64,000 nucleotides of DNA from a virus. Each line of letters begins with the position of its first letter. The stretch's first letter is position 1. Where the stretch lies: positions 1 through 64,000 of IMG/VR virus record IMGVR_UViG_3300027714_002764; one strand, given 5' to 3'. Positions 1 through 64,000 of this stretch are shown piece after piece. A program made the translations under genes and the position numbers. The notes under the pieces are model-generated. The model ran no database searches. It was not told the DNA's origin and saw only the letters and a list, made by a program, of their open reading frames with translations.

Positions 1-1
1 T

Positions 2-172
2 CAATATACTGAGTTAGGAAATGTAGATGTACCTATGATGACTTATGAATACTTCGGCCCAGTATATAGTTGGGGGACTAATAATGTAGTAGCTTATTCC
101 GATACAGGCTCATTAGAGAAAAACAAACAGTGGGAAAGAGCTAGAAATATCTCAGAAAAAAGAGGAGTATAG
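2..172 (+). CDS. C-terminal end of an unrecognised protein (partial)
   Basis: An open frame enters from the left edge and runs 56 codons to a TAG at 170-172. It reads QYTELGNVDVPMMTYEYFGP at its left end and finishes with a charged tail, ISEKRGV. The next gene starts three bases later, so the two are probably co-transcribed. I do not recognise the family; the start lies outside the window. Confidence 0.6.
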   Translation, partial: QYTELGNVDVPMMTYEYFGPVYSWGTNNVVAYSDTGSLEKNKQWERARNISEKRGV

Positions 173-174
173 AT

Positions 175-471
175 ATGGTTAAATTACATTTTAATACAAC
201 AGAAGAATTTGAAACTTTATTTAAGAACAAGAGTCTAGCTGTTACTGATACTATATACGACGGAATAGAAGAGGCTATGAAGAAAGGAGATAAAACAGCT
301 ATGCTTTTTGAACTAAGTTTTGCTGATACTGAAAGAGCATTTGAAATGAGCCTTCCACAGAGTCAATGGGTAGACTCATTAGAATCCTGTTTAAACCATT
401 ATCATGAACTTGAAGAAGGAGATAAAGCTATTGATGCCTGGAAATTACTTGAAGCAGCTAAACTATGGTGA
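175..471 (+). CDS. Hypothetical acidic phage protein, 98 aa
   Basis: This is a small soluble protein with no signal peptide or membrane segment. It is mostly helical in appearance, with acidic runs such as ELEEGDKAIDAWKLLEAAK at the C-terminus. The ATG follows the upstream stop by two bases, and the end overlaps the next gene by seven bases, which is typical of packed phage operons. No family is recognised. Confidence 0.7.
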   Translation: MVKLHFNTTEEFETLFKNKSLAVTDTIYDGIEEAMKKGDKTAMLFELSFADTERAFEMSLPQSQWVDSLESCLNHYHELEEGDKAIDAWKLLEAAKLW

Positions 472-1367
472 ATTGGGAACTTCCTTACTTATCAAAGCAG
501 GAAAAAGAAGAATTATCTAATTTAGATTTCGTTAACGGAAAAGAGTTTTACGGAAGAATAAATAAAGCTACTTCTAAGATAGAAACTTATAGTGGTGAAT
601 TACAAGAAGATGTATTTTCTAAACTAGATTTACCCGGGAGTATAGATAGTTGGATAGAAAATGGATTCATAACTGAAAATGATAGTGAAGAAATTAAATG
701 GAACTACCCTATCTACAATCAAAATAAGTACGGATTTAGAACTGATGAATGGATAGATCAAGAAGGTATCATATTTTTAGGATGTAGTGATACTTACGGT
801 CACTATTCTCACGAAAAGAATACTTGGGCTAGAATAGTTAGTAAGAATTTTGATAAAAGATGTTACAATCTAGGTATCAACGGAGGAACTATCATAGGCT
901 GCTACAGACTTTTAAAAAGATGGCTCCCAGATATAAAATCTAAAACAGTTTGCTTACTTATTCCTGGTCTTAGTAGGTTAGAATTATTTAGTTATGATTC
1001 TTTTGGACAACGTCATATATCAATCGGTGACAAAACAGTACTTACTCCACCCAACACTAAGTTAGATAAACAAACACAAGATTCTATTTTTAAGCTCATT
1101 ACCGAAAATATTTGCTCTGCAGCTTATAAAGCAGTAACTTTAAACCTAGCATTAGACGGCATTAAAAGTATTTGTGAGAAAAATAATATCAACTTAGTAT
1201 ATGAGTATAATCCGTATACCTTCCAAAGTCGCGATAATACTAATATTAAACTACCTGCAGACTCAGAACTTGGCTTAGCGATGGACTTAGCACATAAAGG
1301 CAATGTTTATCAAGAATCAATAGCTAAACATTTTATTAGGGAATTGAATAAATTTAACTATTTATAA
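465..1367 (+). CDS. SGNH/GDSL-hydrolase-like protein, 300 aa
   Basis: Residues about 100-112 read IIFLGCSDTYG, preceded by a hydrophobic strand, which resembles block I of the SGNH/GDSL hydrolase fold (strand, then G-x-S). A hydrophobic strand TVCLLIPGLSRLELF follows near residue 165. Family members hydrolyse esters or remove acetyl groups from sugars, but many phage versions are uncharacterised and I did not find a clear catalytic D-x-x-H near the end. Two other genes in the window, at 3932 and 63553, begin with the same kind of strand and G-C-S motif. The start overlaps the preceding gene by seven bases. Confidence 0.6.
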   Translation: MVNWELPYLSKQEKEELSNLDFVNGKEFYGRINKATSKIETYSGELQEDVFSKLDLPGSIDSWIENGFITENDSEEIKWNYPIYNQNKYGFRTDEWIDQEGIIFLGCSDTYGHYSHEKNTWARIVSKNFDKRCYNLGINGGTIIGCYRLLKRWLPDIKSKTVCLLIPGLSRLELFSYDSFGQRHISIGDKTVLTPPNTKLDKQTQDSIFKLITENICSAAYKAVTLNLALDGIKSICEKNNINLVYEYNPYTFQSRDNTNIKLPADSELGLAMDLAHKGNVYQESIAKHFIRELNKFNYL

Positions 1368-1425
1368 GTAACAAAAATATGTTCTGTTTAAAGGTAGCAT
1401 TACTTAACCTTAAAAATAATAACAG

Positions 1426-1797
1426 ATGCAAAATTTACCTAAAGTAGAGTTGTCTAATTTTTATGTCGAGTTTATCGAAATTGCTTTATCTATACTCGTA
1501 ATAATGTGGGTAAAAGATTTAGTAGCTTCATTAATGGAAGGCATGAAGTTCAGAACAAATAAACATTTTAATGAAGGAGATAAAGTACTATTAGACGGCA
1601 AGCAAGCAATGATTATTAGTATTGGATGGACTCAAAGTGTATTCGGTGTATATGGAGAAATGGGATACACATGGAGGTATATTCCTAATAAGAAAATTGA
1701 AGGGCTTAAACTAGAAAAGATAGTTGACCCAGATTTACATCCTGATACTGCTGTAGAAAAAGCACAAAAACTTAAAAATATTTTAGGAAATAACTAA
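1426..1797 (+). CDS. MscS-like minimal channel protein, 123 aa
   Basis: One hydrophobic helix (about residues 13-34, FIEIALSILVIMWVKDLVAS) precedes a beta-rich domain with FNEGDKVLLDGKQ and, further on, WRYIPNKKI. This order, a pore-lining helix and then the F-x-x-G-D-x-V and I-P-N motifs, is that of the pore and beta domain of small-conductance mechanosensitive channels. The protein is far shorter than MscS (about 286 aa): it lacks the first two helices and the C-terminal alpha/beta domain. It stands alone, with 58 bases before it and its own leader. A role in host envelope tension or ion flux is inference. Confidence 0.6.
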   Translation: MQNLPKVELSNFYVEFIEIALSILVIMWVKDLVASLMEGMKFRTNKHFNEGDKVLLDGKQAMIISIGWTQSVFGVYGEMGYTWRYIPNKKIEGLKLEKIVDPDLHPDTAVEKAQKLKNILGNN

Positions 1798-1805
1798 GTA
1801 AGTAG

Positions 1806-1836
1806 TTGCCTACCCGAGTTATTCTCCTTATATTTA
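1806..1836 (+). promoter_or_regulatory. Early-type promoter upstream of the DUF932 gene
   Basis: TTG at 1806-1808 lies 20 bases before TATATTTA at 1829-1836. The spacer begins CCTACCCGAG, a string repeated in several other promoters of this window. The layout fits the Bacteroidota -33 TTG and -7 TAnnTTTG consensus. It directly precedes the gene at 1866. Confidence 0.75.
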
Positions 1837-1865
1837 TAGTATATTAATTTAAAAAGGTTATAATT

Positions 1866-2690
1866 ATGTCAGATGTAATATCAAGTTTCGGTAAAGGTTT
1901 AGATTCTTACCTCACAAAAGATCAAATTAGAAAGTCAACTCCATTAGTGTTTGCAGATGCTCCTACTAACCCAGATGTTAGTGACAAGTATCTTTTTGTT
2001 AATTCAGAAACAATAATTGATGACTTAGCAAAGTTAAACTGGTTCCCAGTTACTTCTGCTCAGAGAAAAAGTAAAGGGAAATCTACTATTTTCTCTAAAC
2101 ATATGATTTCATTTCAAAATCCAGATATCAAAATTACTTCTAAAGATGGCGATGATGCTTATCCTAGAATTATTATGACTAACTCTCACGATGGCATGCA
2201 ATCATTTCAATTTTCAGTTGGTATATTTAGAATGGTTTGTTCTAATGGATTAGTTGTCGCTGATGAAAAGTTTTCTTCATTCAAAATAAAGCATAAAGGT
2301 TATACCTTTGGAGAGCTTAGGAACGTTGTGGTAGAGGCAGTAAAAGATCTACCTAACAAAGTAGAAGTACTTAATAATATGAAGTCAAGAATACTTTCTA
2401 CTGATGAGAAAAGACAATTAGCTTTAGATGCTATGTTAATTAGAGCAGGAGTTAAGACTTTAAACTATGATGAAGAAACTATAGATGAAATCTTAGAACC
2501 TAAACGTTCAGAAGATAGAGGAGATGATCTATGGAGAACTTTTAACGTAATTCAAGAAAAGATCACTCAAGGAGACTTTCATGCTGCCTTAACTGGAGCT
2601 AAAGTTAGAAAAGTTCGTAAGATTAAATCTTTTGAAAAGGATATGAAAGTTAATAAAGAATTATTTAAGCTAGCAACAAATTTAATATGA
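1866..2690 (+). CDS. DUF932 / phage-plasmid-like protein, 274 aa
   Basis: The central part, with SHDGMQSFQFSVGIFRMVC followed by SNGLVV, matches the core of the DUF932 (phage/plasmid-like) family. Members occur on phages and plasmids; the biochemical role is not established. Length is somewhat under the usual 300-400 residues. A strong early-type promoter lies about 30 bases upstream, so the gene is probably transcribed soon after infection. The last bases overlap the start of a small zinc-ribbon gene (ATGA). Confidence 0.75.
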   Translation: MSDVISSFGKGLDSYLTKDQIRKSTPLVFADAPTNPDVSDKYLFVNSETIIDDLAKLNWFPVTSAQRKSKGKSTIFSKHMISFQNPDIKITSKDGDDAYPRIIMTNSHDGMQSFQFSVGIFRMVCSNGLVVADEKFSSFKIKHKGYTFGELRNVVVEAVKDLPNKVEVLNNMKSRILSTDEKRQLALDAMLIRAGVKTLNYDEETIDEILEPKRSEDRGDDLWRTFNVIQEKITQGDFHAALTGAKVRKVRKIKSFEKDMKVNKELFKLATNLI

Positions 2691-2833
2691 TACCAGATTC
2701 AATAGAAAAATGTGTGAACTGTGGGGAGAATACTCCCTATAAGTTTGCAGATAATATTTTTAATAGAAGTTTTTATGTAGCAGCAGCTGGACAGTTATGT
2801 CAATCATGTTATGAAAAAGTATACGCGTTATGA
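2687..2833 (+). CDS. Small zinc-ribbon protein, 48 aa
   Basis: The ATG overlaps the stop of the DUF932 gene, and its own TGA overlaps the ATG of the next gene, so the frame is tightly bracketed by neighbours. The product has CVNCG at residues 9-13 and CQSC at 38-41, a four-cysteine zinc site. No other domain fits in 48 residues. Such mini zinc ribbons are common in phage early operons; a role in binding host protein or nucleic acid is only a guess. Confidence 0.65.
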   Translation: MIPDSIEKCVNCGENTPYKFADNIFNRSFYVAAAGQLCQSCYEKVYAL

Positions 2834-3228
2834 AAAAAGGAGTTATAGCAGGTAACTTTGATGTTATGCATCCTGGTTATATTGCGATGTTTAAAGAAGC
2901 AAAACTACATTGCGACTGTCTTATTGTTCTACTTCACACGGACCCTTCAATAGAGAGACCAAATAAGCTTAAACCTATACTATCTCTAGAAGATAGAAAA
3001 GAAATGCTTCACAGCAATAGGTATATAGATGATGTATTTAGCTATACTTATGAAGAAACGTTACTAGATCTATTGAAGATTGGAGAATTTGATATTAGAT
3101 TCTTAGGAGATGACTATATAGATAAGCCTTATACTGGAGACGTTTTAAAAATACCTGTCCATTATTTAGATAGAAGCCACGGATGGTCTACTACAAAGTT
3201 TAAGAATTTAATCTCTAATTCAATTTAA
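2830..3228 (+). CDS. Cytidylyltransferase-like nucleotidyltransferase, 132 aa
   Basis: The N-terminus GVIAGNFDVMHPGYIAMF has the fold-defining strand and the H-x-G-H-like motif of the cytidylyltransferase family, here HPGY with the second histidine replaced. The C-terminal HGWSTTKFKN resembles the conserved R-T-x-G-I-S-T-T region of glycerol-3-phosphate cytidylyltransferases. Length, about 130 residues, is normal for that group. The usual role is making CDP-activated alcohols for envelope polymers. The changed HxGH could lower activity. Next to it are an oxygenase, an SGNH-like protein and a glycosyltransferase, suggesting surface chemistry. Confidence 0.7.
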   Translation: MKKGVIAGNFDVMHPGYIAMFKEAKLHCDCLIVLLHTDPSIERPNKLKPILSLEDRKEMLHSNRYIDDVFSYTYEETLLDLLKIGEFDIRFLGDDYIDKPYTGDVLKIPVHYLDRSHGWSTTKFKNLISNSI

Positions 3229-3942
3229 ATGTACTTTGATAAACCCCTTCATAAAACTTCAGAGGAGAACATATTTCACCTAGCACCTATACCCGTATAC
3301 TGTAAGCAATTTGAAGATGACGACTTTCAAGACGCTGTGTTTAGATTAGGATTAAAACATTTATCTCCTGAGCAGAAACAAATGGGTCAAGAGCTTCCTG
3401 ATCAATATGATGAAAATAGACAGAAATGGTATGAACTACCTTCTGACTATAAAGAAACATGGGTAGAAGAAGATGAGGATATCCCTATTGGAAGTAGGTT
3501 TTATACTCCTCCTAATGATTTCCTAGAAATAGATAATCCACTAGTTACTAATATCAATAACAGAATTACAGAAGGCTTCAGTATATTAGCAGAGTCTATC
3601 AATAAACCTATATATGAATCTAAAATAACAGAGAGCTGGCTTCAATATTACGAACCATATTCAGGCAGAGGACATAATGCTCACAACCATTGTAGATGGC
3701 AAAGAGGAGAAGAAAAACCTCTTATGTTTTCCGGAGGATATTATCTAGCAGATGGAGAACCTATTAAGGATCATCCTTACTCTGGAGCTTTTGCTTTTCA
3801 TATCAGAGGACAACTCCATTTTATTAGACCTAAAAAAGGTATGCTTATATTATGGCCTTACGACATAGTTCACTCAGTTAAACCATTTTACGGTAAAACA
3901 CAAAGAGCAGTTATTAATTTTAATATACAAAGTGTTGGGTAA
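3229..3942 (+). CDS. Phage-type 2OG-Fe(II) oxygenase, 237 aa
   Basis: The C-terminal half carries an H-x-H region (HNAHNHCRWQRG), then GGYYLADG and FIRPKKGMLILWPYDIVHSV, and ends RAVINFNI. This order matches the double-stranded beta-helix of the 2OG-Fe(II) oxygenase family common in marine T4-like phages (Pfam type 2OG-FeII_Oxy_5), with the distal histidine in IVHSV and the 2-oxoglutarate-binding arginine in RAVINFN. The substrate is unknown. The gene begins directly after the preceding stop and overlaps the next gene by 11 bases. Confidence 0.75.
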   Translation: MYFDKPLHKTSEENIFHLAPIPVYCKQFEDDDFQDAVFRLGLKHLSPEQKQMGQELPDQYDENRQKWYELPSDYKETWVEEDEDIPIGSRFYTPPNDFLEIDNPLVTNINNRITEGFSILAESINKPIYESKITESWLQYYEPYSGRGHNAHNHCRWQRGEEKPLMFSGGYYLADGEPIKDHPYSGAFAFHIRGQLHFIRPKKGMLILWPYDIVHSVKPFYGKTQRAVINFNIQSVG

Positions 3943-4627
3943 GTTATATGTATACGGTTGTTCGTTTAGTATTCCTTTCTTTATAGAAGAACATGAAAGT
4001 TGGATGCAACTTACTGCGAATTGGTTTGAAAAAGAATTAGTTAATAGAGCTGAAATTGCTATAGATCATAGAGAAACCTTTCATAGGCTACAACAAGATG
4101 CTCCTAATTTTACAGAGGATGACTTAGTTATATACCAATTTACAGCAGGAGTGAGAAAAGGATATAGAATAGGAGATGATGATAAATATTATTCTTCAGC
4201 CGGACTAGCATCTACTCTTGAGGAAACATTAGAGGTATTTGATAAACATGGTGGCGGTAGAGATAAGTATCCTAATCCTGACAAATTATTAACTCTAATA
4301 GATTATATTAATAAGTGGGGCTCTGATAGTGACTTTTATAATTATAATTGTCCTAATAATCTTCTGTCTTCTATGGTTACTAAGTACTTGTTTTTACATT
4401 TAGATGATAGCTTTAAAAAGTATATTGATGAACATACTGTAAAAATATTCGGTAACTTATCTATAAAAGATTACAATAGAGAAAATAAAACAGGCTTAAT
4501 GCATTCCGGAAGAGGTGTAGATAGGGAAGATTTACATCCTGACGAACAAGCACATAAACATATACATTTATCAATTTTAAATCAATACAATGGTATTTAT
4601 AAGAACTTTTTGGGGAGACCTCTCTAA
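3932..4627 (+). CDS. SGNH-hydrolase-like protein, 231 aa
   Basis: The product starts LGKLYVYGCSFSIPF, a strand followed by G-C-S as in SGNH block I, and has DLHPDEQAHKHI near the C-terminus, a plausible D-x-x-H block V. That pairing makes a real hydrolase fold more likely here than for the gene at 465. The start is a GTG at 3932, or the TTG one codon later; no ATG is available upstream of the motif. It overlaps the oxygenase by 11 bases and the glycosyltransferase by 38. Confidence 0.6.
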   Translation: MLGKLYVYGCSFSIPFFIEEHESWMQLTANWFEKELVNRAEIAIDHRETFHRLQQDAPNFTEDDLVIYQFTAGVRKGYRIGDDDKYYSSAGLASTLEETLEVFDKHGGGRDKYPNPDKLLTLIDYINKWGSDSDFYNYNCPNNLLSSMVTKYLFLHLDDSFKKYIDEHTVKIFGNLSIKDYNRENKTGLMHSGRGVDREDLHPDEQAHKHIHLSILNQYNGIYKNFLGRPL

Positions 4628-5351
4628 ATATATTCATCAAATGGATGAGGCTAAATTAGATAACTTGAATGAAAAAGTTATAGTTTGGGGTAAAGAGAAT
4701 GAAAAAATACTTACTGAAAAAGGTTTTGATTGTTATTTAGTACATGACGGACCTTATGATACTAGCATTGCATCGGATCATACATTTAAAGACTTTAGAA
4801 GTTTAAACCATAAGCTTAAAGCTATTGAAATAGGAGTAGAGTTATTTCAAGAGGTAGTTCTTGTAGATTGGGACTGTCATTTAATCAGACCGATTGACTC
4901 AGAATTCTATACTTCTTTAAAAGTAGGAGGTCCTTTACAAGTGCCTTTATATATTTACCCTGAAAAAGCTTTTGTAGAGCTAAAAAAAGTTAAAAATATT
5001 AATCCTTTTATTACTGAATTAGAGAAACAAGTCAAAGCTAATTCTTATAAATATAAAGGAGGGTATGTAATTCCTAATACTGGCTTTGTGTACTGTAATT
5101 CTTTACTGGTTGCAAAAAAACTTATACAGTTATCTATGGACAATAACCTATTAGCAGTTCCTGATGAGCTTTCGGTTATGAAATATGCTTTAGACTCTGG
5201 TCTAACAATGGAACAGTATATAGAGACTATAGAACCTCAAGTAGTAATAGGTAAACAACATGAACTAGATTGGTGGATAGATGATCAAAATACTTTTAAC
5301 GAGTATATAGAAAAGTTAAAATATAAGAAGATATATTTTGATCACAGGTAG
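4590..5351 (+). CDS. GT-A-like glycosyltransferase, 253 aa
   Basis: The N-terminal RTFWGDLSKYI and the central VVLVDWDCHLIRPID, with its D-x-D, resemble GT-A fold sugar transferases in which the D-x-D binds a metal and the nucleotide sugar. NTGFVYCNS and a late PDELSVMKYAL segment fit the acceptor half. It may decorate phage DNA, virion protein or the host surface; the sequence does not say which. The start at 4590 sits 38 bases inside the previous gene, kept because the RTFWGD strand is part of the fold. Confidence 0.6.
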   Translation: MVFIRTFWGDLSKYIHQMDEAKLDNLNEKVIVWGKENEKILTEKGFDCYLVHDGPYDTSIASDHTFKDFRSLNHKLKAIEIGVELFQEVVLVDWDCHLIRPIDSEFYTSLKVGGPLQVPLYIYPEKAFVELKKVKNINPFITELEKQVKANSYKYKGGYVIPNTGFVYCNSLLVAKKLIQLSMDNNLLAVPDELSVMKYALDSGLTMEQYIETIEPQVVIGKQHELDWWIDDQNTFNEYIEKLKYKKIYFDHR

Positions 5352-5367
5352 AAAGTTCGTATATTAA
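5338..5367 (+). promoter_or_regulatory. Early-type promoter (weaker -33)
   Basis: TATATTAA at 5360-5367 is followed by GGTATAAT, as in other early promoters here. A TTG at 5338-5340 lies 19 bases upstream, but the CCCGAG spacer string is absent. It precedes the gene at 5393. Confidence 0.55.
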
Positions 5368-5392
5368 GGTATAATAAATTTAAATAAAAGTT

Positions 5393-5581
5393 ATGAAGAA
5401 GGAGTATTACATTGCCAAATCAAGAATGAACGGAAAGATTTCAGATACTATGATCGAAGGTCAAGGAATATCTGTAGAAGGGTATAGTTATGAACTTATC
5501 TCTAAAGCTCCAGCAGGTAGAAGAGCGGTAAGAAGATTAGTAAGTGAGGAATTAAAAACTCGAATTACTATATATGCGTAA
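5393..5581 (+). CDS. Hypothetical basic protein, 62 aa
   Basis: A short protein with a basic middle, AGRRAVRRLVSEELKTR, preceded by an early-type promoter and an AAAAGTTATG start context. It overlaps the next gene by eight bases. No family is recognised; its position suggests a host-takeover peptide. Confidence 0.6.
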   Translation: MKKEYYIAKSRMNGKISDTMIEGQGISVEGYSYELISKAPAGRRAVRRLVSEELKTRITIYA

Positions 5582-5840
5582 TTATAAACAGTTCATAAAA
5601 TCATTAGTTAAGGAACGAAAAATTACTCCTAGTGAGAAATTAGCTAATAGGGCAGCATATATGGGCACAGGATTTCTTATTCTGTCTCCTTATTTAATTC
5701 CATACGGCGATATAGGAGGGTATACATACCTTATCGGCGCAGTACTAACTACTCCTCAAGTGTGGTTAGCTAAACAATGGAACCTAGTTCTCCTTAATGG
5801 TAACCTCTTAGTTGGTTACGGGATATTTCTATGGGGATAG
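5574..5840 (+). CDS. Small membrane protein, 88 aa
   Basis: A basic N-terminus (MRNYKQFIKSLVKERK) precedes two hydrophobic stretches, about residues 30-46 (GTGFLILSPYLIPYG) and 50-88, the latter interrupted around WLAKQW. It looks like an inner-membrane protein with two helices and little else. It is coupled to the preceding gene by overlap. Function unknown. Confidence 0.6.
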   Translation: MRNYKQFIKSLVKERKITPSEKLANRAAYMGTGFLILSPYLIPYGDIGGYTYLIGAVLTTPQVWLAKQWNLVLLNGNLLVGYGIFLWG

Positions 5841-5841
5841 T

Positions 5842-5872
5842 TTGTTAAAACAAGTAAATATTCGTATATTTA
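5842..5872 (+). promoter_or_regulatory. Early-type promoter upstream of the SWIM gene
   Basis: TTG at 5842-5844 and TATATTTA at 5865-5872 are separated by 20 bases. The leader then carries AATAAAGGTTATG at the start codon, the context shared by most early genes here. Confidence 0.65.
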
Positions 5873-5890
5873 GATATAAAAATAAAGGTT

Positions 5891-6286
5891 ATGGCACTAT
5901 TTAATATAAACGGTAACATTGAATATTCTCAAAGAGGGTATATACAGTCTCCACCAGTTTCAGGTACCAGTGTAAAGAGGCATTACTATGAATGTAAAGC
6001 TCCAGTATACGGTATAGCTAATACAATATCGGGGAAGTATATAATGCCTCATTGGATAAAAGTTCATTATAAAACTGAATTAAAAGATATAATAGTGGAA
6101 GAACCTAAGAAAGAGTTATTTGAAGAGCTATTTGTTGAACCTAAAAACTGGAAGTTTAAATCAGCTACATCAGACAAAGAATATACTGTAAGAGAAGGCA
6201 AAAACGGTCTGCATTGTGACTGTTGGGGCTATATAGCTCATCGTAAATGTAAACATTTAAAAGAAGTTAGTGAAAAAGAATTTTAA
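5891..6286 (+). CDS. SWIM zinc-finger protein, 131 aa
   Basis: The C-terminal LHCDCWGYIAHRKCKHLK has the C-x-C-x8-C-x-H pattern of a SWIM zinc finger (C109, C111, C120, H122). SWIM modules bind DNA or protein partners and are found in recombination-linked and helicase-linked proteins. The first 80 residues are not recognised. The gene has its own early-type promoter and is followed, with a 17-base overlap, by a flavodoxin-fold reductase read from a GTG. Confidence 0.7.
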   Translation: MALFNINGNIEYSQRGYIQSPPVSGTSVKRHYYECKAPVYGIANTISGKYIMPHWIKVHYKTELKDIIVEEPKKELFEELFVEPKNWKFKSATSDKEYTVREGKNGLHCDCWGYIAHRKCKHLKEVSEKEF

Positions 6287-6863
6287 ACACTTAGTTATAG
6301 TAGGTCACCCAGATCAAAAATCATTTTGTTACAACGGTATATTTAAAACAATAGTACGTACATTTAAGAATTGCCCAGATCAGGTAGCTTGGAGAGTTAT
6401 TGATTTATACGAGGATAAACTCCATAGAGATAAGACTGAAATGATACAAAACTATAAAAACTCTGTTACTTGGGCTACTCACTTATATTTTATATCTCCT
6501 GTTTGGTGGTTTAGATTAACTCCTAAGATGGAAACATTCTTTGATGAAGTTCTTACACCGGGATTTGCATATAACTTTGTACCTTTGTTTGGTAAATATG
6601 CTTACCCTAAACCAAAATTAAGTGATAAAAAAGTTAGAACCTATATTACCCATGGAGCTCCAATGCTTCCAGTTATAACACTATATCTGAATTCAGTTAA
6701 GTTAAGATTGGTGATGGGAGTATATACATTTGTATTTGGCTGGAATCTTAATAGATGGTTTAAGACCAAGCAATTCTGGTCCGTACCTTTTGTAGATGCA
6801 GCAACTAGAAAAAAATACTTAAAAGTAGTTACAAAAGACATTAAAAGAGATTTAAATGGATAA
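6270..6863 (+). CDS. Flavodoxin-fold NAD(P)H:quinone-type oxidoreductase, 197 aa
   Basis: The N-terminal LVIVGHPDQKSFCYNGI and the central ISPVWWFRLTPKMETFFDEV are characteristic of the flavodoxin-like fold family that includes MdaB, KefG and NQO-type reductases; the second motif shapes the flavin site. These enzymes pass electrons from NAD(P)H through FMN or FAD to quinones. The only usable start is GTG at 6270. It overlaps the SWIM gene and also the serine hydroxymethyltransferase gene, so all three are likely read from one transcript. Whether it serves host redox balance during infection is inference. Confidence 0.7.
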   Translation: MKKNFKHLVIVGHPDQKSFCYNGIFKTIVRTFKNCPDQVAWRVIDLYEDKLHRDKTEMIQNYKNSVTWATHLYFISPVWWFRLTPKMETFFDEVLTPGFAYNFVPLFGKYAYPKPKLSDKKVRTYITHGAPMLPVITLYLNSVKLRLVMGVYTFVFGWNLNRWFKTKQFWSVPFVDAATRKKYLKVVTKDIKRDLNG

Positions 6864-8001
6864 ACGAATCATAGATATACTCGATAAAGAAAAGAGTAGA
6901 CAATCAAGTACTATAGAACTAATTGCTAGTGAAAACTTTGCTTCTGATGCTGTTATGGAATTAGCAGGCTCAATACTTACAAATAAATACGCAGAAGGGT
7001 ATCCCGGCAAAAGGTATTACAATGGATGTGATCATATGGATGAAATTGAAAATCTTGCAATAGAGGAACTCAAAAAATTATACAGTTGTAACTTTGCCAA
7101 TGTACAACCTCATTGTGGAGCAAATGCTAATACAGCAGTATTTCAAGCATTCTTAAAACCAGGTGATAGGATATTAGGGATGGGTTTAGCTAGTGGAGGG
7201 CATTTATCACATGGAAGCAAACCTAACATTTCAGGTAAAATTTATGATGCATATTCATACGGAGTAGATATAGATGGTTTTTTAAATTACGATGGTATAA
7301 GAAATTATGCATTAAAAGTAAAACCAAAAATGATTATAGCTGGTGCAAGTGCTTATTCAAGAATAATCAATTGGAAGAAGTTTAGAGAAATAGCTGATGA
7401 AGTAGGAGCAATACTTTTAGTAGATATGGCTCATTACTCAGGTCTTATCGCAGGAGGAGAATACCCTAATCCAGTTGAGTATGCAGATGTTGTAACTTCA
7501 ACAACTCATAAAACCTTAAGAGGACCGAGAGGCGGAATTATTATCTGGAATAACTCAGATTATACAAAGAAAATAAATGGAGCAATATTTCCGGGTACTC
7601 AAGGTGGTCCTCTAATGCATATAATTGCTGCTAAAGCACAATGTTTTATAGAAGCAAATACACCAGAGTTTAAGGAGTACTGTGTTAAGGTAAAAGAAAA
7701 CGCAAACCATATGTGTGATGTGTTTAGAGATAATAATATACCTATCTTAACTGGTGGAACTGATTCTCATTTAATATTAATTGATTTATCCACTAAAAAT
7801 CATAGTGGAAAAGTAGTTGCTGATATGTTAGAAGAGAACGGTATTACTGTTAATAAGAACGGTATTCCTAACGATCCTCGTAGTTTCATAGAGACTAGTG
7901 GTATCCGAATAGGAACAGCAGCAGAAACAACAAGAGGCCATAGTAGCAATTGGTTTAGGGAATTAGCAATAAAAATAAGCACTTTAATAAACGGTAAATA
8001 A
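6856..8001 (+). CDS. glyA: Serine hydroxymethyltransferase, 381 aa
   Basis: The PLP-binding segment STTHKTLRGPRGG puts the Schiff-base lysine at residue 219. IELIASENFAS near residue 20 and VDMAHYSGLIAGG at 189-201 are further SHMT signatures. The enzyme converts serine and tetrahydrofolate to glycine and 5,10-methylene-tetrahydrofolate, the one-carbon donor for dTMP and purines. It is shorter than typical bacterial GlyA (about 415-430), with loss near the C-terminus, but all core motifs are present. It lies between a flavodoxin-fold reductase and an FNR-type reductase, so an auxiliary metabolic role for nucleotide supply is a reasonable inference. Confidence 0.9.
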   Translation: MDKRIIDILDKEKSRQSSTIELIASENFASDAVMELAGSILTNKYAEGYPGKRYYNGCDHMDEIENLAIEELKKLYSCNFANVQPHCGANANTAVFQAFLKPGDRILGMGLASGGHLSHGSKPNISGKIYDAYSYGVDIDGFLNYDGIRNYALKVKPKMIIAGASAYSRIINWKKFREIADEVGAILLVDMAHYSGLIAGGEYPNPVEYADVVTSTTHKTLRGPRGGIIIWNNSDYTKKINGAIFPGTQGGPLMHIIAAKAQCFIEANTPEFKEYCVKVKENANHMCDVFRDNNIPILTGGTDSHLILIDLSTKNHSGKVVADMLEENGITVNKNGIPNDPRSFIETSGIRIGTAAETTRGHSSNWFRELAIKISTLINGK

Positions 8002-8002
8002 A

Positions 8003-8179
8003 ATGGGATATATTTTAGTAGGAATTATATGGTGCTGGTGGTTAGAATACTATACTACCAGTAATATTGAAGGTGAATTAGGTAGAAATTGGATTTGGAG
8101 AGAAAGATTCTTCCATACATTATTATGGCCATTTAGTTTGGCAACCTTTGTATATGAATTCGTAAAACAAATACTTTAA
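8003..8179 (+). CDS. Small membrane protein, 58 aa
   Basis: Starts one base after the SHMT stop and ends on a TAA whose last base begins the next ATG. The product begins MGYILVGIIWCWWLEYY, one hydrophobic segment, and has a second near residues 38-52 (HTLLWPFSLATFVY). The tight spacing on both sides supports it being real. Function unknown. Confidence 0.6.
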   Translation: MGYILVGIIWCWWLEYYTTSNIEGELGRNWIWRERFFHTLLWPFSLATFVYEFVKQIL

Positions 8180-8898
8180 TGAACGTAGCAGTACTCGTAG
8201 ATATAATAAAAGAAACTAAATCTAATTGGAGATTTATATTTGAAGATCCTTTACTCGATAGGATTAATATGATATCAGGAATGCTAGTACAGTTATGCAG
8301 CAAACCTGGTAAGGGAGATTCAGCAGTTCGTAACTATTCAGTTGCCTCTTGGGCAGATGGTACTCCTAGATTTGAATTAATTATCACTTATTTAGAAGGA
8401 GGAGCAATGAGTGAATATCTATTTAAAGAGGCTAAGATAGGTGATGAATTTGCGTATAGAGGACCAATGGGAGTATTTACTCTTCCAGAGACTATAGATA
8501 GAGACCTTTACTTTGTATCTACTGGTTCAGGTATAAGCCCTTTCCGTTCTATGATTAATTTTATAGCTCTAAATGGAGTTCCTACTCAAGAAGTAAAACT
8601 TTTCTTTGGTACTAGAAAACAAGAGGACATATGTTATTGGGAAGAAATGAAACTTATTGAAAGCATACTTCCTAATTTTAAATTTATTCCAACTTTATCT
8701 CAAGAAGAGTGGGAAGGTAAAACCGGATATGTTCATGAACATTATCTTAAACTAATAGATGAAAAGCAACTTTTAGGACTACAAAAACCTCTAGTATACT
8801 ATTGTGGATGGGATAGAATGGTAAAAGAAGGTAGAGAGCATTTATCTAAAAGAGGATTTAAAATGACTAAAGATATTAGGGTTGAAATATTTGGATAA
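8179..8898 (+). CDS. FNR-type flavin oxidoreductase, 239 aa
   Basis: RNYSVAS at residues 51-57 is the FAD-binding R-x-Y-S motif. GPMGVF at 95-100 and STGSGISPFRS at 114-124 are the flavin-phosphate and NAD(P)-binding turns of the ferredoxin-NADP reductase family. YYCGWDRMVKEG near residue 210 matches the C-G-x-x-x-M pyridine-nucleotide half. The likely reaction is electron transfer between NAD(P)H and a carrier such as ferredoxin or flavodoxin. There is no fused iron-sulphur domain. With the flavodoxin-fold protein two genes upstream, it could form a small redox chain. Confidence 0.85.
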   Translation: MNVAVLVDIIKETKSNWRFIFEDPLLDRINMISGMLVQLCSKPGKGDSAVRNYSVASWADGTPRFELIITYLEGGAMSEYLFKEAKIGDEFAYRGPMGVFTLPETIDRDLYFVSTGSGISPFRSMINFIALNGVPTQEVKLFFGTRKQEDICYWEEMKLIESILPNFKFIPTLSQEEWEGKTGYVHEHYLKLIDEKQLLGLQKPLVYYCGWDRMVKEGREHLSKRGFKMTKDIRVEIFG

Positions 8899-8912
8899 TA
8901 CTATAAAAATAG

Positions 8913-8943
8913 TTGCCTACCCGAGTTATATTTCTTATATTTA
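8913..8943 (+). promoter_or_regulatory. Early-type promoter
   Basis: TTG at 8913-8915, spacer beginning CCTACCCGAGTTAT, and TATATTTA at 8936-8943 at 20-base spacing. It is nearly the same as the promoter at 1806. It precedes the gene at 8973. Confidence 0.75.
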
Positions 8944-8972
8944 TAGTATAATAAAAAGATAAAATAAAGGTT

Positions 8973-9806
8973 ATGTCAAAACAAATAGAAATTTTAGAAA
9001 GTAGATTAGAAGAGCTTTACGATAGTAAGAATGGGCTTGAAGATAGATCGCATAAATTAATAAGACGTAAAAAGAACGAGCAGAGACTTATGCTTGGTAA
9101 TTACTTCCACGTAAACAGTGAAAAGTTTATATGTCAAATATCTAGCGATGAATGTGTAAGGTTAAAATACTCTGGTGATAAGTATGGAGAGCTTATATCT
9201 TACCAATTAAACTACAACTGGTCAAGAGATGATAATGGTGAAAGAGTTGTTGATAGTAAGGTATTCCATAATGGTTCAACTTATGAAACTTTAGATGAAA
9301 ATATGCTAAATGAGTCACAAGCTAGATTTGAATTTATGCAATGTGCTGTTGATCACAATGACGATATAATTGCTGCTTGGAATACTATCGAAAAAAAGTA
9401 CGATAAGCTTACTGAGACATTTTATAAGCCTATGAAGGAGCTTAGAGAATCTTTAATCTCACAGCAAAGCGATATTGCTAAACTTGAAAAGAAAGCTTTA
9501 AGAGATAAACTATCAGGAAAAGGAATTACATTTACTAATAGCGAGTCAGGTAAATTACCTGAGTTGGAGGTAAGATGGGATTGGAGTATAAGTAGAATAA
9601 AAACTTTAAAAGTATTAAGAATGACTGCTTCTGGTAAATCAGCAGACTTAGAGATTACCCAAAAGAGTAATAGATGGGATGATAATACTAAATCGTATAT
9701 TGATACTGAAGCAACTAACACTTACGATAGAGTCAGAATGGATAAGGTAGAGTACTTAATTAAATCTGCTCAACGTAATAGTCAATTAGTAAGCGAAACA
9801 AAGTGA
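8973..9806 (+). CDS. Hypothetical protein with N-terminal coiled coil, 277 aa
   Basis: The first 40 residues (IEILESRLEELYDSKNGL onward) look like a coiled coil, and a second helical stretch follows near residues 145-180. Between them is a domain with FHVNSEKFICQISSDECVR. No enzyme motif is visible and I do not recognise the family. It starts in an AATAAAGGTTATG context behind an early-type promoter and overlaps the next small gene by four bases. Confidence 0.65.
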   Translation: MSKQIEILESRLEELYDSKNGLEDRSHKLIRRKKNEQRLMLGNYFHVNSEKFICQISSDECVRLKYSGDKYGELISYQLNYNWSRDDNGERVVDSKVFHNGSTYETLDENMLNESQARFEFMQCAVDHNDDIIAAWNTIEKKYDKLTETFYKPMKELRESLISQQSDIAKLEKKALRDKLSGKGITFTNSESGKLPELEVRWDWSISRIKTLKVLRMTASGKSADLEITQKSNRWDDNTKSYIDTEATNTYDRVRMDKVEYLIKSAQRNSQLVSETK

Positions 9807-9964
9807 AAAAGAAGAGTTTGAAAAAGGTTCAAGTATCGATGCAGGATATATGGAATGCATCAAAACCTAACGTAGAGAAAAGTAAAAAAGCATACAGTCG
9901 AAAAGGTAAAAGTAAACCAAACTTTGACGAAGATGATAATTTTTATCCTGATAGTAAATTATAA
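9803..9964 (+). CDS. Small basic protein, 53 aa
   Basis: A GTG at 9803 opens a 53-codon frame rich in lysine (KKKSLKKVQVSMQDIWNASK), ending in an acidic tail, FDEDDNFYPDSKL. It overlaps the previous gene by four bases and ends two bases before the next ATG, so it fills the gap exactly. Function unknown; the charge pattern suggests nucleic-acid or protein binding. Confidence 0.5.
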   Translation: MKKKSLKKVQVSMQDIWNASKPNVEKSKKAYSRKGKSKPNFDEDDNFYPDSKL

Positions 9965-9966
9965 CT

Positions 9967-10185
9967 ATGGCATACGTATATAAATCTAAACATACTCCTA
10001 TAGCAGTGGTATACACGATAGGAAGAGGACGTAAATACTATATAAAGGAATTTACAGATCTAAAATGCCCTGATCCTATCGTAGCATCAAGATCTAGAAA
10101 GCTTCCTAATGGAGCTATTATAGAACAGATTGGTGTAGGAACTAGCTTTAAAGAAATATATAAAAAGAAATATAAAGTAAAATAA
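9967..10185 (+). CDS. Hypothetical basic protein, 72 aa
   Basis: A beta-rich basic peptide (YVYKSKHTPIAVVYTIGRG), with no signal peptide or metal site. It is packed between the 53-aa gene and the DUF6580 gene with spacings of two bases and one base. Not recognised. Confidence 0.55.
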   Translation: MAYVYKSKHTPIAVVYTIGRGRKYYIKEFTDLKCPDPIVASRSRKLPNGAIIEQIGVGTSFKEIYKKKYKVK

Positions 10186-10186
10186 T

Positions 10187-10675
10187 ATGAATAAACAAGA
10201 GAAGTTAATATTAGCATTTGTAGCATTTGCAGTTTTAATAAGGTTAATACCACATCCTCCAAACTTTACTCCAATAGTTGCATTAGCGTTATTTGGTTCA
10301 ACTACATTTAGAAATAAATGGTTAGGAATATTTCTACCAATACTAGCATTAGGAATATCTGATTTGTACCTAGGATTTTACTCTATATCAATATGGGTAT
10401 ATAGTTCGTTCTTTTTAATTAGCCTACTAGGAACATATTGGAAAAAGATAAAGGTTACAAATGTATTAACATCATCTGTTATCTTTTTTATTATCACCAA
10501 CTTTGGAGTTTGGTTAGGTGGTTATCCAAAAACAATAGAAGGGTTTTTACTTTGTTATACTATGGCAATTCCTTTCTTTATAAACTCTATAATAGGAGAT
10601 TTATTTTTCAGTTACCTATTAAAGTATTCATTTAGATATTCTGAAAATAAACTCATTAACTTTAACATTAAATAA
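10187..10675 (+). CDS. DUF6580 membrane protein (putative transporter S-component), 162 aa
   Basis: The protein has about five hydrophobic helices. RLIPHPPNFTPIVALALFG at residues 22-40, ISDLYLGFY near 60 and FFIITNFGVWLGGYPKT near 100 match the DUF6580 family seen in Bacteroidota. I recall this family as a putative vitamin transport component, often near corrinoid uptake genes. Here the next gene is a BtuG/YncE-like lipoprotein, which supports that reading. No energising ABC subunits are present, so it would have to work with host partners. The phage origin of this pair is probably a transfer from the host. Confidence 0.75.
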   Translation: MNKQEKLILAFVAFAVLIRLIPHPPNFTPIVALALFGSTTFRNKWLGIFLPILALGISDLYLGFYSISIWVYSSFFLISLLGTYWKKIKVTNVLTSSVIFFIITNFGVWLGGYPKTIEGFLLCYTMAIPFFINSIIGDLFFSYLLKYSFRYSENKLINFNIK

Positions 10676-10698
10676 ATAATAGCCTATAAATAATCAAT

Positions 10699-11718
10699 AT
10701 GAAAAAACAAGTTTTAATACTTATAACTCTTTTTTTAACTTTAATATCCTGTAACAAAGGAGAAGAAGTTTTGGATCCAGTAATTTCCGAGCCGACTGTT
10801 AAACTTTTATTTGTTGCAAACGAAGGAAACTATGGCGAAAAAAACGGATCTATATCAGTAATAGATGAAGAAGGTGTAATTAACACCATAGAGAATGTAG
10901 GAGATGTAGTCCAATCATTGCTAGTTTATAATGATAAGTTATTTGTTATAGTAAATAACTCTCACATGATAAAAGTATTTAATATTTTTAAAGATGGAAT
11001 GTTAGAAATAGATTCTGAAATATCTACAAATGGATCATCTCCAAGAGAAATGATTGTATTTCAAGATAAACTGTACTTTACTAATTGGAACACAAGCGAT
11101 ATCAAAGTTTTAAACCTATTAAACTACACTATTGAATCCTCTATAGAAGTAGACGGTTTACCTGAATCTATTATAGAAAATAATGGAGATTTATATGTTG
11201 GAATTACGATGAACTCTGATTATAGTGATGCATCAACAGTTGTAAAGATTAACCCAGTCGCCAATAATATAACAGATTCATACGAAGTTGGAGACGGTCC
11301 AACCTCTCTATTAGTAGAGGACGATGTAATTTATATTGCTAGAACTTTTTATGATGAAAATTGGAACGCATTTCATGGTACTAGCTCAATAGATATAAAA
11401 CTTGACAATACAATTAGGATAGCAGATTATGGTGCAGGGACTGTATGTGGAGGCTCAGTGCATTCATATGCTCAAAAAACTTATAGAAGTTTCCAAGGAG
11501 GAATTGCTTCTATTAAAGAAGATTTAACTATAGATGAAAGTACTTTAATTGGTAATTACGATGCTAATAATGTTTATTCTGTAGAAACTATTGGCGATAG
11601 AGTATACGTTGGAACATATGACGGGTATGTAAAAATTCTTTCTCAAGATAACGTTGAGATTTCCAATTTTAAAGTAGGAATTTTCCCAGGTGATTTTGCA
11701 ATATGGAAAAATAACTAA
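10699..11718 (+). CDS. BtuG/YncE-like beta-propeller lipoprotein, 339 aa
   Basis: A signal peptide ends in the lipobox LISC (Cys18), and the next residues NKGEE are charged, as in Bacteroidota lipoproteins sent to the cell surface. FVANEGNYGEKNGSISVID, GDVVQSLLVYNDKLFVIV and the repeated blade pattern match the YncE-like, DUF5074-type propellers. Bacteroides BtuG is a surface lipoprotein of this kind that captures cobalamin for the TonB-dependent receptor BtuB. Length suits seven blades. Paired with DUF6580 just upstream, a vitamin B12 capture role is likely but unproven; a different small-molecule ligand is possible. Confidence 0.75.
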   Translation: MKKQVLILITLFLTLISCNKGEEVLDPVISEPTVKLLFVANEGNYGEKNGSISVIDEEGVINTIENVGDVVQSLLVYNDKLFVIVNNSHMIKVFNIFKDGMLEIDSEISTNGSSPREMIVFQDKLYFTNWNTSDIKVLNLLNYTIESSIEVDGLPESIIENNGDLYVGITMNSDYSDASTVVKINPVANNITDSYEVGDGPTSLLVEDDVIYIARTFYDENWNAFHGTSSIDIKLDNTIRIADYGAGTVCGGSVHSYAQKTYRSFQGGIASIKEDLTIDESTLIGNYDANNVYSVETIGDRVYVGTYDGYVKILSQDNVEISNFKVGIFPGDFAIWKNN

Positions 11719-11721
11719 TAG

Positions 11722-11907
11722 ATGAAGCAACAAATAGCATTTGCCAAAGCAGTTAAAGTAATTGAATCATGTACTAATGAATCACATCTAGAAGGAGCAT
11801 ATAACTACCTTAATAACTTCTTTAATGTATATCAACAGACGATGATGCATCAGGCACTCTTAATGGAATACACTAAAAAACAAGTAACACTAGAACTAAC
11901 CAATTAA
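11722..11907 (+). CDS. Hypothetical helical protein, 61 aa
   Basis: A short helical peptide (KQQIAFAKAVKVIESC and YNYLNNFFNVYQQTMMHQ), starting three bases after the propeller gene. No known domain. It may be the end of the same operon. Confidence 0.5.
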   Translation: MKQQIAFAKAVKVIESCTNESHLEGAYNYLNNFFNVYQQTMMHQALLMEYTKKQVTLELTN

Positions 11908-11926
11908 CCCTATTAATAATTACTAA

Positions 11927-12301
11927 ATGAAAAACGTTTTTACATCACTGCTGCTGATAATTACCCTATATGTTACAGCTCAACAAACCCCAGATTTTAT
12001 TACAGCCGATCTTAACCGCAATATGAATGGGGTATGGATTAATTTTGAACATAATAATGTTCTTACTATGACTTTAGACGGTAGATTTAATAGAGTATTT
12101 ACCGACACTGATGGTGTAACAGATACTATTACAGGTAAGTACGAAATCAAAGGAAAGAACTTCTTTGTTACTAAGCCAGATGATCAATATTCACTTCACT
12201 TTGTTTTATCACAAGATAGACATACTCTAGTAGTTACAAGGCCTAGAAAAGATTTAAAGGAGTATGAAGCAACCGCATGGTTATTTTTCAAAGTGAAGTA
12301 A
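11927..12301 (+). CDS. Secreted lipocalin-like small protein, 124 aa
   Basis: The N-terminus FTSLLLIITLYVTAQQTPD is a classical signal peptide with a likely cut after VTA. The mature part has GVWINFEHNNVLTMTLDGRF and YEIKGKNFFVTKPD, resembling small periplasmic beta-barrel (lipocalin-like) proteins of Bacteroidota. It would act in the periplasm. It ends just before the dioxygenase gene. Family assignment is tentative. Confidence 0.6.
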   Translation: MKNVFTSLLLIITLYVTAQQTPDFITADLNRNMNGVWINFEHNNVLTMTLDGRFNRVFTDTDGVTDTITGKYEIKGKNFFVTKPDDQYSLHFVLSQDRHTLVVTRPRKDLKEYEATAWLFFKVK

Positions 12302-12303
12302 AT

Positions 12304-12939
12304 ATGAATCAATATCTAGAACATAAAGAGAAAGGTTTTTACCATCTTAAAAATGTAATACCAGATTATGTTGTTTTAGATCTAAGAGAAAGATTAGTAA
12401 ACTTAAAAATAAAGTATGCTGAGAGAGAAGGAGAACCAAGACATAACGGAACAGGAATGTTCTGGAAAGGGTTAGAGTTAGCTAGCACATTAGATCCTAA
12501 CCTATGGAAGTACTACAAGTCGGAATTTATGTTAGACATAGCACAGAGATTCCTCGACACTGATATACCTTATCTTTTTAATGATCAGGCAGTAGTTAAA
12601 CTTCCAGAAGAAGAGTTCTTCTTTCCTCCCCATACTGATAATAAATTTGGACCTGATCCAGAAGGATCTTTAAGAGGGGAGTTTAGTACAATTAACTGCT
12701 GTATGATATTAGTTGACTCTCCAAAAGAAGCAGGAGGTATATCTTGTTTTAACAAAGTTACTCAAGAGTATGAATTCATAGACACTAAAGCTGGTGATAT
12801 AATAGTAATAGATGGAAACACCCTTCATAAATCAGAAGTAAATAATATTACAGAGCCCCGACCTCTTTATGCCTGTGTATACTCAACACATCCAATTGGT
12901 AACCACGACAAAGGTTACTACAGTGAAAAGTTTATTTAA
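12304..12939 (+). CDS. PhyH-type 2OG-Fe(II) dioxygenase, 211 aa
   Basis: FFFPPHTDNKFGPD holds the iron-binding H-x-D, and GDIIVIDGNTLHKSEVN holds the distal histidine. The arginine in ITEPRPLYACVYS would hold 2-oxoglutarate. This matches the phytanoyl-CoA dioxygenase-like family. I take the ATG at 12304, two bases after the preceding stop, rather than a frame extension to 12277 that overlaps the upstream gene by 25 bases. The substrate is unknown. It is the second iron-dependent oxygenase in this part of the window. Confidence 0.75.
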   Translation: MNQYLEHKEKGFYHLKNVIPDYVVLDLRERLVNLKIKYAEREGEPRHNGTGMFWKGLELASTLDPNLWKYYKSEFMLDIAQRFLDTDIPYLFNDQAVVKLPEEEFFFPPHTDNKFGPDPEGSLRGEFSTINCCMILVDSPKEAGGISCFNKVTQEYEFIDTKAGDIIVIDGNTLHKSEVNNITEPRPLYACVYSTHPIGNHDKGYYSEKFI

Positions 12940-12963
12940 AGTTACAAAGATAACTTAATATTC

Positions 12964-12996
12964 TTCCGGTTATACGAGATAAAATTCATATCTTTA
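12964..12996 (+). promoter_or_regulatory. Early-type promoter (divergent -33)
   Basis: ACGAGAT followed ten bases after CGAG by TATCTTTA at 12989-12996 lines up with the other early promoters, but the expected TTG is TTC. It precedes the 54-aa gene at 13053, leaving a leader of about 50 bases with a purine-rich run (AAGAAAGAGAGA). Confidence 0.5.
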
Positions 12997-13052
12997 AGTA
13001 TTAAAGAAAGAGAGATATACTCTCTTACTAATTAACTTAATTTATTTCTACT

Positions 13053-13217
13053 ATGATTCAAACTATCTATCACACCGACGAAAACATCAAAAAAACTCTT
13101 CAATCTCTATTAGAATCTAATTCGATTACACCCGAATTCGCCGACGATATTTACAATTTAGTATACAATAAAAATTTAACCAAAAAAACTCTTCTATCTC
13201 TAACCGACCATAAATAA
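13053..13217 (+). CDS. Hypothetical small protein, 54 aa
   Basis: A 54-codon frame, MIQTIYHTDENIKKTLQSLL at the start, between two early-type promoters. Codon choice (ACC, CTC, GAC, TCT) looks richer in C than in neighbouring genes. No family recognised. It fills most of the gap between the dioxygenase and the next gene, and no other frame there is longer. Confidence 0.55.
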   Translation: MIQTIYHTDENIKKTLQSLLESNSITPEFADDIYNLVYNKNLTKKTLLSLTDHK

Positions 13218-13242
13218 TAATTAAAAATAACTCGGGGAGAAG

Positions 13243-13273
13243 TTAACTCCTCGGGTATTTCTTCTTATATTAA
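13243..13273 (+). promoter_or_regulatory. Early-type promoter with inverted CTCGGGG/CCTCGGG context
   Basis: TTA at 13243-13245 (instead of TTG), 20 bases, then TATATTAA at 13266-13273 followed by GGTATAAT. CTCGGGGAG just upstream and CTCCTCGGG in the spacer give a short imperfect dyad. It precedes the gene at 13304. Confidence 0.6.
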
Positions 13274-13303
13274 GGTATAATTAATAAGATAAAAATAAAG
13301 GTT

Positions 13304-13606
13304 ATGAAAAAAGCAAAACGCCATTACGAATCTTGGTCGATCGAAGAAGCAAGATCATTCTTAGATTTCTACTTATCTAATGTTACTAGAAAAGAGTACA
13401 GTATTCTTATTGAAACTTTCGCAAAGGAAGTTGATAGAACTTATGATGCAATTGCATTTAGAGTAAAAGAGATCCTCAGTATTTTAACAGAAGGAGAACA
13501 AGGACTTCAGAAAGATAAATGGACCAAAGAGTTTATAACTGTTGTAGGTGAGAAACTTAAAGAAGGTACTATATCTAAATCTAAAATGATAATGTTATTT
13601 GAATAA
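13304..13606 (+). CDS. Small helical protein, possible Myb/SANT-like DNA-binding, 100 aa
   Basis: The first half (SWSIEEARSFLDFYLSNVT, then VDRTYDAIAFRVKEI) has the tryptophan-led three-helix look of Myb/SANT-like or HTH proteins: W-S-x-E-E-A, then a putative recognition helix with T-x-x-A-I-x-x-R. This is a resemblance, not a firm match. The gene follows an early-type promoter and an AAAGGTTATG start context, and precedes a second small gene by two bases. A regulatory role in early infection is possible. Confidence 0.5.
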   Translation: MKKAKRHYESWSIEEARSFLDFYLSNVTRKEYSILIETFAKEVDRTYDAIAFRVKEILSILTEGEQGLQKDKWTKEFITVVGEKLKEGTISKSKMIMLFE

Positions 13607-13608
13607 TT

Positions 13609-13968
13609 ATGTACTATAAAAAACTTCCAAACGGTCAATGGAAAGCATACTTACAACTCTTTATGCGCAAAGGTACCAAGCATAGAAAGTATTTTAAACC
13701 AGGTATTACTGAATTTCAAGATGGAGATGCAAGAATGTACTTTAATAATTTATTAGAAGAACAAAGCTTTCAACAACATTTTGATACTAAAGTTATTTGG
13801 AGTAAAGTTTACGAGTCTAAAGGAGGCGCTAAAAAAGCTGAAGATTGGTTATTGAACTATTTTGGTAATGAAGTTGATATGGGGTTTAAAACTGGAGGCT
13901 ATACTGAAGTAAGAGAATATAATCATCAATTATGGATGAAAATAAAAGACAGATTATATCAAAAATAG
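13609..13968 (+). CDS. Hypothetical protein with GIY-YIG/T5orf172-like features, 119 aa
   Basis: KYFKPGITEFQDGDARMYF resembles the K-x-G-I-T ... R segment of T5orf172/GIY-YIG-type domains, and GGAKKAEDWLLNYFG resembles the later A-x-x-x-E-x-x-L-L helix. The catalytic tyrosine and arginine cannot be placed with confidence. It stops directly before the promoter at 13969. A better T5orf172 candidate is at 20126. Confidence 0.45.
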   Translation: MYYKKLPNGQWKAYLQLFMRKGTKHRKYFKPGITEFQDGDARMYFNNLLEEQSFQQHFDTKVIWSKVYESKGGAKKAEDWLLNYFGNEVDMGFKTGGYTEVREYNHQLWMKIKDRLYQK

Positions 13969-13999
13969 TTGCGTAACCGAGATAAAGATCGTATATTAA
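13969..13999 (+). promoter_or_regulatory. Early-type promoter
   Basis: TTG at 13969-13971, spacer beginning CGTAACCGAGAT, and TATATTAA at 13992-13999 followed by GGTATAAT; 20-base spacing. The TTG lies just after the previous stop codon. It precedes the gene at 14029. Confidence 0.75.
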
Positions 14000-14028
14000 G
14001 GTATAATTAATAAGATAAAATAAAGGTT

Positions 14029-14244
14029 ATGATAAATGTAAGTAAAGTAGTAGAAGAGTTATTTAGTGGATATGCTAATGGTATTATCACAGACAGAGAA
14101 TGTGGTGATATGATTGACTTAGTTACCAACACCTATACGGTTGTTGTTGATGATGAGATTGAAATGAATTGGAACATAGATCAGGATAGTGGAATGTCTG
14201 ATTTTAGTTATGATTTAGAAGCTTCACAGTACGATTACATTTAA
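14029..14244 (+). CDS. Hypothetical acidic protein, 71 aa
   Basis: An acidic early protein ending SDFSYDLEASQYDYI, in an AATAAAGGTTATG start context. No motif recognised. Strongly acidic small early proteins in phages sometimes mimic DNA, but there is no specific evidence here. Confidence 0.55.
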   Translation: MINVSKVVEELFSGYANGIITDRECGDMIDLVTNTYTVVVDDEIEMNWNIDQDSGMSDFSYDLEASQYDYI

Positions 14245-14263
14245 TAATTTAAAAATAAAGGTT

Positions 14264-14446
14264 ATGAAAATTCAAGATTTAAAAGATGGTGATAAGTTTC
14301 AAATGGAAGGTTTAGATACCAACGGTGATACTGTTCAATGTGATGCTACATTTATTAGGTATAATGGCATGAATAAATACGTTATTGAATCAGAAGGTAT
14401 TACTATTCTATATGATGGTGAGCAAGAAATTACTAAACGATACTAA
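14264..14446 (+). CDS. Hypothetical small beta-rich protein, 60 aa
   Basis: Begins MKIQDLKDGDKFQMEGLDTN and looks like a small SH3-like or Hfq-like beta barrel by its alternating strands, but this is only an impression. It has its own AAAAATAAAGGTTATG start without a separate promoter, so it is read with the gene at 14029. Its stop overlaps the next start by one base. Confidence 0.55.
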   Translation: MKIQDLKDGDKFQMEGLDTNGDTVQCDATFIRYNGMNKYVIESEGITILYDGEQEITKRY

Positions 14447-14676
14447 TGAAGTGTATAAAATGTACTGAGGATATAAATCCTCTAAGGATCAAAGCTTTAC
14501 CAGGTACTAAGACCTGTGTGAAGTGCTCTACTACTAATGCTTGGTACGTTAGGAATATTATTTCCGGAAAGACTGAGTATGCTGAGACTGAGATTATTAA
14601 AGATGCAGAGTCAGCTACTACTATTCGTAAGATGGATCAAAGAGTAGGATGGGGAAGTAACTTATATAAAGGATAA
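14446..14676 (+). CDS. DksA/TraR-like C4 zinc-finger protein, 76 aa
   Basis: MKCIKCTEDINPLRIKALPG followed by CVKC gives four cysteines (3, 6, 24, 27) with the I-x-x-x-R-x-x-A-x-P pattern of the DksA/TraR zinc finger. DksA-type proteins bind the RNA polymerase secondary channel; this version lacks the long N-terminal coiled coil, so it may bind polymerase differently or not at all. It sits in an early operon, where altering host transcription would make sense. Confidence 0.65.
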   Translation: MKCIKCTEDINPLRIKALPGTKTCVKCSTTNAWYVRNIISGKTEYAETEIIKDAESATTIRKMDQRVGWGSNLYKG

Positions 14677-14679
14677 ACT

Positions 14680-14901
14680 ATGAAAACATTAAATAAAGAA
14701 TACGTAGTACAAGAAGTACTAGATACAATTGCTCTTAAGCAATTAAACAATGAGGATATACCTAGACTCTCAGAAGATAGAATAGACGGTATTGCTGATT
14801 CTATTATATTTGATTGGAATGACCTAGGTGATACTGAAGCAGACTTTGCTGAAATGGTTAAATGGAATTTAGATCAAAATATAATACACTGGGATGGATA
14901 G
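14680..14901 (+). CDS. Hypothetical acidic protein, 73 aa
   Basis: A helical acidic protein (YVVQEVLDTIALKQLNN and later DWNDLGDTEADFAEMV). It starts three bases after the zinc-finger gene and overlaps the next by eight bases. No family recognised. Confidence 0.55.
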   Translation: MKTLNKEYVVQEVLDTIALKQLNNEDIPRLSEDRIDGIADSIIFDWNDLGDTEADFAEMVKWNLDQNIIHWDG

Positions 14902-15133
14902 AAATAAAAAACGTTACGTAGTTACCATGGACATGTACGTCTATGCAGAGAATGATTATATGGCTCGTAAGAGAGCTCATAAAATGACAGAAGTTGTTGA
15001 TGAAAAGTATGTCAATGCTAGACCAGCAGTTACAGAGCTAATGGAACAACAATTCGGTACAATAGGCTTTAGAAGACTAAATGATATTAGTAAGCCTGTG
15101 AGTAATAAAAAAGAAGAACAATTACCGTTTTAA
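14894..15133 (+). CDS. Hypothetical protein, 79 aa
   Basis: Begins DRNKKRYVVTMDMYVYAEN, suggesting an alpha-beta sandwich with paired strands, and ends in KKEEQLPF. The ending Q-L-P-F is reminiscent of sliding-clamp-binding tails, but this is weak. It closes the operon before the promoter at 15136. Confidence 0.5.
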   Translation: MDRNKKRYVVTMDMYVYAENDYMARKRAHKMTEVVDEKYVNARPAVTELMEQQFGTIGFRRLNDISKPVSNKKEEQLPF

Positions 15134-15135
15134 AG

Positions 15136-15166
15136 TTGCGTACCCGAGATATTATTCATATATTAA
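15136..15166 (+). promoter_or_regulatory. Early-type promoter, close to consensus
   Basis: TTG at 15136-15138, spacer CGTACCCGAGATATTATTCA, and TATATTAA at 15159-15166 followed by GGTATAAT. This copy combines all features of the family. It precedes the gene at 15194. Confidence 0.8.
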
Positions 15167-15193
15167 GGTATAATATTAAAACAAAAAAAGGTT

Positions 15194-15712
15194 ATGAGTT
15201 ATTTAAACATTAAACAATCGTTCTCACAAATAAAAGGTAGTAGTACCGGAATCGCTTTAAAGGAAAAAGGAGACTGTATGGTAAGAGCTCTAGCAGCTAC
15301 TGCTGATATAAGTTATAATATGTCTCATAGATTTTGTAAGAAGTTCTTTGATAGAAAAGATAATACCGGTACTAGTAATGCAATGATAATGGTTACTATG
15401 CTTAAAGCACAGGAAGAGTCTTTAGACATCTTCGGTAGAAAGTACGATGTTACTGTACTTGGCAAATCAGACCTTACTAATAGGTATAAAGTAAAAGGTG
15501 AGATAGTTTATAGAAAGAAGACTCTAAAAAGCTTTATTGAGTCTCATCCAAAAGGATCTTTTATAGTAGGGGTAGCCGGACATGCACTAAGTGTTGTAGA
15601 CGGAGAGCTTATGGATTGGAATACTCTTAAGTTCAAACCTACTAGAAAGGTATTAGATGCCTATAAGCTAGAGAGAAAGCAATTAGGTACTCAATTGAGC
15701 TTATTTAAATAA
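15194..15712 (+). CDS. Papain-fold cysteine peptidase-like protein, 172 aa
   Basis: KGDCMVRALAATADISY places a cysteine at the start of a helix, and GSFIVGVAGHALSVVDGEL places a histidine on a strand about 100 residues later, followed by DW. This Cys-helix then His-strand order is that of papain-like folds (C39, NlpC or transglutaminase-like). Such phage proteins may cleave host proteins or modify peptides. It has a near-consensus early promoter, so it is made early rather than as a lysis enzyme. Confidence 0.55.
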   Translation: MSYLNIKQSFSQIKGSSTGIALKEKGDCMVRALAATADISYNMSHRFCKKFFDRKDNTGTSNAMIMVTMLKAQEESLDIFGRKYDVTVLGKSDLTNRYKVKGEIVYRKKTLKSFIESHPKGSFIVGVAGHALSVVDGELMDWNTLKFKPTRKVLDAYKLERKQLGTQLSLFK

Positions 15713-15721
15713 TAGGGAGGC

Positions 15722-15747
15722 GGGCGTTTTTCTTCTCCCCACGCGCG
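15722..15747 (+). repeat. GGGCGTTTT...CACGCGCG element, copy 1
   Basis: A GC-rich segment just after the cysteine peptidase-like gene: GGGCGTTTTTC, a pyrimidine run, then CCCACGCGCG. A second copy with a seven-base insert is at 17107-17139. The match of both ends in an otherwise AT-rich genome is notable. Confidence 0.5.
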
Positions 15748-15764
15748 AATTTAATTAAAAGGAT

Positions 15765-15836
15765 ATGAATAAACAAACTTCAATAGGAGAGTGGATATTA
15801 TACGGCATACTAATCATCTTGATAATGATATCATAA
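15765..15836 (+). CDS. 23-aa membrane peptide
   Basis: An ATG at 15765 opens a 23-codon frame whose last 13 residues are hydrophobic (ILYGILIILIMIS). Its TAA overlaps the next ATG by one base (TAATG), and AAAAGGAT precedes it. It may be a true single-helix peptide or a translational-coupling leader. Confidence 0.4.
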   Translation: MNKQTSIGEWILYGILIILIMIS

Positions 15837-16417
15837 TGAGTGATTTAATATTTAATCCAATACTTAGTCCTAAAGAGATGTTAGAAGCAGGAATCTTTGG
15901 AGGATCATATTTCGGAGTAGAAGACCTACAAGGAGATTATGACTACCAGAGCTTGTTTGCAGAATGCTTAGATGGTATTAGCCCTTTATTGTACTTAGGT
16001 AAGAAGTATAGTCCTAAGAAGAATAAGTTTAAGATACGCTCCGGTATGCCATATGACTATTGGTTAGAGATGGATTGGATGCATCATGATGACCCATACG
16101 GTTGGTTTGAATGGTATTGTAAGTACTCCAACGGAAGAAGACATGAAGATGATGAGAGACAGATAAGAAGATGGCAGGACTTTTGTGGACCAGGAAGAGG
16201 CCGATGGAGGAATGCTATCTATAAAAAGATACACCTCAGCGGTGATTGGAATATTAGTCCTCGTATATGCCAAAGCCTCTTACATTGGGGTTATTATGTT
16301 AATGATGATGATTATTTATTTTGGTGTGAATTGAATAGAGTTGAACCTAGAAACATATATAATGAGGATGAATGGTGTCAGTATGGCGGCTTACCTTCTC
16401 CTAAAGCTTATGAATAA
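15836..16417 (+). CDS. Conserved-looking Trp/Tyr-rich protein, 193 aa
   Basis: Residues about 70-125 (MDWMHHDDPYGWFEWYCKYS, then DERQIRRWQDFCGPGRGRW) form a dense aromatic and charged block that I recall from uncharacterised proteins of phages, bacteria and eukaryotes; no function is known to me. I use the ATG at 15836, coupled by TAATG to the peptide before it, rather than a GTG at 15791 that would add 15 poorly conserved residues. Confidence 0.65.
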   Translation: MSDLIFNPILSPKEMLEAGIFGGSYFGVEDLQGDYDYQSLFAECLDGISPLLYLGKKYSPKKNKFKIRSGMPYDYWLEMDWMHHDDPYGWFEWYCKYSNGRRHEDDERQIRRWQDFCGPGRGRWRNAIYKKIHLSGDWNISPRICQSLLHWGYYVNDDDYLFWCELNRVEPRNIYNEDEWCQYGGLPSPKAYE

Positions 16418-16437
16418 TTTAATAATAGATAGTAATT

Positions 16438-16698
16438 ATGGCAATTAAGAAAGTATCAGTAACACGTACATCTTCTTACTCTATAGATGGAGAAGGAGTT
16501 GTAAGTAGAGAAAGGATAGTAGAGATGTCTCACAATTGGACAGAAAGAGATATAACTTTATTTAAGAAGATAGCCAAGCAAGGCGGTACATGTAGGATTC
16601 AAGGAGTTAAGTATGTAGTGCAACCAGGCGAAAGAGTAACAACATCTCATGGATGGGCAGATGGAGGAGTAGGGAAGATGCATGGACCAGAAGAATAG
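16438..16698 (+). CDS. Hypothetical protein, 86 aa
   Basis: A small protein starting IKKVSVTRTSSYSIDGEGVV and ending TSHGWADGGVGKMHGPEE. No recognised domain. It follows the aromatic-rich gene by 20 bases and precedes a 52-aa gene, probably in the same transcript. Confidence 0.5.
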   Translation: MAIKKVSVTRTSSYSIDGEGVVSRERIVEMSHNWTERDITLFKKIAKQGGTCRIQGVKYVVQPGERVTTSHGWADGGVGKMHGPEE

Positions 16699-16701
16699 GT
16701 T

Positions 16702-16860
16702 ATGAAGAAAGGATATATAGGATGTGAGCATACTAGTCAAACATATCTACAAGTAGCTAGAGAGATGAAGGAAGAAAGAGAAAGATTGACAAGGAAGCTA
16801 AAAGGTATCCAGACAGTAGATGATTATAGAGTAAGAACTAAAGCAGGTAAAAGAAAATGA
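16702..16860 (+). CDS. Small basic helical protein, 52 aa
   Basis: Starts in AATAGGTTATG, a variant of the early start context, three bases after the previous stop. The middle is a charged helix (REMKEERERLTRKLKG) and the C-terminus is basic (TKAGKRK). The TGA overlaps the ATG of the next gene (ATGA). Function unknown. Confidence 0.5.
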   Translation: MKKGYIGCEHTSQTYLQVAREMKEERERLTRKLKGIQTVDDYRVRTKAGKRK

Positions 16861-17069
16861 TAGAACTAATAGAACAATTATATAATAGTAATGAGATATC
16901 GGAAGAGGTAAAGAATAAACTCTTAGATAAGCATTACAATAGAGAGACAGGACCTTGTACATCACATGCTAAGGAGTCCAATCGTATGATTGAAGATGAA
17001 GAAGCTTTAGAAGAGAGAATGAGGATCATAGGACAGAATGGTAATACAGGAGAGCATTATGATCAATAG
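16857..17069 (+). CDS. Hypothetical helical protein, 70 aa
   Basis: A charged helical protein (MIELIEQLYNSNEISEEVK and EALEERMRIIG). It overlaps the 52-aa gene by four bases and a possible 39-aa frame by eleven. Not recognised. Confidence 0.5.
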   Translation: MIELIEQLYNSNEISEEVKNKLLDKHYNRETGPCTSHAKESNRMIEDEEALEERMRIIGQNGNTGEHYDQ

Positions 17070-17178
17070 CGGTAGGGAGTGGGATTGGATGGATGATGAG
17101 GGTGAGGGGCGTTTTCTCTCTCACGAAGTGCCACGCGCGTATTGTCCGAACTACCCACCTAAAATAGAGGACCAATAA
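17059..17178 (+). CDS. Possible 39-aa protein
   Basis: An ATG inside the end of the preceding gene opens 39 codons (MINSGREWDWMDDEGEGRF, then LSHEVPRAYCPNY). It contains the second copy of the GGGCGTTTT element, so the frame may be incidental to an RNA element. Low confidence. Confidence 0.3.
   Translation: MINSGREWDWMDDEGEGRFLSHEVPRAYCPNYPPKIEDQ
17107..17139 (+). repeat. GGGCGTTTT...CACGCGCG element, copy 2
   Basis: GGGCGTTTTCTCTCTCACG followed by AAGTGCCACGCGCG. The two ends match copy 1 at 15722-15747; the middle differs by an insert. The segment CACGAAGTG inside could form a small stem. It lies at the end of a run of small genes, as copy 1 does. Confidence 0.45.
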
Positions 17179-17449
17179 AGGACATAATCTACCATGGTCA
17201 TGCTGAAGCATCACCTAACGGGTACTATCGTACCCTGTGTCTGAGAGTATAGATGACTTAGGCTAGTACTTGATATTAAACTAAATAGAACCTTCATAAG
17301 ACATTGTAAGAGGTAGGGAGAACCTACTGCTATAGGGGTAGTATGGGTAGCATCTTACCAAGTCTATTAATAATACTAGAAGTATATTTAAAATATAGGA
17401 GAGAAAAGGCTATCCCTTGCCTGGTAAAACCATATATAAACATATATAA

Positions 17450-17486
17450 TCTAAAGACAACTAAAGATGATCTAAAGATCTAAAGA
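17450..17486 (+). repeat. TCTAAAGA repeat cluster 1
   Basis: Four units spaced 8-11 bases apart: TCTAAAGA at 17450, ACTAAAGA at 17460, TCTAAAGA at 17471 and 17479. Two more clusters follow, at 17656 and 17837. Confidence 0.6.
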
Positions 17487-17655
17487 GAATGTAGGTAGAA
17501 TAAGGATGGACTAATGTATAGAATAAAGTAAGAAGGCGTATGGAAAGTAATAGAAGAAGTACAGGGGCATGTGTGTCGATGGTCGATCCATCCTATAGAT
17601 TATAAAAATAAACAGCCTAATGCCTTGTCTATATGCTAAATTCTTCCATAGGCTA

Positions 17656-17685
17656 TCTAAAGATTCATCTAAAGAAATCTAAAGA
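17656..17685 (+). repeat. TCTAAAGA repeat cluster 2
   Basis: Three TCTAAAGA units at 17656, 17668 and 17678, ending about 50 bases before the gene at 17735. Confidence 0.6.
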
Positions 17686-17693
17686 TTGGGTAG

Positions 17694-17721
17694 GTTATAT
17701 GCATATTAAATCGTATATTAA
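17694..17721 (+). promoter_or_regulatory. Early-type promoter (-7 clear, -33 weak)
   Basis: TATATTAA at 17714-17721 followed by GGTATAAAG matches the family. No TTG lies at the usual 20-base distance; a GTTAT at 17693-17697 is the nearest resemblance. It precedes the gene at 17735, whose start lies only 14 bases beyond the -7 box. Confidence 0.45.
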
Positions 17722-17734
17722 GGTATAAAGAGGT

Positions 17735-17971
17735 ATGGTAGAGAAGAAGATGATACAGATAGATAAAGAACTAGCCCTAAAGGTGAAGGGTATGTATCCA
17801 GACCTCTCATGGAATGCCATTGTAAGTAAACTAGTATCTAAAGATCTATCTAAAGATTCATCTAAAGACTCTGGTAGTACATACGCTACAGTAGATGATA
17901 TAAAGGTACTGAAGGATAAGTTCTCTATGGTTATTACTCAATTGATCAAAGTAAATAAACTTAAACAATAG
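17735..17971 (+). CDS. Small protein with SKD repeats, possible RHH-type N-terminus, 78 aa
   Basis: The N-terminus (KMIQIDKELALKVKGMYPDL, then SWNAIVSKLV) looks like a strand followed by two helices, as in ribbon-helix-helix DNA-binding proteins. A linker SKDLSKDSSKDSG follows, made by three TCTAAAGA units at 17837, 17849 and 17861 with an exact 12-base period. The C-terminus is helical (DIKVLKDKFSMVITQLIK). The same repeat unit occurs outside the gene just upstream, so the linker arose by, or recruits, the local repeat. Confidence 0.55.
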   Translation: MVEKKMIQIDKELALKVKGMYPDLSWNAIVSKLVSKDLSKDSSKDSGSTYATVDDIKVLKDKFSMVITQLIKVNKLKQ

Positions 17972-18002
17972 TTGGTACCCTGCTATATTATTCGTATCTT
18001 TA
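17972..18002 (+). promoter_or_regulatory. Early-type promoter
   Basis: TTG at 17972-17974, spacer GTACCCTGC..., and TATCTTTA at 17995-18002 at 20-base spacing. The TTG starts one base after the previous stop codon. It precedes the gene at 18027. Confidence 0.7.
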
Positions 18003-18026
18003 TTATATATAAAGAGATAAAGCATT

Positions 18027-18212
18027 ATGGTTAAAAGACTAAAGGAATGTATTGTGGGTGAGAGAGTCTTAGTAGACTGCTCAATGGTACAAGGATACAA
18101 AGGAGTGAATGAGGTGTTGGTACGTTCGATGGATGCTGGAGAGATAGTAGTAGAGACATCTGATGGATCAAGAGTAGGCATGGATGGTTATGAGAAGGTC
18201 CAAACTCTCTAA
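18027..18212 (+). CDS. Small beta-rich protein, 61 aa
   Basis: Alternating strands (GERVLVDCSMVQG, EVLVRSMDAGEIVVET) suggest a small beta barrel, possibly KOW/SH3-like. It has an early-type promoter and is the last plus-strand gene before the minus-strand island. No family recognised. Confidence 0.5.
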   Translation: MVKRLKECIVGERVLVDCSMVQGYKGVNEVLVRSMDAGEIVVETSDGSRVGMDGYEKVQTL

Positions 18213-18368
18213 ATCCTACCGCCCAATACGGTCAACCTGTGGTCATGGTGATCTAACGGTGATATAACACTGACGGTATAGTTCCCTAAGAGGTAGGTAG
18301 CCTGCGAGGCTGCGCCATACTAGGTCGTATATTTCTGATGATTTTTCGGTGTATAGGGTAATATATAT
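18213..18368. other. Gap between converging genes, with a small hairpin
   Basis: The stretch separates the plus-strand gene ending at 18212 from the minus-strand gene ending at 18369. It holds AGCCT-GCG-AGGCT at 18299-18311 and a T-run (GATTTTTCGG) near 18339, a possible bidirectional stop region. No frame of note. Confidence 0.35.
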
Positions 18369-18584
18369 TTATATATTGCTAGATATCTCTTTAATGAGCC
18401 TGTCTATGTTCCTATTATATCTTGCATCTTCTAAAGCTCTATTCGAATCAAAGCTATTAGTTTTAAGATAAGGGTAGAAATGCTTAGTTTCCCAATGCAG
18501 TCTATATTCATACCCGCTTGGAAACTCTTCATAGCATTGAGAGCATCTAATTAAGTTTCTAATCTTCTTTATAGAATACTTCAA
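18369..18584 (-). CDS. C2H2-like zinc-finger small protein, 71 aa
   Basis: Read leftward from a TTG at 18584. IRCSQCYEEFPSGYEYRLHW followed by ETKH gives C-x2-C ... H-x4-H, a classical C2H2 finger spacing with the usual Phe and Leu core positions. The C-terminal half is a charged helix. The start overlaps the preceding minus-strand membrane peptide by 26 bases; no ATG is available after the upstream in-frame stop. Probably a DNA- or protein-binding peptide. Confidence 0.55.
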   Translation of the reverse strand: MKYSIKKIRNLIRCSQCYEEFPSGYEYRLHWETKHFYPYLKTNSFDSNRALEDARYNRNIDRLIKEISSNI

Positions 18585-18645
18585 ATAACCCTATTATAAG
18601 CATTGCTATCATCAGAAGTCCTACTGCATAATCGTTCATCATCAT
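18559..18645 (-). CDS. 28-aa membrane peptide
   Basis: Three consecutive ATG codons open a frame MMMNDYAVGLLMIAMLIIGL that continues FEVFYKED and stops. It is one transmembrane helix. Its start overlaps the stop of the zinc-ribbon gene upstream (ATGA) and it ends inside the C2H2 gene. Confidence 0.45.
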   Translation of the reverse strand: MMMNDYAVGLLMIAMLIIGLFEVFYKED

Positions 18646-18746
18646 TCTTTAACTTTATTACATCCGCCACATATTGTCCTATAAGCGGCATTTAAAGCTC
18701 CACATTCACAATTCCATGAATCGTCTACCAAATTAAATTCTCCCAT
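18642..18746 (-). CDS. RanBP2-like C4 zinc-ribbon peptide, 34 aa
   Basis: The peptide contains WNCECGALNAAYRTICGGC, that is W-x-C-x-C-x3-N-x6-C-x2-C, close to the RanBP2-type zinc finger (W-x-C-x2-4-C-x3-N-x6-C-x2-C). At 34 residues it is the whole finger and nothing else. RanBP2-type fingers bind RNA or ubiquitin-like partners. Flanking overlaps support translation. Confidence 0.55.
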   Translation of the reverse strand: MGEFNLVDDSWNCECGALNAAYRTICGGCNKVKE

Positions 18747-18752
18747 AGTGCT

Positions 18753-18908
18753 TCAGTCTTTATAGGCTCTAAAAGTACAAGCATTACGTCCATTGATAAG
18801 AGGCATGCCATGTAAATCGTATGTTATAGAATTAACCTTTACCTTCTTATTCTTAAACCTACCTGTAAGTATATAGTCACCTGTCTTTATTCCTTGTAGC
18901 TTTATCAT
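18753..18908 (-). CDS. Small basic beta-rich protein, 51 aa
   Basis: Read leftward: IKLQGIKTGDYILTGRFKNK, then VKVNSITYDLHGMPLING and RNACTFRAYKD. Regular strands and basic residues suggest a compact beta protein. It stops six bases before the zinc-ribbon gene starts. Not recognised. Confidence 0.5.
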   Translation of the reverse strand: MIKLQGIKTGDYILTGRFKNKKVKVNSITYDLHGMPLINGRNACTFRAYKD

Positions 18909-18931
18909 TACTGAGTATTCTTTGATTCAAT

Positions 18932-19093
18932 TTAACTCTTCCATTGCATTAAAATATTGATAGAAATTAAAACATTGGTTACCACGGCTTGAATAATTAA
19001 AAGAGTTCTAATAAACGCGACCCTATCCGCTTCATTTGTCTTTCCTTGCTTCTCACCTAATGCTTTAGCCCATAATCTCCATACCACTCTCAT
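18932..19093 (-). CDS. Small membrane protein with WRLWAKALGEK motif, 53 aa
   Basis: The N-terminus MRVVWRLWAKALGEKQGK is followed by NEADRVAFIRTL and one hydrophobic helix (LLIIQAVVTNVLISINILM). I recall closely similar short proteins, W-R-L-W-A-K-A-L-G-E-K with a single helix, from T4-like cyanophages; no function is known. It is the first gene after a clear minus-strand promoter at 19116-19146. Confidence 0.7.
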   Translation of the reverse strand: MRVVWRLWAKALGEKQGKTNEADRVAFIRTLLIIQAVVTNVLISINILMQWKS

Positions 19094-19115
19094 TCTCTAA
19101 CTTTACTACCTATTA

Positions 19116-19146
19116 TTAATATATGAACTTTTTGGTGGGTTTCCAA
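19116..19146 (-). promoter_or_regulatory. Minus-strand early-type promoter
   Basis: Read on the minus strand: TTG (19146-19144), GAAACCCACC..., then TATATTAA (19123-19116) at 20-base spacing, with the same TTCA before the -7 box as in plus-strand promoters. It drives the small-gene operon ending at 18369. Confidence 0.7.
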
Positions 19147-19234
19147 CTAATAACAGAGAAATTTTTTGGCAAATTTTCCCCTATATACCCCTTTTTATAT
19201 ATACCTCAGTACTTCCATATGTGGATCCAGTAGC

Positions 19235-19378
19235 TTATGACTCAGTAGTATCTCTATTAGTAGCCTTCTTTTCTTTTTTGCCATCTAACATAGACATACT
19301 TGAATTGTTGCCATACTTAGATACTACTACCTCGAGGACTATAGCTAATATTATAACACATATTAAAAACGCTATCAT
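19235..19378 (-). CDS. Single-helix membrane protein, 47 aa
   Basis: Read leftward from ATG at 19378: MIAFLICVIILAIVLEVVVS forms one helix, then a charged tail with LDGKKEKKATNRD. The opposing plus-strand frame lacks promoter and start context, so I prefer this strand. The promoter at 19541-19571 would give it a leader of about 150 bases. Confidence 0.5.
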   Translation of the reverse strand: MIAFLICVIILAIVLEVVVSKYGNNSSMSMLDGKKEKKATNRDTTES

Positions 19379-19379
19379 A

Positions 19380-19392
19380 TCTTGTTTATTTA
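19380..19392 (+). repeat. Direct repeat TCTTGTTTATTTA, left copy
   Basis: A 13-base sequence repeated exactly at 19464-19476. The two copies flank the GC-rich hairpin segment. The left copy lies immediately before (minus-strand sense) the start codon of the 47-aa gene. Confidence 0.6.
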
Positions 19393-19400
19393 GTTATGTA

Positions 19401-19520
19401 GGCAAGGAGGAAGGACTATAAAATTGCGGTGCAACTCGTGCGCGTCTCGCGACGGCTTCGCCGTCTTGTTTATTTACCTATAGCCCTCACACCTCCACCA
19501 GCGAAGCGATCCTTTAACGG
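19401..19520. ncRNA. GC-rich structured element, candidate small RNA or leader
   Basis: Between 19401 and 19520 base composition rises well above the surroundings. Besides the GACGGC hairpin there are TTGC-GGT-GCAA (near 19424-19434), CGCG-TCT-CGCG (near 19441-19451) and AGCGAAGCGAT. In the minus direction it would be the untranslated leader downstream of the promoter at 19541-19571. It shows no convincing frame. It may be a regulatory leader, a small RNA or a terminator array. Confidence 0.35.
19451..19476 (+). terminator. Perfect hairpin GACGGC-TTC-GCCGTC with T-rich tail
   Basis: A six-base perfect stem at 19451-19465 is followed on the plus strand by TTGTTTATTTA, the layout of an intrinsic terminator reading rightward. 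No strong plus-strand gene precedes it, so it may act instead within the leader of the minus-strand gene at 19378. The right direct-repeat copy (19464-19476) overlaps its end. Confidence 0.45.
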
Positions 19521-19540
19521 TTCCTGCTCTTCACATATAT

Positions 19541-19571
19541 ACAATATAAGAATATCATATCAGGATTCCAA
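19541..19571 (-). promoter_or_regulatory. Minus-strand early-type promoter
   Basis: On the minus strand: TTG (19571-19569), then 20 bases, then TATATTGT (19548-19541). TTCT precedes the -7 box as in other copies. It faces leftward toward the GC-rich element and the 47-aa gene. Confidence 0.6.
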
Positions 19572-19597
19572 CTTGATTGGTAATTAACTTATCACTA

Positions 19598-19605
19598 TAT
19601 TTATC
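19598..19605 (+). promoter_or_regulatory. Late-box-like TATTTATC
   Basis: An eight-base box one base different from TATTTATA, 11 bases before the ATG at 19609. The distance is shorter than at most other sites, so a promoter role is doubtful here. Confidence 0.3.
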
Positions 19606-19608
19606 TAT

Positions 19609-20052
19609 ATGAAGCAGATTCAGAAAGATAATCTTTTCGCTATGTTTGAAGTAAGCGATGAAGAGGTGTACAAGGAGCATGGAGTAACGGGAGTTCTTAA
19701 AAATCCATATGTTCTAATGGGGATGGTAATTCGTGGTTTAGAGAATTACTATTTAATGGATGCACTATACTCTAAGAAATACCCAGAAGAGTATAAGAGA
19801 CATACAAAGATGGTTAGGTATAAGTATTTTACTAACCTTATGGGTTATCTAGAGAGAATAGATTGGGAGGATATTAATGAGGCGTATAAGATATCAGATT
19901 CATTTGATTTTGCAAGTACTAATGAGGCTTTAGATTTACTTAAAGATTATTTTGAGGGAATTGAATACTATGAAAAATGTAGTACCATTAAAAAAAGTCA
20001 AGATATACTCTATGAGGGTGCACTCAAGAATTTTGAGGTACCTAAAGTTTAA
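19609..20052 (+). CDS. Hypothetical protein, 147 aa
   Basis: A helical acidic protein (AMFEVSDEEVYKEHGVTGV and DALYSKKYPEEYKRH). No known motif. It starts right after the minus-strand island, on the plus strand, with no clear early promoter of its own. Confidence 0.6.
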   Translation: MKQIQKDNLFAMFEVSDEEVYKEHGVTGVLKNPYVLMGMVIRGLENYYLMDALYSKKYPEEYKRHTKMVRYKYFTNLMGYLERIDWEDINEAYKISDSFDFASTNEALDLLKDYFEGIEYYEKCSTIKKSQDILYEGALKNFEVPKV

Positions 20053-20069
20053 AAGAACCTGTTATTTAG

Positions 20070-20100
20070 TTGGCTACCCGAGTTATTATTCGTATATTTA
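20070..20100 (+). promoter_or_regulatory. Early-type promoter
   Basis: TTG at 20070-20072, spacer beginning GCTACCCGAGTTATTATTCG, then TATATTTA at 20093-20100. It precedes the gene at 20126. Confidence 0.75.
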
Positions 20101-20125
20101 AGTATATATAAAAACAATAAAGGTT

Positions 20126-20566
20126 ATGGGAATGATTCAAGAGTTAAAAGAGGAGATTGCAGAGATGCAGAATAGAAAAACTAGTTACCTAGCTATGGGT
20201 AATATTGGTTTATCAGAAGATTGTCAGTGGAGATTAGATGGAATGAAAGAACGTTTAGAGGAGTATAGTTCTAAGTGGGGAGAGTATGTATATGTACTTT
20301 CTAATAAATCTATGCCTGGAATAGTAAAGGTTGGATTTACGACTACATCTCCTGAGCAGAGATTAAAGGAGATTAACTCAGCAACTGGTGTTATTGAAGA
20401 GTGGGAGACTGATTGGTATTTAGAGTGTGCAGAAGCACATGATTTAGAGCAAAAAACCCATGAATACCTTAAAGATTTCAGAGTACGTAAGAATAGAGAG
20501 GGTTTTAATGTTTCTTCTACTCAAGCTATTGCAGCAGTACAGAAGATAAATGAAGAAAGGTATTAA
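20126..20566 (+). CDS. T5orf172/GIY-YIG-like protein, 146 aa
   Basis: After an N-terminal coiled coil (residues 1-48), YVYVLSNKSMPGIVKVGFTT and SPEQRLKEINSATGV form the strand-K-x-G-x-T-x-x-x-x-x-R-x-x-x pattern of T5orf172/MUG113 domains, relatives of GIY-YIG nucleases. A helix with the acidic residue in AHDLEQKTHEYL follows. Family members are found on phages, with nuclease or DNA-binding roles suggested. It starts in AATAAAGGTTATG behind a strong early promoter. Confidence 0.7.
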   Translation: MGMIQELKEEIAEMQNRKTSYLAMGNIGLSEDCQWRLDGMKERLEEYSSKWGEYVYVLSNKSMPGIVKVGFTTTSPEQRLKEINSATGVIEEWETDWYLECAEAHDLEQKTHEYLKDFRVRKNREGFNVSSTQAIAAVQKINEERY

Positions 20567-20571
20567 ATTAG

Positions 20572-20602
20572 TTGCGTAACAAAGATATAGTTCGTATATT
20601 AA
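20572..20602 (+). promoter_or_regulatory. Early-type promoter
   Basis: TTG at 20572-20574, spacer CGTAACAAAGAT..., then TATATTAA at 20595-20602 followed by GGTATAAT. The CCCGAG string is degraded to AACAAAG. It precedes the lipoprotein gene at 20628. Confidence 0.7.
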
Positions 20603-20627
20603 GGTATAATAAAAAAAAATAAAGGTT

Positions 20628-21137
20628 ATGAGGTTAATTTCACTATTTTTACTGGGTTATTTCTTAAGTTCTTGTGAAAAGGAAGATATTCTTCCAGACT
20701 TATGTATAGGAGGGGATTGTAGCGTTGCATTTAAGGTAAATGCTCCACAAGATGCGAATGGTTACTACCATTTAAAGTTAAACTACGATGGGCAGTATGA
20801 TCCTAGGTTTAGTATTGAGGTAATTGCTTCTAAAACAGATGAATTCTACCATTATAACAGTAAATCAGTAGTAACAGCAGGATTTTCCGGAGATATTTTC
20901 GTACAGGTACCACTTCAAACCGGAGAGTTAACAGAATTTATACCGTTAGTACAGGAGACTCGCTTATACTTACGCGATCACGGTAAAATACCTAATAAGA
21001 TGTATACTAAACGGATAATAGGCCCAGTTTTAGAGGGTTTAAAGGGAGATACTTTAAATGTTAGTGGATATATTAATTGGGATGGAGGTAATAATTGGAA
21101 AGAAGAGGAAGTTTTTCTAAAGTTTATTATAGAATAG
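20628..21137 (+). CDS. Early surface-type lipoprotein, 169 aa
   Basis: A signal peptide ends at the lipobox LSSC (Cys16). The following EKEDILPD is acidic, like the export signal that sends Bacteroidota lipoproteins to the outer face. Two further cysteines (DLCIGGDC) may form a disulphide. The rest is beta-rich and not recognised. It has its own early-type promoter and the AATAAAGGTTATG start. An early phage lipoprotein on the cell surface could block superinfection; that is inference. Confidence 0.65.
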   Translation: MRLISLFLLGYFLSSCEKEDILPDLCIGGDCSVAFKVNAPQDANGYYHLKLNYDGQYDPRFSIEVIASKTDEFYHYNSKSVVTAGFSGDIFVQVPLQTGELTEFIPLVQETRLYLRDHGKIPNKMYTKRIIGPVLEGLKGDTLNVSGYINWDGGNNWKEEEVFLKFIIE

Positions 21138-21200
21138 TTGCTATTCTGCCTTAGAAGTATTATCTTAAAAATATATTAATTAGTATATAAGATATAATAG

Positions 21201-21208
21201 TATAAATA
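21201..21208 (+). promoter_or_regulatory. T4-type late box TATAAATA, single copy
   Basis: The exact T4 late-promoter octamer, in an AT-rich 145-base gap before the HD gene. Three further copies follow in tandem at 21226-21249. Confidence 0.45.
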
Positions 21209-21225
21209 GTAAACTTAATAAGTAA

Positions 21226-21249
21226 TATAAATATATAAATATATAAATA
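21226..21249 (+). promoter_or_regulatory. Tandem array of three TATAAATA octamers
   Basis: Three exact head-to-tail copies with an eight-base period, about 35 bases before the ATG at 21284. T4 gp55 recognises this octamer. The array precedes the operon that encodes the gp55 homologue. It could also be simple AT slippage or a melting region, since the whole gap from 21138 to 21283 is nearly all A and T. Confidence 0.45.
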
Positions 21250-21283
21250 TATATATAGTAATAATTAATCAAATAAATAACAT

Positions 21284-22018
21284 ATGTCTATAACAGCAGA
21301 AAAAATAGCCTCAAACTATGAAAAGCACTTAAAAATTGTAGAGACCTACATTACTAATCGTAAAGATCAAGTGCTAGCCTTACTTTCTTCGTTAGAAGAT
21401 AATTATGTTATGGCTCCTGCTAGTGGAAAGACTTGGTATCATAATGCTTTTGCAGGAGGGTACGTAGATCATGTAAATAGAGTTGTAGAGTATGCGGTAA
21501 AGCAATCTAGACTCTATAAAGATATGGGAGGTACTATAGATTATACAGAAGAAGAATTAGTATTCTCTGCTTTATTTCACGACCTAGGAAAAATAGGAGA
21601 TGGAGTATCACCAAATTATATACCTCAGACTGATAAATGGAGACAAGATAAACTCTCAGAGATGTATACTAATAATTCAGAATTGGATTTTATGCTAATC
21701 CCAGACCGCTCATTATATATTCTTCAAAACAACGGAATTAAAGTAACACATAGGGAATTCCTAGCTATACGTTGCCATGATGGAGTTTTCGATAAAGCTA
21801 ATGAAGCATATTTTTTTAGCCACCAGGAGGGTTCTAGACAGAAGACCTCTATTATATCAGTACTTCACTCAGCAGATTTCTTAGCTTCTAAAGTTGAATA
21901 TGATATGTGGAAAAGAGATGGAGGTAGCTCTAAACCTACTTCTAGGAAAGTTACTGCTTCAACTGGAAGACCAGTTAAAAGCTCAGAAGGATTATCTAAC
22001 ATATTAAAAAATATATAA
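21284..22018 (+). CDS. HD-domain phosphohydrolase-like protein, 244 aa
   Basis: GGYVDHVNRVVEY (His63), ALFHDLGKIGD (His99-Asp100) and the later VLHSADFLASK supply the H...HD...D metal set of the HD superfamily. Such enzymes cleave phosphate esters of nucleotides. Related HD proteins occur in marine T4-like phages near structural or late-regulation genes. It begins the operon that continues with a membrane protein and gp55. The exact substrate cannot be told. Confidence 0.75.
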   Translation: MSITAEKIASNYEKHLKIVETYITNRKDQVLALLSSLEDNYVMAPASGKTWYHNAFAGGYVDHVNRVVEYAVKQSRLYKDMGGTIDYTEEELVFSALFHDLGKIGDGVSPNYIPQTDKWRQDKLSEMYTNNSELDFMLIPDRSLYILQNNGIKVTHREFLAIRCHDGVFDKANEAYFFSHQEGSRQKTSIISVLHSADFLASKVEYDMWKRDGGSSKPTSRKVTASTGRPVKSSEGLSNILKNI

Positions 22019-22019
22019 A

Positions 22020-22328
22020 ATGTTAACTTACCAAATAATAATTGCCATATTAGTTGCCGGCTTGATTTTTAGTTCTTATATTATTTATAACCTACTTAAT
22101 GCAGTAGAAAAACATGAAGATATAATAGAAGATCAAGTAAATTATTTACAGAATATATCTAATTCAATAACTCAAGGAAAACTACATCTTCAAAATCTCG
22201 ATGAAAAGGGGGTATTTCAAAGCGACGATGAAGTAGGAACATTTTTCAAACAAATGCAAGCAGTACAAGAGGAATTGAATAGATACATGCTCCCAGAAAA
22301 CTATGGCACGAAAGAAAGCGAAAGCTAA
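22020..22328 (+). CDS. Membrane-anchored coiled-coil protein, 102 aa
   Basis: One N-terminal helix (IIIAILVAGLIFSSYIIYNL) is followed by a hydrophilic helical region and a charged tail. It starts one base after the HD gene and overlaps the gp55 gene by 26 bases. Function unknown. Confidence 0.6.
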   Translation: MLTYQIIIAILVAGLIFSSYIIYNLLNAVEKHEDIIEDQVNYLQNISNSITQGKLHLQNLDEKGVFQSDDEVGTFFKQMQAVQEELNRYMLPENYGTKESES

Positions 22329-23004
22329 TTACTTTACTCAAGAAACAGAGTCCTACATAAAAGTATACAACAGATCATCAGATGTAGCTGAACGACAGAA
22401 GATCTTTACAGATCACATATACTTACCATTTTACAAGCTTGCAGAGAACATTATACATACTTTTAAGTTCTACTATACGGATGTAAATAAAATTGAAGAT
22501 CTCAAACACGAGATTGTTTCTGTTTTATTAGAAGAGAAGATTATGAAATTTGATCCCGATAATGGAGCAAAAGCATATTCGTATTTCGGAACAATAGTAA
22601 AAAGGTGGTTAATAAACTATAATAATAAGAACTATAAAAAGCTAAAGCAGATTGGATCTTTTGATGAAATGTACGATTCATCTATTGAAGATAGAGGTAT
22701 AGAGGAAGGTCATATTAATCTCTCTCAATTTATAGACATGTGGGTTAAGGAAGTATATGAAGTACTTGACAATATGTTCGAAAAAGAATCAGATTTACAG
22801 ATTGCTGATGCTGTTCTTACTCTATTTAAAACTCGTCAAGACTTAGATATTTTTAAAAAGAAAGCTCTTTACATCTATATAAGAGAGATGACTAACTGTG
22901 ACACCCCCTACCTTACAAAGGTAATTAACGTGTTAAAAGAGGACTTTAAAAGGAAGTACCAAAAACTATACGACCAAGGATATCTTACAGATAAAACTTA
23001 CTAG
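22303..23004 (+). CDS. gp55: Late sigma factor gp55-like, 233 aa
   Basis: KIEDLKHEIVSVLLEEKIMK and FDPDNGAKAYSYFGTIVKRW match region 2 of the T4 gp55-type sigma-70 relatives: a helix binding core polymerase, then an aromatic-rich helix that melts the promoter. There is no region 4, as expected for gp55, which works with a sliding clamp and a gp33-type partner. Length is a little above T4 gp55 (185). It is followed directly by the baseplate genes it would turn on. Confidence 0.8.
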   Translation: MARKKAKANYFTQETESYIKVYNRSSDVAERQKIFTDHIYLPFYKLAENIIHTFKFYYTDVNKIEDLKHEIVSVLLEEKIMKFDPDNGAKAYSYFGTIVKRWLINYNNKNYKKLKQIGSFDEMYDSSIEDRGIEEGHINLSQFIDMWVKEVYEVLDNMFEKESDLQIADAVLTLFKTRQDLDIFKKKALYIYIREMTNCDTPYLTKVINVLKEDFKRKYQKLYDQGYLTDKTY

Positions 23005-23006
23005 TC

Positions 23007-23021
23007 TATTTATTATAAATA
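23007..23021 (+). promoter_or_regulatory. Late-box region TATTTATTATAAATA
   Basis: Combines a TATTTATT and an exact TATAAATA (23014-23021) just before the ATG at 23029, between the gp55 gene and the first structural gene. Confidence 0.45.
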
Positions 23022-23028
23022 AAACACC

Positions 23029-23406
23029 ATGAGTTTAGATAAAGAAATATTCAACGGCAAAACTCTTTCAGACCTATTCGGGGAGATACATGATAATTCT
23101 TCTACTACTAGGAACCAGGTAAAAAGTCTAATAAACGAATTAAAACCTCTTATAGAGAATATAGGGGATGCTACTTTAATTGTACCCATGATTAAAGAGT
23201 ACATGGAAATTCAAGTAAAAAACGATGACGCTTTAATTAAACTGGCTACTATAGTACAGAGGATTGAAACAGCAAATGCAAATGGATCAGGAGATGAGAT
23301 GTTTGACCTCTCAGAACTACAGGACTTATTAGAGGAGCAAGAAGCACTAGACAGTGAAACACAAGTAAAAATAGAAGAAAGTAAAGATGGCGAACAATCC
23401 GTATAG
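23029..23406 (+). CDS. Hypothetical structural-operon protein, 125 aa
   Basis: A helical acidic protein (TRNQVKSLINELKPLIENIG and DDALIKLATIVQRIE) with a glutamate-rich end. It opens the baseplate operon and overlaps the hub gene by 20 bases. Homologues probably exist in other marine T4-like phages; role unknown. Confidence 0.6.
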   Translation: MSLDKEIFNGKTLSDLFGEIHDNSSTTRNQVKSLINELKPLIENIGDATLIVPMIKEYMEIQVKNDDALIKLATIVQRIETANANGSGDEMFDLSELQDLLEEQEALDSETQVKIEESKDGEQSV

Positions 23407-24577
23407 TCTAAATACCTTTTCAGGTGGAAGCCTTATGAGTAATGGTTCAACCGGCCAATCTTCATCCTCCGGCGGAATGTCCTTTGGGATAGTTTTAGAT
23501 ATACTGCTAAACGAAACCCATCCGGAATACGAAAACTATAATAAATCACAAGGTCTAAATGGGGTATTTTATACTCCTTATACAGACGGCGATGGTGATA
23601 ATGAAACAGCTAACAGTTTTGCCTACTGCGATGCCTCTTTTCTTAAAAGGATACCAATACCTGGAGAGATAGTCGTAATAGAAAGACGCCCATCAGTATA
23701 CACACTTACAAAAAATACCCCAAACGATAAGACCAACATTAATAGATCCAAAGAAGGACTTTTAACATACTGGACAGGTATTGTTGCAGGCTGGAACCAT
23801 CCTAATGCTAATGTAATGCCTAACGAAGACATTACTGGATACATATACGGAGAGGACTTTGACCCAGAAAAAACAATAGCACCCCTTGGAGCTTTTCCCG
23901 GTGATACTATAATAGAGGGAAGGTTTGGGCAATCTATTAGACTTAACGGAACTAAAGCAGAGTCTAATACAATTGTAGTAGAAGATAATAACGGTAAACC
24001 TACAATTCTAATAAGTAATGGACAGGCAGAGCCTGAAGACTCAATTAACCCGGTAAAAGAAGATATTAATAAAGATCCTTCTTCAATATACCTAACCTCG
24101 GACCATCAGGTAGAAATAGAACCTGCTAATGATAAAAGAGAAGCATATATAGATCCTCCTATAACTCCTGAAGAATATAAAGGTTCGCAGGTTATAGTAA
24201 ACGGAGGAAGATTATTTTTTAACGCTAAAGATGAAGGAGCGTTCATATCTGCTAAAGAAACTATCGGCCTAAATAGTAACATAGTAGCAGTAGACGGAGA
24301 ACAATATGTAGCATTCGATGCTGATAAAATATACTTAGGTGAAGCAGCTAAAAGGTTAGAAGACGAACCGGTACTACTAGGTAAGAGAACAGTAGACTTG
24401 TTAGAGGAAATAATAGATGAATTAGACGCTATATATACTAATCTTGCTACTCTACCACCAGCTCCTCCAGCAGGAATTGCTAAACTAGTAGTATTAGGTA
24501 ATATGCAAAAACCTTCAATACCCTTATTAAAGAATAAACTTAGGAGAATAATGTCTGAAAAAGTATTTACAGAGTAA
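23387..24577 (+). CDS. Baseplate hub/spike protein candidate (gp5-like position), 396 aa
   Basis: After a flexible Gly/Ser-rich start, the protein has beta-rich parts with PIPGEIVVIERRPSVYTL and APLGAFPGDTIIEGRFGQSI, reminiscent of the OB-fold baseplate proteins (gpV/gp5 type) that form the base of the spike. No lysozyme motif is present. It is followed, with one gene between, by gp25 and gp6, in keeping with a hub or spike role. C-terminal residues about 345-380 form a proline-rich linker and helix. Confidence 0.55.
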   Translation: MANNPYSLNTFSGGSLMSNGSTGQSSSSGGMSFGIVLDILLNETHPEYENYNKSQGLNGVFYTPYTDGDGDNETANSFAYCDASFLKRIPIPGEIVVIERRPSVYTLTKNTPNDKTNINRSKEGLLTYWTGIVAGWNHPNANVMPNEDITGYIYGEDFDPEKTIAPLGAFPGDTIIEGRFGQSIRLNGTKAESNTIVVEDNNGKPTILISNGQAEPEDSINPVKEDINKDPSSIYLTSDHQVEIEPANDKREAYIDPPITPEEYKGSQVIVNGGRLFFNAKDEGAFISAKETIGLNSNIVAVDGEQYVAFDADKIYLGEAAKRLEDEPVLLGKRTVDLLEEIIDELDAIYTNLATLPPAPPAGIAKLVVLGNMQKPSIPLLKNKLRRIMSEKVFTE

Positions 24578-25626
24578 TGCCATATATTAAATTTCCAAAT
24601 AAACAAGAATTAGTAGCAGCCCTTGCCCCGCAAGTAGGTAAAACTCTTGGTATACTTAAACAAAAAGTCTTAAGTAAGCTATTTGAAGTGATAGACGACT
24701 TTAGAAGAGAAGGCTGTCCGCATCTACAAAAACTAAATCAAGTTTCAAGGACAATCTCTCAAATGCAACGTACTATAAACAGTACTGCAAAAAAAACCAA
24801 CAAGGTTAAGAGGATGGCTACTAAACTAGGCATCCCATTAACAGGGTTAGAAATAGCAATTAATGTGATAGGTAACATACCTATTCCACAAGCAGTGCCC
24901 CCTGGTGTAGGTATACCCATATCTATCACTAATAAATTTACAGAACAGCTAATACTTTTATTAGAAATGATTGCAGCTATAAAAGAAAATGTAAGCTCTA
25001 TTGAAACTATGGTAGCACCGTCTATACTCTTTATAGATAACATAAACAAGAAAGTACAATCAGCTAAACTACCAATTATAGCTTGCAAAATAGAAAATGC
25101 ACTAAAAGAAGAAGTAACAAACGGCAAACTAACAGAAGAACAGTTAATAGCTGCAGGATTACTAAATGATAAAGGAGAGTATATATTCACATCTCTTATA
25201 CCTATATTCCTTGGTACTACTCAATTTAATACTGACGGAAGTACGTACTACCCTAATAACAACGAACAACAAGAACTAAGTGCTCAATCAGAAGCAGCAA
25301 CTGTACTTAGCAGCGCTATAGAGCTACTTCCATCTCTCGACGATTCAAATAGTTTAAAAGATTTAATAGATACATATCAAGCTACTTCCGATAGACAGAC
25401 GAGTAACCTGTCAGATACACAGTACTCACATGTAGGACCAGACGGTACTGTATATAAGTTAAATGTAGAGTTAGATGTAGAAGGGTCTACTATAGCACCT
25501 CAAAGGTTCGCAGTAGCTAAAAACCTAAATAATATAGTAGTGCTAAGAGGTGCTAAATCCTACAGTTCTTCTGAAACTGTACTAATAGATGAAATTAAAT
25601 TCAGAATAGATAATCAACTTGCATAA
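24577..25626 (+). CDS. Baseplate-region structural protein, 349 aa
   Basis: The start overlaps the previous stop (TAATG). The N-terminal half is helical (SKLFEVIDDFRREGCPHLQK and SRTISQMQRTINSTAKK), with a weakly hydrophobic centre (IAINVIGNIPIPQAVPPGVG). The C-terminal part is beta-like. No family is recognised; its place between the hub candidate and gp25 suggests a baseplate or tail-tube partner. Confidence 0.55.
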   Translation: MPYIKFPNKQELVAALAPQVGKTLGILKQKVLSKLFEVIDDFRREGCPHLQKLNQVSRTISQMQRTINSTAKKTNKVKRMATKLGIPLTGLEIAINVIGNIPIPQAVPPGVGIPISITNKFTEQLILLLEMIAAIKENVSSIETMVAPSILFIDNINKKVQSAKLPIIACKIENALKEEVTNGKLTEEQLIAAGLLNDKGEYIFTSLIPIFLGTTQFNTDGSTYYPNNNEQQELSAQSEAATVLSSAIELLPSLDDSNSLKDLIDTYQATSDRQTSNLSDTQYSHVGPDGTVYKLNVELDVEGSTIAPQRFAVAKNLNNIVVLRGAKSYSSSETVLIDEIKFRIDNQLA

Positions 25627-25632
25627 TACAAC

Positions 25633-25640
25633 TATTTATA
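25633..25640 (+). promoter_or_regulatory. Late-box TATTTATA
   Basis: An exact TATTTATA in ACTATTTATATATATG, 11 bases before the ATG at 25644. The short distance is unlike most copies, so this one may not be a promoter for that start. Confidence 0.35.
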
Positions 25641-25643
25641 TAT

Positions 25644-26090
25644 ATGAAACTCGATCAATTAAGAAAAATCATACGAGAAGAGGTTAGATCTGCTATAAAG
25701 GCAGAGCTACAAGAAGTTATGAACGAGGCTGTTAAAGCAGCCAGTGCTCCAACAACTATGACTGCAGCCCCAGAAGCAGGTAATACAAGCTGGTCAGCAC
25801 CGAAAAAAGAATTAAAAAAACAACAATGGACATCAGGTAAGTCGTCCACGTTAGAAGAAATGTTAAATCAGACTGCTAACACCATGTCTAACGAGGAATA
25901 TAAAAACATATCAGGAACCTCAGGTCCAATTGCACCTAATTTTGCTTCAAGAGGAGCATCTCAAATGGGAATGACAGAAAATACAGGTCCTGCACCAGGT
26001 CTTGATTTATCCACACTTCCATTTTTAAAAAATGCAGGCGCTATATATAAAGCCTCAATAGAAAAAGATAAAGAAAAAGGACGTAGATAA
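25644..26090 (+). CDS. Hypothetical virion-associated protein, 148 aa
   Basis: The N-terminus KLDQLRKIIREEVRSAIKAE resembles the K-x-x-x-L-x-x-I-I-x-E-E helices found at the start of many marine phage virion proteins and is related to the shared N-termini of the 40-55 kb region. The rest is disordered, rich in Ala, Thr and Pro, with a basic end KEKGRR. It overlaps the gp25 start by one base. Confidence 0.5.
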   Translation: MKLDQLRKIIREEVRSAIKAELQEVMNEAVKAASAPTTMTAAPEAGNTSWSAPKKELKKQQWTSGKSSTLEEMLNQTANTMSNEEYKNISGTSGPIAPNFASRGASQMGMTENTGPAPGLDLSTLPFLKNAGAIYKASIEKDKEKGRR

Positions 26091-26500
26091 TGGCATTTGA
26101 AGTAACAAGACTTAGCGTAATAGACACACAACCTAGTAAAGCAGTAGGGGTAGCCCTTCCGTTTTCTGGAAAAGCTGTTTTTAACTCTACCTACACGTCT
26201 AAAGATGCACTTAAAACCAATATAATCAATTACTTCTTAACAGCCAAAGGAGAACGCTTTATGAATCCTAATTTTGGGAATAGACTACAAAACTTACTTT
26301 TTGATAATCTAACACAAGAAAAGGTCAGTCAAATTCAATCAACTGTAGAAAGAGATATGGAAGTATTATTTCCTAGAGTAAATATAATCAACCTAACTAC
26401 AGTAGGAGACCCAGACACACACACAGTTCAGTTTGCAATGTCGTACACTGTTCAAGATACTAACATAGAAGATGAAGTAATTATTAACTTCGAACAATAA
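26090..26500 (+). CDS. gp25: Baseplate wedge protein gp25-like, 136 aa
   Basis: LKTNIINYFLTAKGERFMNP and FGNRLQNLLFDN are the core of the gp25/GPW lysozyme-like baseplate family: a helix, then G-E-R, N-P-x-F-G and an L-F-D/E close. Length is normal. In T4, gp25 joins the sheath start to the wedge. It is followed at once by gp6 (one-base overlap), as in many myoviruses. Confidence 0.85.
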   Translation: MAFEVTRLSVIDTQPSKAVGVALPFSGKAVFNSTYTSKDALKTNIINYFLTAKGERFMNPNFGNRLQNLLFDNLTQEKVSQIQSTVERDMEVLFPRVNIINLTTVGDPDTHTVQFAMSYTVQDTNIEDEVIINFEQ

Positions 26501-28317
26501 TGGCACAACAAGAAAGAGACATAAAGTACGTAAATAAGGAGTTTGGAGACTTCAGACAAGGGCTGATAGAATTAGCTAAGAACTATTTCCCCGACGCCTA
26601 TAACGACTTCTCACCCACATCACCTGGTATGATGTTTATAGAAATGGCCTCATATCTAGGAGATGTACTATCCTTCTACCAAGATACACAACTTCAGGAA
26701 ACCTTCTTACAACACGCGAAGAACCCATCTAATCTATATTCTTTAGCCTACATGATGGGCTATAGGCCTAAAGTTTCAGCTGTATCTAGCACAGTATTAA
26801 CAGTTACGCAGAGAGTAGCAGCACAAGGTTCAACCTACACCCCTAACTATAATCAAGCATTAAAAATCACTGAAGGAGCCACAGTAACATCAACTGTATC
26901 AGGTTCAACTACTTTTACAACTTCTGAACCAATTGACTTTAGTTTTTCTAGTTCCTACGATCCAACAGACGTAACTATCTTTTCACTAGATGGAGGACAA
27001 CCTGCTGAATTTTTATTATCCAAAAAAGTACTAGTTACTTCAGGAGCACCAAAAGTTACAACCTCAACCTTTACAACAGCAGAGAAATTTGCCACTATAG
27101 AATTAGGAGACACTAATATAGTAAAAGTACAAAGTATAGTAGATAGTGATGGCAATGAGTGGAAAGAGGTTCCTTTTTTAGGACAAGATACCGTATTTCA
27201 AGAGGTAACAAATAGTGCAACAGATAGTAACTTAGTCCCCTCTACCCTTAATTTAGTTAAAGCACCAAGAAGGTTTGTCACTAGGTTTACATCAAAAGGA
27301 GTATTACAAATACAATTTGGGTCCGGTATAACTGGGACAGATAATGATTCTTTCCTTCCAAACCCAAATGAACAGATAACAGGAACTAAGCAAGACGTTA
27401 ATAAATTAGACTATGCTTATGATCCTTCTAATTTTCTCTTTACAGGTGCATATGGTATATCACCTACAAATACTACATTAACTATAACCTATATAGTAGG
27501 AGGAGGAGTAGCATCAAATGCTCCAGCAAACTCTATTACAGCACTCGGAACAGTAACTACATCAGCAACAGACAGCTCTTATACCTCAACACTAGCATTT
27601 AATAACGTTGAAGCCGCTACAGGAGGAGGAGACGGTGATTCAATTGATGAACTTAGACAAAACTCTCTCCGTTCATTTGCTGAGCAACAAAGAATGGTAA
27701 CAGAAAACGACTTCACAGTAAGAGCATTATCAATGCCTACTCAATTCGGATCTGTTGCTAAAGTATATGTAAGTAAGGGATTAGCTACTTTAAATAGTGA
27801 ACAGCAAAATTCTGATGTTAATTCTTTAGCATTAAGCATGTATACGTTAGGGTACGATATTAATAAAAAATTAGTTAATACTAGTTCGTCTTTAAAAGCT
27901 AACCTTAAAAAATACCTTTCTCAATATATAATGCTTACTGATGCAATCAATCTTAAAGATGCATTCATAGTTAATATAAAAGTTAAGTTTGAGATAGTAG
28001 CTCTTCCAAATGTTTCTTCTAGAGACGTACTTCTTTCCTGTACAGAAGAACTTAAAGAGTATTTCAGTATAAGTAAATGGAACATTAACCAACCTATTAA
28101 CTTATCTAGCATATATACACTATTAGATAAAGTAAAAGGAGTACAAACAGTAAAAACAGTAGAAGTAGATAATTTAACAGGCGGTAAATATTCAACATAC
28201 GCATACGATGTGAAAGGAGCTACTAGAAATAACATAGTATACCCTTCATATGATCCATGTATATTTGAAATAAAATATCCAAATTCCGATATTGAAGGAC
28301 GTGTAACAACATTATAA
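26500..28317 (+). CDS. gp6: Baseplate wedge protein gp6-like (BaseplateJ), 605 aa
   Basis: The N-terminal helices with YFPDAYNDFSPTSPGMMFIE and MASYLGDVLSFYQDTQLQE match the start of T4 gp6. The C-terminal GDSIDELRQNSLRSFAEQQR and VTENDFTVRALSMPTQFG are the baseplate J signature. The protein forms the inner ring of the baseplate. It is followed four bases later by further tail genes. Confidence 0.85.
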   Translation: MAQQERDIKYVNKEFGDFRQGLIELAKNYFPDAYNDFSPTSPGMMFIEMASYLGDVLSFYQDTQLQETFLQHAKNPSNLYSLAYMMGYRPKVSAVSSTVLTVTQRVAAQGSTYTPNYNQALKITEGATVTSTVSGSTTFTTSEPIDFSFSSSYDPTDVTIFSLDGGQPAEFLLSKKVLVTSGAPKVTTSTFTTAEKFATIELGDTNIVKVQSIVDSDGNEWKEVPFLGQDTVFQEVTNSATDSNLVPSTLNLVKAPRRFVTRFTSKGVLQIQFGSGITGTDNDSFLPNPNEQITGTKQDVNKLDYAYDPSNFLFTGAYGISPTNTTLTITYIVGGGVASNAPANSITALGTVTTSATDSSYTSTLAFNNVEAATGGGDGDSIDELRQNSLRSFAEQQRMVTENDFTVRALSMPTQFGSVAKVYVSKGLATLNSEQQNSDVNSLALSMYTLGYDINKKLVNTSSSLKANLKKYLSQYIMLTDAINLKDAFIVNIKVKFEIVALPNVSSRDVLLSCTEELKEYFSISKWNINQPINLSSIYTLLDKVKGVQTVKTVEVDNLTGGKYSTYAYDVKGATRNNIVYPSYDPCIFEIKYPNSDIEGRVTTL

Positions 28318-28320
28318 ACA

Positions 28321-29376
28321 ATGGCAGTATATAGAATATATCCAGAAAAAGACACCTTCCTATTTAGCACACCAACTATTGCTGGTCTATATGGAAATGC
28401 TGGTCGTGATGAGATTTTAGAAATAGGTGGCTATCCTGATCCTAGTTTTCCACTCACAGGAAGAACTAGTAGGACTCTAATACAATTTAAACAGTCAGAC
28501 ATAACTTCTGCTTTAACAGATAAAGTATCAGGAAATTATTCTGCAAGTATTAATCTAGCTCTAGCAACAGCTGGAGAAATACCAACATCTTTTACAGTCT
28601 TCGCTAATCCAGTTTCTTCCTCCTGGACAGAAGGGGTAGGTAAACAAGCAGATAATCCTGTAAATAGAACAGGAGCAACCTGGAAATATAAGGATGCAGC
28701 AACAACTCAATGGACTACTCTAGGAGGAGACTATTTAGCAGTATCCCAAAGCTCGCAAGCTTTCGATAAGACATCTACTTATGATATTAATATGGACGTA
28801 ACATCTGCTACTAAAGCATTTGCAAGCAGTTCTATAGCTAATAATGGATGGTTATTAAGAATGGAATCTGCATACGAAGGGTACACTAGTGCAAGCATAC
28901 ACTTGAAGTACTTTGGATCTGATACGAATACTATATTTCCACCTTACTTACAGTTTAAATGGGACGACTCTTCAACAGCTGGCTCTTTAACTGAACTTAC
29001 AACAGACATAGCAACCATTAGTATAAAGAACGCTAAAGCAGAATACACAGACTCAGATAAAAGTAGATTTAGATTAGCGGCACGACCTAAATATCCACCG
29101 AGAACATTTGTAACAGCTTCTATCTACACGACAAACTACAGACTACCAGCTACTACATATTGGGGCATACGAGATGAATATAGTGAAGAAATGATTATTG
29201 ATTTTGATACCAACTATACTAAGGTATCCTACGATAGTAGCGGAAGTTTCTTCGATATATATATGGATACACTACAACCAGAAAGGTACTATAGGCTGTT
29301 AATAAAAACAACTCTGAACGGGAGTGACTTAGTAATTGATAATAAAAACATATTCAAAGTTGTAAGAAATGGCTAA
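28321..29376 (+). CDS. Beta-rich baseplate/tail protein (DNRLRE-like), 351 aa
   Basis: YRIYPEKDTFLFSTPTIAGL followed by NAGRDEILEIGG and RTSRTLIQFKQSDI resembles the DNRLRE-type beta-sandwich (a D-x-Y-l ... g.. l.ig ... R.Ll.F pattern) used as a binding or structural module. It may be a wedge component, or bind glycans at the host surface. It overlaps the next small gene by eight bases. Confidence 0.5.
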   Translation: MAVYRIYPEKDTFLFSTPTIAGLYGNAGRDEILEIGGYPDPSFPLTGRTSRTLIQFKQSDITSALTDKVSGNYSASINLALATAGEIPTSFTVFANPVSSSWTEGVGKQADNPVNRTGATWKYKDAATTQWTTLGGDYLAVSQSSQAFDKTSTYDINMDVTSATKAFASSSIANNGWLLRMESAYEGYTSASIHLKYFGSDTNTIFPPYLQFKWDDSSTAGSLTELTTDIATISIKNAKAEYTDSDKSRFRLAARPKYPPRTFVTASIYTTNYRLPATTYWGIRDEYSEEMIIDFDTNYTKVSYDSSGSFFDIYMDTLQPERYYRLLIKTTLNGSDLVIDNKNIFKVVRNG

Positions 29377-29719
29377 TGATATTAAGATTGAAAAAACTGT
29401 ATACACAAAAGATGAATTTGACAAAGTAGTCGATAGAGACTTTAAAACCTTTGCTCAACCTGCTCCTGCTGTAGTAGAATTAACTGTAGACGAGTTTTTC
29501 AACGAATACGAAAGACTCTATATGGATATAACAGTGAATGGACCTGAAGAATCTCATGAGTACTTAGTTAGAAGAAGTAATGAACTAGTAGGAATAGATA
29601 AAGAAACAGAAGATATACAGCCTCTATTAGATGAGATAGCTAATTTGAGAGAAAACATATTAAAGGATCAACAAGAGATTCTTGACCTAAATACAAAATT
29701 AGCAGATGCAAGAGGTTAA
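29369..29719 (+). CDS. Small coiled-coil tail protein, 116 aa
   Basis: An acidic protein with a C-terminal coiled coil (LLDEIANLRENILKDQQE, then ILDLNTKLADA). It links two large tail genes with overlaps on both sides. Probably an adaptor or chaperone of the large protein that follows. Confidence 0.55.
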   Translation: MANDIKIEKTVYTKDEFDKVVDRDFKTFAQPAPAVVELTVDEFFNEYERLYMDITVNGPEESHEYLVRRSNELVGIDKETEDIQPLLDEIANLRENILKDQQEILDLNTKLADARG

Positions 29720-32615
29720 TTACATAGTGAACCCCACCTCAGCTTCAGAGATAAAAGAAGAGTTGGTAATAGATAAAAAAGTAACTGATATAGTTAGTGA
29801 TTATTCTATTAACACGTTTTTTGAGTCTAGTAAGAATCAATTAAAACTTGAAATATACTCAATTCAGAACACTCTCTTACTCTCTAACTCAAATTACAAA
29901 AGATATAGTGAGCTCCTTAACGCTGTATCAGCAGGCCAATCAGGAGCTAGTCAGATTACTTTAAGTCCTATAGACGATATTATTGCAAATGGATATGAAG
30001 CAGGAGACGTTAACGTAGTATATAGCTTCCTAAATAACCCCTACACGGATAATAGATCAGGAGGAAACTTCTATATAGACCAGATATCACCTGATAGAAC
30101 AGAAATTAGACTGTTTGCATTAGGGTTAACTGACGAACAGACTAAAACCTATACAGAAGCATTTACAAGTAAACTAGAACAAGAAGCATACTTTTCTGAG
30201 TTCTACGTAAACTTAAGTAATGATACATCCTCAGTAGGTATAAATATAACATCAGAAGAAGTACCTAAAGGTTACTCCGTGGTTATAAAACTGATGAAAC
30301 CTCTTCCTAACACAGTTGTAAGTAAGGACCAAGTAACTATATCAGAGATTGTATCTAACACAATTGCTTTTAATATAGAAGCTGATTTTATAGAGGAAAA
30401 AGAATCTATTGAATACCTTAGAGGACCAAACTTTAGCATTCCCATATCAGAAACTTCAGATAGTCCAACAGAATACTTAGACTACAACGACTTATTTAGC
30501 TACCCAGTAACAGGTTCTAATTATGAGTTACACTCTTTACTCAAGGAAAAAAGCGTAAACGTATCTATAAACCACTCGGACTATAGTAATTTTGTACACT
30601 TCTCTTCAGCAGAAGAAAGGTTAAGAAACTTTAAATACAAGTTAGACCTAGTAAATTCTTATAGAACTAGTTTAGATACAGCTACAGCAGGCACATATAT
30701 AGGAACAGGAATATCTGGAAGTAAAGCATACTATAACGGACTAATAGAGGGGATAGTAGATAATTTTGATCATTACGATAGACACCTATATTTTAGTAGT
30801 GGATCTTCTTCTTGGCCTAAATCTAATAGTATTAAACCATATACTAATTACGCTAGTAGTACTTCAGAAGCTGTAACCTGGTTTAATAGTCAAATAGCAG
30901 TTGCTAATAACTACGACTTTAGTAATTTTGATATTTTAATAAACACTATTCCTAACTTTATAAGAGAAGATGCTAACAATACATCTTACTTAATGTTTGT
31001 GCATATGATCGCACATCATTTTGATAACTTATGGATATACTCTAAAGCCGTTACAGATAAATACGACTCTGATAATAGGATAGACTTTGGTGTAAGTAAA
31101 GATATAGTAAGAGAAGTAGTACAGTCTTTTGGTATTAACCTATACGATGGAAATGAAAATATAGATAATTTATTCTCTTCTTATGTAGGTGAAACATATC
31201 AGACTGGAAGTGAAGATATAAATTATATTAAAGTAATAACCTCTGGAAGTAACCTTGCTTACCAACAACCTATGGCTAAGCAAAGCTATAAACAAGAGGT
31301 ATATAAACGAATATACCATAATCTACCCTTACTAACAAAAGGAAAAGGAACTATAAGAGGGCTTAGGGCACTAACTGCATGCTTCGGTATACCTGATAGT
31401 ATCCTCTCTATAGAATTAGGAGCAGGCGCTAAGATAGGATCTGATGATTATTTTGGATACGAAGTAAACGTAACAGGCTCTTTAAATTCTATTAGAACTG
31501 ACGCCACAGGAAGCTACCTTAGTGAAAGTGTAGTTTCTAACTATACATCTATAGAAAAACCAAGTAAAAAGTATTCTCAAGATACAAGTGAGATACACGT
31601 AGGATTCAATATAAATAACCAATACAACGATAAGTTAAGAAGTAGAACTACCGGTTCATTTAACATTGACCAGTATATAGGAGACCCTAGCTTAGAGCAG
31701 TCAGGAAGTTATGATGCTTTAAACACTCTAGCAAGTAGCTTAATGAACTTAACTGCCACTTGGGATGAAGCATCTGGTAAATGGAACGAAAACAACGCAA
31801 TATGGAACTCAGAACAATACTGGGAAAAATCACCTAAAGCATTTATAAGACTATTAAAGTTTTTTGATAATTCTTTATTTAAGATGATTAAAAACTTTGT
31901 TCCAGCTAGGGCAACTGTAGCAACAGGCCTTATTATTGAACCCCACTTGATGAATAGAAGTAAAGCTAAAGCCCCTAAAGCAACAGCCGAAAACACTATA
32001 CATACAGCATCAATAGCAATTGTAACAGCCTCAGCAGGAGATGCAGGATCTTTTCCAGTTTCAGCAAGTACAGCGTATACAACAAACTATACCGGCACTA
32101 TAAATACACCACTAGGATCAGCTCCAAGGAACGTTACAGATGAAGCTCCTAAGTATACAGGAGAATTTAAAGGTTCACTAACTATAGTTACGACTGGAGA
32201 ACTGAATGCTAGTAATCCATATAAATCAGCTGCACAGCCTCAAGTACTAATGGACCTTACTACTCTATTCTTATCTGATCCAATTCCTGCTTCATGTAAT
32301 ATTTCTTTACAGGTTACTTATGCAGGTGATTACTTTAGTATATTTGCTACAGGGTCAGCTGCAACAACAGGAAAAGTTGGATCCAGTTACCCAGTTGCTG
32401 TTACAGAAGCAGCCAGTATTAATATAGCTCAAAATTATGATGACTATGAGTTCTTTACTTTAACTCAAACAGCCACATATCCAAGAACATTTAGGGGGTG
32501 GTATAAAGCACCTACCTCAAGCTCAGGTAACTTAATTTCTACCGATACAACCTTAAGTGTATACGAAACATTCGAACCTGTATACGGTAATAACATATAC
32601 GCAATATTTAATTAA
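29706..32615 (+). CDS. Large baseplate protein (gp7-like position), 969 aa
   Basis: The largest tail protein here. The central part (YHNLPLLTKGKGTIRGLRAL followed by CFGIPDSIL) is a segment I recall from baseplate proteins of marine T4-like phages. The N-terminus is helical and the last 250 residues are beta-rich with Thr/Ser runs, ending FRGWYKAPTSSSG. Given its place after gp25 and gp6, it probably fills the role of the large T4 wedge proteins. Exact homology is not shown. Confidence 0.55.
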   Translation: MQEVNYIVNPTSASEIKEELVIDKKVTDIVSDYSINTFFESSKNQLKLEIYSIQNTLLLSNSNYKRYSELLNAVSAGQSGASQITLSPIDDIIANGYEAGDVNVVYSFLNNPYTDNRSGGNFYIDQISPDRTEIRLFALGLTDEQTKTYTEAFTSKLEQEAYFSEFYVNLSNDTSSVGINITSEEVPKGYSVVIKLMKPLPNTVVSKDQVTISEIVSNTIAFNIEADFIEEKESIEYLRGPNFSIPISETSDSPTEYLDYNDLFSYPVTGSNYELHSLLKEKSVNVSINHSDYSNFVHFSSAEERLRNFKYKLDLVNSYRTSLDTATAGTYIGTGISGSKAYYNGLIEGIVDNFDHYDRHLYFSSGSSSWPKSNSIKPYTNYASSTSEAVTWFNSQIAVANNYDFSNFDILINTIPNFIREDANNTSYLMFVHMIAHHFDNLWIYSKAVTDKYDSDNRIDFGVSKDIVREVVQSFGINLYDGNENIDNLFSSYVGETYQTGSEDINYIKVITSGSNLAYQQPMAKQSYKQEVYKRIYHNLPLLTKGKGTIRGLRALTACFGIPDSILSIELGAGAKIGSDDYFGYEVNVTGSLNSIRTDATGSYLSESVVSNYTSIEKPSKKYSQDTSEIHVGFNINNQYNDKLRSRTTGSFNIDQYIGDPSLEQSGSYDALNTLASSLMNLTATWDEASGKWNENNAIWNSEQYWEKSPKAFIRLLKFFDNSLFKMIKNFVPARATVATGLIIEPHLMNRSKAKAPKATAENTIHTASIAIVTASAGDAGSFPVSASTAYTTNYTGTINTPLGSAPRNVTDEAPKYTGEFKGSLTIVTTGELNASNPYKSAAQPQVLMDLTTLFLSDPIPASCNISLQVTYAGDYFSIFATGSAATTGKVGSSYPVAVTEAASINIAQNYDDYEFFTLTQTATYPRTFRGWYKAPTSSSGNLISTDTTLSVYETFEPVYGNNIYAIFN

Positions 32616-32617
32616 AG

Positions 32618-33532
32618 ATGATAATAGATGAATTCATAGCGTTAAATCCTGCAGCATTTTCTAACTATACTGGAGGAGTAGGTAATATAAACTTACTTGT
32701 AAGCAGCAGTGTATCTGCTTCTATTAATATAGCTCCCTTTGTTATACAGGGTATGACTATACCTTTTAGATCACAAGATGGAACTTCTATTAGGTCTGCT
32801 TTAACTGAAATGAATAACGTATCCTATGCATACGGTGGCACAGTATACACCTCAGATATAGTAGGTAGACAGCAGCAAAATACACACTACTACTTTAGGC
32901 TGAGAGATACGGTAGCAACAAGTTTACCAGTTGATGATGATGCAGGTAATCCAAGAGAACTTCTTTCTCCATTAATATTTGAGCCTTATGTTGCTAAAGG
33001 ATTTGAAAATAGTGAATTTTACCCTCTACAAGGAAATTCAACAGTAGAGAAGAAAAATACGGTTAGACAGCAGGTAGACAGAAATACAGGAATTGCTAAT
33101 CCTTCTAACCTATCTGCAATTATTTCTCAATCAGCTGCATTTGCTCAAGTACAAGATAGCAACTATACTATAGCTGGAATAGTAAGAGCTAGGTATGAAG
33201 GAACTAAATTAAACAGCGGAAGCGTAGTAGGTAATGATCCTGCTCTTGCACTAAGGTCTTTTGAAGGCAGTATATATAGTGAAGACGCTACCGTAGTGAC
33301 TATAAAAGCACAGCTATTTGCTGATAGAGAGATAGAAGAGATATTTTTTAATGCAAGAACAATAAAATCAGCCTCTATAATGTCAGTTCAAAATTTTCCA
33401 GCTTCTTCTAGTATAGTATTTACACCAGAAGGAAATGTATTTAACAGAATAGTAACATCTCGAGTATATTCAATCGATACAGACGAGGTATACAACGTAG
33501 ACTTAAATGGTATAGTAACTAGTATAGAGTAA
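32618..33532 (+). CDS. Tail structural protein, 304 aa
   Basis: A beta-rich protein with an N-terminal IIDEFIALNPAAFSNYTGGV and a central helical segment with SNLSAIISQSAAFAQVQDSN. It starts two bases after the 969-aa gene. No recognised family; probably part of the baseplate or fibre attachment. Confidence 0.5.
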   Translation: MIIDEFIALNPAAFSNYTGGVGNINLLVSSSVSASINIAPFVIQGMTIPFRSQDGTSIRSALTEMNNVSYAYGGTVYTSDIVGRQQQNTHYYFRLRDTVATSLPVDDDAGNPRELLSPLIFEPYVAKGFENSEFYPLQGNSTVEKKNTVRQQVDRNTGIANPSNLSAIISQSAAFAQVQDSNYTIAGIVRARYEGTKLNSGSVVGNDPALALRSFEGSIYSEDATVVTIKAQLFADREIEEIFFNARTIKSASIMSVQNFPASSSIVFTPEGNVFNRIVTSRVYSIDTDEVYNVDLNGIVTSIE

Positions 33533-33547
33533 AATAAAATTTTCATA

Positions 33548-33555
33548 TATTTATA
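33548..33555 (+). promoter_or_regulatory. Late-box TATTTATA
   Basis: Exact TATTTATA, 26 bases before the ATG at 33574, in one of the few gaps in the tail operon. Confidence 0.5.
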
Positions 33556-33573
33556 TAAAATAACAATAACAAA

Positions 33574-34230
33574 ATGGGATACTTAGATAATGCGATAGTA
33601 ACAGTGGATGCTATCCTAACAAAAAAAGGAAGAGAGCTATTAGCCCGAGGAGATGGTTCTTTTAAAATAACACAATTTGCTTTAGGGGATGATGAGATCG
33701 ATTATACATTATATAATCCTGCACATCCATCTGGATCAGCATTATACGGAGAGGCTATAGAAAATATGCCTCTACTAGAAGCATTCCCAGACGAAAACCA
33801 AATCTTGAAGTATAAGTTAACTACTCTTCCTCGAGGTACTTCTAAACTTCCAGTACTAGATTTAGGATTTGCTACTATTACTCTTAAACAAGGAGCTTCA
33901 TTAGCAATCACCCCTCAAACACTAAACTACTTAGGTGCTACTTCAATTTTCGAAGCAGGCGGGTATACTGCAACAATAGCAGATACAAGAGTACTTAATT
34001 CATTTACAGGAGTAGGAGTCAATACAGATGCTGCAGAAGCTTTAAATGCTAACACTACATTAGGTACAAATGTATCTAAGACGGTAATAGGTACATCTGT
34101 AAACTTAACCGCCACTACAGTTAATACTTTATTCGGCACAAATACACAGTTATCTACTACAGTAACAATAATAGGTAGAGACTCAGGTGCAAGGTTAACG
34201 ATTCCAGTAACAATAATTAAAACTAACTAA
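33574..34230 (+). CDS. Tail/baseplate protein with conserved N-terminus, 218 aa
   Basis: The first 60 residues (YLDNAIVTVDAILTKKGREL, then RGDGSFKITQFALGDDEIDY) form a module that I recall from virion proteins of several marine phages, likely a structural fold at the tail tip. The C-terminal half is Thr-rich and beta-like. It has a late box at the usual distance. Function is inferred from position only. Confidence 0.6.
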   Translation: MGYLDNAIVTVDAILTKKGRELLARGDGSFKITQFALGDDEIDYTLYNPAHPSGSALYGEAIENMPLLEAFPDENQILKYKLTTLPRGTSKLPVLDLGFATITLKQGASLAITPQTLNYLGATSIFEAGGYTATIADTRVLNSFTGVGVNTDAAEALNANTTLGTNVSKTVIGTSVNLTATTVNTLFGTNTQLSTTVTIIGRDSGARLTIPVTIIKTN

Positions 34231-34231
34231 A

Positions 34232-35260
34232 ATGTCATATAAAAGATTTGATACCGAAGATGTAGTAGTTAGCGCTGAGTCGATAACTTCTCCAATATGG
34301 TCAGGTGATACAACAACACTTACTACTTTTTTTACCTCCTCTACACAGACAGGAGCAACATCAGGAGAATATTATTATGATATTTACCAGACTGCTTCTA
34401 ACTTAACAGGAGCGAAAGTACAATTTTCTATAGCATATGCAGATGAAAAAGGAAGCGGATCAGTATTATTTAATGCTGGAGTAACAGGTAAGTCACCTTC
34501 TTCTACAATATACGGCCAATATAGAAACTTAATACTAGGAGACGAAGAAGCTTCATTTAACTTTGGAGGAGTAACCTCAGATAACTTCTATGTCATAAAT
34601 GTAGATAGAGCAAGATATAAAGAAAAGCTTTTACCTGGTACAATGGATTTAGCGTTGACTAAATCAGGAAGTGGACATGTAATACATTTAACTGATAACA
34701 GTATAACTGTTCCAACTACAACATTTGCAGATTCAGGTAGAGTATACGAACTGATCAGCGGTTCAAAAGGAGTTCTTTCATCAGGTAAAAAAGAATCGAA
34801 CGGCTATACTACCAACTCAGGATCATATGGAAAATTACTACCGGATATTGGAGTAATATTAATTAATGCTAATGCATTAAAAACACCTGTTAGTGCTGGA
34901 GGATTAAACTATACTAGCAGCCGAGGTAACAATGCTATTGGTGATAATAATAAAAAACAATTCTTTGAACTAATCAGATGGGGATCTAACTTTAGAATGC
35001 AAGGTGAAGAAACTATTTCTTCTAACTTCATATTCGTTAGAGCTCGTAACAGTGAATTTAACTATACTACAAATCCTTCTATAACAACAGGGTCAGGAGA
35101 GTTAATACATAACGTATTAATTGACTCACCACAGACCTTTGTAACAGCAGTGGGACTATATAACGATAATAATGATCTACTAGCAGTAGCAAAACTATCA
35201 AGACCTCTTTTGAAAGATTTTACAAAAGAGTCTCTTATAAGAATTAAGTTAGACTATTAA
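34232..35260 (+). CDS. Tail protein, first of a tandem pair, 342 aa
   Basis: The C-terminal 80 residues (SEFNYTTNPSITTGSGELIH and VTAVGLYNDNNDLLAVAKLS) match those of the following gene (SEFNFSQNPSATSG and ITSIGLYNDANELIAVAKTN), so the two arose by duplication. The N-terminus begins SYKRFDTEDVVVSAESI. The protein is beta-rich. A fibre-linking or baseplate-rim role is plausible. Confidence 0.6.
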   Translation: MSYKRFDTEDVVVSAESITSPIWSGDTTTLTTFFTSSTQTGATSGEYYYDIYQTASNLTGAKVQFSIAYADEKGSGSVLFNAGVTGKSPSSTIYGQYRNLILGDEEASFNFGGVTSDNFYVINVDRARYKEKLLPGTMDLALTKSGSGHVIHLTDNSITVPTTTFADSGRVYELISGSKGVLSSGKKESNGYTTNSGSYGKLLPDIGVILINANALKTPVSAGGLNYTSSRGNNAIGDNNKKQFFELIRWGSNFRMQGEETISSNFIFVRARNSEFNYTTNPSITTGSGELIHNVLIDSPQTFVTAVGLYNDNNDLLAVAKLSRPLLKDFTKESLIRIKLDY

Positions 35261-35263
35261 TGA

Positions 35264-36307
35264 ATGAGCGCTTGGAAAAAACTAAACCATCAGGATGTAT
35301 TTGTTACAACCTACCCCGCCCGTAAATCATGGCATGCCTCAGGTAGCCTAACTGGTAGTTATGGTCTAGAAACACTAAGAGGTTTTAGCGGATCTGTAAC
35401 CGACAGACACTACCCGCATGATTTATATAAAGGGAGACATGAAGAACTGAACTTTAGAAGTGTCGACCAACTATACTATAGAGGCACTTCCGGTTCCTTA
35501 GGGTACAGTGGATCTATATATGAAAAATCAGGATCTGCATACGACCTACACTACCAATCCACATTAACTTTATCTCGTTCACGAGACCTTAAAACCGAAG
35601 TAGGTATCATAAGTATACCAAGAAAGGTATACGGAACTAATATCGTTCCGCACTCTTTATTATTTTCTCCTGAATCAGCATCAAAAGATAAGTACCTAAC
35701 AGACGGGTATATTATTGATAAGTTTGATGGAACGAACCAGTATACAGAAGATATAGGATACTGGTATGATAGTGAGCCTTTAAGTAATACACCTTATATT
35801 AGCTCTTCAGCTACGTATGTTACAGAATCAAATGGACTGTACGTAGATATTAATAGAAGTCAACAGAGTATACAAATCATTGATGATGGGGAAGGAAGAT
35901 TAGTTACTGCTTACTCTAATTTAGATTATACAAAGCCTCTGAGAGTAGTAGGAGATATAATATATAATGAAGGAATGCTTATTATCACAGATACAGATGT
36001 AGCAAGATATTTAAGTACCTTTAGCAGACATAATTTACGATGGAAATCAAACCAACCTATTTATACGTATAACGTATACTGTAGAATAAAAGATTCAGAG
36101 TTTAATTTCTCACAAAATCCATCAGCTACATCAGGTTCAAACGGGGTACTGAGGAATAATATCACAGGTAGTGATTTTAGCCCATATATAACCTCAATAG
36201 GATTATATAACGATGCAAATGAATTAATTGCAGTAGCAAAAACAAATAAACCAATTCCGAAACCGGAAGAAGTTGATACAACATTTATAGTAAAATTAGA
36301 CATATAA
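35264..36307 (+). CDS. Tail protein, second of a tandem pair, 347 aa
   Basis: Shares its C-terminal domain with the gene before it; the N-terminus (SAWKKLNHQDVFVTTYPARK) is related in pattern but diverged. The middle is rich in Tyr, Ser and Gly (GSLGYSGSIYEKSGSAYDLH). The divergence suggests two distinct places in the virion rather than redundancy. It ends one base before the first fibre gene. Confidence 0.6.
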   Translation: MSAWKKLNHQDVFVTTYPARKSWHASGSLTGSYGLETLRGFSGSVTDRHYPHDLYKGRHEELNFRSVDQLYYRGTSGSLGYSGSIYEKSGSAYDLHYQSTLTLSRSRDLKTEVGIISIPRKVYGTNIVPHSLLFSPESASKDKYLTDGYIIDKFDGTNQYTEDIGYWYDSEPLSNTPYISSSATYVTESNGLYVDINRSQQSIQIIDDGEGRLVTAYSNLDYTKPLRVVGDIIYNEGMLIITDTDVARYLSTFSRHNLRWKSNQPIYTYNVYCRIKDSEFNFSQNPSATSGSNGVLRNNITGSDFSPYITSIGLYNDANELIAVAKTNKPIPKPEEVDTTFIVKLDI

Positions 36308-36308
36308 A

Positions 36309-36950
36309 ATGGCTATAACATTTAGAGCACAAAAAGGACAAGCATTATCGTATGCAGAAATGGATACCAACTTAGGTAGTTACATTTACTCAGCATCGAC
36401 TTCTAACAATGGACAACAGCTAGACCTACACTACACAAGTAGTGCAGCAGCAAGTATGAATCAAGCAACTATTGCTGTACCATTAACAAAGGGTATCGGA
36501 ACCGCAGGTTCTAATATGAGAATACCTTACTTTACAAGTAGCGCAGCTCTTACAACAACCCCAGGATTTATCGTACACAGCGGTAAAGTTGGAATAGGAT
36601 TAAACGAAACAGGTGATGTTCCTTTAACTTACGCATTAGAAGTATCCGGTAGTATAAAAGCATCAGCTACAGTAATACAAGGATCAGATGAAAGGTTAAA
36701 AGAAAACATTGTTGATATAGAAGACGGTATAGAAAAAGTACTACACTTGAGAGGAGTTAATTTTGACTGGAAAGATTCAGGTGATACCAATCCAGGTGTA
36801 ATTGCCCAAGAAATACAGAAAGTTATTCCGGAAGTTGTCTATGAAGATAAAAAAGGCTATCTTGGAGTTAACTATAGTGGTATAGTACCATACTTGATAG
36901 AAGCAATAAAGGACCTACAGGAACAAGTAGACGAGTTAAAAAATAAATAA
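36309..36950 (+). CDS. Short tail fibre with S74 chaperone domain, 213 aa
   Basis: The C-terminal GSDERLKENIVDIEDGIEKV, NPGVIAQEIQKVIPEVV and a final coiled coil are the peptidase S74 intramolecular chaperone, which trimerises, helps the fibre fold and cuts itself off at the serine of G-S-D-E-R. The N-terminal 35 residues (ITFRAQKGQALSYAEMDTN) are shared with the next, longer fibre. There is very little shaft between, so this is a short fibre or an evolving spare. Confidence 0.8.
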   Translation: MAITFRAQKGQALSYAEMDTNLGSYIYSASTSNNGQQLDLHYTSSAAASMNQATIAVPLTKGIGTAGSNMRIPYFTSSAALTTTPGFIVHSGKVGIGLNETGDVPLTYALEVSGSIKASATVIQGSDERLKENIVDIEDGIEKVLHLRGVNFDWKDSGDTNPGVIAQEIQKVIPEVVYEDKKGYLGVNYSGIVPYLIEAIKDLQEQVDELKNK

Positions 36951-36952
36951 CA

Positions 36953-39481
36953 ATGGCACTAACATTTAGAGACGGATTAGGAAGAGCTTTAACTCATACA
37001 GAGTTAGATACTAACTTTAGAGAACTATATTATTCAAGTTCTTATACCTCTCATTCTATAAGTTTATTTAAATCTAAATCTCTAAATGCAGAGACAATCC
37101 TTCCTGTTAACCAAGCAAGAGGATCTAAATACTCAATACAGGTTAAATCTGGATCCGAAGCATTAGGTACAGGATCTATTGCAACAGGGTCAAGCTACTT
37201 CTTATGGAACTATAACCAAAAGAAACTTATTGTAACCGGATCAGGAAACATTACGGGAGACCTTACTGTAGGAGGAACAGTATTTGCACAAGAGTTTAAA
37301 ACAGAACTAATTAGTTCGTCTATTATATTCGACTCAGGATCAACTAAGTTTGGAGACTCATTAGACGATTTTCACGATTTTACAGGTAGCGTAAGTACAA
37401 CAGGAAGTGGAGCATTAATTGGAAATTATACTCAAACAGGAAACAATACAACAGTAGGTAAATTAGAACTTACTGGAAGTAACTTACACTTAGGTAATAC
37501 TACTAGAATTGGAAATACTAACTTGACAGGAGTACTACAATCAACAGGTAACACTATTCTTTCAGGATCTACTCACACAGTAACTGGTAATGTAACTCAT
37601 GTTGGTAATGTAAATCAAACAGGAAACACTACTATAAATGGAAGCATACTTCATACTGGAAGCCTTACACATTCAGGTTCAATATCTATAAACTCAACAG
37701 GTAATGTTACTCTAACAGGAGGAGTCACTCAAACTGGACTACTTACAAGGACAGGTGAAACTCAACTTACAGGTAACCTTAAAGTTACCGGATCAGGAGT
37801 AGTAAGCAGTAACTTACAAGTTGCTGGTAACTTACAAGTCAACGGTACAGGTTCATTTGGTTACGTTCAAACAATTACCGGGTCAGCTAAAATAATAGGA
37901 GATGCATTTCTTATACTTAATAATAATACTCCAACTGCTAGGTATGCAGGGATAAAAGTAATAGACTCAGGATCGTCTAATGTAACAGCATCACTACAGT
38001 TTGATGGATCAACTAACGATTGGTTCCAAGAATATGAAGGTGGAGCAGATGATCATAAGGTAGTAATATTTGGACCGTCTTACCCTACTAAAGGAACTCC
38101 GATATATCCTTTAGCAAATCAAATTCAAAAAGGAACAGGTACCGGCCATTTAACAGGTAGTAATATAACAGACAACGGTTCGACAGTGACTGTAACTTCT
38201 GGAACATTTGCCATACCGGGTATTACTAATGTTTCTTCTTCAATATCAGCAGCAAGTGGCGGTTCAACAAATATAGTGGACGATAATGCTCCAAAACTAG
38301 GAGGAAATTTAGATATAAATTCTCGCATCATATCAGGCTCGGGTGGAATTAATATTAATGGTAACATAACAGGCCTTAAGATAACAGGAAGTAATGCAAA
38401 ACTTGCAACATTAAATGTAAATACACCATCTGCAGGAACAACTAATGCTATACTTATTTCAAGAGATACACAAGGAGAAGCTGGAGTTATAAAACAAGTA
38501 ACAGGAGGAATTGAAATTCATTCTCAAAAAAACCTAACATTAGGTGCTGATGAAGATGGCTCATATACAGGAGGAAGTTCAAATGTTATATTCAAAACAG
38601 ATGGCACAGAAAAGGCACGTATAGATTCTGACGGTAACATTGGTATCGGGACTGATTCGCCTAACGCAAAATTAGACGTAAATGGAGTGGTTGTTATTGC
38701 TCCGAATACAGATGGTAAACAAACTTTTGAGTTTACAACAAATGCCACTAATGATGCTCGTCTTTTAATGAAGTCAGATGCTACTGTAAAAGTTGAAATT
38801 CAAGCAAACAATAATACTTACTTTAACGGCGGCAACGTTGGTATAGGAACAACTACTCCTGATGCACTTTTAGATATAGAAAGTTCTAATGTTGATACAG
38901 CTAGAATTAGATTGGGATGCACAAAGGATGGAACGTGGGCTGTAGGAAACACTATAGGTTCACTAGACTTTTTCTCAGCAGATACAACAGCACCAGGAGC
39001 AGTGCTTAGAGGTTCTGTGTCTATGAAAGCAGAGATTGCAAGTGGTGCTGATACGGGTATGGCATTTGCTACTTACAACAATACCGAGCGCATGAGAATT
39101 GCAGCTAACGGTAATGTTGGTATAGGGACTAGTGCTCCTGCTGCAAAATTAGATGTAGCAGGGGATATAAGAGCTACAGGAGATATAACAGCATACTACT
39201 CTTCGGATGAAAGGTTAAAAGATAATGTTACTCCTATATCAAACCCGATAGAGAAATTAAAATCTATAGGGGGATATGAATTTGATTGGAATTCTAAATC
39301 AAACCATGAAGGACACGATGTTGGAGTTATTGCTCAAGAAATAGAAGCCATACTTCCAGAAATAGTAGTAGATAGAGATAACGGCTATAAAGCTGTACGT
39401 TATGAAAAAATTGTCGCGTTATTAATTGAAGCTATAAAAGATCAGCAAGGTCAAATTGATGAGCTGAAATCTAAACTCTAG
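36953..39481 (+). CDS. Long tail fibre with S74 chaperone domain, 842 aa
   Basis: The N-terminus LTFRDGLGRALTHTELDTN matches the preceding fibre and is probably the attachment end. A long shaft of repeats follows (NTTINGSILHTGSLTHSG pattern at about residues 150-290) and three copies of a G-N-x-G-I-G-T motif (GNIGIGTDSPNAKLDV and two more). The S74 chaperone (SSDERLKDNVTPISNPIEKL ... GVIAQEIEAILPEIV) closes it. It is the best candidate for the host-recognition fibre; the tip is probably between the repeats and the chaperone. Confidence 0.85.
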   Translation: MALTFRDGLGRALTHTELDTNFRELYYSSSYTSHSISLFKSKSLNAETILPVNQARGSKYSIQVKSGSEALGTGSIATGSSYFLWNYNQKKLIVTGSGNITGDLTVGGTVFAQEFKTELISSSIIFDSGSTKFGDSLDDFHDFTGSVSTTGSGALIGNYTQTGNNTTVGKLELTGSNLHLGNTTRIGNTNLTGVLQSTGNTILSGSTHTVTGNVTHVGNVNQTGNTTINGSILHTGSLTHSGSISINSTGNVTLTGGVTQTGLLTRTGETQLTGNLKVTGSGVVSSNLQVAGNLQVNGTGSFGYVQTITGSAKIIGDAFLILNNNTPTARYAGIKVIDSGSSNVTASLQFDGSTNDWFQEYEGGADDHKVVIFGPSYPTKGTPIYPLANQIQKGTGTGHLTGSNITDNGSTVTVTSGTFAIPGITNVSSSISAASGGSTNIVDDNAPKLGGNLDINSRIISGSGGININGNITGLKITGSNAKLATLNVNTPSAGTTNAILISRDTQGEAGVIKQVTGGIEIHSQKNLTLGADEDGSYTGGSSNVIFKTDGTEKARIDSDGNIGIGTDSPNAKLDVNGVVVIAPNTDGKQTFEFTTNATNDARLLMKSDATVKVEIQANNNTYFNGGNVGIGTTTPDALLDIESSNVDTARIRLGCTKDGTWAVGNTIGSLDFFSADTTAPGAVLRGSVSMKAEIASGADTGMAFATYNNTERMRIAANGNVGIGTSAPAAKLDVAGDIRATGDITAYYSSDERLKDNVTPISNPIEKLKSIGGYEFDWNSKSNHEGHDVGVIAQEIEAILPEIVVDRDNGYKAVRYEKIVALLIEAIKDQQGQIDELKSKL

Positions 39482-39496
39482 CGACCAGAACTAATC

Positions 39497-39991
39497 ATGA
39501 AAAACATGCCAACACAACCTACCTGGTCACACCAGGGGAGGTTAATTACTGACATTTCAGATATGCCAAAAGGTACCTATGGGTTTATATATGAAGTAAT
39601 TCATAAACCAACTGATACTAGATACATAGGAAAAAAAGTTCTCTACTTTGAACGTAATAAAAGACTAGGTAAAAGAGCTTTAGAGGAATTAAGATTAGAT
39701 AGAAAGGCAAAAGGAATAGGCGGTAGGACTCCACTTAAGCAAAAAGTAGTAACAGAATCAGATTGGAAATCTTATTATGGTTCTCAAAAAGAAATATTAG
39801 CTATATCTAAAAAAGATAATGCTCAAGAGAATTGGGAAAAAAGAATCCTTGAATTTGTACCTAATAAAAAGCTGTTAACCTATTATGAGACTAAACACCT
39901 ATTTATTAATAACGTATTAGAGGATGAATACAGTTCTCATATAAATGATAACGTACTCGGTAAATTTTACCGTAAAGACTTTAAAGTATGA
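39497..39991 (+). CDS. GIY-YIG-like putative endonuclease, 164 aa
   Basis: GFIYEVIHKPTDTRYIGKKV has the G-x-I-Y...Y-I-G-K-K strands of a GIY-YIG-type nuclease, and ESDWKSYYGSQKEI followed by YYETKHLFINNVL matches the phage family with an essential glutamate in the helix. Family members are widespread in T4-like phages as free-standing genes next to structural genes. The product could be a homing or virion-packaging nuclease. It overlaps the next gene by four bases. Confidence 0.65.
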   Translation: MKNMPTQPTWSHQGRLITDISDMPKGTYGFIYEVIHKPTDTRYIGKKVLYFERNKRLGKRALEELRLDRKAKGIGGRTPLKQKVVTESDWKSYYGSQKEILAISKKDNAQENWEKRILEFVPNKKLLTYYETKHLFINNVLEDEYSSHINDNVLGKFYRKDFKV

Positions 39992-40293
39992 AACTAGCAG
40001 ATATAATTCTAAAAGAAGATAACAGGTACAACGACGACGGTTACGACGAAGGAGATATCAAACTAATGGGTGATATGATTCTTCCTACTGATAAAATGGT
40101 TGTACTCCAAGCAGAGGAGGATACATATAATAGAGGATTACTAGTAACTAGCAATAAAGATAAAAGTTACGATGTAGCATACTGGGCAGACGATAAGACT
40201 AAGCCTTATCCTATAGGAATAGAGATAGACGGTGTAGAAGTATCTAAAGATGCAAAAATAATAAAATTTATGTTTCACCCAGAAATGAAATAA
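39988..40293 (+). CDS. Small protein with MKLxxIILxE N-terminus, 101 aa
   Basis: Begins MKLADIILKEDNRYNDDG, the short leader shared by many late genes in this region, ending in an L-K-E site. The remainder (MILPTDKMVVLQAEEDTYNR and later KSYDVAYWADDKTKPYPIG) is a small beta-type domain with no known match. By analogy with T4 internal proteins, the first ten residues may target the protein to the prohead and be cut off. ATG overlaps the preceding stop. Confidence 0.6.
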   Translation: MKLADIILKEDNRYNDDGYDEGDIKLMGDMILPTDKMVVLQAEEDTYNRGLLVTSNKDKSYDVAYWADDKTKPYPIGIEIDGVEVSKDAKIIKFMFHPEMK

Positions 40294-40294
40294 T

Positions 40295-41080
40295 ATGATA
40301 AGAATAAAAGATATATTAGGATACCCATCTCTAGCTTACCATATAGACAATAAGCTCTCATTGCATGAGCATGTCTACCGTTATAACTCTAAAGCCTTTA
40401 TACAATTGTTTAATGAAGCAAGAGAAGCTCTTAGAGACGAAGCTATTGAGTTAAACGAAACAGATAGAGAGCTCTTAGAAACAACTGACATAGGAGAATA
40501 CGCAGATTATAATGGTATGAGGGTACCTTTAGACTTACCAATGGTCTCTGCAAAATATAACCCACTATTTGAAATTGGCTGTCTAATTGACGATATGATT
40601 GAAAACGAGGACACAATCGACGAAGCCTCTACTATCGAGCAAATGATAGATTTTGATTTAATAAAAGAGCTAGTAGAATCAATTGGAGCAAATATTAATA
40701 TGGATAAATTTAGGAAAGCAGTTAGTATTCAAAATGAATCATTTGACTATTCTGGATTTGACATGATAAAAGCCTCAGTCGGATATATGAATGAGCTAGA
40801 ATATAAAGGTAAAAAAGTAAAACTTAACAAACCTAAACGTGGAGGCTCTAAAAAATTCTACGTATATGTTAAATCTAAAAAAGGTAATGTAAAAAAAGTA
40901 TCTTTTGGAGATACTAACTTATCAGTTAAGTTTAAACAAAAAGGAGCAAGAGCATCTTTTGCAGCACGACATAAATGTGCTACTAAGAAAGACAAAACAA
41001 AAGCAGGGTACTGGTCCTGTAATATAGGTCGCTATTGGAAATCATTAGGCGGCAGCGCTAACTTTTCAGGATATTGGTAG
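40295..41080 (+). CDS. DUF5872-domain protein, 261 aa
   Basis: The last 90 residues (KPKRGGSKKFYVYVKSKKGN, VKKVSFGDTNLSVKF, RASFAARHKCATKKDKTKAG, YWSCNIGRYW) match the DUF5872 domain common in marine phage virion-associated proteins. It is basic and cysteine-bearing; nucleic-acid binding is plausible. The N-terminus IRIKDILGYPSLAYH is a looser form of the shared leader, and the middle 150 residues are helical and acidic. Function is not known. Confidence 0.7.
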   Translation: MIRIKDILGYPSLAYHIDNKLSLHEHVYRYNSKAFIQLFNEAREALRDEAIELNETDRELLETTDIGEYADYNGMRVPLDLPMVSAKYNPLFEIGCLIDDMIENEDTIDEASTIEQMIDFDLIKELVESIGANINMDKFRKAVSIQNESFDYSGFDMIKASVGYMNELEYKGKKVKLNKPKRGGSKKFYVYVKSKKGNVKKVSFGDTNLSVKFKQKGARASFAARHKCATKKDKTKAGYWSCNIGRYWKSLGGSANFSGYW

Positions 41081-41083
41081 GAT

Positions 41084-41401
41084 ATGAAATTAATTAAACT
41101 TATATTAGAGGATACAAAAGAAACTTTCGATGACTTTGCTGAAGGTAGAGAAAAAGGAGCAAGTAAAATTGCTTCATCTGCTAAAGAAAAAGGAGGTGAT
41201 TCATTATTAACTTATGAACACTTTAACGTAAAGCTTTCTTATTATAAAAAAGCAGCTGACGGAAAATTTAATCTAGAAGCAGCTCAAAAAGAGTTTGAAG
41301 AGACTCACAAAAAAATTAGTTCTACTATGAGCCAGACGGCGTTTCAAAAAGAAATGGGGAGGTTAGAGGTTCTAGGAGAGTTAATTATTAAACACGGATA
41401 A
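41084..41401 (+). CDS. Small helical protein with MKLxxIILxE-type N-terminus, 105 aa
   Basis: Begins MKLIKLILEDTKETF, the shared leader with an I-L-E site, then a helical body (FAEGREKGASKIASSAKEKG and later KEFEETHKKISSTMSQTAFQ). Basic and acidic residues alternate. No family recognised. Three bases after the DUF5872 gene. Confidence 0.6.
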   Translation: MKLIKLILEDTKETFDDFAEGREKGASKIASSAKEKGGDSLLTYEHFNVKLSYYKKAADGKFNLEAAQKEFEETHKKISSTMSQTAFQKEMGRLEVLGELIIKHG

Positions 41402-41422
41402 TTATTTTAAATTTTCACCTTA

Positions 41423-41494
41423 ATGAAAAAGTTATTACTAATACCACTAAACGATTATCAAATCGCACCATCTGCTTGTTTACCAAGTGAATAA
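41423..41494 (+). CDS. 23-aa frame before the gene at 41487
   Basis: MKKLLLIPLNDYQIAPSACL and three more codons. Its TAA overlaps the GTG start of the next gene. It may be a coupling leader; the coding evidence is the placement only. Confidence 0.25.
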   Translation: MKKLLLIPLNDYQIAPSACLPSE

Positions 41495-41753
41495 TAAACC
41501 CTACAAAGAAACATTAGGTAAGGAGTATTCTGTGAGAGAGTTTTTACAGAGTACCTCATCACTTGAATATGTTTGGCATAGAGATAAAGAAGATAGGTAC
41601 GTACAGCCTATTAATTATTCTGATTGGAAGCTACAACTAGACAATACAGTACCTGTGGAGTTCGGTAATAGTAAACTATTTATACCTAAAGAGACTTACC
41701 ACAGACTTATAAAAGGAACAGGTGATATAACTCTCAAAGTTTGGAAACTATAA
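41487..41753 (+). CDS. Hypothetical protein, 88 aa
   Basis: Starts at a GTG inside the end of a 23-codon frame; no ATG is present nearby. It reads YKETLGKEYSVREFLQSTSS and later VPVEFGNSKLFIPKETYHRL. Small, mixed alpha-beta, no match. It lies among the genes with the shared N-terminus but lacks it. Confidence 0.45.
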   Translation: MNNKPYKETLGKEYSVREFLQSTSSLEYVWHRDKEDRYVQPINYSDWKLQLDNTVPVEFGNSKLFIPKETYHRLIKGTGDITLKVWKL

Positions 41754-41763
41754 AATAACTTAA

Positions 41764-42108
41764 ATGAAACTATCAGATATTATCTTAACAGAAGGACATG
41801 ACTATGATAAATATAAGCATGTAGCTCTCGATATAACAAAAGAGCTTACTGTTGGATACGGTGATTATAATCCAATGGTTAGTATGGGGCATTATGTTGA
41901 GGACGGACCTAATGCAGGGAAAGGATATGGATCAGTTGAATTTAAAGTTGAAGAAGCACTTCCAGATGACACATTTAGACAAGTAGTAGCGTTCCTTAAA
42001 ACCAGAAAATATAATGTAACATCAGAAGCTAATTACTATGATGATGATGGGGATAGATATTACTATCCTAGAATACAATTCGAGTTTTCACAAAGCGATG
42101 TAAAATGA
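41764..42108 (+). CDS. Small protein with MKLxxIILxE N-terminus, 114 aa
   Basis: MKLSDIILTEGHDYDKYKHV is the cleanest copy of the shared leader, with an L-T-E-G site exactly of the kind cut by T4-type prohead proteases. The body (DITKELTVGYGDYNPMVSMG and later VEEALPDDTFRQVVAFLKTR) is an alpha-beta domain not recognised. Its end overlaps the next leader-bearing gene by four bases. Confidence 0.6.
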   Translation: MKLSDIILTEGHDYDKYKHVALDITKELTVGYGDYNPMVSMGHYVEDGPNAGKGYGSVEFKVEEALPDDTFRQVVAFLKTRKYNVTSEANYYDDDGDRYYYPRIQFEFSQSDVK

Positions 42109-42299
42109 AACTATCCAAAATTATACTAGAAGATAAAACTATTGTAGCAAGAACAGAAGTAGATATGTCTAATGATGATATCAATAAACTAACTGAATCT
42201 ATAACAAATCAACTAGAAGAATTCCTAGACACAGGCAACAGAGACCTTATAAGGATTACAGTAGCAACTGCTATTAACGAACTGCTCCAAAACAAATAA
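42105..42299 (+). CDS. Small protein with MKLxxIILxE N-terminus, 64 aa
   Basis: MKLSKIILEDKTIVARTEVD: the shared leader with an I-L-E-D site, then a single short helical domain (DDINKLTESITNQLEEFLDT). It ends before the promoter at 42309. Function unknown. Confidence 0.6.
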   Translation: MKLSKIILEDKTIVARTEVDMSNDDINKLTESITNQLEEFLDTGNRDLIRITVATAINELLQNK

Positions 42300-42308
42300 T
42301 ATAAAAGT

Positions 42309-42338
42309 TTGCCGTCTGAATAAAAGTTCTTATCTTTA
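42309..42338 (+). promoter_or_regulatory. Early-type promoter with overlapping dyads, upstream of primase
   Basis: TTG at 42309-42311, then TATCTTTA at 42331-42338 at 19-base spacing. TCTTAT at 42328-42333 pairs with ATAAGA at 42341-42346, and CCGTC (42313-42317) pairs with GACGG (42351-42355), so the -7 box lies in a nested hairpin. It is the only early-type promoter seen in the late half of the window. Confidence 0.6.
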
Positions 42339-42359
42339 CTATAAGATACGGACGGTTAT

Positions 42360-43283
42360 ATGGATTACGCTTTTCTTTTAGGAAGTATAGAGAATATACT
42401 AGGTAAGAGTCATAAGAGAGCTAGAGATAATTATGCTTTCTCATGCCCTTTTTGCAATCACCGCAAACCTAAGTTAGAAATTAATATGTTTACTAACGAA
42501 GAAGGTAAGAACTACTGGGAATGTTGGGTTTGTCAAACTAGAGGGACTACGATTAGGTCCCTATTAAGACAGTTGCAAACACCTCGTGATCAAGCAGTAG
42601 ATATTCTTAAGTTTGTACCGAAAGGGAATGAGGTGGAATACAAACACCTATCTATATTAGAACTACCAAAAGAGTTTCAATTGCTTCAAAATGCAACAAC
42701 AACATCAGTTACAGCTAACTTAATTAAAAAATACCTATATGCAAGAGGACTTAGCTCAACAGATTTTATTAAATATGGTATTGGATACGCAGCAAGTGGA
42801 GAGTATGGAGGAAGAGTTATTATTCCAAGTTATTCTAGATCCAATCAACTCAATTTCTTTGTTGCACGAAGTTACCAGGGGGATTACTTTAAATACAAGA
42901 ACCCTGAAACTTCAAAAGATATAATATTCTTTGAGAACTTAATTAATTGGAATATGCCTATCATACTATGTGAAGGTGTATTTGATGCTATAGCTATAAA
43001 ACGTAATGTCATACCCATACTAGGAAAGTCAATCTCTACAGCTCTATACAAAAAGATTCTTATAAGCCCTCTTGAAGATATATACATTGCATTAGATAAT
43101 GATGCTAAAACAAAAGCATTACAAATATCAGAACAATTCTTAAACCTCGGTAAAAGAGTATTCTTAATTGATATGAAAGAAAAAGACCCATCTAACATGG
43201 GCTTTAAGTCATTTACAGATTTAATTAAAACAGCAGAAGAATTAGACCTTAGCAGTCTAATGATGCATAAGCTAGATTTATGA
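42360..43283 (+). CDS. gp61: DNA primase gp61-like, 307 aa
   Basis: A CHC2/ribbon-type zinc site is formed by FSCPFCNH and WECWVC (Cys29, 32, 55, 58). A TOPRIM domain follows: ILCEGVFDAIAIKRN (catalytic Glu) and IYIALDNDAKTKAL (D-x-D). This is the layout of T4-type primase gp61, which makes RNA primers for lagging-strand synthesis. It is embedded in late genes but has an early-type promoter, so it is timed separately. The end overlaps the nuclease gene by four bases. Confidence 0.85.
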   Translation: MDYAFLLGSIENILGKSHKRARDNYAFSCPFCNHRKPKLEINMFTNEEGKNYWECWVCQTRGTTIRSLLRQLQTPRDQAVDILKFVPKGNEVEYKHLSILELPKEFQLLQNATTTSVTANLIKKYLYARGLSSTDFIKYGIGYAASGEYGGRVIIPSYSRSNQLNFFVARSYQGDYFKYKNPETSKDIIFFENLINWNMPIILCEGVFDAIAIKRNVIPILGKSISTALYKKILISPLEDIYIALDNDAKTKALQISEQFLNLGKRVFLIDMKEKDPSNMGFKSFTDLIKTAEELDLSSLMMHKLDL

Positions 43284-44062
43284 TAAAACAAGGTATGAAC
43301 ATTCTAGAACAGAATGAAAAAAAGAAATTAGACTTTAACCCTAAATTAAAGCAAATAAACTTTTTAGACCGTAGAGTCTATAAGAGAGGCGAAGGAGTAT
43401 ATTACCCGTCCGTAACTACAATACTCCAATATATGCCCAAGAATAAGTTCTTCGAATCGTGGATGAAGGATGTTGGGCATAACGCTGATCTTATTATGCG
43501 TAGAGCAGGTAAAGAAGGTACACAAGTACATGAAGCTGCAGAACAGTTGATACTAGGAAATGAAGTAACATGGATGGATGATTACGGTAGAGCTAAATAT
43601 AGCCAACTTGTATGGGAAATGATATTAAAGTTTCATGACTTCTGGACAACTCATAAACCAGAACTTATTTCTGCAGAAGAATTTGTATGGTCAGATAAAC
43701 ATAAGTATGCAGGTACAGCAGACATTGTATGTAAAATGAATGGAGAAATATGGTTACTAGACATCAAAACATCCAACTCAGTACACAAGTCTTTTGATCT
43801 TCAGTTAGCTTCATATGCAAAAGCGTTAGAAGAATCTAAAAACCAGAAAATTGATAGGACAGGTATCATTTGGCTTAAAGCTCAAAGTAGAGGACCCTCT
43901 AAACAGAAAAATGTAATACAGGGTAAAGGATGGAAAGTATTACAAATAGACAAAATTGAAGAGAACTTTGAACTATTTCAACTTATATATAGACTATACG
44001 GATTAGAACATCCCGTAGTTGAACCTATTTATAATAGTTACCCTACTACACTTAAACTATAA
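43280..44062 (+). CDS. PD-(D/E)XK nuclease, RecB/Cas4-like, 260 aa
   Basis: GKEGTQVHEAAEQL (motif with His), EEFVWSDKHKYAGTADIVCK (Asp), GEIWLLDIKTSN (the E/D-x-K) and FDLQLASYAKALEE (the Q-x-x-x-Y) are the four motifs of the RecB-family exonuclease fold. No cysteine cluster for an iron-sulphur site is evident, unlike Cas4. With the primase just upstream it likely acts in phage DNA replication, recombination or host DNA breakdown. Confidence 0.8.
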   Translation: MIKQGMNILEQNEKKKLDFNPKLKQINFLDRRVYKRGEGVYYPSVTTILQYMPKNKFFESWMKDVGHNADLIMRRAGKEGTQVHEAAEQLILGNEVTWMDDYGRAKYSQLVWEMILKFHDFWTTHKPELISAEEFVWSDKHKYAGTADIVCKMNGEIWLLDIKTSNSVHKSFDLQLASYAKALEESKNQKIDRTGIIWLKAQSRGPSKQKNVIQGKGWKVLQIDKIEENFELFQLIYRLYGLEHPVVEPIYNSYPTTLKL

Positions 44063-44065
44063 TAT

Positions 44066-44950
44066 ATGCGAAAATTACTACTTACCTTATCTATTCTTAT
44101 TTTAATAGGCTGTTCTACTTTTAAACTCTCGACTCATAACTATGATCCTATATACGGACCAACAGGAGATGAAATTGAAGTAGGTGTAATTAATACTCAA
44201 TGGGAATTAAATAGAAAGCTAAGAGACGATTTTCAATTTAGATATAATTTTGCTGAATATGCAATGAATCAGCCTTACAGCTGGTACTTTAATAACCGCA
44301 CACTTAATAGGTATAACATGTGGAATCCATATAGTAGGTTCGATATGTACGCTAACAGTAATAACTTTTGGATGAATTGGGCATTTGATTACCCATTTAA
44401 TAACTTTAATTATAACTGGAGAGACCCTTTTGGGTTTAATTCAATGTATGGAAGTAACGGTTATAATAATTGGGGATACGGTAATAGCTGGTATGATCCA
44501 TATAACAGAAGGGGTAATCGATATACATGGAATAACTTGTATTATAATCAACCTAAAAATAGAAACATATCTTACAATAGAGGTAGAAGAGGAAGTAGCA
44601 GTGTTAATCCAAGATCAGCAACAGCAGGTAATACCCTAGTTAACCAACAACCCGCTTCTACAATCGACCGTATGGTTAATAAATTGAGAGAAAAAAATAA
44701 AGAAGTAAGAGTATATCTAAGTCCTAACAGTGTACCTACTGTAATAAGACGTAGAAATAATAATATACAGCTGACTAGAACCAATAATAGACGTACTATT
44801 TATAATAATAATAATAGTAGGTCTAATCAAATAAGGAGACAAGAAGTTCAAAGAACCTCTACTCCTAGAAGAAGTAGTTCTAATAGTAGTAATACTCCTA
44901 CTAGAAGTAATAATAAGTCTACATCTAATAACGGAAGAAAGCAACAATGA
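44066..44950 (+). CDS. Asn/Tyr-rich lipoprotein, 294 aa
   Basis: The signal peptide ends with LIGC (Cys16). After about 60 ordinary residues comes a stretch rich in Asn, Tyr, Trp and Phe (about residues 65-175, for example YNNWGYGNSWYDPYNRRG) and then a basic Arg/Asn/Ser tail with repeats of R-S-N-N and S-S-N. The composition is prion-like, suggesting self-association at the outer membrane. I do not recognise a family. It is read between the nuclease and the P-loop gene. Confidence 0.6.
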   Translation: MRKLLLTLSILILIGCSTFKLSTHNYDPIYGPTGDEIEVGVINTQWELNRKLRDDFQFRYNFAEYAMNQPYSWYFNNRTLNRYNMWNPYSRFDMYANSNNFWMNWAFDYPFNNFNYNWRDPFGFNSMYGSNGYNNWGYGNSWYDPYNRRGNRYTWNNLYYNQPKNRNISYNRGRRGSSSVNPRSATAGNTLVNQQPASTIDRMVNKLREKNKEVRVYLSPNSVPTVIRRRNNNIQLTRTNNRRTIYNNNNSRSNQIRRQEVQRTSTPRRSSSNSSNTPTRSNNKSTSNNGRKQQ

Positions 44951-45885
44951 TTAAATTAATGCACATATTAACCGAAGATAGTAATAAACCTAAAGCTGTA
45001 ATAATGGCAGGAGGAGCAGGCTCTGGGAAAACATATCTACTTAACCAACTCGGTATAGAAGGACTAACTTCTTTTAATCCAGACAAATACGTTGAAGATC
45101 CAGATCATCCCTACCATAATAACCTAGGAGCTGCATCAAACCAAATAAATAAAGACGTAAATGCCGCTGCAGATGATAAAATGAGTTTTTTATGGGATAC
45201 AACAGCATCGGGAGTTAGATTTGATGAAACATTAAATAAGTTAATTTCATTAGGTTATGATATATATATGATACTAGTATATAGTCACCCTATGATTTCT
45301 TATATCTCTAACTTCTCTAGAGGTAGAAATATACCTGCAGCATCAGTTTTCTCAACTTGGAGAAACGCTTATCAAAAAATTGGTGAGTTTCAAAAGAAGA
45401 CTAAAGGTAATCTTTCAATATTTGTAAACGATCACGGAGGTAAATTTACTAATGAAGTAGAGGCATTTAATACTGCTGCTAAAAACGGCATTAACGGTAT
45501 TAAAGACTACTTAGCTGCATATAACGAAAAGACAGGAGCAGGGAAAAGCTCTTTCTTTAAACCAGTAGTAATGTCTTCAGAAGAGGAACAAGAATTTAAT
45601 AAAGCTGTAGTAAACGTCGATTGGAATAAAGATAACAGATCAGAAGATAAAGCTTTAAAAACAGCCTTCCTTAAGTCTTATCAAAAAATAGGTACTGGAC
45701 CAGGTGAGGATAAACTTAAAGACACGGTAAAAAAATATAAAGATAAAAGTGTTGGCGAAAAAGAAAAAAGCGATGCAGTACTAACCAGTATCGCTGACAT
45801 GATATATTCACCTGAATTTCAAGAACTACTAAAACATTCAACACCTAAAGAAATAGATACTAAAGTACAATCATTCTTAGCATGA
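44947..45885 (+). CDS. P-loop kinase-like (zeta-toxin-like) protein with targeting leader, 312 aa
   Basis: Begins MIKLMHILTEDSNKPK, the shared leader with an L-T-E-D site, immediately before AVIMAGGAGSGKTYLLNQLG, a Walker A motif at residues 22-29. FNPDKYVEDPDHPYHNN and SFLWDTTASGVRFDET resemble zeta-toxin or polynucleotide-kinase-like P-loop enzymes, with the Asp expected to act on a substrate hydroxyl. Zeta toxins phosphorylate UDP-sugars needed for the cell wall. The leader implies that the enzyme could enter the capsid and be delivered. The C-terminal 80 residues are charged and helical. Confidence 0.65.
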   Translation: MIKLMHILTEDSNKPKAVIMAGGAGSGKTYLLNQLGIEGLTSFNPDKYVEDPDHPYHNNLGAASNQINKDVNAAADDKMSFLWDTTASGVRFDETLNKLISLGYDIYMILVYSHPMISYISNFSRGRNIPAASVFSTWRNAYQKIGEFQKKTKGNLSIFVNDHGGKFTNEVEAFNTAAKNGINGIKDYLAAYNEKTGAGKSSFFKPVVMSSEEEQEFNKAVVNVDWNKDNRSEDKALKTAFLKSYQKIGTGPGEDKLKDTVKKYKDKSVGEKEKSDAVLTSIADMIYSPEFQELLKHSTPKEIDTKVQSFLA

Positions 45886-47729
45886 TAGCATTATACCCAG
45901 GAGCATTTAAACCACCTCATAGAGGTCATTTTGAAGTCGTTAAGAGTCTACTTAACGGTTCCTTCACTGGAAAGCTATATGGCCTTGATGATTATAAAGA
46001 AGCAGGTATAAAGGCTTTAGAAGGAGAAGACTCTAAGGCAGAACCAATAAATAAAGTTGTTATATTCATAGGAGGAAAAGATCGTAATGGTTTAGGAGCA
46101 GATAAATCTAAGGCAATATGGGAAATATACGCTAAATATTTACCAGGAGAAGTAGTAATATACGATAGAGTTCCTAACCCTATGTTAAATGCTAAGGTAT
46201 ATGCTAAAGACAGACCAACAGAAAACTTTTATGCTGTTACAGGAATAAGAGGAGAAGAAGATTTAATTGATTTAAAACGTATATCAACATTTAAAAACCT
46301 AACTAATGTAGAGGGATTAGCTTTAGTACCTTCAGGAGAAAATCTTGCTATTAGAGCAACAAACTTTAGAAATAAGCTAATATCAGGAAACTTAGATGAT
46401 ACTTTAGATTTCTTTCCTAAAGAATTATCAAGAGAAGAAATGTTAAAAATTACTAACATGTTAAAAGACAGTATAATTGCAGAGCAAATGAACATAACCA
46501 TTGAAGAGATCTTTAACGGTTTTGCTTCAAATGAAAAACCAAGAAGAAATCAACATACAATTAATACTCACGGAGTAATGAGATCAGAAGATAGAGCAGA
46601 TCTTGTTAAAATATATAATAAACTCCGTACAGTACTCAACACTGAATTAGTATTAGTAAATTTTAAACAAGATAGAATAGAAGTTAGCTTAAAGAATGAC
46701 TCAGATAGAAGTTCATTTGACTATACTCCTCACATGGCTTCCCTATTAGAGTATATGTTAAATGAGGGAATGAAAATTACTCCTTTACCTGAAATTAAAC
46801 TTAAAAAAGATATTGATGAAGCTTCTAATTTCTTTGGAAAGACTGCTTACTATGATCCTAACATAAAAGAAGTTGTCTTATATACAGAAGGAAGACATCC
46901 AAAAGATGTAATGAGGTCCTTTACTCATGAAATGGTTCACCATATGCAAAATATGGAAAAAAGGCTTGGAGGTATATCTACTAGTAATACTAATGAAGAT
47001 AATGACTTGCTAGAAATAGAAAAAGAAGCATACTTAAAGGGCAATATTACTTTTAGAAACTGGGAAGATTCAGTTAAAAACCCTAAAGAACAAGTTGCAG
47101 AAGGTAGTTACGATACACTTACGAATCGTATTTCTTCTACTATATTTGATTCATTTAAAGAAGCAATAGTAAAAGGAGAAGATGGAGAGTTTAATATTAC
47201 TATCGGTCCACAGGAAGATGCAGATATAAAACATAAAATGAGCTTTGACGTTCAAGCTATTATTAAAGTAACAGATGATATCTACTCTGTAGACGGAGGA
47301 GCAAATGCAGGGTATGATGACGATGGAGACGATATAGACCCTTTTATCAATATAGTATTTCAAGTACCAACTAATATTGACCTAAAGGAGTTATCTTTTG
47401 ATTTAAAAGACGTAATAAGACACGAAGTAGAACACCTCACCCAAGATGGTGAAAACCTTAAACAAGGTAAATACATTCCAGATGATGGAGACTTAAGAGC
47501 TCTAATTGATGCTGGACTATTAGATAAAGATGAATATTATAAACTTCCTAAAGAAGTAGATGCAATGATTCAAGGTATGTACTTTAAAGCTAAAAAATCT
47601 AAAACTCCATTTGTAGATGTAGTTGATGATTATTTTAACAAGGCTAAAGTAACACGAGAAGAAAGACCTATTATAAAAGCTCTTTGGAATCGACGTTTAC
47701 CTGCTTTAGGAATAAAACAAAGGTTATGA
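45882..47729 (+). CDS. Fusion: nucleotidyltransferase plus two HExxH metallopeptidase-like domains, 615 aa
   Basis: Residues 1-190: ALYPGAFKPPHRGHFEVVKS, a nucleotidyltransferase start with the H-x-G-H motif (13-16, HRGH). Residues about 310-400: SFTHEMVHHMQNMEKRL with HExxH at 349-353 and a downstream Glu in EIEKEAY. Residues about 410-600: DVIRHEVEHLTQDG with a second HExxH at 514-518 and PKEVDAM. Between them IIAEQMN (Glu201) and QVAEGSY (Glu407) are candidate gp21-type cleavage sites at domain borders. The gene overlaps the P-loop gene and the nucleotidase gene. It has no leader of its own. A processed polyprotein is a good hypothesis. Confidence 0.65.
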   Translation: MIALYPGAFKPPHRGHFEVVKSLLNGSFTGKLYGLDDYKEAGIKALEGEDSKAEPINKVVIFIGGKDRNGLGADKSKAIWEIYAKYLPGEVVIYDRVPNPMLNAKVYAKDRPTENFYAVTGIRGEEDLIDLKRISTFKNLTNVEGLALVPSGENLAIRATNFRNKLISGNLDDTLDFFPKELSREEMLKITNMLKDSIIAEQMNITIEEIFNGFASNEKPRRNQHTINTHGVMRSEDRADLVKIYNKLRTVLNTELVLVNFKQDRIEVSLKNDSDRSSFDYTPHMASLLEYMLNEGMKITPLPEIKLKKDIDEASNFFGKTAYYDPNIKEVVLYTEGRHPKDVMRSFTHEMVHHMQNMEKRLGGISTSNTNEDNDLLEIEKEAYLKGNITFRNWEDSVKNPKEQVAEGSYDTLTNRISSTIFDSFKEAIVKGEDGEFNITIGPQEDADIKHKMSFDVQAIIKVTDDIYSVDGGANAGYDDDGDDIDPFINIVFQVPTNIDLKELSFDLKDVIRHEVEHLTQDGENLKQGKYIPDDGDLRALIDAGLLDKDEYYKLPKEVDAMIQGMYFKAKKSKTPFVDVVDDYFNKAKVTREERPIIKALWNRRLPALGIKQRL

Positions 47730-48274
47730 AACAAAAAATAAGTGAACTATTAGCAGAAGGATACCCTCTGCCAGAACAAAAAGAAGTACCACCGTATAAA
47801 ATATACTGTGATATGGATGGAGTACTAACAGATTTCGAATCAAGATTTGAACACTATACAGGTAAACATCCTCAAGTATATGAAAAACAATATGGACTCC
47901 AGAAGTTTTGGAACTTAATAGATGTAGAGGTAGGAATAAAGTTTTGGATAGGTATGGGCTGGATGCCACAAGGTCAAGAATTATGGAATTTTATTAAACA
48001 ATATCAACCAGACCTATTAACTTCTCCTTCTAGAGATAATAGTTCAAGACTAGGTAAACAGTTATGGGCTAAGAATAACTTAAGTCCGAAGCCAAAAGTA
48101 ATACTTGCGTACTCTAAAGATAAACAGAGGTATGCAAATGAGAATAGTATATTAATAGACGATAAACCGTCTAATATAAATGAATGGGCAGCTAAAGGCG
48201 GAATTGCAATAAGATGTAAAGACGGAGATACTAACCATGTTATAAATAAATTAAAAGAGTTAGGTTATGCGTGA
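47726..48274 (+). CDS. HAD-type 5'-nucleotidase-like protein with leader, 182 aa
   Basis: The ATG at 47726, in AAACAAAGGTTATG and overlapping the previous stop, is chosen over an upstream in-frame extension. It gives MKQKISELLAEGYPLPEQ, a leader with an L-A-E-G site. YKIYCDMDGVLTDFESRFEH is HAD motif I (D-x-D-G), TSPSRDNSS gives motif II, and SILIDDKPSNINEW is motif III/IV. The pattern fits 5'(3')-deoxyribonucleotidases that dephosphorylate nucleotides. Confidence 0.7.
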   Translation: MKQKISELLAEGYPLPEQKEVPPYKIYCDMDGVLTDFESRFEHYTGKHPQVYEKQYGLQKFWNLIDVEVGIKFWIGMGWMPQGQELWNFIKQYQPDLLTSPSRDNSSRLGKQLWAKNNLSPKPKVILAYSKDKQRYANENSILIDDKPSNINEWAAKGGIAIRCKDGDTNHVINKLKELGYA

Positions 48275-48848
48275 TGAAAAAGAATCGTTATTAAAAAAAG
48301 AATTCAAAGAAAGTGATTTACAAAGAGCAAGGAACCTAGTAAATAAGGACTTTACAGGCTCTACTAAAACACAAACAGGATATCAAAAATCATACGTTAG
48401 ACGTATTGAAGGAGACATATGGAATGAAGGAGGTAAGAGCTGGACGATTAAAAATGGTTTAAAGCAAAACATTACTAAATTAGATGCAGCAAAAAAAGCT
48501 ATACGAATTCCATTAGCTTGTCCTCAATGCAAAGGAAAAATGACTCATTGGTTAGCAAAAAAAATGTATAAGATACACGGTGTGTGTTTTAACTGTACTG
48601 TAGAAAATGAACAAGCTTTAAAGAAAGCCGGATTATACGATCAGTATGAAAAAAGAATGATGCAAGGTAATATGAGAGCATTTGCACAAGATATACAAGA
48701 CTGGTCAGTTGACTTTGTTAACGAGAGTCAAGATGTAGTAACAGAGGACGGAGTAATAGAAGACTGGAACTCTAATAGCAGTGCTAAAAAACAAGTTATA
48801 AAGAACGTAAAAGATTATTTAGATATTCTAAATAAACACATAGTATAG
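48267..48848 (+). CDS. Zinc-ribbon protein, 193 aa
   Basis: Central LACPQCKGKMTHWLAKKMYK and GVCFNCTVENEQAL form a C-x2-C ... C-x2-C ribbon embedded in helices, followed by YDQYEKRMMQGNMRAFAQ. I recall the same arrangement in T4-like marine phages without a known function. It overlaps the nucleotidase by eight bases. Confidence 0.6.
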   Translation: MRDEKESLLKKEFKESDLQRARNLVNKDFTGSTKTQTGYQKSYVRRIEGDIWNEGGKSWTIKNGLKQNITKLDAAKKAIRIPLACPQCKGKMTHWLAKKMYKIHGVCFNCTVENEQALKKAGLYDQYEKRMMQGNMRAFAQDIQDWSVDFVNESQDVVTEDGVIEDWNSNSSAKKQVIKNVKDYLDILNKHIV

Positions 48849-48851
48849 TTA

Positions 48852-48859
48852 TATTTATA
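48852..48859 (+). promoter_or_regulatory. Late-box TATTTATA
   Basis: Exact TATTTATA, 31 bases before the ATG at 48883, in the gap after the zinc-ribbon gene. Confidence 0.5.
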
Positions 48860-48882
48860 ATATATAATTAATTAACGTTAGA

Positions 48883-49245
48883 ATGACTCAAAAAGAGACA
48901 CTAGATTCGCTATTAAAAGAGATAAGGCATATTAAGACACATATGCCAAATGGTGAAATGAAAATTATCCAAGCGGACTTGCATGATTTAAAGGAGGATA
49001 TATCGGATATGAAATATATGTTAATGAACCCAGAAGACGGTATCATCGTAAAAACTAATAAAAACTCAGACTTTCGACGTAAAATGGAAGAAGGTGAAGA
49101 AAAGTTTCAATACCATATGTCTGACATTAAAGAATTAAAACAATGGAAATCAGCTACAACTAAAGCTTTGTGGATTATTTTCGGTGCATTAGCATCTATT
49201 ATTATAAGAATGTTAATGATGCACTCAGATAAAATAAATTTATAA
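48883..49245 (+). CDS. XhlA-like coiled-coil membrane protein, 120 aa
   Basis: A long hydrophilic helical part with KTNKNSDFRRKMEEGEEKFQ and IKELKQWKSATTKALWIIFG, then one C-terminal membrane helix (LWIIFGALASIIIRMLMM). This coiled coil then C-terminal anchor is like XhlA and related holin-associated proteins. It may help lysis, but T4-type lysis genes are not seen beside it, so a different membrane role is possible. Confidence 0.5.
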   Translation: MTQKETLDSLLKEIRHIKTHMPNGEMKIIQADLHDLKEDISDMKYMLMNPEDGIIVKTNKNSDFRRKMEEGEEKFQYHMSDIKELKQWKSATTKALWIIFGALASIIIRMLMMHSDKINL

Positions 49246-50330
49246 TGAAAGAAACTAATAAAGATACTATAAGAGTAAGCACTTTACCTGCTAAATATCA
49301 AAAAAAGTTAGCAGATAGATATGGTGAAGTACACCCTCAAGATTTTCTATCTGGAGATAAAAAGACTTATTTTAAATTTGACGGTGAAAATAAAACAACA
49401 GGTAGCGTAACCCATAGACCTATTAATATGCCTTCTTTTGAAAGTATGTACTTAATATACTCTAAATTGGTCGGAAGTGTTAAATATCTTGCAAAGAATC
49501 AAGAAATAGCAGGCGATAAAGATGCTAGACAGTTATTCGATATAATAAAAACTACTTATAGACAACTACAAACATACCTCAGGAACGAAAGACCGGAGCA
49601 ATACGAACTTATGAAAATGAGAAGGGTAATGGAAGAAAAGACTTATGAAGAAATTATAGAAGTTTTAGCAGAAGAAAAACCAGGTCTTTGGGCTAACATA
49701 AGAGCTAAAAAGGCTAGAGGTGCAAAACCTGCCCATAAAAATTCTAATGCACATAAAGATGCAGTTAAAGCTGGTGAGAAGATTAATAAATCTGAGACTA
49801 AAGGAGCACCATCAGGACATTACTTCACTAAATCTGGCAACCTTGTAAAAGGTACTATGTCTGCAGATGCTAAAGAAAGAGGAGCTCGTAAATCAGATCC
49901 AAAAGATAAGACAAGATCTAAAGTACCTAAAGCCACACAGTATAACGAAGATGACCTCGGTAAAGGGTATACATACGCTAGAGATATTATTGCTCATTTA
50001 AGAGAGAACGTTTATAGAAAATTAAATGATCAAGAATTAGAAGAGTTTAGAAGAGAGATGTATGAGCACTATAAAGATGTAGTAGCAGAAGATACGACCG
50101 AAGAAGGTCTTTGGGCTAATATTAATGCTAAGAAAAAAGCAGGTAAGAAATCTTCTCATGGTAATTCTAATGCACATAAAGATGCAGTCAAAGCAGGCAA
50201 TAAACTAAAAGAAACAGAACATCAAGGTTCAAATTACAAATGGCCTATGTCTAAAGCTACTAAAGATAGAAAAGATGCAGACGTAGCAGCTCAAAAAGCT
50301 AAAAGAAAAGCTGATAATAAATTAAAATGA
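49245..50330 (+). CDS. Basic protein with duplicated LWANI...AHKDAVKAG module, 361 aa
   Basis: Two copies of a module, at about residues 147-183 (GLWANIRAKKARGAKPAHKN, then SNAHKDAVKAGEKI) and about 285-320 (GLWANINAKKKAGKKSSHGN, then SNAHKDAVKAGNKL). Each is preceded by acid residues of the type V-L-A-E-E or T-T-E-E. The modules are very basic and likely bind DNA. The N-terminal 130 residues are different, with PINMPSFESMYLIYSKLVGS. I recall single modules of this type in marine phage virion proteins. Internal L-x-E sites could let the protease free them. Confidence 0.65.
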   Translation: MKETNKDTIRVSTLPAKYQKKLADRYGEVHPQDFLSGDKKTYFKFDGENKTTGSVTHRPINMPSFESMYLIYSKLVGSVKYLAKNQEIAGDKDARQLFDIIKTTYRQLQTYLRNERPEQYELMKMRRVMEEKTYEEIIEVLAEEKPGLWANIRAKKARGAKPAHKNSNAHKDAVKAGEKINKSETKGAPSGHYFTKSGNLVKGTMSADAKERGARKSDPKDKTRSKVPKATQYNEDDLGKGYTYARDIIAHLRENVYRKLNDQELEEFRREMYEHYKDVVAEDTTEEGLWANINAKKKAGKKSSHGNSNAHKDAVKAGNKLKETEHQGSNYKWPMSKATKDRKDADVAAQKAKRKADNKLK

Positions 50331-50653
50331 AATTAACTCTAGCACAACTTATAGGAGAGATCATAACTGATAGTAAAATCATTTGTGATAATTGCGGTTG
50401 GAGCTGGAACAAAGAAGACGGAGGTGATGATTTATATATGTGTCATAAATGTGGACATAATAATACCCCTCATGCTTTAGAGAACTTTAAGGACGGTAAA
50501 AAGAAAGGTAAGTCAAAACCAGGTAGAGTAAAAAAATCTGGTGCTAGTTGTAATGGTTCTGTAACTGACCTTCGCAGAAAGGCTAAGAACGCTTCAGGCG
50601 AGAAAGCTAAAATGTACCATTGGTGTGCTAATATGAAAGGCGGTAAAAAATGA
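50327..50653 (+). CDS. Zinc-ribbon plus basic tail protein with leader, 108 aa
   Basis: Starts MKLTLAQLIGEIITD, a form of the shared leader. Then IICDNCGWSW and YMCHKCGHNN (zinc ribbon), then a basic domain with RVKKSGASCNGSVTDLRRKA and MYHWCANMKGGKK. I recall this last domain from marine phages, often as a separate module. Nucleic-acid binding is likely. Overlaps on both sides. Confidence 0.65.
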   Translation: MKLTLAQLIGEIITDSKIICDNCGWSWNKEDGGDDLYMCHKCGHNNTPHALENFKDGKKKGKSKPGRVKKSGASCNGSVTDLRRKAKNASGEKAKMYHWCANMKGGKK

Positions 50654-51279
50654 AATTAAGCGATAGTAAACTAACTCCTCAAGGGTACTTTCTAGATGCT
50701 ATAGAAGACCCGTCTATACTCAAAGACCCTAACTGTGTTGATTTATTCGATCAAAACGGCTACCACTTAACAAAAGCTGAACAAGCATACTTATCACGTA
50801 ATGGATTTGAAGCTATAGAAAGACGTCATGAGGACTGTCTTAGACACGACTGGATTACATGGGATAAGAAATCAGGAGCTCATATAAATCACTCAGACTT
50901 ATTTGAAAGAAAAGGATTTAAAGATCAAGCATTACAGCAATTAGAGATATTTGCAGAAGATTATAATCCAATGCTCTATAAACTTATTAAAATGAAACCA
51001 AAATGGGGTATAGATATCTCTATAGATTATGTATCTCCAGATGCAGTATTTGAAGTATTTCACTACGAATGGGATTCTTTTGAGTACGATAAAGTACTTG
51101 AAAAAAAGTTGGAAATTGAGAGATTAGTTCTTAACTTAGACTGGGATCATGCAGCAAAAGAATTGTGGGGAAGGAAAGATGAGTGGATTAATCTCGACTT
51201 TTTCGAACAGTCCCTTTGGCGAACAGAATTCTTTGGTACAGAACCTGAGAAGTTTAAGAATATTATTTGGGATAACTAA
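50650..51279 (+). CDS. Hypothetical protein, 209 aa
   Basis: Begins MKLSDSKLTPQGYFLDAIED, sharing MKLSD with the leader family but without the following I-I-L-x-E. Helical and rich in aromatic residues (ALQQLEIFAEDYNPMLYKLI, then PKWGIDISIDYVSPDAVFEV). No recognised domain. It closes an overlapping gene cluster. Confidence 0.55.
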   Translation: MKLSDSKLTPQGYFLDAIEDPSILKDPNCVDLFDQNGYHLTKAEQAYLSRNGFEAIERRHEDCLRHDWITWDKKSGAHINHSDLFERKGFKDQALQQLEIFAEDYNPMLYKLIKMKPKWGIDISIDYVSPDAVFEVFHYEWDSFEYDKVLEKKLEIERLVLNLDWDHAAKELWGRKDEWINLDFFEQSLWRTEFFGTEPEKFKNIIWDN

Positions 51280-51291
51280 TCTATTTATATA

Positions 51292-51299
51292 AGATACCT
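51292..51299 (+). promoter_or_regulatory. Late-box TATTTATA
   Basis: Exact TATTTATA, 28 bases before the ATG at 51320. Confidence 0.5.
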
Positions 51300-51319
51300 C
51301 CATAAAAAGTTAAATAAAG

Positions 51320-53500
51320 ATGACATATAAAGAAGTTAATGATAGGCTAACAAAAGTACAAACTGCTCTCAATAAATTGAAAAGCGGTAAAATAGACTTA
51401 GCCCCCGTCAAAACCCAAGCTCAACTTGAAATAATTAAAGAGTCTCTACAGAAAAAACTCATTACCTTAAAAGAGCGAGAGCAGACTATGTTCGTTAAGA
51501 CTAAAGGAGGAGATGACGAAGTTGTTACTTTAGATAAAAAAGAAGCTGACAAACTTAAGAAAGATACAGATATTATAGGTATTAAAACAGCTAAAGGTGA
51601 AACTATAAAAGAAGAAGAAATCACAGTTGAACAGAATCAAGAAATTGCTAAAAAAGTAGGTAAAGCGTTAGCTAATTCTCTACGAAAAGTAGGCGATGAG
51701 TTAGATACTATGAAAGCTAGAAACTTTAACCCTACTAATGATACTAATTACTTTGACATCTACGTAGAATATAAAGCATCAGATAAAAGTGATGATTTTA
51801 AGTTTGCTATTAAAGACGGTATTTTAAGTCTACAAGGCAAAGAGTTAGGAGCAGTAGGATTTCTTCCTTCTGGAGAAATACAAATACACACAGAAATAAT
51901 AGAAGCAGCTTTAATAAAGCACTTTGAATCAGATATGAAAGAAGATATGAGATCAAAAGATAAAGAATTTGAAAAGAGCAGAGAAGCTGCCAGATTAGAA
52001 AAGCACCCAGAGAGTGATACCATCAAAAAGATACAGGCCTTACTCGGAAAAGAAAAGAGCTTAGGAGAAACAGAAGATGAAGCTAACACTTCAGGAGCTG
52101 TAGGTGCATACCTTACTCCAAATGCTTTTGGAAAGAAGAAAAAGAAAGATAAATTATATGAAGATCCATCCTATATAGATATAATTGGTCAGTTTGCTGC
52201 CCTTATGGCTACAGGTTATACTGCATATCAAGCAGTAGAAAAACTAGGAGATGGAAACGGAGATATAAGTATAGACAGTATTAAGAAAGCTATACATAAA
52301 TACTCAGCCCCTAAAAACGAAGACGCAGAAGAAGATGCTAAAAATGATGCTGATTACGAAGCTGGATGGCATGACAATCCAAGAAAAGATGAAGATGTAG
52401 ATGTAGGTCATCAAGACGATGAACCTAGCATGTTAGGAGCTTCAGCACTAGAGACAGCAGAATATGCAGCTAAATTATATAAGAAACTACAGAGATATGA
52501 CCAACATGACGGAGAAGTAGATTTTCCTAACTGGTGGCAAAAGAAGCTAATCTTAGCTAGAGATTATATGTCAGCAGCGTACCATTATTTAGACTCAGAA
52601 GAGAAACAACCAGCCTTAGACCAATTAGCACTAGAAAGCGTTGTTAAAGAAGGCAGAGGCGATATGGAAAGAATTGTCGACCTTATTACTGATAAAGCAG
52701 CTGAATCAGGATTTACTGTACAAGAAGAGGCAATGGAAGTAATGGAAGCTATCGGAGAATACTACGAGATAAACTTTGAATTTGGTAGATTAGGAGATAG
52801 TCTAGAAGAAGGAGAAGGTAATGAAAAAGCAATTAAAGGTCAAGAGTTAGTTGATTACATAATGGGTAACTGGAATTGGTCAGAAGAAAAAACACTACAT
52901 TGGCTAGGAAATAACTTTGGTAAAAACAAAAAACCTCAAACCCCTAAAGAAGAAGATCAAGACTATATAGACTACTTAAGAAGAAGTGGTAGAAATAAGT
53001 ATGCAAAAGAACTAGTAGCCCGTAGCTCAGGTAAACTAAAAGAAGAAACCTTACAAGAAGAACTAACAGGAGATCAAAGAGAAGCCCTAATGGACTTACA
53101 GAACGTATTAGATCAAGCAGCTAATTTAGGAGACGAGGCTAGAGAGATAGTTAAAGATCATTTTCCTAGAGAATTGAGTGCAGGTGAAGCTTATGATGTA
53201 TTTAGTTTTGGTTCAAGTTCTAATAGATACGATAAAACATTAGAATCTTTAATAGAAGATATTGAATTGGCTGCTGAAGATGATGATATGGATGATTTAG
53301 ATGAAGGAGTTGCTAAAACTAAAAAAGCTCACGACCAAGTTGTTACTATAATGAAAGACCTTGCTAAGAAATATAAGGCAGGTGATAAATCAGTAGTTGA
53401 CCAACTTAAATCATTAACAGCTACTAAAAAGAAATTAGAAGCAATGTTAGATAAAGATGTTGCAGGAACCGGAGTAGATCAAGAAGTAACTGAAATATAA
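51320..53500 (+). CDS. Large acidic multi-segment protein, candidate head-core component, 726 aa
   Basis: A coiled-coil start (YKEVNDRLTKVQTALNKLKS) is followed by an ordered segment (YFDIYVEYKASDKSDDFKFA), a stretch SGAVGAYLTPNAFGKKKKKD, an acidic segment with VDVGHQDDEPSMLG, a helical domain with EVDFPNWWQKKLILARDYMS, and further helices with a GDQREALMDLQNVLDQAANL segment. Several segments recur in marine phage proteins I recall. The high acid content and many L-x-E sites are what a scaffold or polyprotein processed in the prohead would show. It has a late box. Confidence 0.5.
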   Translation: MTYKEVNDRLTKVQTALNKLKSGKIDLAPVKTQAQLEIIKESLQKKLITLKEREQTMFVKTKGGDDEVVTLDKKEADKLKKDTDIIGIKTAKGETIKEEEITVEQNQEIAKKVGKALANSLRKVGDELDTMKARNFNPTNDTNYFDIYVEYKASDKSDDFKFAIKDGILSLQGKELGAVGFLPSGEIQIHTEIIEAALIKHFESDMKEDMRSKDKEFEKSREAARLEKHPESDTIKKIQALLGKEKSLGETEDEANTSGAVGAYLTPNAFGKKKKKDKLYEDPSYIDIIGQFAALMATGYTAYQAVEKLGDGNGDISIDSIKKAIHKYSAPKNEDAEEDAKNDADYEAGWHDNPRKDEDVDVGHQDDEPSMLGASALETAEYAAKLYKKLQRYDQHDGEVDFPNWWQKKLILARDYMSAAYHYLDSEEKQPALDQLALESVVKEGRGDMERIVDLITDKAAESGFTVQEEAMEVMEAIGEYYEINFEFGRLGDSLEEGEGNEKAIKGQELVDYIMGNWNWSEEKTLHWLGNNFGKNKKPQTPKEEDQDYIDYLRRSGRNKYAKELVARSSGKLKEETLQEELTGDQREALMDLQNVLDQAANLGDEAREIVKDHFPRELSAGEAYDVFSFGSSSNRYDKTLESLIEDIELAAEDDDMDDLDEGVAKTKKAHDQVVTIMKDLAKKYKAGDKSVVDQLKSLTATKKKLEAMLDKDVAGTGVDQEVTEI

Positions 53501-53504
53501 TAAT

Positions 53505-54725
53505 ATGAAAGGAAAAGACTTACGTAATTTAATTCTGGAATCATATAATGAAGTATTGGTAGAGCTTAATGAAGGTTATTTTGGAGATACTAGTGACGAT
53601 GAAGACGAACCTACCTATGCTGATAAGCAAAGAGCTAATGTAATAGAAGCACCAGATGGTGTACATTATATTAGGGTAGAAAGAACTGAATTCATAGAAG
53701 CATTAGGTATTTTAGAAAATGCTTTTGAAGACAGTATAGTTAAGTTTGAATTAAACGATCCAGATACCATATACATTCATAATGCCGATAATGGTGATAT
53801 GCATGATGCAGTAGAAGAATTACAGCAAAATGGTATCATAATCGATGAAACTAGTATAGATGACGAACTTCAAGAAATGGATATGAACGATCCAGTTCTT
53901 ATGAAAACGAGAGCAGCTAAAAATAGAGCAGCTCAAGCTAAACATCCTGACACTAAATTTGCTGTAGGTAAACAAAACAATATAGAAAGAGCTGCTAAAA
54001 TAAAAGACCTTGAAAGAAAGAGAGATCAAGTAATGAGAGATATGGAGCAGGAAGCTGAACCAGAAGGAGGTCCTATAGCAGATAAATATGGAACAGTATT
54101 AAATAAAATAGATCAAGTACTTCTAAAACTTAGAGGACCTAAGAATGTAAATTTACAAGAATCTCTTTTAGATGAAGTAGAAGATGAAGAACCAACACCA
54201 GAAGAGTTACCAGATACTGATGCTCCTAAAGAAACAGTATTAGAAGATTCAACTGATACCATACTAGCTAAATTTCCAACTGTAAGAGCAGCGTTAGTTA
54301 AATTACAAACAGAAGATTTTAAACAATTTGTTACTTCTATAGATTGGATATCACCTAGACCTTCTTCTTTTAGAATTAATCTAAAGAATGGTCAAGACTA
54401 TCTCCTTAAATGGACAGGTAAAACATTTGAAGCAAATATACTAGGAAAAAGATATTATATAAATAATATTGCAGATTACCAGCAGGCCTTAGATAAATTA
54501 GCTATACTGTATAAAGAATCACCCATGAAAGGAGCAGGAGAAGAAGCAGCAGATGCTGACGGTGTAGATTCAGCAGATACCGGAGGAGGAGACTTTCCAG
54601 GAGAAGATGGTGGAGCTACCGGAGGTGACGCAGGAGCACCTGACGATGGAGGAGGAGATACAGGAGGAGCAGATTTAAGTGGAGAACCAATAGACTTCGA
54701 AGACGGAGAAGAACCAGAAGCATAA
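53505..54725 (+). CDS. Acidic protein with leader-like N-terminus, 406 aa
   Basis: Begins MKGKDLRNLILESYNEVLVE then LNEGYFGDTSDDEDEP, with I-L-E-S and L-N-E-G sites. A helical domain (residues 100-190), an ordered domain with RINLKNGQDYLLKWTGKTFE, and a very acidic Gly/Asp tail (GGGDFPGEDGGATGGDAG) follow. The acid tail resembles those of prohead core proteins. Starts four bases after the 726-aa gene. Confidence 0.5.
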   Translation: MKGKDLRNLILESYNEVLVELNEGYFGDTSDDEDEPTYADKQRANVIEAPDGVHYIRVERTEFIEALGILENAFEDSIVKFELNDPDTIYIHNADNGDMHDAVEELQQNGIIIDETSIDDELQEMDMNDPVLMKTRAAKNRAAQAKHPDTKFAVGKQNNIERAAKIKDLERKRDQVMRDMEQEAEPEGGPIADKYGTVLNKIDQVLLKLRGPKNVNLQESLLDEVEDEEPTPEELPDTDAPKETVLEDSTDTILAKFPTVRAALVKLQTEDFKQFVTSIDWISPRPSSFRINLKNGQDYLLKWTGKTFEANILGKRYYINNIADYQQALDKLAILYKESPMKGAGEEAADADGVDSADTGGGDFPGEDGGATGGDAGAPDDGGGDTGGADLSGEPIDFEDGEEPEA

Positions 54726-54735
54726 TAATAATAAT

Positions 54736-55020
54736 ATGAAAAACAATTTTGACCTTAGAAATTTCTTAACAGAGAATAAACTTACTCCAAGTTCTAAAAA
54801 TGAAGCATGGGGTTATGAATCCGACTTTGCTAAACACATAGAAAAAGGAGGAGGAGTACCTACTGCAAAAGTAGATCCTAAAGTTCTTCAAGTTAGCATG
54901 GGTAAAAATGCAAAACAAGAGCAGAGAGTAATAGATATTGCTAGAGCTGCAATCGCATTTATGGATGAACAACCGAAAACATCAGCAGAAGATGCTTTAA
55001 AAACAGTATTAGGTAATTAA
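54736..55020 (+). CDS. Small protein with NFDLRNFLTENK leader, 94 aa
   Basis: The start MKNNFDLRNFLTENKLTPSS has an L-T-E site. NFDLR-x-FL-x-ENK also forms the very C-terminus of the 561-aa protein at 61182-62867, so this is a mobile tag used at either end. The body has VDPKVLQVSMGKNAKQEQRV and a helical end. Function unknown. Confidence 0.6.
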   Translation: MKNNFDLRNFLTENKLTPSSKNEAWGYESDFAKHIEKGGGVPTAKVDPKVLQVSMGKNAKQEQRVIDIARAAIAFMDEQPKTSAEDALKTVLGN

Positions 55021-56550
55021 ATGAATCTTATAGACAAAGTATTATTAGAATGGTCATATAAGACCACTAAAGGATATCCTGACATTAATAGTCAAGAGGA
55101 TATGGCTTTGTTTGAATCTATGTTTGGTTTTAATCCCTTATTGAATGAAAACGTAGACCTAGTAAATTTTATTACAAGTAATATAGACGGTTACGGTGAT
55201 ATAACAAGTAAAGGTAGTACTTCACTTACTTTAACTTTTTCCGATATACCTTCAACAGGAGGACAATCTACAGATTTACGTAAGAGTGTGTTTGATGAAA
55301 TAGAAAATTTAGCTAGAGAAGAAAACGAAATAACTTCCTATAAATACAGTAATGCTGGTAATTCATCAGTTGGTTTCTGTACTATTACTTTTAGAGGTAA
55401 AGAGTATAAGATTTCTCTTAAAGGAACTCCTACTGCAGATAAAGCAGATACTGATATTAAGGAAGCATTAGTTTCTTTATTCTATGTAAGTGACATTACT
55501 ACACCATTTACTAAAGATAATATAGAGTCAAGAGCAAATAACTTACTAAGTTTAACTAAGAATGGCATCCCAGGAGAGAGTTCTGAAGCAAGTGCTAAGG
55601 TAGCAAGTTATTTAGAAAGTATTGGTAGTTCTAATGCGTATATTAAATTTATCAACCAACCACTCTCAAGTGCATTGACACTGAAAGAAGGATACCCAGG
55701 AGCTAATTTAATTAGAACAGGTTTATTCGACGATATCAGAAAGAAAGCAATTAATCTTACTAGCTTACCAGCAGACAAATGGTGCCCAGGAGACGTATAT
55801 ATTCAGACAGGTGAAGTAAGTGGTTTAGAAAGTATACAATCCGTGGAAAATCTCAACGGCCTATTTAATGAAGAATGGAGCAGTACAAAAAGACCTTTAA
55901 CAGCTATATCTCTTAAACAGCAAAATGCTCAAGGAGGAAAAGCTAAGGCACTACTCAGTGCATTTTCTAAAGTCAAAGATGACTACAACCTAACTAGTGA
56001 CGAAATAGATTACGACATTGTTAAATACCAAAAAGGTATTAAAAGACTACGTAAGAAAGTAGAAGGTTTAGTAGGAGGTAATCCTAACATAATATATAAT
56101 GTAGATACCGGTGAACTACCTTCCGAACCTACTTCTCAAATAAAAGACCCATCAAAATGGTTAAGAGGTAAGTATGCAGCTTTAAAGTCTATTGAATTTT
56201 TATTTAGGAAGTTTGCAGACAGTAAAGTAGATGATGCAATAGTAGCAATAGCTGGTTTTGCAATGTCATTAACTGGAGTTAATCCTGCATTCTTTAAAGT
56301 AGAAGGCCAATCATCAGGAGGTAAAGCTAAGTTATCTGTTTTCGCAAGAGGAGAGGTTATAGATTTATACGGTGATAACGAAGACAAGAAAGACCCTATA
56401 GAAGTACAAGATAGTACTACCTTTGGAGGATTAAAGTTGTTTTTTAAAATTACCCAAGGAGGTGTTCCATATTCGGTTGCTGTTAATGCAAGGAGTAATG
56501 GGAATACACAAGGTACTATTGAGATACAGAATATCTCTAAGATAGATTAA
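55021..56550 (+). CDS. Unrecognised protein with leader-like start, possible nuclease fold, 509 aa
   Basis: Begins MNLIDKVLLEWSYKTTKGYP, with an L-L-E site. The segment PADKWCPGDVYIQTGE followed, about 40 residues later, by LTAISLKQQNAQGGKAKALL has the spacing of an Asp and an S-L-K strand as in some restriction-endonuclease-like folds, but the match is loose. The C-terminal half is alpha-beta. It begins right after the previous stop and lies directly before the terminase. Confidence 0.45.
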   Translation: MNLIDKVLLEWSYKTTKGYPDINSQEDMALFESMFGFNPLLNENVDLVNFITSNIDGYGDITSKGSTSLTLTFSDIPSTGGQSTDLRKSVFDEIENLAREENEITSYKYSNAGNSSVGFCTITFRGKEYKISLKGTPTADKADTDIKEALVSLFYVSDITTPFTKDNIESRANNLLSLTKNGIPGESSEASAKVASYLESIGSSNAYIKFINQPLSSALTLKEGYPGANLIRTGLFDDIRKKAINLTSLPADKWCPGDVYIQTGEVSGLESIQSVENLNGLFNEEWSSTKRPLTAISLKQQNAQGGKAKALLSAFSKVKDDYNLTSDEIDYDIVKYQKGIKRLRKKVEGLVGGNPNIIYNVDTGELPSEPTSQIKDPSKWLRGKYAALKSIEFLFRKFADSKVDDAIVAIAGFAMSLTGVNPAFFKVEGQSSGGKAKLSVFARGEVIDLYGDNEDKKDPIEVQDSTTFGGLKLFFKITQGGVPYSVAVNARSNGNTQGTIEIQNISKID

Positions 56551-56560
56551 AAAACAAGTT

Positions 56561-58135
56561 ATGGCACAAGACATAAAAAAGATAATAGCACAAGAATATA
56601 TTAAGTGTGCTAAAGACCCGGCGTACTTTATGAAAAAGTACTGTTATATACAACACCCTACTCGTGGTCGTATCTTATTCTCTCTATACCCTTTTCAGGA
56701 AAAAGTACTACATTTATTTAGAGACAATCAATACCTTATCACTCTTAAATCAAGACAGTTAGGTATATCAACATTAGCTTCAGCATACTCCTTATGGTTA
56801 ATGACATTTCATAAAGATAAGAATGTTTTAGCTTTAGCTACAACTCAAGCAACCGCACGTAACCTAGTTACTAAGGTTATCTTTATGTACGATCAACTAC
56901 CTAAATGGCTTAGATTACCGGCATTAGAGAAAAACAAACTATCTCTTAGATTAAAGAACGGCTCTAAAGTACAAGCAAAATCATCTAATGCAGATGCAGC
57001 AAGATCAGAAGCAGTATCATTACTATTAATTGATGAAGCAGCCTTTGTAGATAACATTGATGAAACCTTTGCTGCTGCACAACAGACACTTGCTACCGGT
57101 GGGCAATGTATGGCCTTATCTACTCCTAACGGCATAGGTAATTGGTTCCATCAGACATGGGAGAAAGCAGAATCAGGAGAGAATTCATTTGTACCTATTA
57201 GACTACCCTGGACAGTACATCCTGAAAGAAACGAGGAATGGAGAGAACAACAGACTAAAGACTTAGGTCCTCGTATGGCAGGACAAGAATGTGACTGTGA
57301 CTTCTTAGCTTCTGGTGAAACAGTATTTGAGCCAGATGATATGCTATTCATAGAACAGACTACTTTATCTGAACCAATGGAAAGAAGAGGAGCAGACGGT
57401 AACCTATGGGTTTGGGAGGCAGCTGATTACGGTAAATCGTATATGGTTGTAGCAGATGTAGCTCGAGGAGATGGACAGGATTATTCTGCATTTCATATAT
57501 TTGATGTAGAAAATTGCGTACAGGTAGCAGAATATAAAGGTAAACTATCACCTAAAGATTTCGGTAATGTACTAGTAGGAATAGCATCAGAATATAATGA
57601 TGCACTATTAGTTATAGAGAATGCTAATATTGGGTGGGCTACTATAGAACAAGCACTAGAACGTCAATATAAGAACCTCTACTACAGTACTACTTCTAAT
57701 ATGGAGACAGTTGAATCTTATATGTCTAAGTATGAGAGAGATAAGCTAGTACCTGGCTTTACAATGTCTGTTCGTACTAGACCTCTTGTTATTGCTAAAG
57801 CAATAGAATATATAAGAGATAAATCAGCAACAATACAATCTAAACGTTTACTCGGAGAAATGAGAGTATTTGTTTGGAAGAACGGAAAACCTCAAGCACA
57901 AACAAGATATAATGATGATTTAGTTATTGCTTTCGCAACCGCACTCTACGTTAGAGATACTGCATTAAAGTTGAGACAACAAGGAATGGATCTAGCACGA
58001 GCATCCCTCTCTTCTTTTACTAATTTAAATTCAAAAAACAAAGCTATTATACAAAATGTTGGTAGTCAGCTAGATAATCCTTATCTTATGGATACTAACA
58101 ACGGCGAGAAAGAAGATTTACGCTGGTTATTTTAG
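56561..58135 (+). CDS. gp17: Terminase large subunit gp17-like, 524 aa
   Basis: The ATPase has TLKSRQLGISTLASAYSLWL (Walker A-like, 64-71) and SLLLIDEAAFVDNI (Walker B and catalytic Glu, 154-162), with LSTPNGIGNWF as the coupling motif. The nuclease domain has VVADVARGDGQDYSAF (first Asp), LLVIENANIGW (Glu) and NDDLVIAFATALY (Asp). It pumps DNA into the prohead and cuts it. Length is close to T4 gp17 (610) minus some C-terminal part. No gp16 small subunit was identified in the window. Confidence 0.9.
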   Translation: MAQDIKKIIAQEYIKCAKDPAYFMKKYCYIQHPTRGRILFSLYPFQEKVLHLFRDNQYLITLKSRQLGISTLASAYSLWLMTFHKDKNVLALATTQATARNLVTKVIFMYDQLPKWLRLPALEKNKLSLRLKNGSKVQAKSSNADAARSEAVSLLLIDEAAFVDNIDETFAAAQQTLATGGQCMALSTPNGIGNWFHQTWEKAESGENSFVPIRLPWTVHPERNEEWREQQTKDLGPRMAGQECDCDFLASGETVFEPDDMLFIEQTTLSEPMERRGADGNLWVWEAADYGKSYMVVADVARGDGQDYSAFHIFDVENCVQVAEYKGKLSPKDFGNVLVGIASEYNDALLVIENANIGWATIEQALERQYKNLYYSTTSNMETVESYMSKYERDKLVPGFTMSVRTRPLVIAKAIEYIRDKSATIQSKRLLGEMRVFVWKNGKPQAQTRYNDDLVIAFATALYVRDTALKLRQQGMDLARASLSSFTNLNSKNKAIIQNVGSQLDNPYLMDTNNGEKEDLRWLF

Positions 58136-58141
58136 TTTAAC

Positions 58142-58149
58142 TATTTATA
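58142..58149 (+). promoter_or_regulatory. Late-box TATTTATA
   Basis: Exact TATTTATA, 26 bases before the portal ATG at 58168. Confidence 0.55.
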
Positions 58150-58167
58150 TAATACAAACACATTAAT

Positions 58168-60063
58168 ATGGCGAACCGCTCATTATTTAGTAGACTGTCA
58201 AGATTATTTTCATCCGATGTAATAGTAAGAAATATCGGAGGGGATCAATTAAAGATAGTTGATACTAACAATATACAGAGTACTGGTAAATACCAGACTA
58301 ACTCACTGATGGACAAATTTAGCCGTCTTTATATATACAACAATAAAAATATATTTAACCCTAATGTAAATTATCAGACATTAAGGATTCAACTCTATTC
58401 TGATTATGAGGCAATGGATACTGATCCTATCATAGCATCAGCTTTAGATATTCTAGCAGATGAAGCTACTGTAAAGAGTGATAAGAATGAAGTACTAGGA
58501 ATTAAATCATCAGATGAGAATATACAAAGAGTACTATATAATTTATTCTACGATGTACTTAACATAGAATTTAACTTATGGAGCTGGACACGTAATATGT
58601 GTAAGCACGGTGACTTTTTCTTAAAGTTAGAGATAGCAGAGAAATTTGGTGTTTATAATGTTATTCCTTATACCGTATATAATATGGTAAGATTTGAAGG
58701 ATTAGATCCTGAAAAACCTCAAGGTGTAACTTTTCAATTAGATCCTGATGGATTAGCTTCTTCTCAAGATCCTAATTATATACCTAAAAGAGATGCTAAA
58801 ACAATACAATTTGATAACTACGAAATAGCACATTTTAGATTACTATCAGATACTAACTACCTACCTTACGGCCGTTCTTACTTAGAACCAGCAAGAAAGA
58901 TATATAAACAAGTTACTCTTATGGAGGATGCGATGTTAATACACCGTATAATGAGAGCTCCTGAGAAAAGAATGTTCTACGTTAATGTAGGTAATATACC
59001 TCCTAATGAAGTAGAGAACTTTATGCAGAAGACTATTACACAGATGAAAAAGACTCCTTATGTAGGATCTGATGGTCAATATAACTTAAAGTTCAATATG
59101 CAGAATATGATGGAAGATTTCTATCTACCTGTTAGAGGAGGAGATACTTCTACTCGTATTGAGACTACTAAAGGATTAGAGTACGATGGAACAAACGATG
59201 TACAGTACTTACAAGCTAAGTTATTTGCTGCATTAAAGATACCTAAGGCATACTTTGGATATGAAGGTGATTTAAGCGGGAAAGCTACTCTAGCAGCAGA
59301 AGATATTAGATTTGCTCGTACAGTAGAGAGAATACAAAGAATTATAGAATCAGAGTTAACTAAGATAGCTTTAGTACATTTATATACTCAAGGATTTACA
59401 GGTGAGAGTTTAACTAACTTTGAATTAAAGTTAACTACTCCATCTATTATATTTGAACAAGAGAAAATAGCTCTATTAAAAGAGAAGGTAGATCTTGCAA
59501 ACCAAATGAAAGACACTAAACTATTCTCTTCAGACTACATATATGAAAATATATTCGATCTATCAGAAGATGCTTACATGGAAATGAGAGACTTAGTTAG
59601 AGAAGATAGTAAACGACTATTCAGAATAGCACAGATAGAAGGTGAAGGAAACGATCCTGCTAAATCAGGTACTTCTTACGGTACACCACATGATCTTGCT
59701 TCTATGTACGGTAGACGTTCTACTTCAACACCGAAAGGCGGAGGACCAGATGATTTACCTCCTGGATATTCCGAAGTAGAAGAAACACCTGAATGGGGAG
59801 AACCAGGCCCAGAAGGAGGAAGACCAACTGAGAAGGCATCTATATACGGTACTAATAAAGGCTTAGGAGGACGTGATCCTCTAGGGACACATGGCATGCA
59901 TGGAGGCTTTCCTTCAGACAATGACAATGTTATGGAAGGCCTAACAACTAAAACAGTTTACCATAAAAATAAAGATATGCTCAAAGATATTGTCTTTAAG
60001 AAAGATACGGTGAAAGAATCAGAAATGTTAAAAGAGGATAACATTAGAGATTTAGGAAACTAA
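58168..60063 (+). CDS. gp20: Portal protein gp20-like, 631 aa
   Basis: YEAMDTDPIIASALDILADE, FLKLEIAEKFGVYNVIPYTV, IHRIMRAPEKRMFYVNVGNI and KIPKAYFGYEGDLSGKATLA are characteristic of T4-type portal proteins. The protein forms the dodecameric ring where packaging starts and the neck joins. Length is somewhat above T4 gp20 (524), with a disordered Pro/Gly C-terminal part (GGGPDDLPPGYSEVEETPEW). It follows terminase as expected and has a late box. Confidence 0.9.
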   Translation: MANRSLFSRLSRLFSSDVIVRNIGGDQLKIVDTNNIQSTGKYQTNSLMDKFSRLYIYNNKNIFNPNVNYQTLRIQLYSDYEAMDTDPIIASALDILADEATVKSDKNEVLGIKSSDENIQRVLYNLFYDVLNIEFNLWSWTRNMCKHGDFFLKLEIAEKFGVYNVIPYTVYNMVRFEGLDPEKPQGVTFQLDPDGLASSQDPNYIPKRDAKTIQFDNYEIAHFRLLSDTNYLPYGRSYLEPARKIYKQVTLMEDAMLIHRIMRAPEKRMFYVNVGNIPPNEVENFMQKTITQMKKTPYVGSDGQYNLKFNMQNMMEDFYLPVRGGDTSTRIETTKGLEYDGTNDVQYLQAKLFAALKIPKAYFGYEGDLSGKATLAAEDIRFARTVERIQRIIESELTKIALVHLYTQGFTGESLTNFELKLTTPSIIFEQEKIALLKEKVDLANQMKDTKLFSSDYIYENIFDLSEDAYMEMRDLVREDSKRLFRIAQIEGEGNDPAKSGTSYGTPHDLASMYGRRSTSTPKGGGPDDLPPGYSEVEETPEWGEPGPEGGRPTEKASIYGTNKGLGGRDPLGTHGMHGGFPSDNDNVMEGLTTKTVYHKNKDMLKDIVFKKDTVKESEMLKEDNIRDLGN

Positions 60064-60067
60064 CCCA

Positions 60068-60075
60068 TATTTATA
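60068..60075 (+). promoter_or_regulatory. Late-box TATTTATA
   Basis: Exact TATTTATA, 24 bases before the ATG at 60092, in the 28-base gap after the portal gene. Confidence 0.5.
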
Positions 60076-60091
60076 ATAGTAAACGTGTAGA

Positions 60092-60946
60092 ATGAAAATA
60101 AAACACTCAAAATTACGTAATACTGGTCTTATCTTCGAATTGTTAGTAAAGCAGATAGCTGCTGATACACTTAACAATAAGGATAGTAAGGCTGTAGGTA
60201 TACTAAAGAACCACTTCGGAGGAAGAACATCGCTAGTAAGAGAATTCAAATTATATGAATTTATATTAAAGAATAGAGGAGTAGACAGGCACAAAGCTGA
60301 AACTATACTTTCTACTATAACTGAGGTATCTCGAAAACTAGATCAGTCGCAACTTAAAAAACAGAAGTATGCTCTTGTAGCTGAAATAAAGAAATCGTAT
60401 AATATAGATGATTTTTTTGCTATTCAAGTTAGAGACTATAAAGCACTTGCTTCCCTTTACTGTTTACTAGAAGGACAGAATGCTAAAACAATAGTATCTC
60501 CTTCAGATTTAGTAAATAATAAAACTACAATTTTAGAACACCTTACTTCCACTATACAGGATAAAGATGATGTTAAAGAAAGTTTAATCGAGGAGTATTC
60601 TAAATACGACAAAGATTTAAGATTATTAACATTTAAAATACTATTAGAAAAATTCAACGATAACTATAAAGAACTCCTTCCTGAACAGAAGAATATATTA
60701 AAACTCTTTATTACATCAGTTGAATCTACTTCTGCTTTACGTAAAATAGTTAATGAGGAACTTATTAAGATTAGCGATATAATCAATAAGTACGGAGCTA
60801 AAATTAAAGACGAAGTAGTAAAGATTAAATTAGATGAAATTTCTAAATCTATCAAACCAGTAAGTGCTAAAGAGAAAATTAAAGATAGTCATTTAGTTAA
60901 TCTTATGCAATATTATGATTTAGTTAATGAACTAAAAACATTCTAA
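60092..60946 (+). CDS. Prohead-region helical protein, 284 aa
   Basis: Nearly all-helical and strongly charged (RNTGLIFELLVKQIAADTLN, KAETILSTITEVSRKLDQSQ). It lies between the portal and protease genes, where T4 has core genes 67 and 68, but shows no similarity to them that I can see. I recall a similar protein after the portal in other marine T4-like phages. Likely a core or assembly factor. Confidence 0.55.
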   Translation: MKIKHSKLRNTGLIFELLVKQIAADTLNNKDSKAVGILKNHFGGRTSLVREFKLYEFILKNRGVDRHKAETILSTITEVSRKLDQSQLKKQKYALVAEIKKSYNIDDFFAIQVRDYKALASLYCLLEGQNAKTIVSPSDLVNNKTTILEHLTSTIQDKDDVKESLIEEYSKYDKDLRLLTFKILLEKFNDNYKELLPEQKNILKLFITSVESTSALRKIVNEELIKISDIINKYGAKIKDEVVKIKLDEISKSIKPVSAKEKIKDSHLVNLMQYYDLVNELKTF

Positions 60947-60947
60947 T

Positions 60948-61181
60948 ATGAAAAGATCTATTCTAATACAATTAGTAAGAGAAGTATTAACAGAAACTAG
61001 TACCACAAATACGGGAGGAGCTACAATGAAAGCAGGTCAAGGATCTGCTAAAGGACATGTAGGAGCATTCGGTACAGATGAAACAAAAAATAAAGCAACT
61101 AAATCATCAAAGAAAGACGGTTTAAAAGTAGTTAAGAGACCTAAAAGGCCCACAAGCACTAAACTTATAGATTATATATAA
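60948..61181 (+). CDS. Small basic protein with leader-like start, 77 aa
   Basis: KRSILIQLVREVLTETSTTN gives the hydrophobic leader with an L-T-E-T site. After cleavage the rest would be Gly, Lys and Thr-rich and basic (KNKATKSSKKDGLKVVKRPK), a DNA-binding composition like that of T4 internal peptides. It lies one base after the helical gene and its stop abuts the next ATG. Confidence 0.6.
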   Translation: MKRSILIQLVREVLTETSTTNTGGATMKAGQGSAKGHVGAFGTDETKNKATKSSKKDGLKVVKRPKRPTSTKLIDYI

Positions 61182-62867
61182 ATGAGAACAGTAACAACAA
61201 CAGAAAAATATAGAGCTGTAAACGAAGGAGCAATGTCTCCTAAAGAATTTGTAAGACAAATGCGTTTAACTCACCCACAACATATCAGTCAATTTAATGG
61301 CTACGACGATACTGTTCAAATATTAAAGAATAGAGGTCTATTATTTGAAACTTCAACTGTCAAAGTAGAAGCTAAGAAAGCTAAGGTAGAAGTACTTGCA
61401 GAAGAGAATTATAGCAAAAAGGGAGAACAACCTATTAACTACTCTTTAGATACTTTAGATAGAGGAATAAGAGTAGAATTAGAAACTGCAGGTGTAAATC
61501 TTCCTGTAGATCATATCACAGAAGATGACTATAATGCAGCATATAAAAAAGCTAAAGCTAATTTAGACAAAAATTGTAATCACTACCTAGATCTAATATC
61601 AGGAAATTCCGATAAAGTAGACAAACATGATAAAGCAGTAGAAGTTACTACTAACAATCACGTTGATACTTTTAACGGACTTAAAAAAGCAACCTTAAAA
61701 GAAGGGTTTGGAGATGGAATAGATGTTACTGCTCATATAGCAGATGATGAATCAGACAACGGAGTACCTAAGGATTTAAAATTAGAAAAGAAAAGACTTC
61801 CAAGAGGATTAAAACTAGTTAAAGAAAACTTGGAGAACATTATTAAACACATAAAAGACCATTATAAAGACGTATTTCCTGGTAATGAATTAAATGATAT
61901 AATTCAAGAGTTTATTAAAATGCATCATAGTGACTTAGCTAGAGGAGAAGATCCATTAGAGGAGTTTAATCAATTCATTGATGCTAATTACCAAATGAAA
62001 ATACAAGAAAAGCAATCCACTATGGATACTGACTCAGACTCTACCACTCTAACACATGATTGTGCATCTCACGTACTTCATGAAAAGCTAGGACCCGGTA
62101 TATGTCTACATGGACGTCATACTTTAGTAGAAACAGCACCTGGAAAGGGAGAAGTTACTCATTATGATGTATTCTTTAAGAACAGTAATAAGATTGTTAA
62201 GAACCTTTCTGTTAATGAGCTGAACGTTGTATCAATGGAAGAGCATCACCACAAAAACGAATCTGAAGAAGTAGCAGAAAAGAAAGGTAAAGATCACGAC
62301 GGAGATGGAGACATCGATGGAGATGATTATATGCATGCTAAAGATAAAGCTATTAAAAAAGCAATGGGTAAAGATGAGCAACTTAAAGAAGCTATTAAAT
62401 CCATTATCAAGAAAACACTTATTAACGAAGCTGCTACAGCCAAACTATCAGATTGGGGAAAAGGCTACGATAATTTTCCAGGCGTTAAACCAGTAGTTAA
62501 TGAATTAGAAAATATTGTAACAGAAATAGAGCAATTTCATGATAAGATGGCAGAAAAAATTGCAGGTGCATTTGCTAAAACATCTGAATTTAGAAACGAA
62601 GAAGGTTTAAAGATAGGTGCATTTATTTCTCCATCCTTAGAAGCTGCCTTTAAGCAGGATTTAAGACCGGTAATAAAAGGAGGATACACTTCTAAAGTAT
62701 CTCTACCTAAAGTTAGAACAATCTCTAAAGCAGAAATTGATGCTCAACAAATGCAAGAAGCTCCTATAGAAGAAAAAGAATCTTTATTTGCTCCAACTGT
62801 AAACGGAACATTAAGAGAAAACAACACTAATTTCGACCTTAGAAAATTCTTAAAGGAAAATAAATAG
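61182..62867 (+). CDS. Prohead core/scaffold candidate with EF-hand-like loop, 561 aa
   Basis: Acidic and helical, with AVNEGAMSPKEFVRQMRLTH near the start. At about residues 370-390 is DHDGDGDIDGDDYMHAKDKA, a D-x-D-x-D-x-x-x-x-D loop like EF-hand or dockerin calcium sites. The C-terminus NFDLRKFLKENK repeats the N-terminal tag of the 94-aa gene at 54736. Position just before the protease gene is that of the T4 core genes. Many L-x-E and V-x-E sites would let the protease break it into peptides. This is inference from place and composition. Confidence 0.5.
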   Translation: MRTVTTTEKYRAVNEGAMSPKEFVRQMRLTHPQHISQFNGYDDTVQILKNRGLLFETSTVKVEAKKAKVEVLAEENYSKKGEQPINYSLDTLDRGIRVELETAGVNLPVDHITEDDYNAAYKKAKANLDKNCNHYLDLISGNSDKVDKHDKAVEVTTNNHVDTFNGLKKATLKEGFGDGIDVTAHIADDESDNGVPKDLKLEKKRLPRGLKLVKENLENIIKHIKDHYKDVFPGNELNDIIQEFIKMHHSDLARGEDPLEEFNQFIDANYQMKIQEKQSTMDTDSDSTTLTHDCASHVLHEKLGPGICLHGRHTLVETAPGKGEVTHYDVFFKNSNKIVKNLSVNELNVVSMEEHHHKNESEEVAEKKGKDHDGDGDIDGDDYMHAKDKAIKKAMGKDEQLKEAIKSIIKKTLINEAATAKLSDWGKGYDNFPGVKPVVNELENIVTEIEQFHDKMAEKIAGAFAKTSEFRNEEGLKIGAFISPSLEAAFKQDLRPVIKGGYTSKVSLPKVRTISKAEIDAQQMQEAPIEEKESLFAPTVNGTLRENNTNFDLRKFLKENK

Positions 62868-62873
62868 AACCAC

Positions 62874-63452
62874 ATGACACAATTACTAGTAGATGTTACG
62901 CCATTTAAGTCCGTACTAAAAGAAGCGAAAGGGAGACCTGGAGTTTATGAAGTAGAGGGTGTTATGCAAAGAGCTAAAGCAGAAAATCAAAACGGTAGAG
63001 TTTACAAAAAAGAGATTCTCATGAGAGAAGCTAAGAAGTATGTAGATGAATTCGTTAAAAGAGGAAATGCTTTTGGAGAACTAGATCACCCAGAATCTCC
63101 AATCGTATCTTTAAAAAATGCTTCCCACGTAGTTAAAGACTTATGGTGGAAAGGAGATGATCTTATGGGTAAAGTAGAACTACTTAATACTCCATCAGGT
63201 AATATTGTTAAGGAGATTATAAAAGCAGGTCATACTATTGGTATCTCTTCTAGAGGAACAGGCTCAGTTAATCAAACTAATGAAGGACATTTAGAAGTAC
63301 AACCAGACTTTGAATTAGTATGTTGGGACTTTGTATCTAATCCTTCTACTCATGGAGCATTTATGAATCCTATAACACTACAAGAAGGTAAATCTCAAGT
63401 ATCTCCTTACTTAAATCTAGATTCAATACTCAACGATATACTAAGAGCGTAA
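62874..63452 (+). CDS. gp21: Prohead protease gp21-like, 192 aa
   Basis: NGRVYKKEILMREAKKYVDE, GELDHPESPIVSLKNASHVV with His72, and HTIGISSRGTGSVNQ with the serine in S125-S126 are the motifs of the T4 gp21 family of serine proteases. The enzyme matures the prohead by cutting core, internal and capsid proteins after (I/L)-x-E. It is 20 residues shorter than T4 gp21 (212). Its presence, with many proteins in this window that carry such sites at the N-terminus, is central to the packaging hypothesis. Confidence 0.85.
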   Translation: MTQLLVDVTPFKSVLKEAKGRPGVYEVEGVMQRAKAENQNGRVYKKEILMREAKKYVDEFVKRGNAFGELDHPESPIVSLKNASHVVKDLWWKGDDLMGKVELLNTPSGNIVKEIIKAGHTIGISSRGTGSVNQTNEGHLEVQPDFELVCWDFVSNPSTHGAFMNPITLQEGKSQVSPYLNLDSILNDILRA

Positions 63453-63456
63453 TTTA

Positions 63457-63543
63457 GTGGAACTTACTCCTTACTTACAGGGACTATTCTATTTAGTATG
63501 TCTGTTAATATGCTGGCAACTATATAAAATTAATAATAAATAA
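63457..63543 (+). CDS. Possible 28-aa membrane peptide
   Basis: A GTG at 63457 opens a frame MELTPYLQGLFYLVCLLICW followed by QLYKINNK and a stop. One helix. It fills the gap between the protease and the last gene. The start codon is weak and there is no clear ribosome site. Confidence 0.35.
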   Translation: MELTPYLQGLFYLVCLLICWQLYKINNK

Positions 63544-63552
63544 TAGGTCTTA

Positions 63553-64000
63553 ATGTCAAATCTTTTTATATACGGTTGCAGCCATAGTGCTCATAACCAT
63601 TTAGAAGACTATGTTAATAAGATCACAGACACCCCACAGGACTATAGTAACCCTTGGTTCCCTACAGATATTGATGTTGATAACCCTGGAGTAGCTGCAT
63701 CTTGGTATAATAGGATTTATAACGAACTCAATTTTAATAAGTTTAAATGTTATGCACTGTCTGGTACAAGTAACAACCTTATATTGCAGCAGATATTAGC
63801 GACAGCTAATGAATGGGAATCTAGAGATACTATCATTATACAAAGAACAGATGGTCTAAGACAATTAAATAGCGCAACCCTATTAAATAAAACTAATCCT
63901 AGAAAACTTAAAGAATATAAAGATAGATTTAATCATCAGTTAATAACCATTCATACACAGGAAATACAGACTATGGTTAAAAGATCAGGTGATTCTCTTA
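63553..64000 (+). CDS. SGNH-hydrolase-like protein, N-terminal part (partial)
   Basis: ATG at 63553; open to the right edge (149 codons). It begins MSNLFIYGCSHSAHNHLEDY, the strand plus G-C-S-H of SGNH block I, then ASWYNRIYNELN, YALSGTSNNLILQQIL (a G-x-x-N-like block II/III) and DTIIIQRTDGLRQL. It is the third such protein in the window, here next to head genes. Its end and catalytic D-x-x-H cannot be seen. Confidence 0.6.
   Translation, partial: MSNLFIYGCSHSAHNHLEDYVNKITDTPQDYSNPWFPTDIDVDNPGVAASWYNRIYNELNFNKFKCYALSGTSNNLILQQILATANEWESRDTIIIQRTDGLRQLNSATLLNKTNPRKLKEYKDRFNHQLITIHTQEIQTMVKRSGDSL

Follow-up and report, generated by a model that had tools for sequence, protein, structure and literature searches.

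A phage gene pair of the B12-uptake type: a BtuG-like lipoprotein and a DUF6580 membrane protein as a probable viral vitamin B12 acquisition module

What use could a virus have for two adjacent genes that resemble parts of a cellular vitamin B12 (cobalamin) uptake system? B12 limits the growth of many marine bacteria, and such a pair occurs in IMG/VR virus record IMGVR_UViG_3300027714_002764 (177,020 bases), whose viral context is given by genes for T4-type baseplate, tail-fibre and portal proteins. The window analysed here is bases 1-64000 of that record. The original prediction, a phage-borne B12-type uptake pair composed of a DUF6580 membrane protein and a BtuG-like surface lipoprotein, is supported: both genes were confirmed at 10187-11718 by matches to PF20221 and DUF5074 (PF16819), respectively. 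We judge it likely that they constitute a viral vitamin B12 acquisition module in which a BtuG-like lid and a DUF6580 permease operate with the host's BtuB and serve B12/SAM chemistry. The relevant features of the window are as follows.

6270-6863, plus strand: flavodoxin-fold protein (PF02525, E 7.4e-18)
6856-8001, plus strand: serine hydroxymethyltransferase, GlyA/SHMT (PF00464, E 7.1e-149)
8179-8898, plus strand: FAD/NAD(P)H oxidoreductase of the ferredoxin/flavin-reductase type (PF00175 and PF00970)
10187-10675, plus strand: DUF6580 membrane protein, 162 aa (PF20221)
10699-11718, plus strand: BtuG-like seven-bladed propeller lipoprotein, 339 aa (DUF5074; BtuG1/2/3 are the best matches in phmmer, profile and Foldseek searches)
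10699-10752, plus strand: lipoprotein signal peptide with lipobox LIS-C (Cys18), then NKGEE (from the translation)

The open reading frames of the pair are separated by 23 nt. Upstream of them, GlyA would provide a one-carbon supply and may in this way be tied functionally to B12, the oxidoreductase might conceivably act as a cobalamin or flavodoxin reductase, and the flavodoxin-fold protein might conceivably be a redox partner; genes of the FNR type likewise occur close to DUF6580 in viral loci L096, L097 and L106 and in SAR116 locus L089. A PHROG search gave no convincing match for either gene of the pair, DUF6580 was absent from annotated phage records, and searches of the present phage found neither a cobalamin riboswitch nor a TonB-dependent receptor or BtuB. 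A small open reading frame at 9967-10185, just upstream of DUF6580, has a look-alike near DUF6580 in L095 (11759-12043), with which it shares an IGVGTSF-E-KY motif, and a PhyH-type 2-oxoglutarate oxygenase gene follows shortly downstream of the pair at 12277-12939 (PF05721, E 6.9e-10).

The lipoprotein matched DUF5074 (PF16819) at 32.2 bits against a Pfam cut-off of 27.2 (E 7.6e-8). Its N-terminus, MKKQVLILITLFLTLIS followed by CNKGEE, carries a lipoprotein signal with Cys18, which is invariant in a 34-sequence family alignment and aligns with Cys32 of BtuG2. Of the surface-export-like LISC-NKGEE start noted originally, the lipoprotein signal is thus borne out, and the export part amounts to a resemblance of the CNKGEE stretch to the Bacteroidota surface export signal (LES). 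When the PDB was searched by phmmer with the single sequence, the best chains were all BtuG (BtuG identities of PDB entries were taken from PMC10404256). The profile search and structure prediction that had been proposed as checks pointed the same way: a profile of 34 relatives matched BtuG3, BtuG2 and BtuG1 at E 1e-79, 6e-78 and 2e-39, and the AlphaFold2 model is a seven-bladed propeller (pLDDT 91.5) whose top 16 PDB matches in Foldseek were all BtuG (9e-18 to 3e-13), with the first non-BtuG fold at 6e-11. Clustering places the protein beside BtuG and those BtuG-like proteins that are under riboswitch control, and apart from unrelated YncE propellers. By profile and predicted fold, then, the phage lipoprotein is a genuine BtuG relative.

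Identity to BtuG2 is nevertheless low, at 71 of 314 aligned positions or about 22%. In BtuG2 numbering, the phage protein keeps E55, G56, N57, N62, G89, D90, Q93 and S94 as well as N107, S131, P132, R133 and Y316; together with Cys32, these positions (E55-G56-N57, N62, G89-D90, Q93-S94, N107, S131-P132-R133 and Y316) are common to BtuG2, the phage protein and both groups of cellular relatives. It has lost W194, W272 and Y239, so that only Y316 remains among the upper-ligand residues W194, W272 and Y316. The BtuG binding face, on which the original prediction was partly staked, is only partly retained: Y316 and the positions conserved across the family are kept, W194 and W272 are not. The two tryptophans narrow the upper-ligand pocket in BtuG2, and they are also variable in flavobacterial homologues encoded beside BtuB. 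Compared with the BtuG proteins of B. thetaiotaomicron (BT1954, BT2095 and BT1490), surface lipoproteins that capture B12 very tightly and form a complex with BtuB, the phage copy has the same seven-bladed propeller, N-terminal lipoprotein signal, EGN, GD..QS and SPR motifs and Tyr316; it differs in being phage-encoded, in its low identity, in the lost tryptophans, in lying on a record without BtuB, and in belonging to a Marinimicrobia-type branch outside Bacteroidetes. It is a putative corrinoid-binding protein.

The closest cellular relatives are Marinimicrobia proteins (L070, L059 and L080; 43-48% identical) rather than those of Bacteroides, the genus that the original prediction had cited. 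Of 199 Marinimicrobia genomes, 94 contained a relative that scored E 1e-30 or better, and a cobalamin-clan riboswitch (RF00174, once RF01482) lies upstream in 18 of the 20 best Marinimicrobia-type loci, at 21-85 nt from the start codon in 17 of these and at 494 nt in one; one of the two loci without a riboswitch begins at a contig end and has almost no upstream sequence. In Flavobacteriales, where 63 of 296 genomes contain a relative, a BtuB-type receptor gene adjoins the BtuG-like homologue in 17 of 20 loci, and no riboswitch was seen within the flank of 1.5 kb, which is shorter than the receptor gene. The phage's cellular relatives therefore resemble the BtuG family in being linked to BtuB and cobalamin riboswitches. 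In the tree, the Marinimicrobia-type branch separates with 100/100 support and contains the phage protein together with other viral copies. In Marinimicrobia (Fidelibacterota) of this same clade (100/100), for example L070, DUF6580 is about 1.6 kb away from the BtuG-like gene; those cellular genes stand behind a cobalamin riboswitch, whereas the phage pair is adjacent and has none. Between DUF6580 and the BtuG-like gene, Marinimicrobia encode a conserved outer-membrane-barrel-like protein of ~520 aa (L059, 6469-8034; L070, 6523-8097; L080, 6469-8055; L045, 6535-8097), possibly a partner of the lid. BtuG was reported to be confined to Bacteroidetes (PMC6143338); on sequence grounds, the family appears to extend beyond Bacteroidota to Marinimicrobia and phages.

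These linkages bear on whether the lipoprotein might bind some other bulky ligand, such as a heme-like compound, a siderophore or a sugar, with its likeness to BtuG reflecting a common propeller scaffold. YncE/DUF5074 propellers are indeed diverse, and the match at 71 of 314 positions and the loss of two pocket tryptophans leave room for another ligand. We nonetheless regard this as very improbable, since cobalamin-clan riboswitches govern 18 of the 20 nearest cellular loci and the PDB and fold rankings are BtuG-specific.

The host cues disagree. The lipoprotein branch is Marinimicrobia-like, whereas the phage DUF6580 is closest to that of marine Flavobacteriaceae-type genomes, and a DUF6705-like neighbour, just under the cut-off, hints at Bacteroidota. 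SHMT identity gives no host decision (up to 58% to Flavobacteriaceae-type versus 47-55% to Marinimicrobia-type genomes).

The second gene is unambiguous as to family: a search with the DUF6580 model, another of the proposed checks, matched PF20221 over the whole protein at 156.7 bits, far above the curated cut-off of 27 (E 7.7e-46). R19, H23 and a PPN motif are invariant in DUF6580, and Cys123 is nearly so; the BtuM family has an invariant cysteine of its own, Cys80. Its AlphaFold2 model (pLDDT 92.2) had as best PDB folds the S-components of ECF transporters, led by 4huq_S (probability 1.00, TM 0.64) and followed by FolT and ThiT; the Foldseek E-values are weak (0.028 at best), and the likeness is one of fold, without sequence similarity. 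In cells, the neighbours of DUF6580 are BtuB-type receptors, BtuG-like and BtuF-like proteins. A cobalamin-clan riboswitch was present in 21 of 27 DUF6580 loci scanned, a biased rate since 26 of the 27 had been preselected for B12-type neighbours, and it directly precedes DUF6580 itself in L086 and L071.

Gene content suggests what such a protein could do. Among 19 genomes with DUF6580 or a BtuG-like gene, some of them partial, the FecCD (BtuC-type) permease is missing in 18 and CbiQ/EcfT in all 19; the same searches in 14 control genomes found FecCD in 13 and CbiQ/EcfT in 10. Because genomes with DUF6580 and riboswitch-linked BtuB or BtuG lack FecCD and EcfT, another inner-membrane route for corrinoids is needed, and the absences fit a solitary S-component-like stand-in for BtuCD. 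We therefore propose DUF6580, from its modelled fold, as a candidate solitary S-component-type corrinoid permease. It shares with ECF S-components, and notably with the solitary B12 transporter BtuM, the predicted S-component fold of a small vitamin permease, and a further resemblance is the absence of an ECF module from DUF6580 genomes, the same absence having been argued for BtuM (PMC6072759). It differs from both in belonging to another Pfam family with no detectable sequence relation, and BtuM was absent among the fold matches listed; DUF6580 is accordingly compatible only with a solitary S-component and is not classed as a canonical ECF transporter subunit or as BtuM. Alternatively, the pair could belong to a B12-type uptake module in which DUF6580, with its S-component-like fold, has an accessory, sensing or assembly role. 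The fold match is distant, S-component folds occur in receptors too (PMC11109136), and DUF6580 can stand alone in viruses (below). We consider this unlikely, as genomes without FecCD and EcfT require an inner-membrane corrinoid route for which DUF6580 is the recurrent candidate. As a permease, DUF6580 would fill a gap, namely how corrinoids enter through the inner membrane of marine Bacteroidota and Marinimicrobia that lack BtuCD.

Is the present phage exceptional among viruses? One scan detected DUF6580 on 16 viral contigs, and the gene stands alone on some (L001, L002, L092, L094 and L095). For BtuG-like genes, a single-sequence search found no viral copy; seven were recovered once close relatives had been aligned for the search, the 34-row alignment being too diverse for this purpose. 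One of the seven, on a 74,674-base viral contig (L230), is adjacent to DUF6580 as in the present phage (the DUF6580 proteins being 52% identical), in the order Apt-type (adenine phosphoribosyltransferase), DUF6580, BtuG-like and MTA/SAH-nucleosidase-like (MTAN-like). The others, on six viral contigs (L224-L229), are 71-75% identical and immediately follow a clamp-loader gene; the second subunit of the T4-type clamp loader is encoded nearby. At 1-546 of L229, upstream of its BtuG-like gene, is the C-terminal end of a TonB-dependent receptor, and a further viral receptor frame of this type, of 907 aa, was seen on the 276-kb contig of L001 (G012, 197062-198615).

A second arrangement involves the outer-membrane receptor. 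BtuB-like receptors are encoded on about 60 viral contigs (IMG/VR loci L165-L223), and DUF6580 is directly upstream of the receptor in 37 of 59 viral loci checked; there is some redundancy among the viral contigs, and misassembly is possible in metagenomic ones. For all viral receptors tested, the B12 receptor ranked first in NCBIfam, below the curated cut-off, and a PDB search with the L003 receptor ranked E. coli BtuB first. The riboswitch search in related phages suggested originally was rewarded here: an AdoCbl-II riboswitch (RF01689) was found in DUF6580-BtuB phages, on 15 BtuB-like contigs, preceding either DUF6580 or BtuB; the element of L100 spans 7827-7905. The contigs whose hallmark genes were inspected belong to T4-like marine phages; for example, L097 and L100 are flanked by genes for terminase, a gp32-type protein, UvsX, helicase and primase. 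These operons share with the present phage DUF6580 and the presumed purpose of B12 uptake, and have an outer-membrane receptor and a riboswitch in place of the BtuG-like lid.

Annotated phage records, by comparison, contained no real phage BtuG. The only match, MT835494.1 (L234, 'Bacteriophage sp.', human faeces), is a misfiled Bacteroides btu locus encoding BtuG, BtuB, BtuF, BtuC and BtuD. Matches to BtuB in annotated phages were few, at 21-30% identity. Two Salmonella records among them were rejected as bacterial sequence, since 16S rRNA is annotated on them; the remainder comprise a pair of 254-kb records labelled 'Acinetobacter phage MD-2021a' and a pair of short ones.

How might the pair work? 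The BtuG-like lid would capture corrinoids at the cell surface and hand them to the host's own BtuB, proposed as the partner because the phage lacks a TonB-dependent receptor, and DUF6580, as a solitary permease of the ECF S-component fold, would carry them across the inner membrane in place of BtuCD. Family, fold, gene context and ribonucleotide reductase (RNR) class were assigned from sequences and predicted models; corrinoid binding, transport, partnership with BtuB and a benefit to the phage are inferred. A lid on BtuB could also serve superinfection exclusion, capping host BtuB or another TonB receptor against competing phages or bacteriocins. Phage T5 offers a parallel, as its Llp caps FhuA. 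Enterobacterial phages are known to use BtuB as a receptor, the present phage encodes no BtuB itself, and BtuG makes a stable lid on BtuB (PMC10404256). Yet exclusion would leave unexplained why an inner-membrane protein, DUF6580, is paired with the lid, why viruses carry riboswitch-DUF6580-BtuB operons and why SAM-salvage genes are neighbours in L230, and we hold it to be quite improbable. In our preferred reading, B12 acquisition, viruses probably feed B12 into infected cells.

We lean, by a little, towards a broader proposal: that marine T4-like phages commonly carry B12 acquisition in two architectures (AdoCbl-II riboswitch-DUF6580-BtuB, and DUF6580-BtuG-like lid), that DUF6580 is an unrecognised solitary S-component corrinoid permease replacing BtuCD in streamlined marine bacteria, and that the B12 is used for viral SAM and B12-radical-SAM chemistry. 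If true, viral genes for B12 capture and permeation, some under riboswitch control, make vitamin acquisition an infection strategy. A viral role in B12 uptake had previously only been speculated on, by the authors of a study of virioplankton with class II RNR, who suggested that such viruses may enhance uptake and named no transport genes (PMC10547690). In the literature searched, which comprised no preprints and few subscription papers, we found no report of a phage BtuG (as the original prediction had supposed), a phage BtuB or a viral cobalamin riboswitch, and no mention of DUF6580. A riboswitch search of pelagimyophages with a different tool found none (PMC7029224), and the Melnitz paper describes riboswitches as rare in phages, its examples being glutamine riboswitches and a single psbA case in a cyanophage (PMC9004378).

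What, finally, would the cobalamin be for? The original prediction named methionine or ribonucleotide synthesis. The latter fails because the phage carries a class I RNR (NrdB at 119973-120950 and NrdA at 121016-122674 of the record), and B12-dependent ribonucleotide reduction was rejected as the purpose. Viruses with class II RNR depend on host B12 (PMC10547690); the present phage instead combines class I RNR with uptake genes. The remaining half of that prediction fits better once widened to SAM, methionine and B12-radical-SAM chemistry. The record encodes S-adenosylmethionine synthetase (MetK, 147731-148681), adjoined by an MTA/SAH-nucleosidase-like protein and Apt, and at 96514-100050 (L006:13514-17050) a 1178-aa protein in which a B12-binding domain (E 2.1e-9) is combined with a radical-SAM domain (E 1.1e-13). 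This protein may be a cobalamin-dependent radical-SAM enzyme, a B12-binding domain being no proof of cobalamin use. Together with SHMT and the SAM-salvage neighbours in L230, these genes point to B12- and SAM-dependent chemistry, which we consider likelier than RNR. A rise in the cobalamin of the infected cell would feed such chemistry: MetH-driven supply of methionine and SAM could be helped by phage SHMT, MetK and the MTA/SAH-nucleosidase-like protein, and another user could be the radical-SAM protein with a B12-binding domain that the phage itself encodes. Methionine synthase is a possible rather than an established consumer; the MetH activation domain occurs in only 7 of the 19 genomes, several of them partial, and MetH may not be the sole consumer. 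Elsewhere in the record, the sequence shows genes like QueC, QueD, QueE and FolE at 124037-133596, probably for 7-deazaguanine DNA modification, and a GroEL-like chaperonin gene at 143475-145133.
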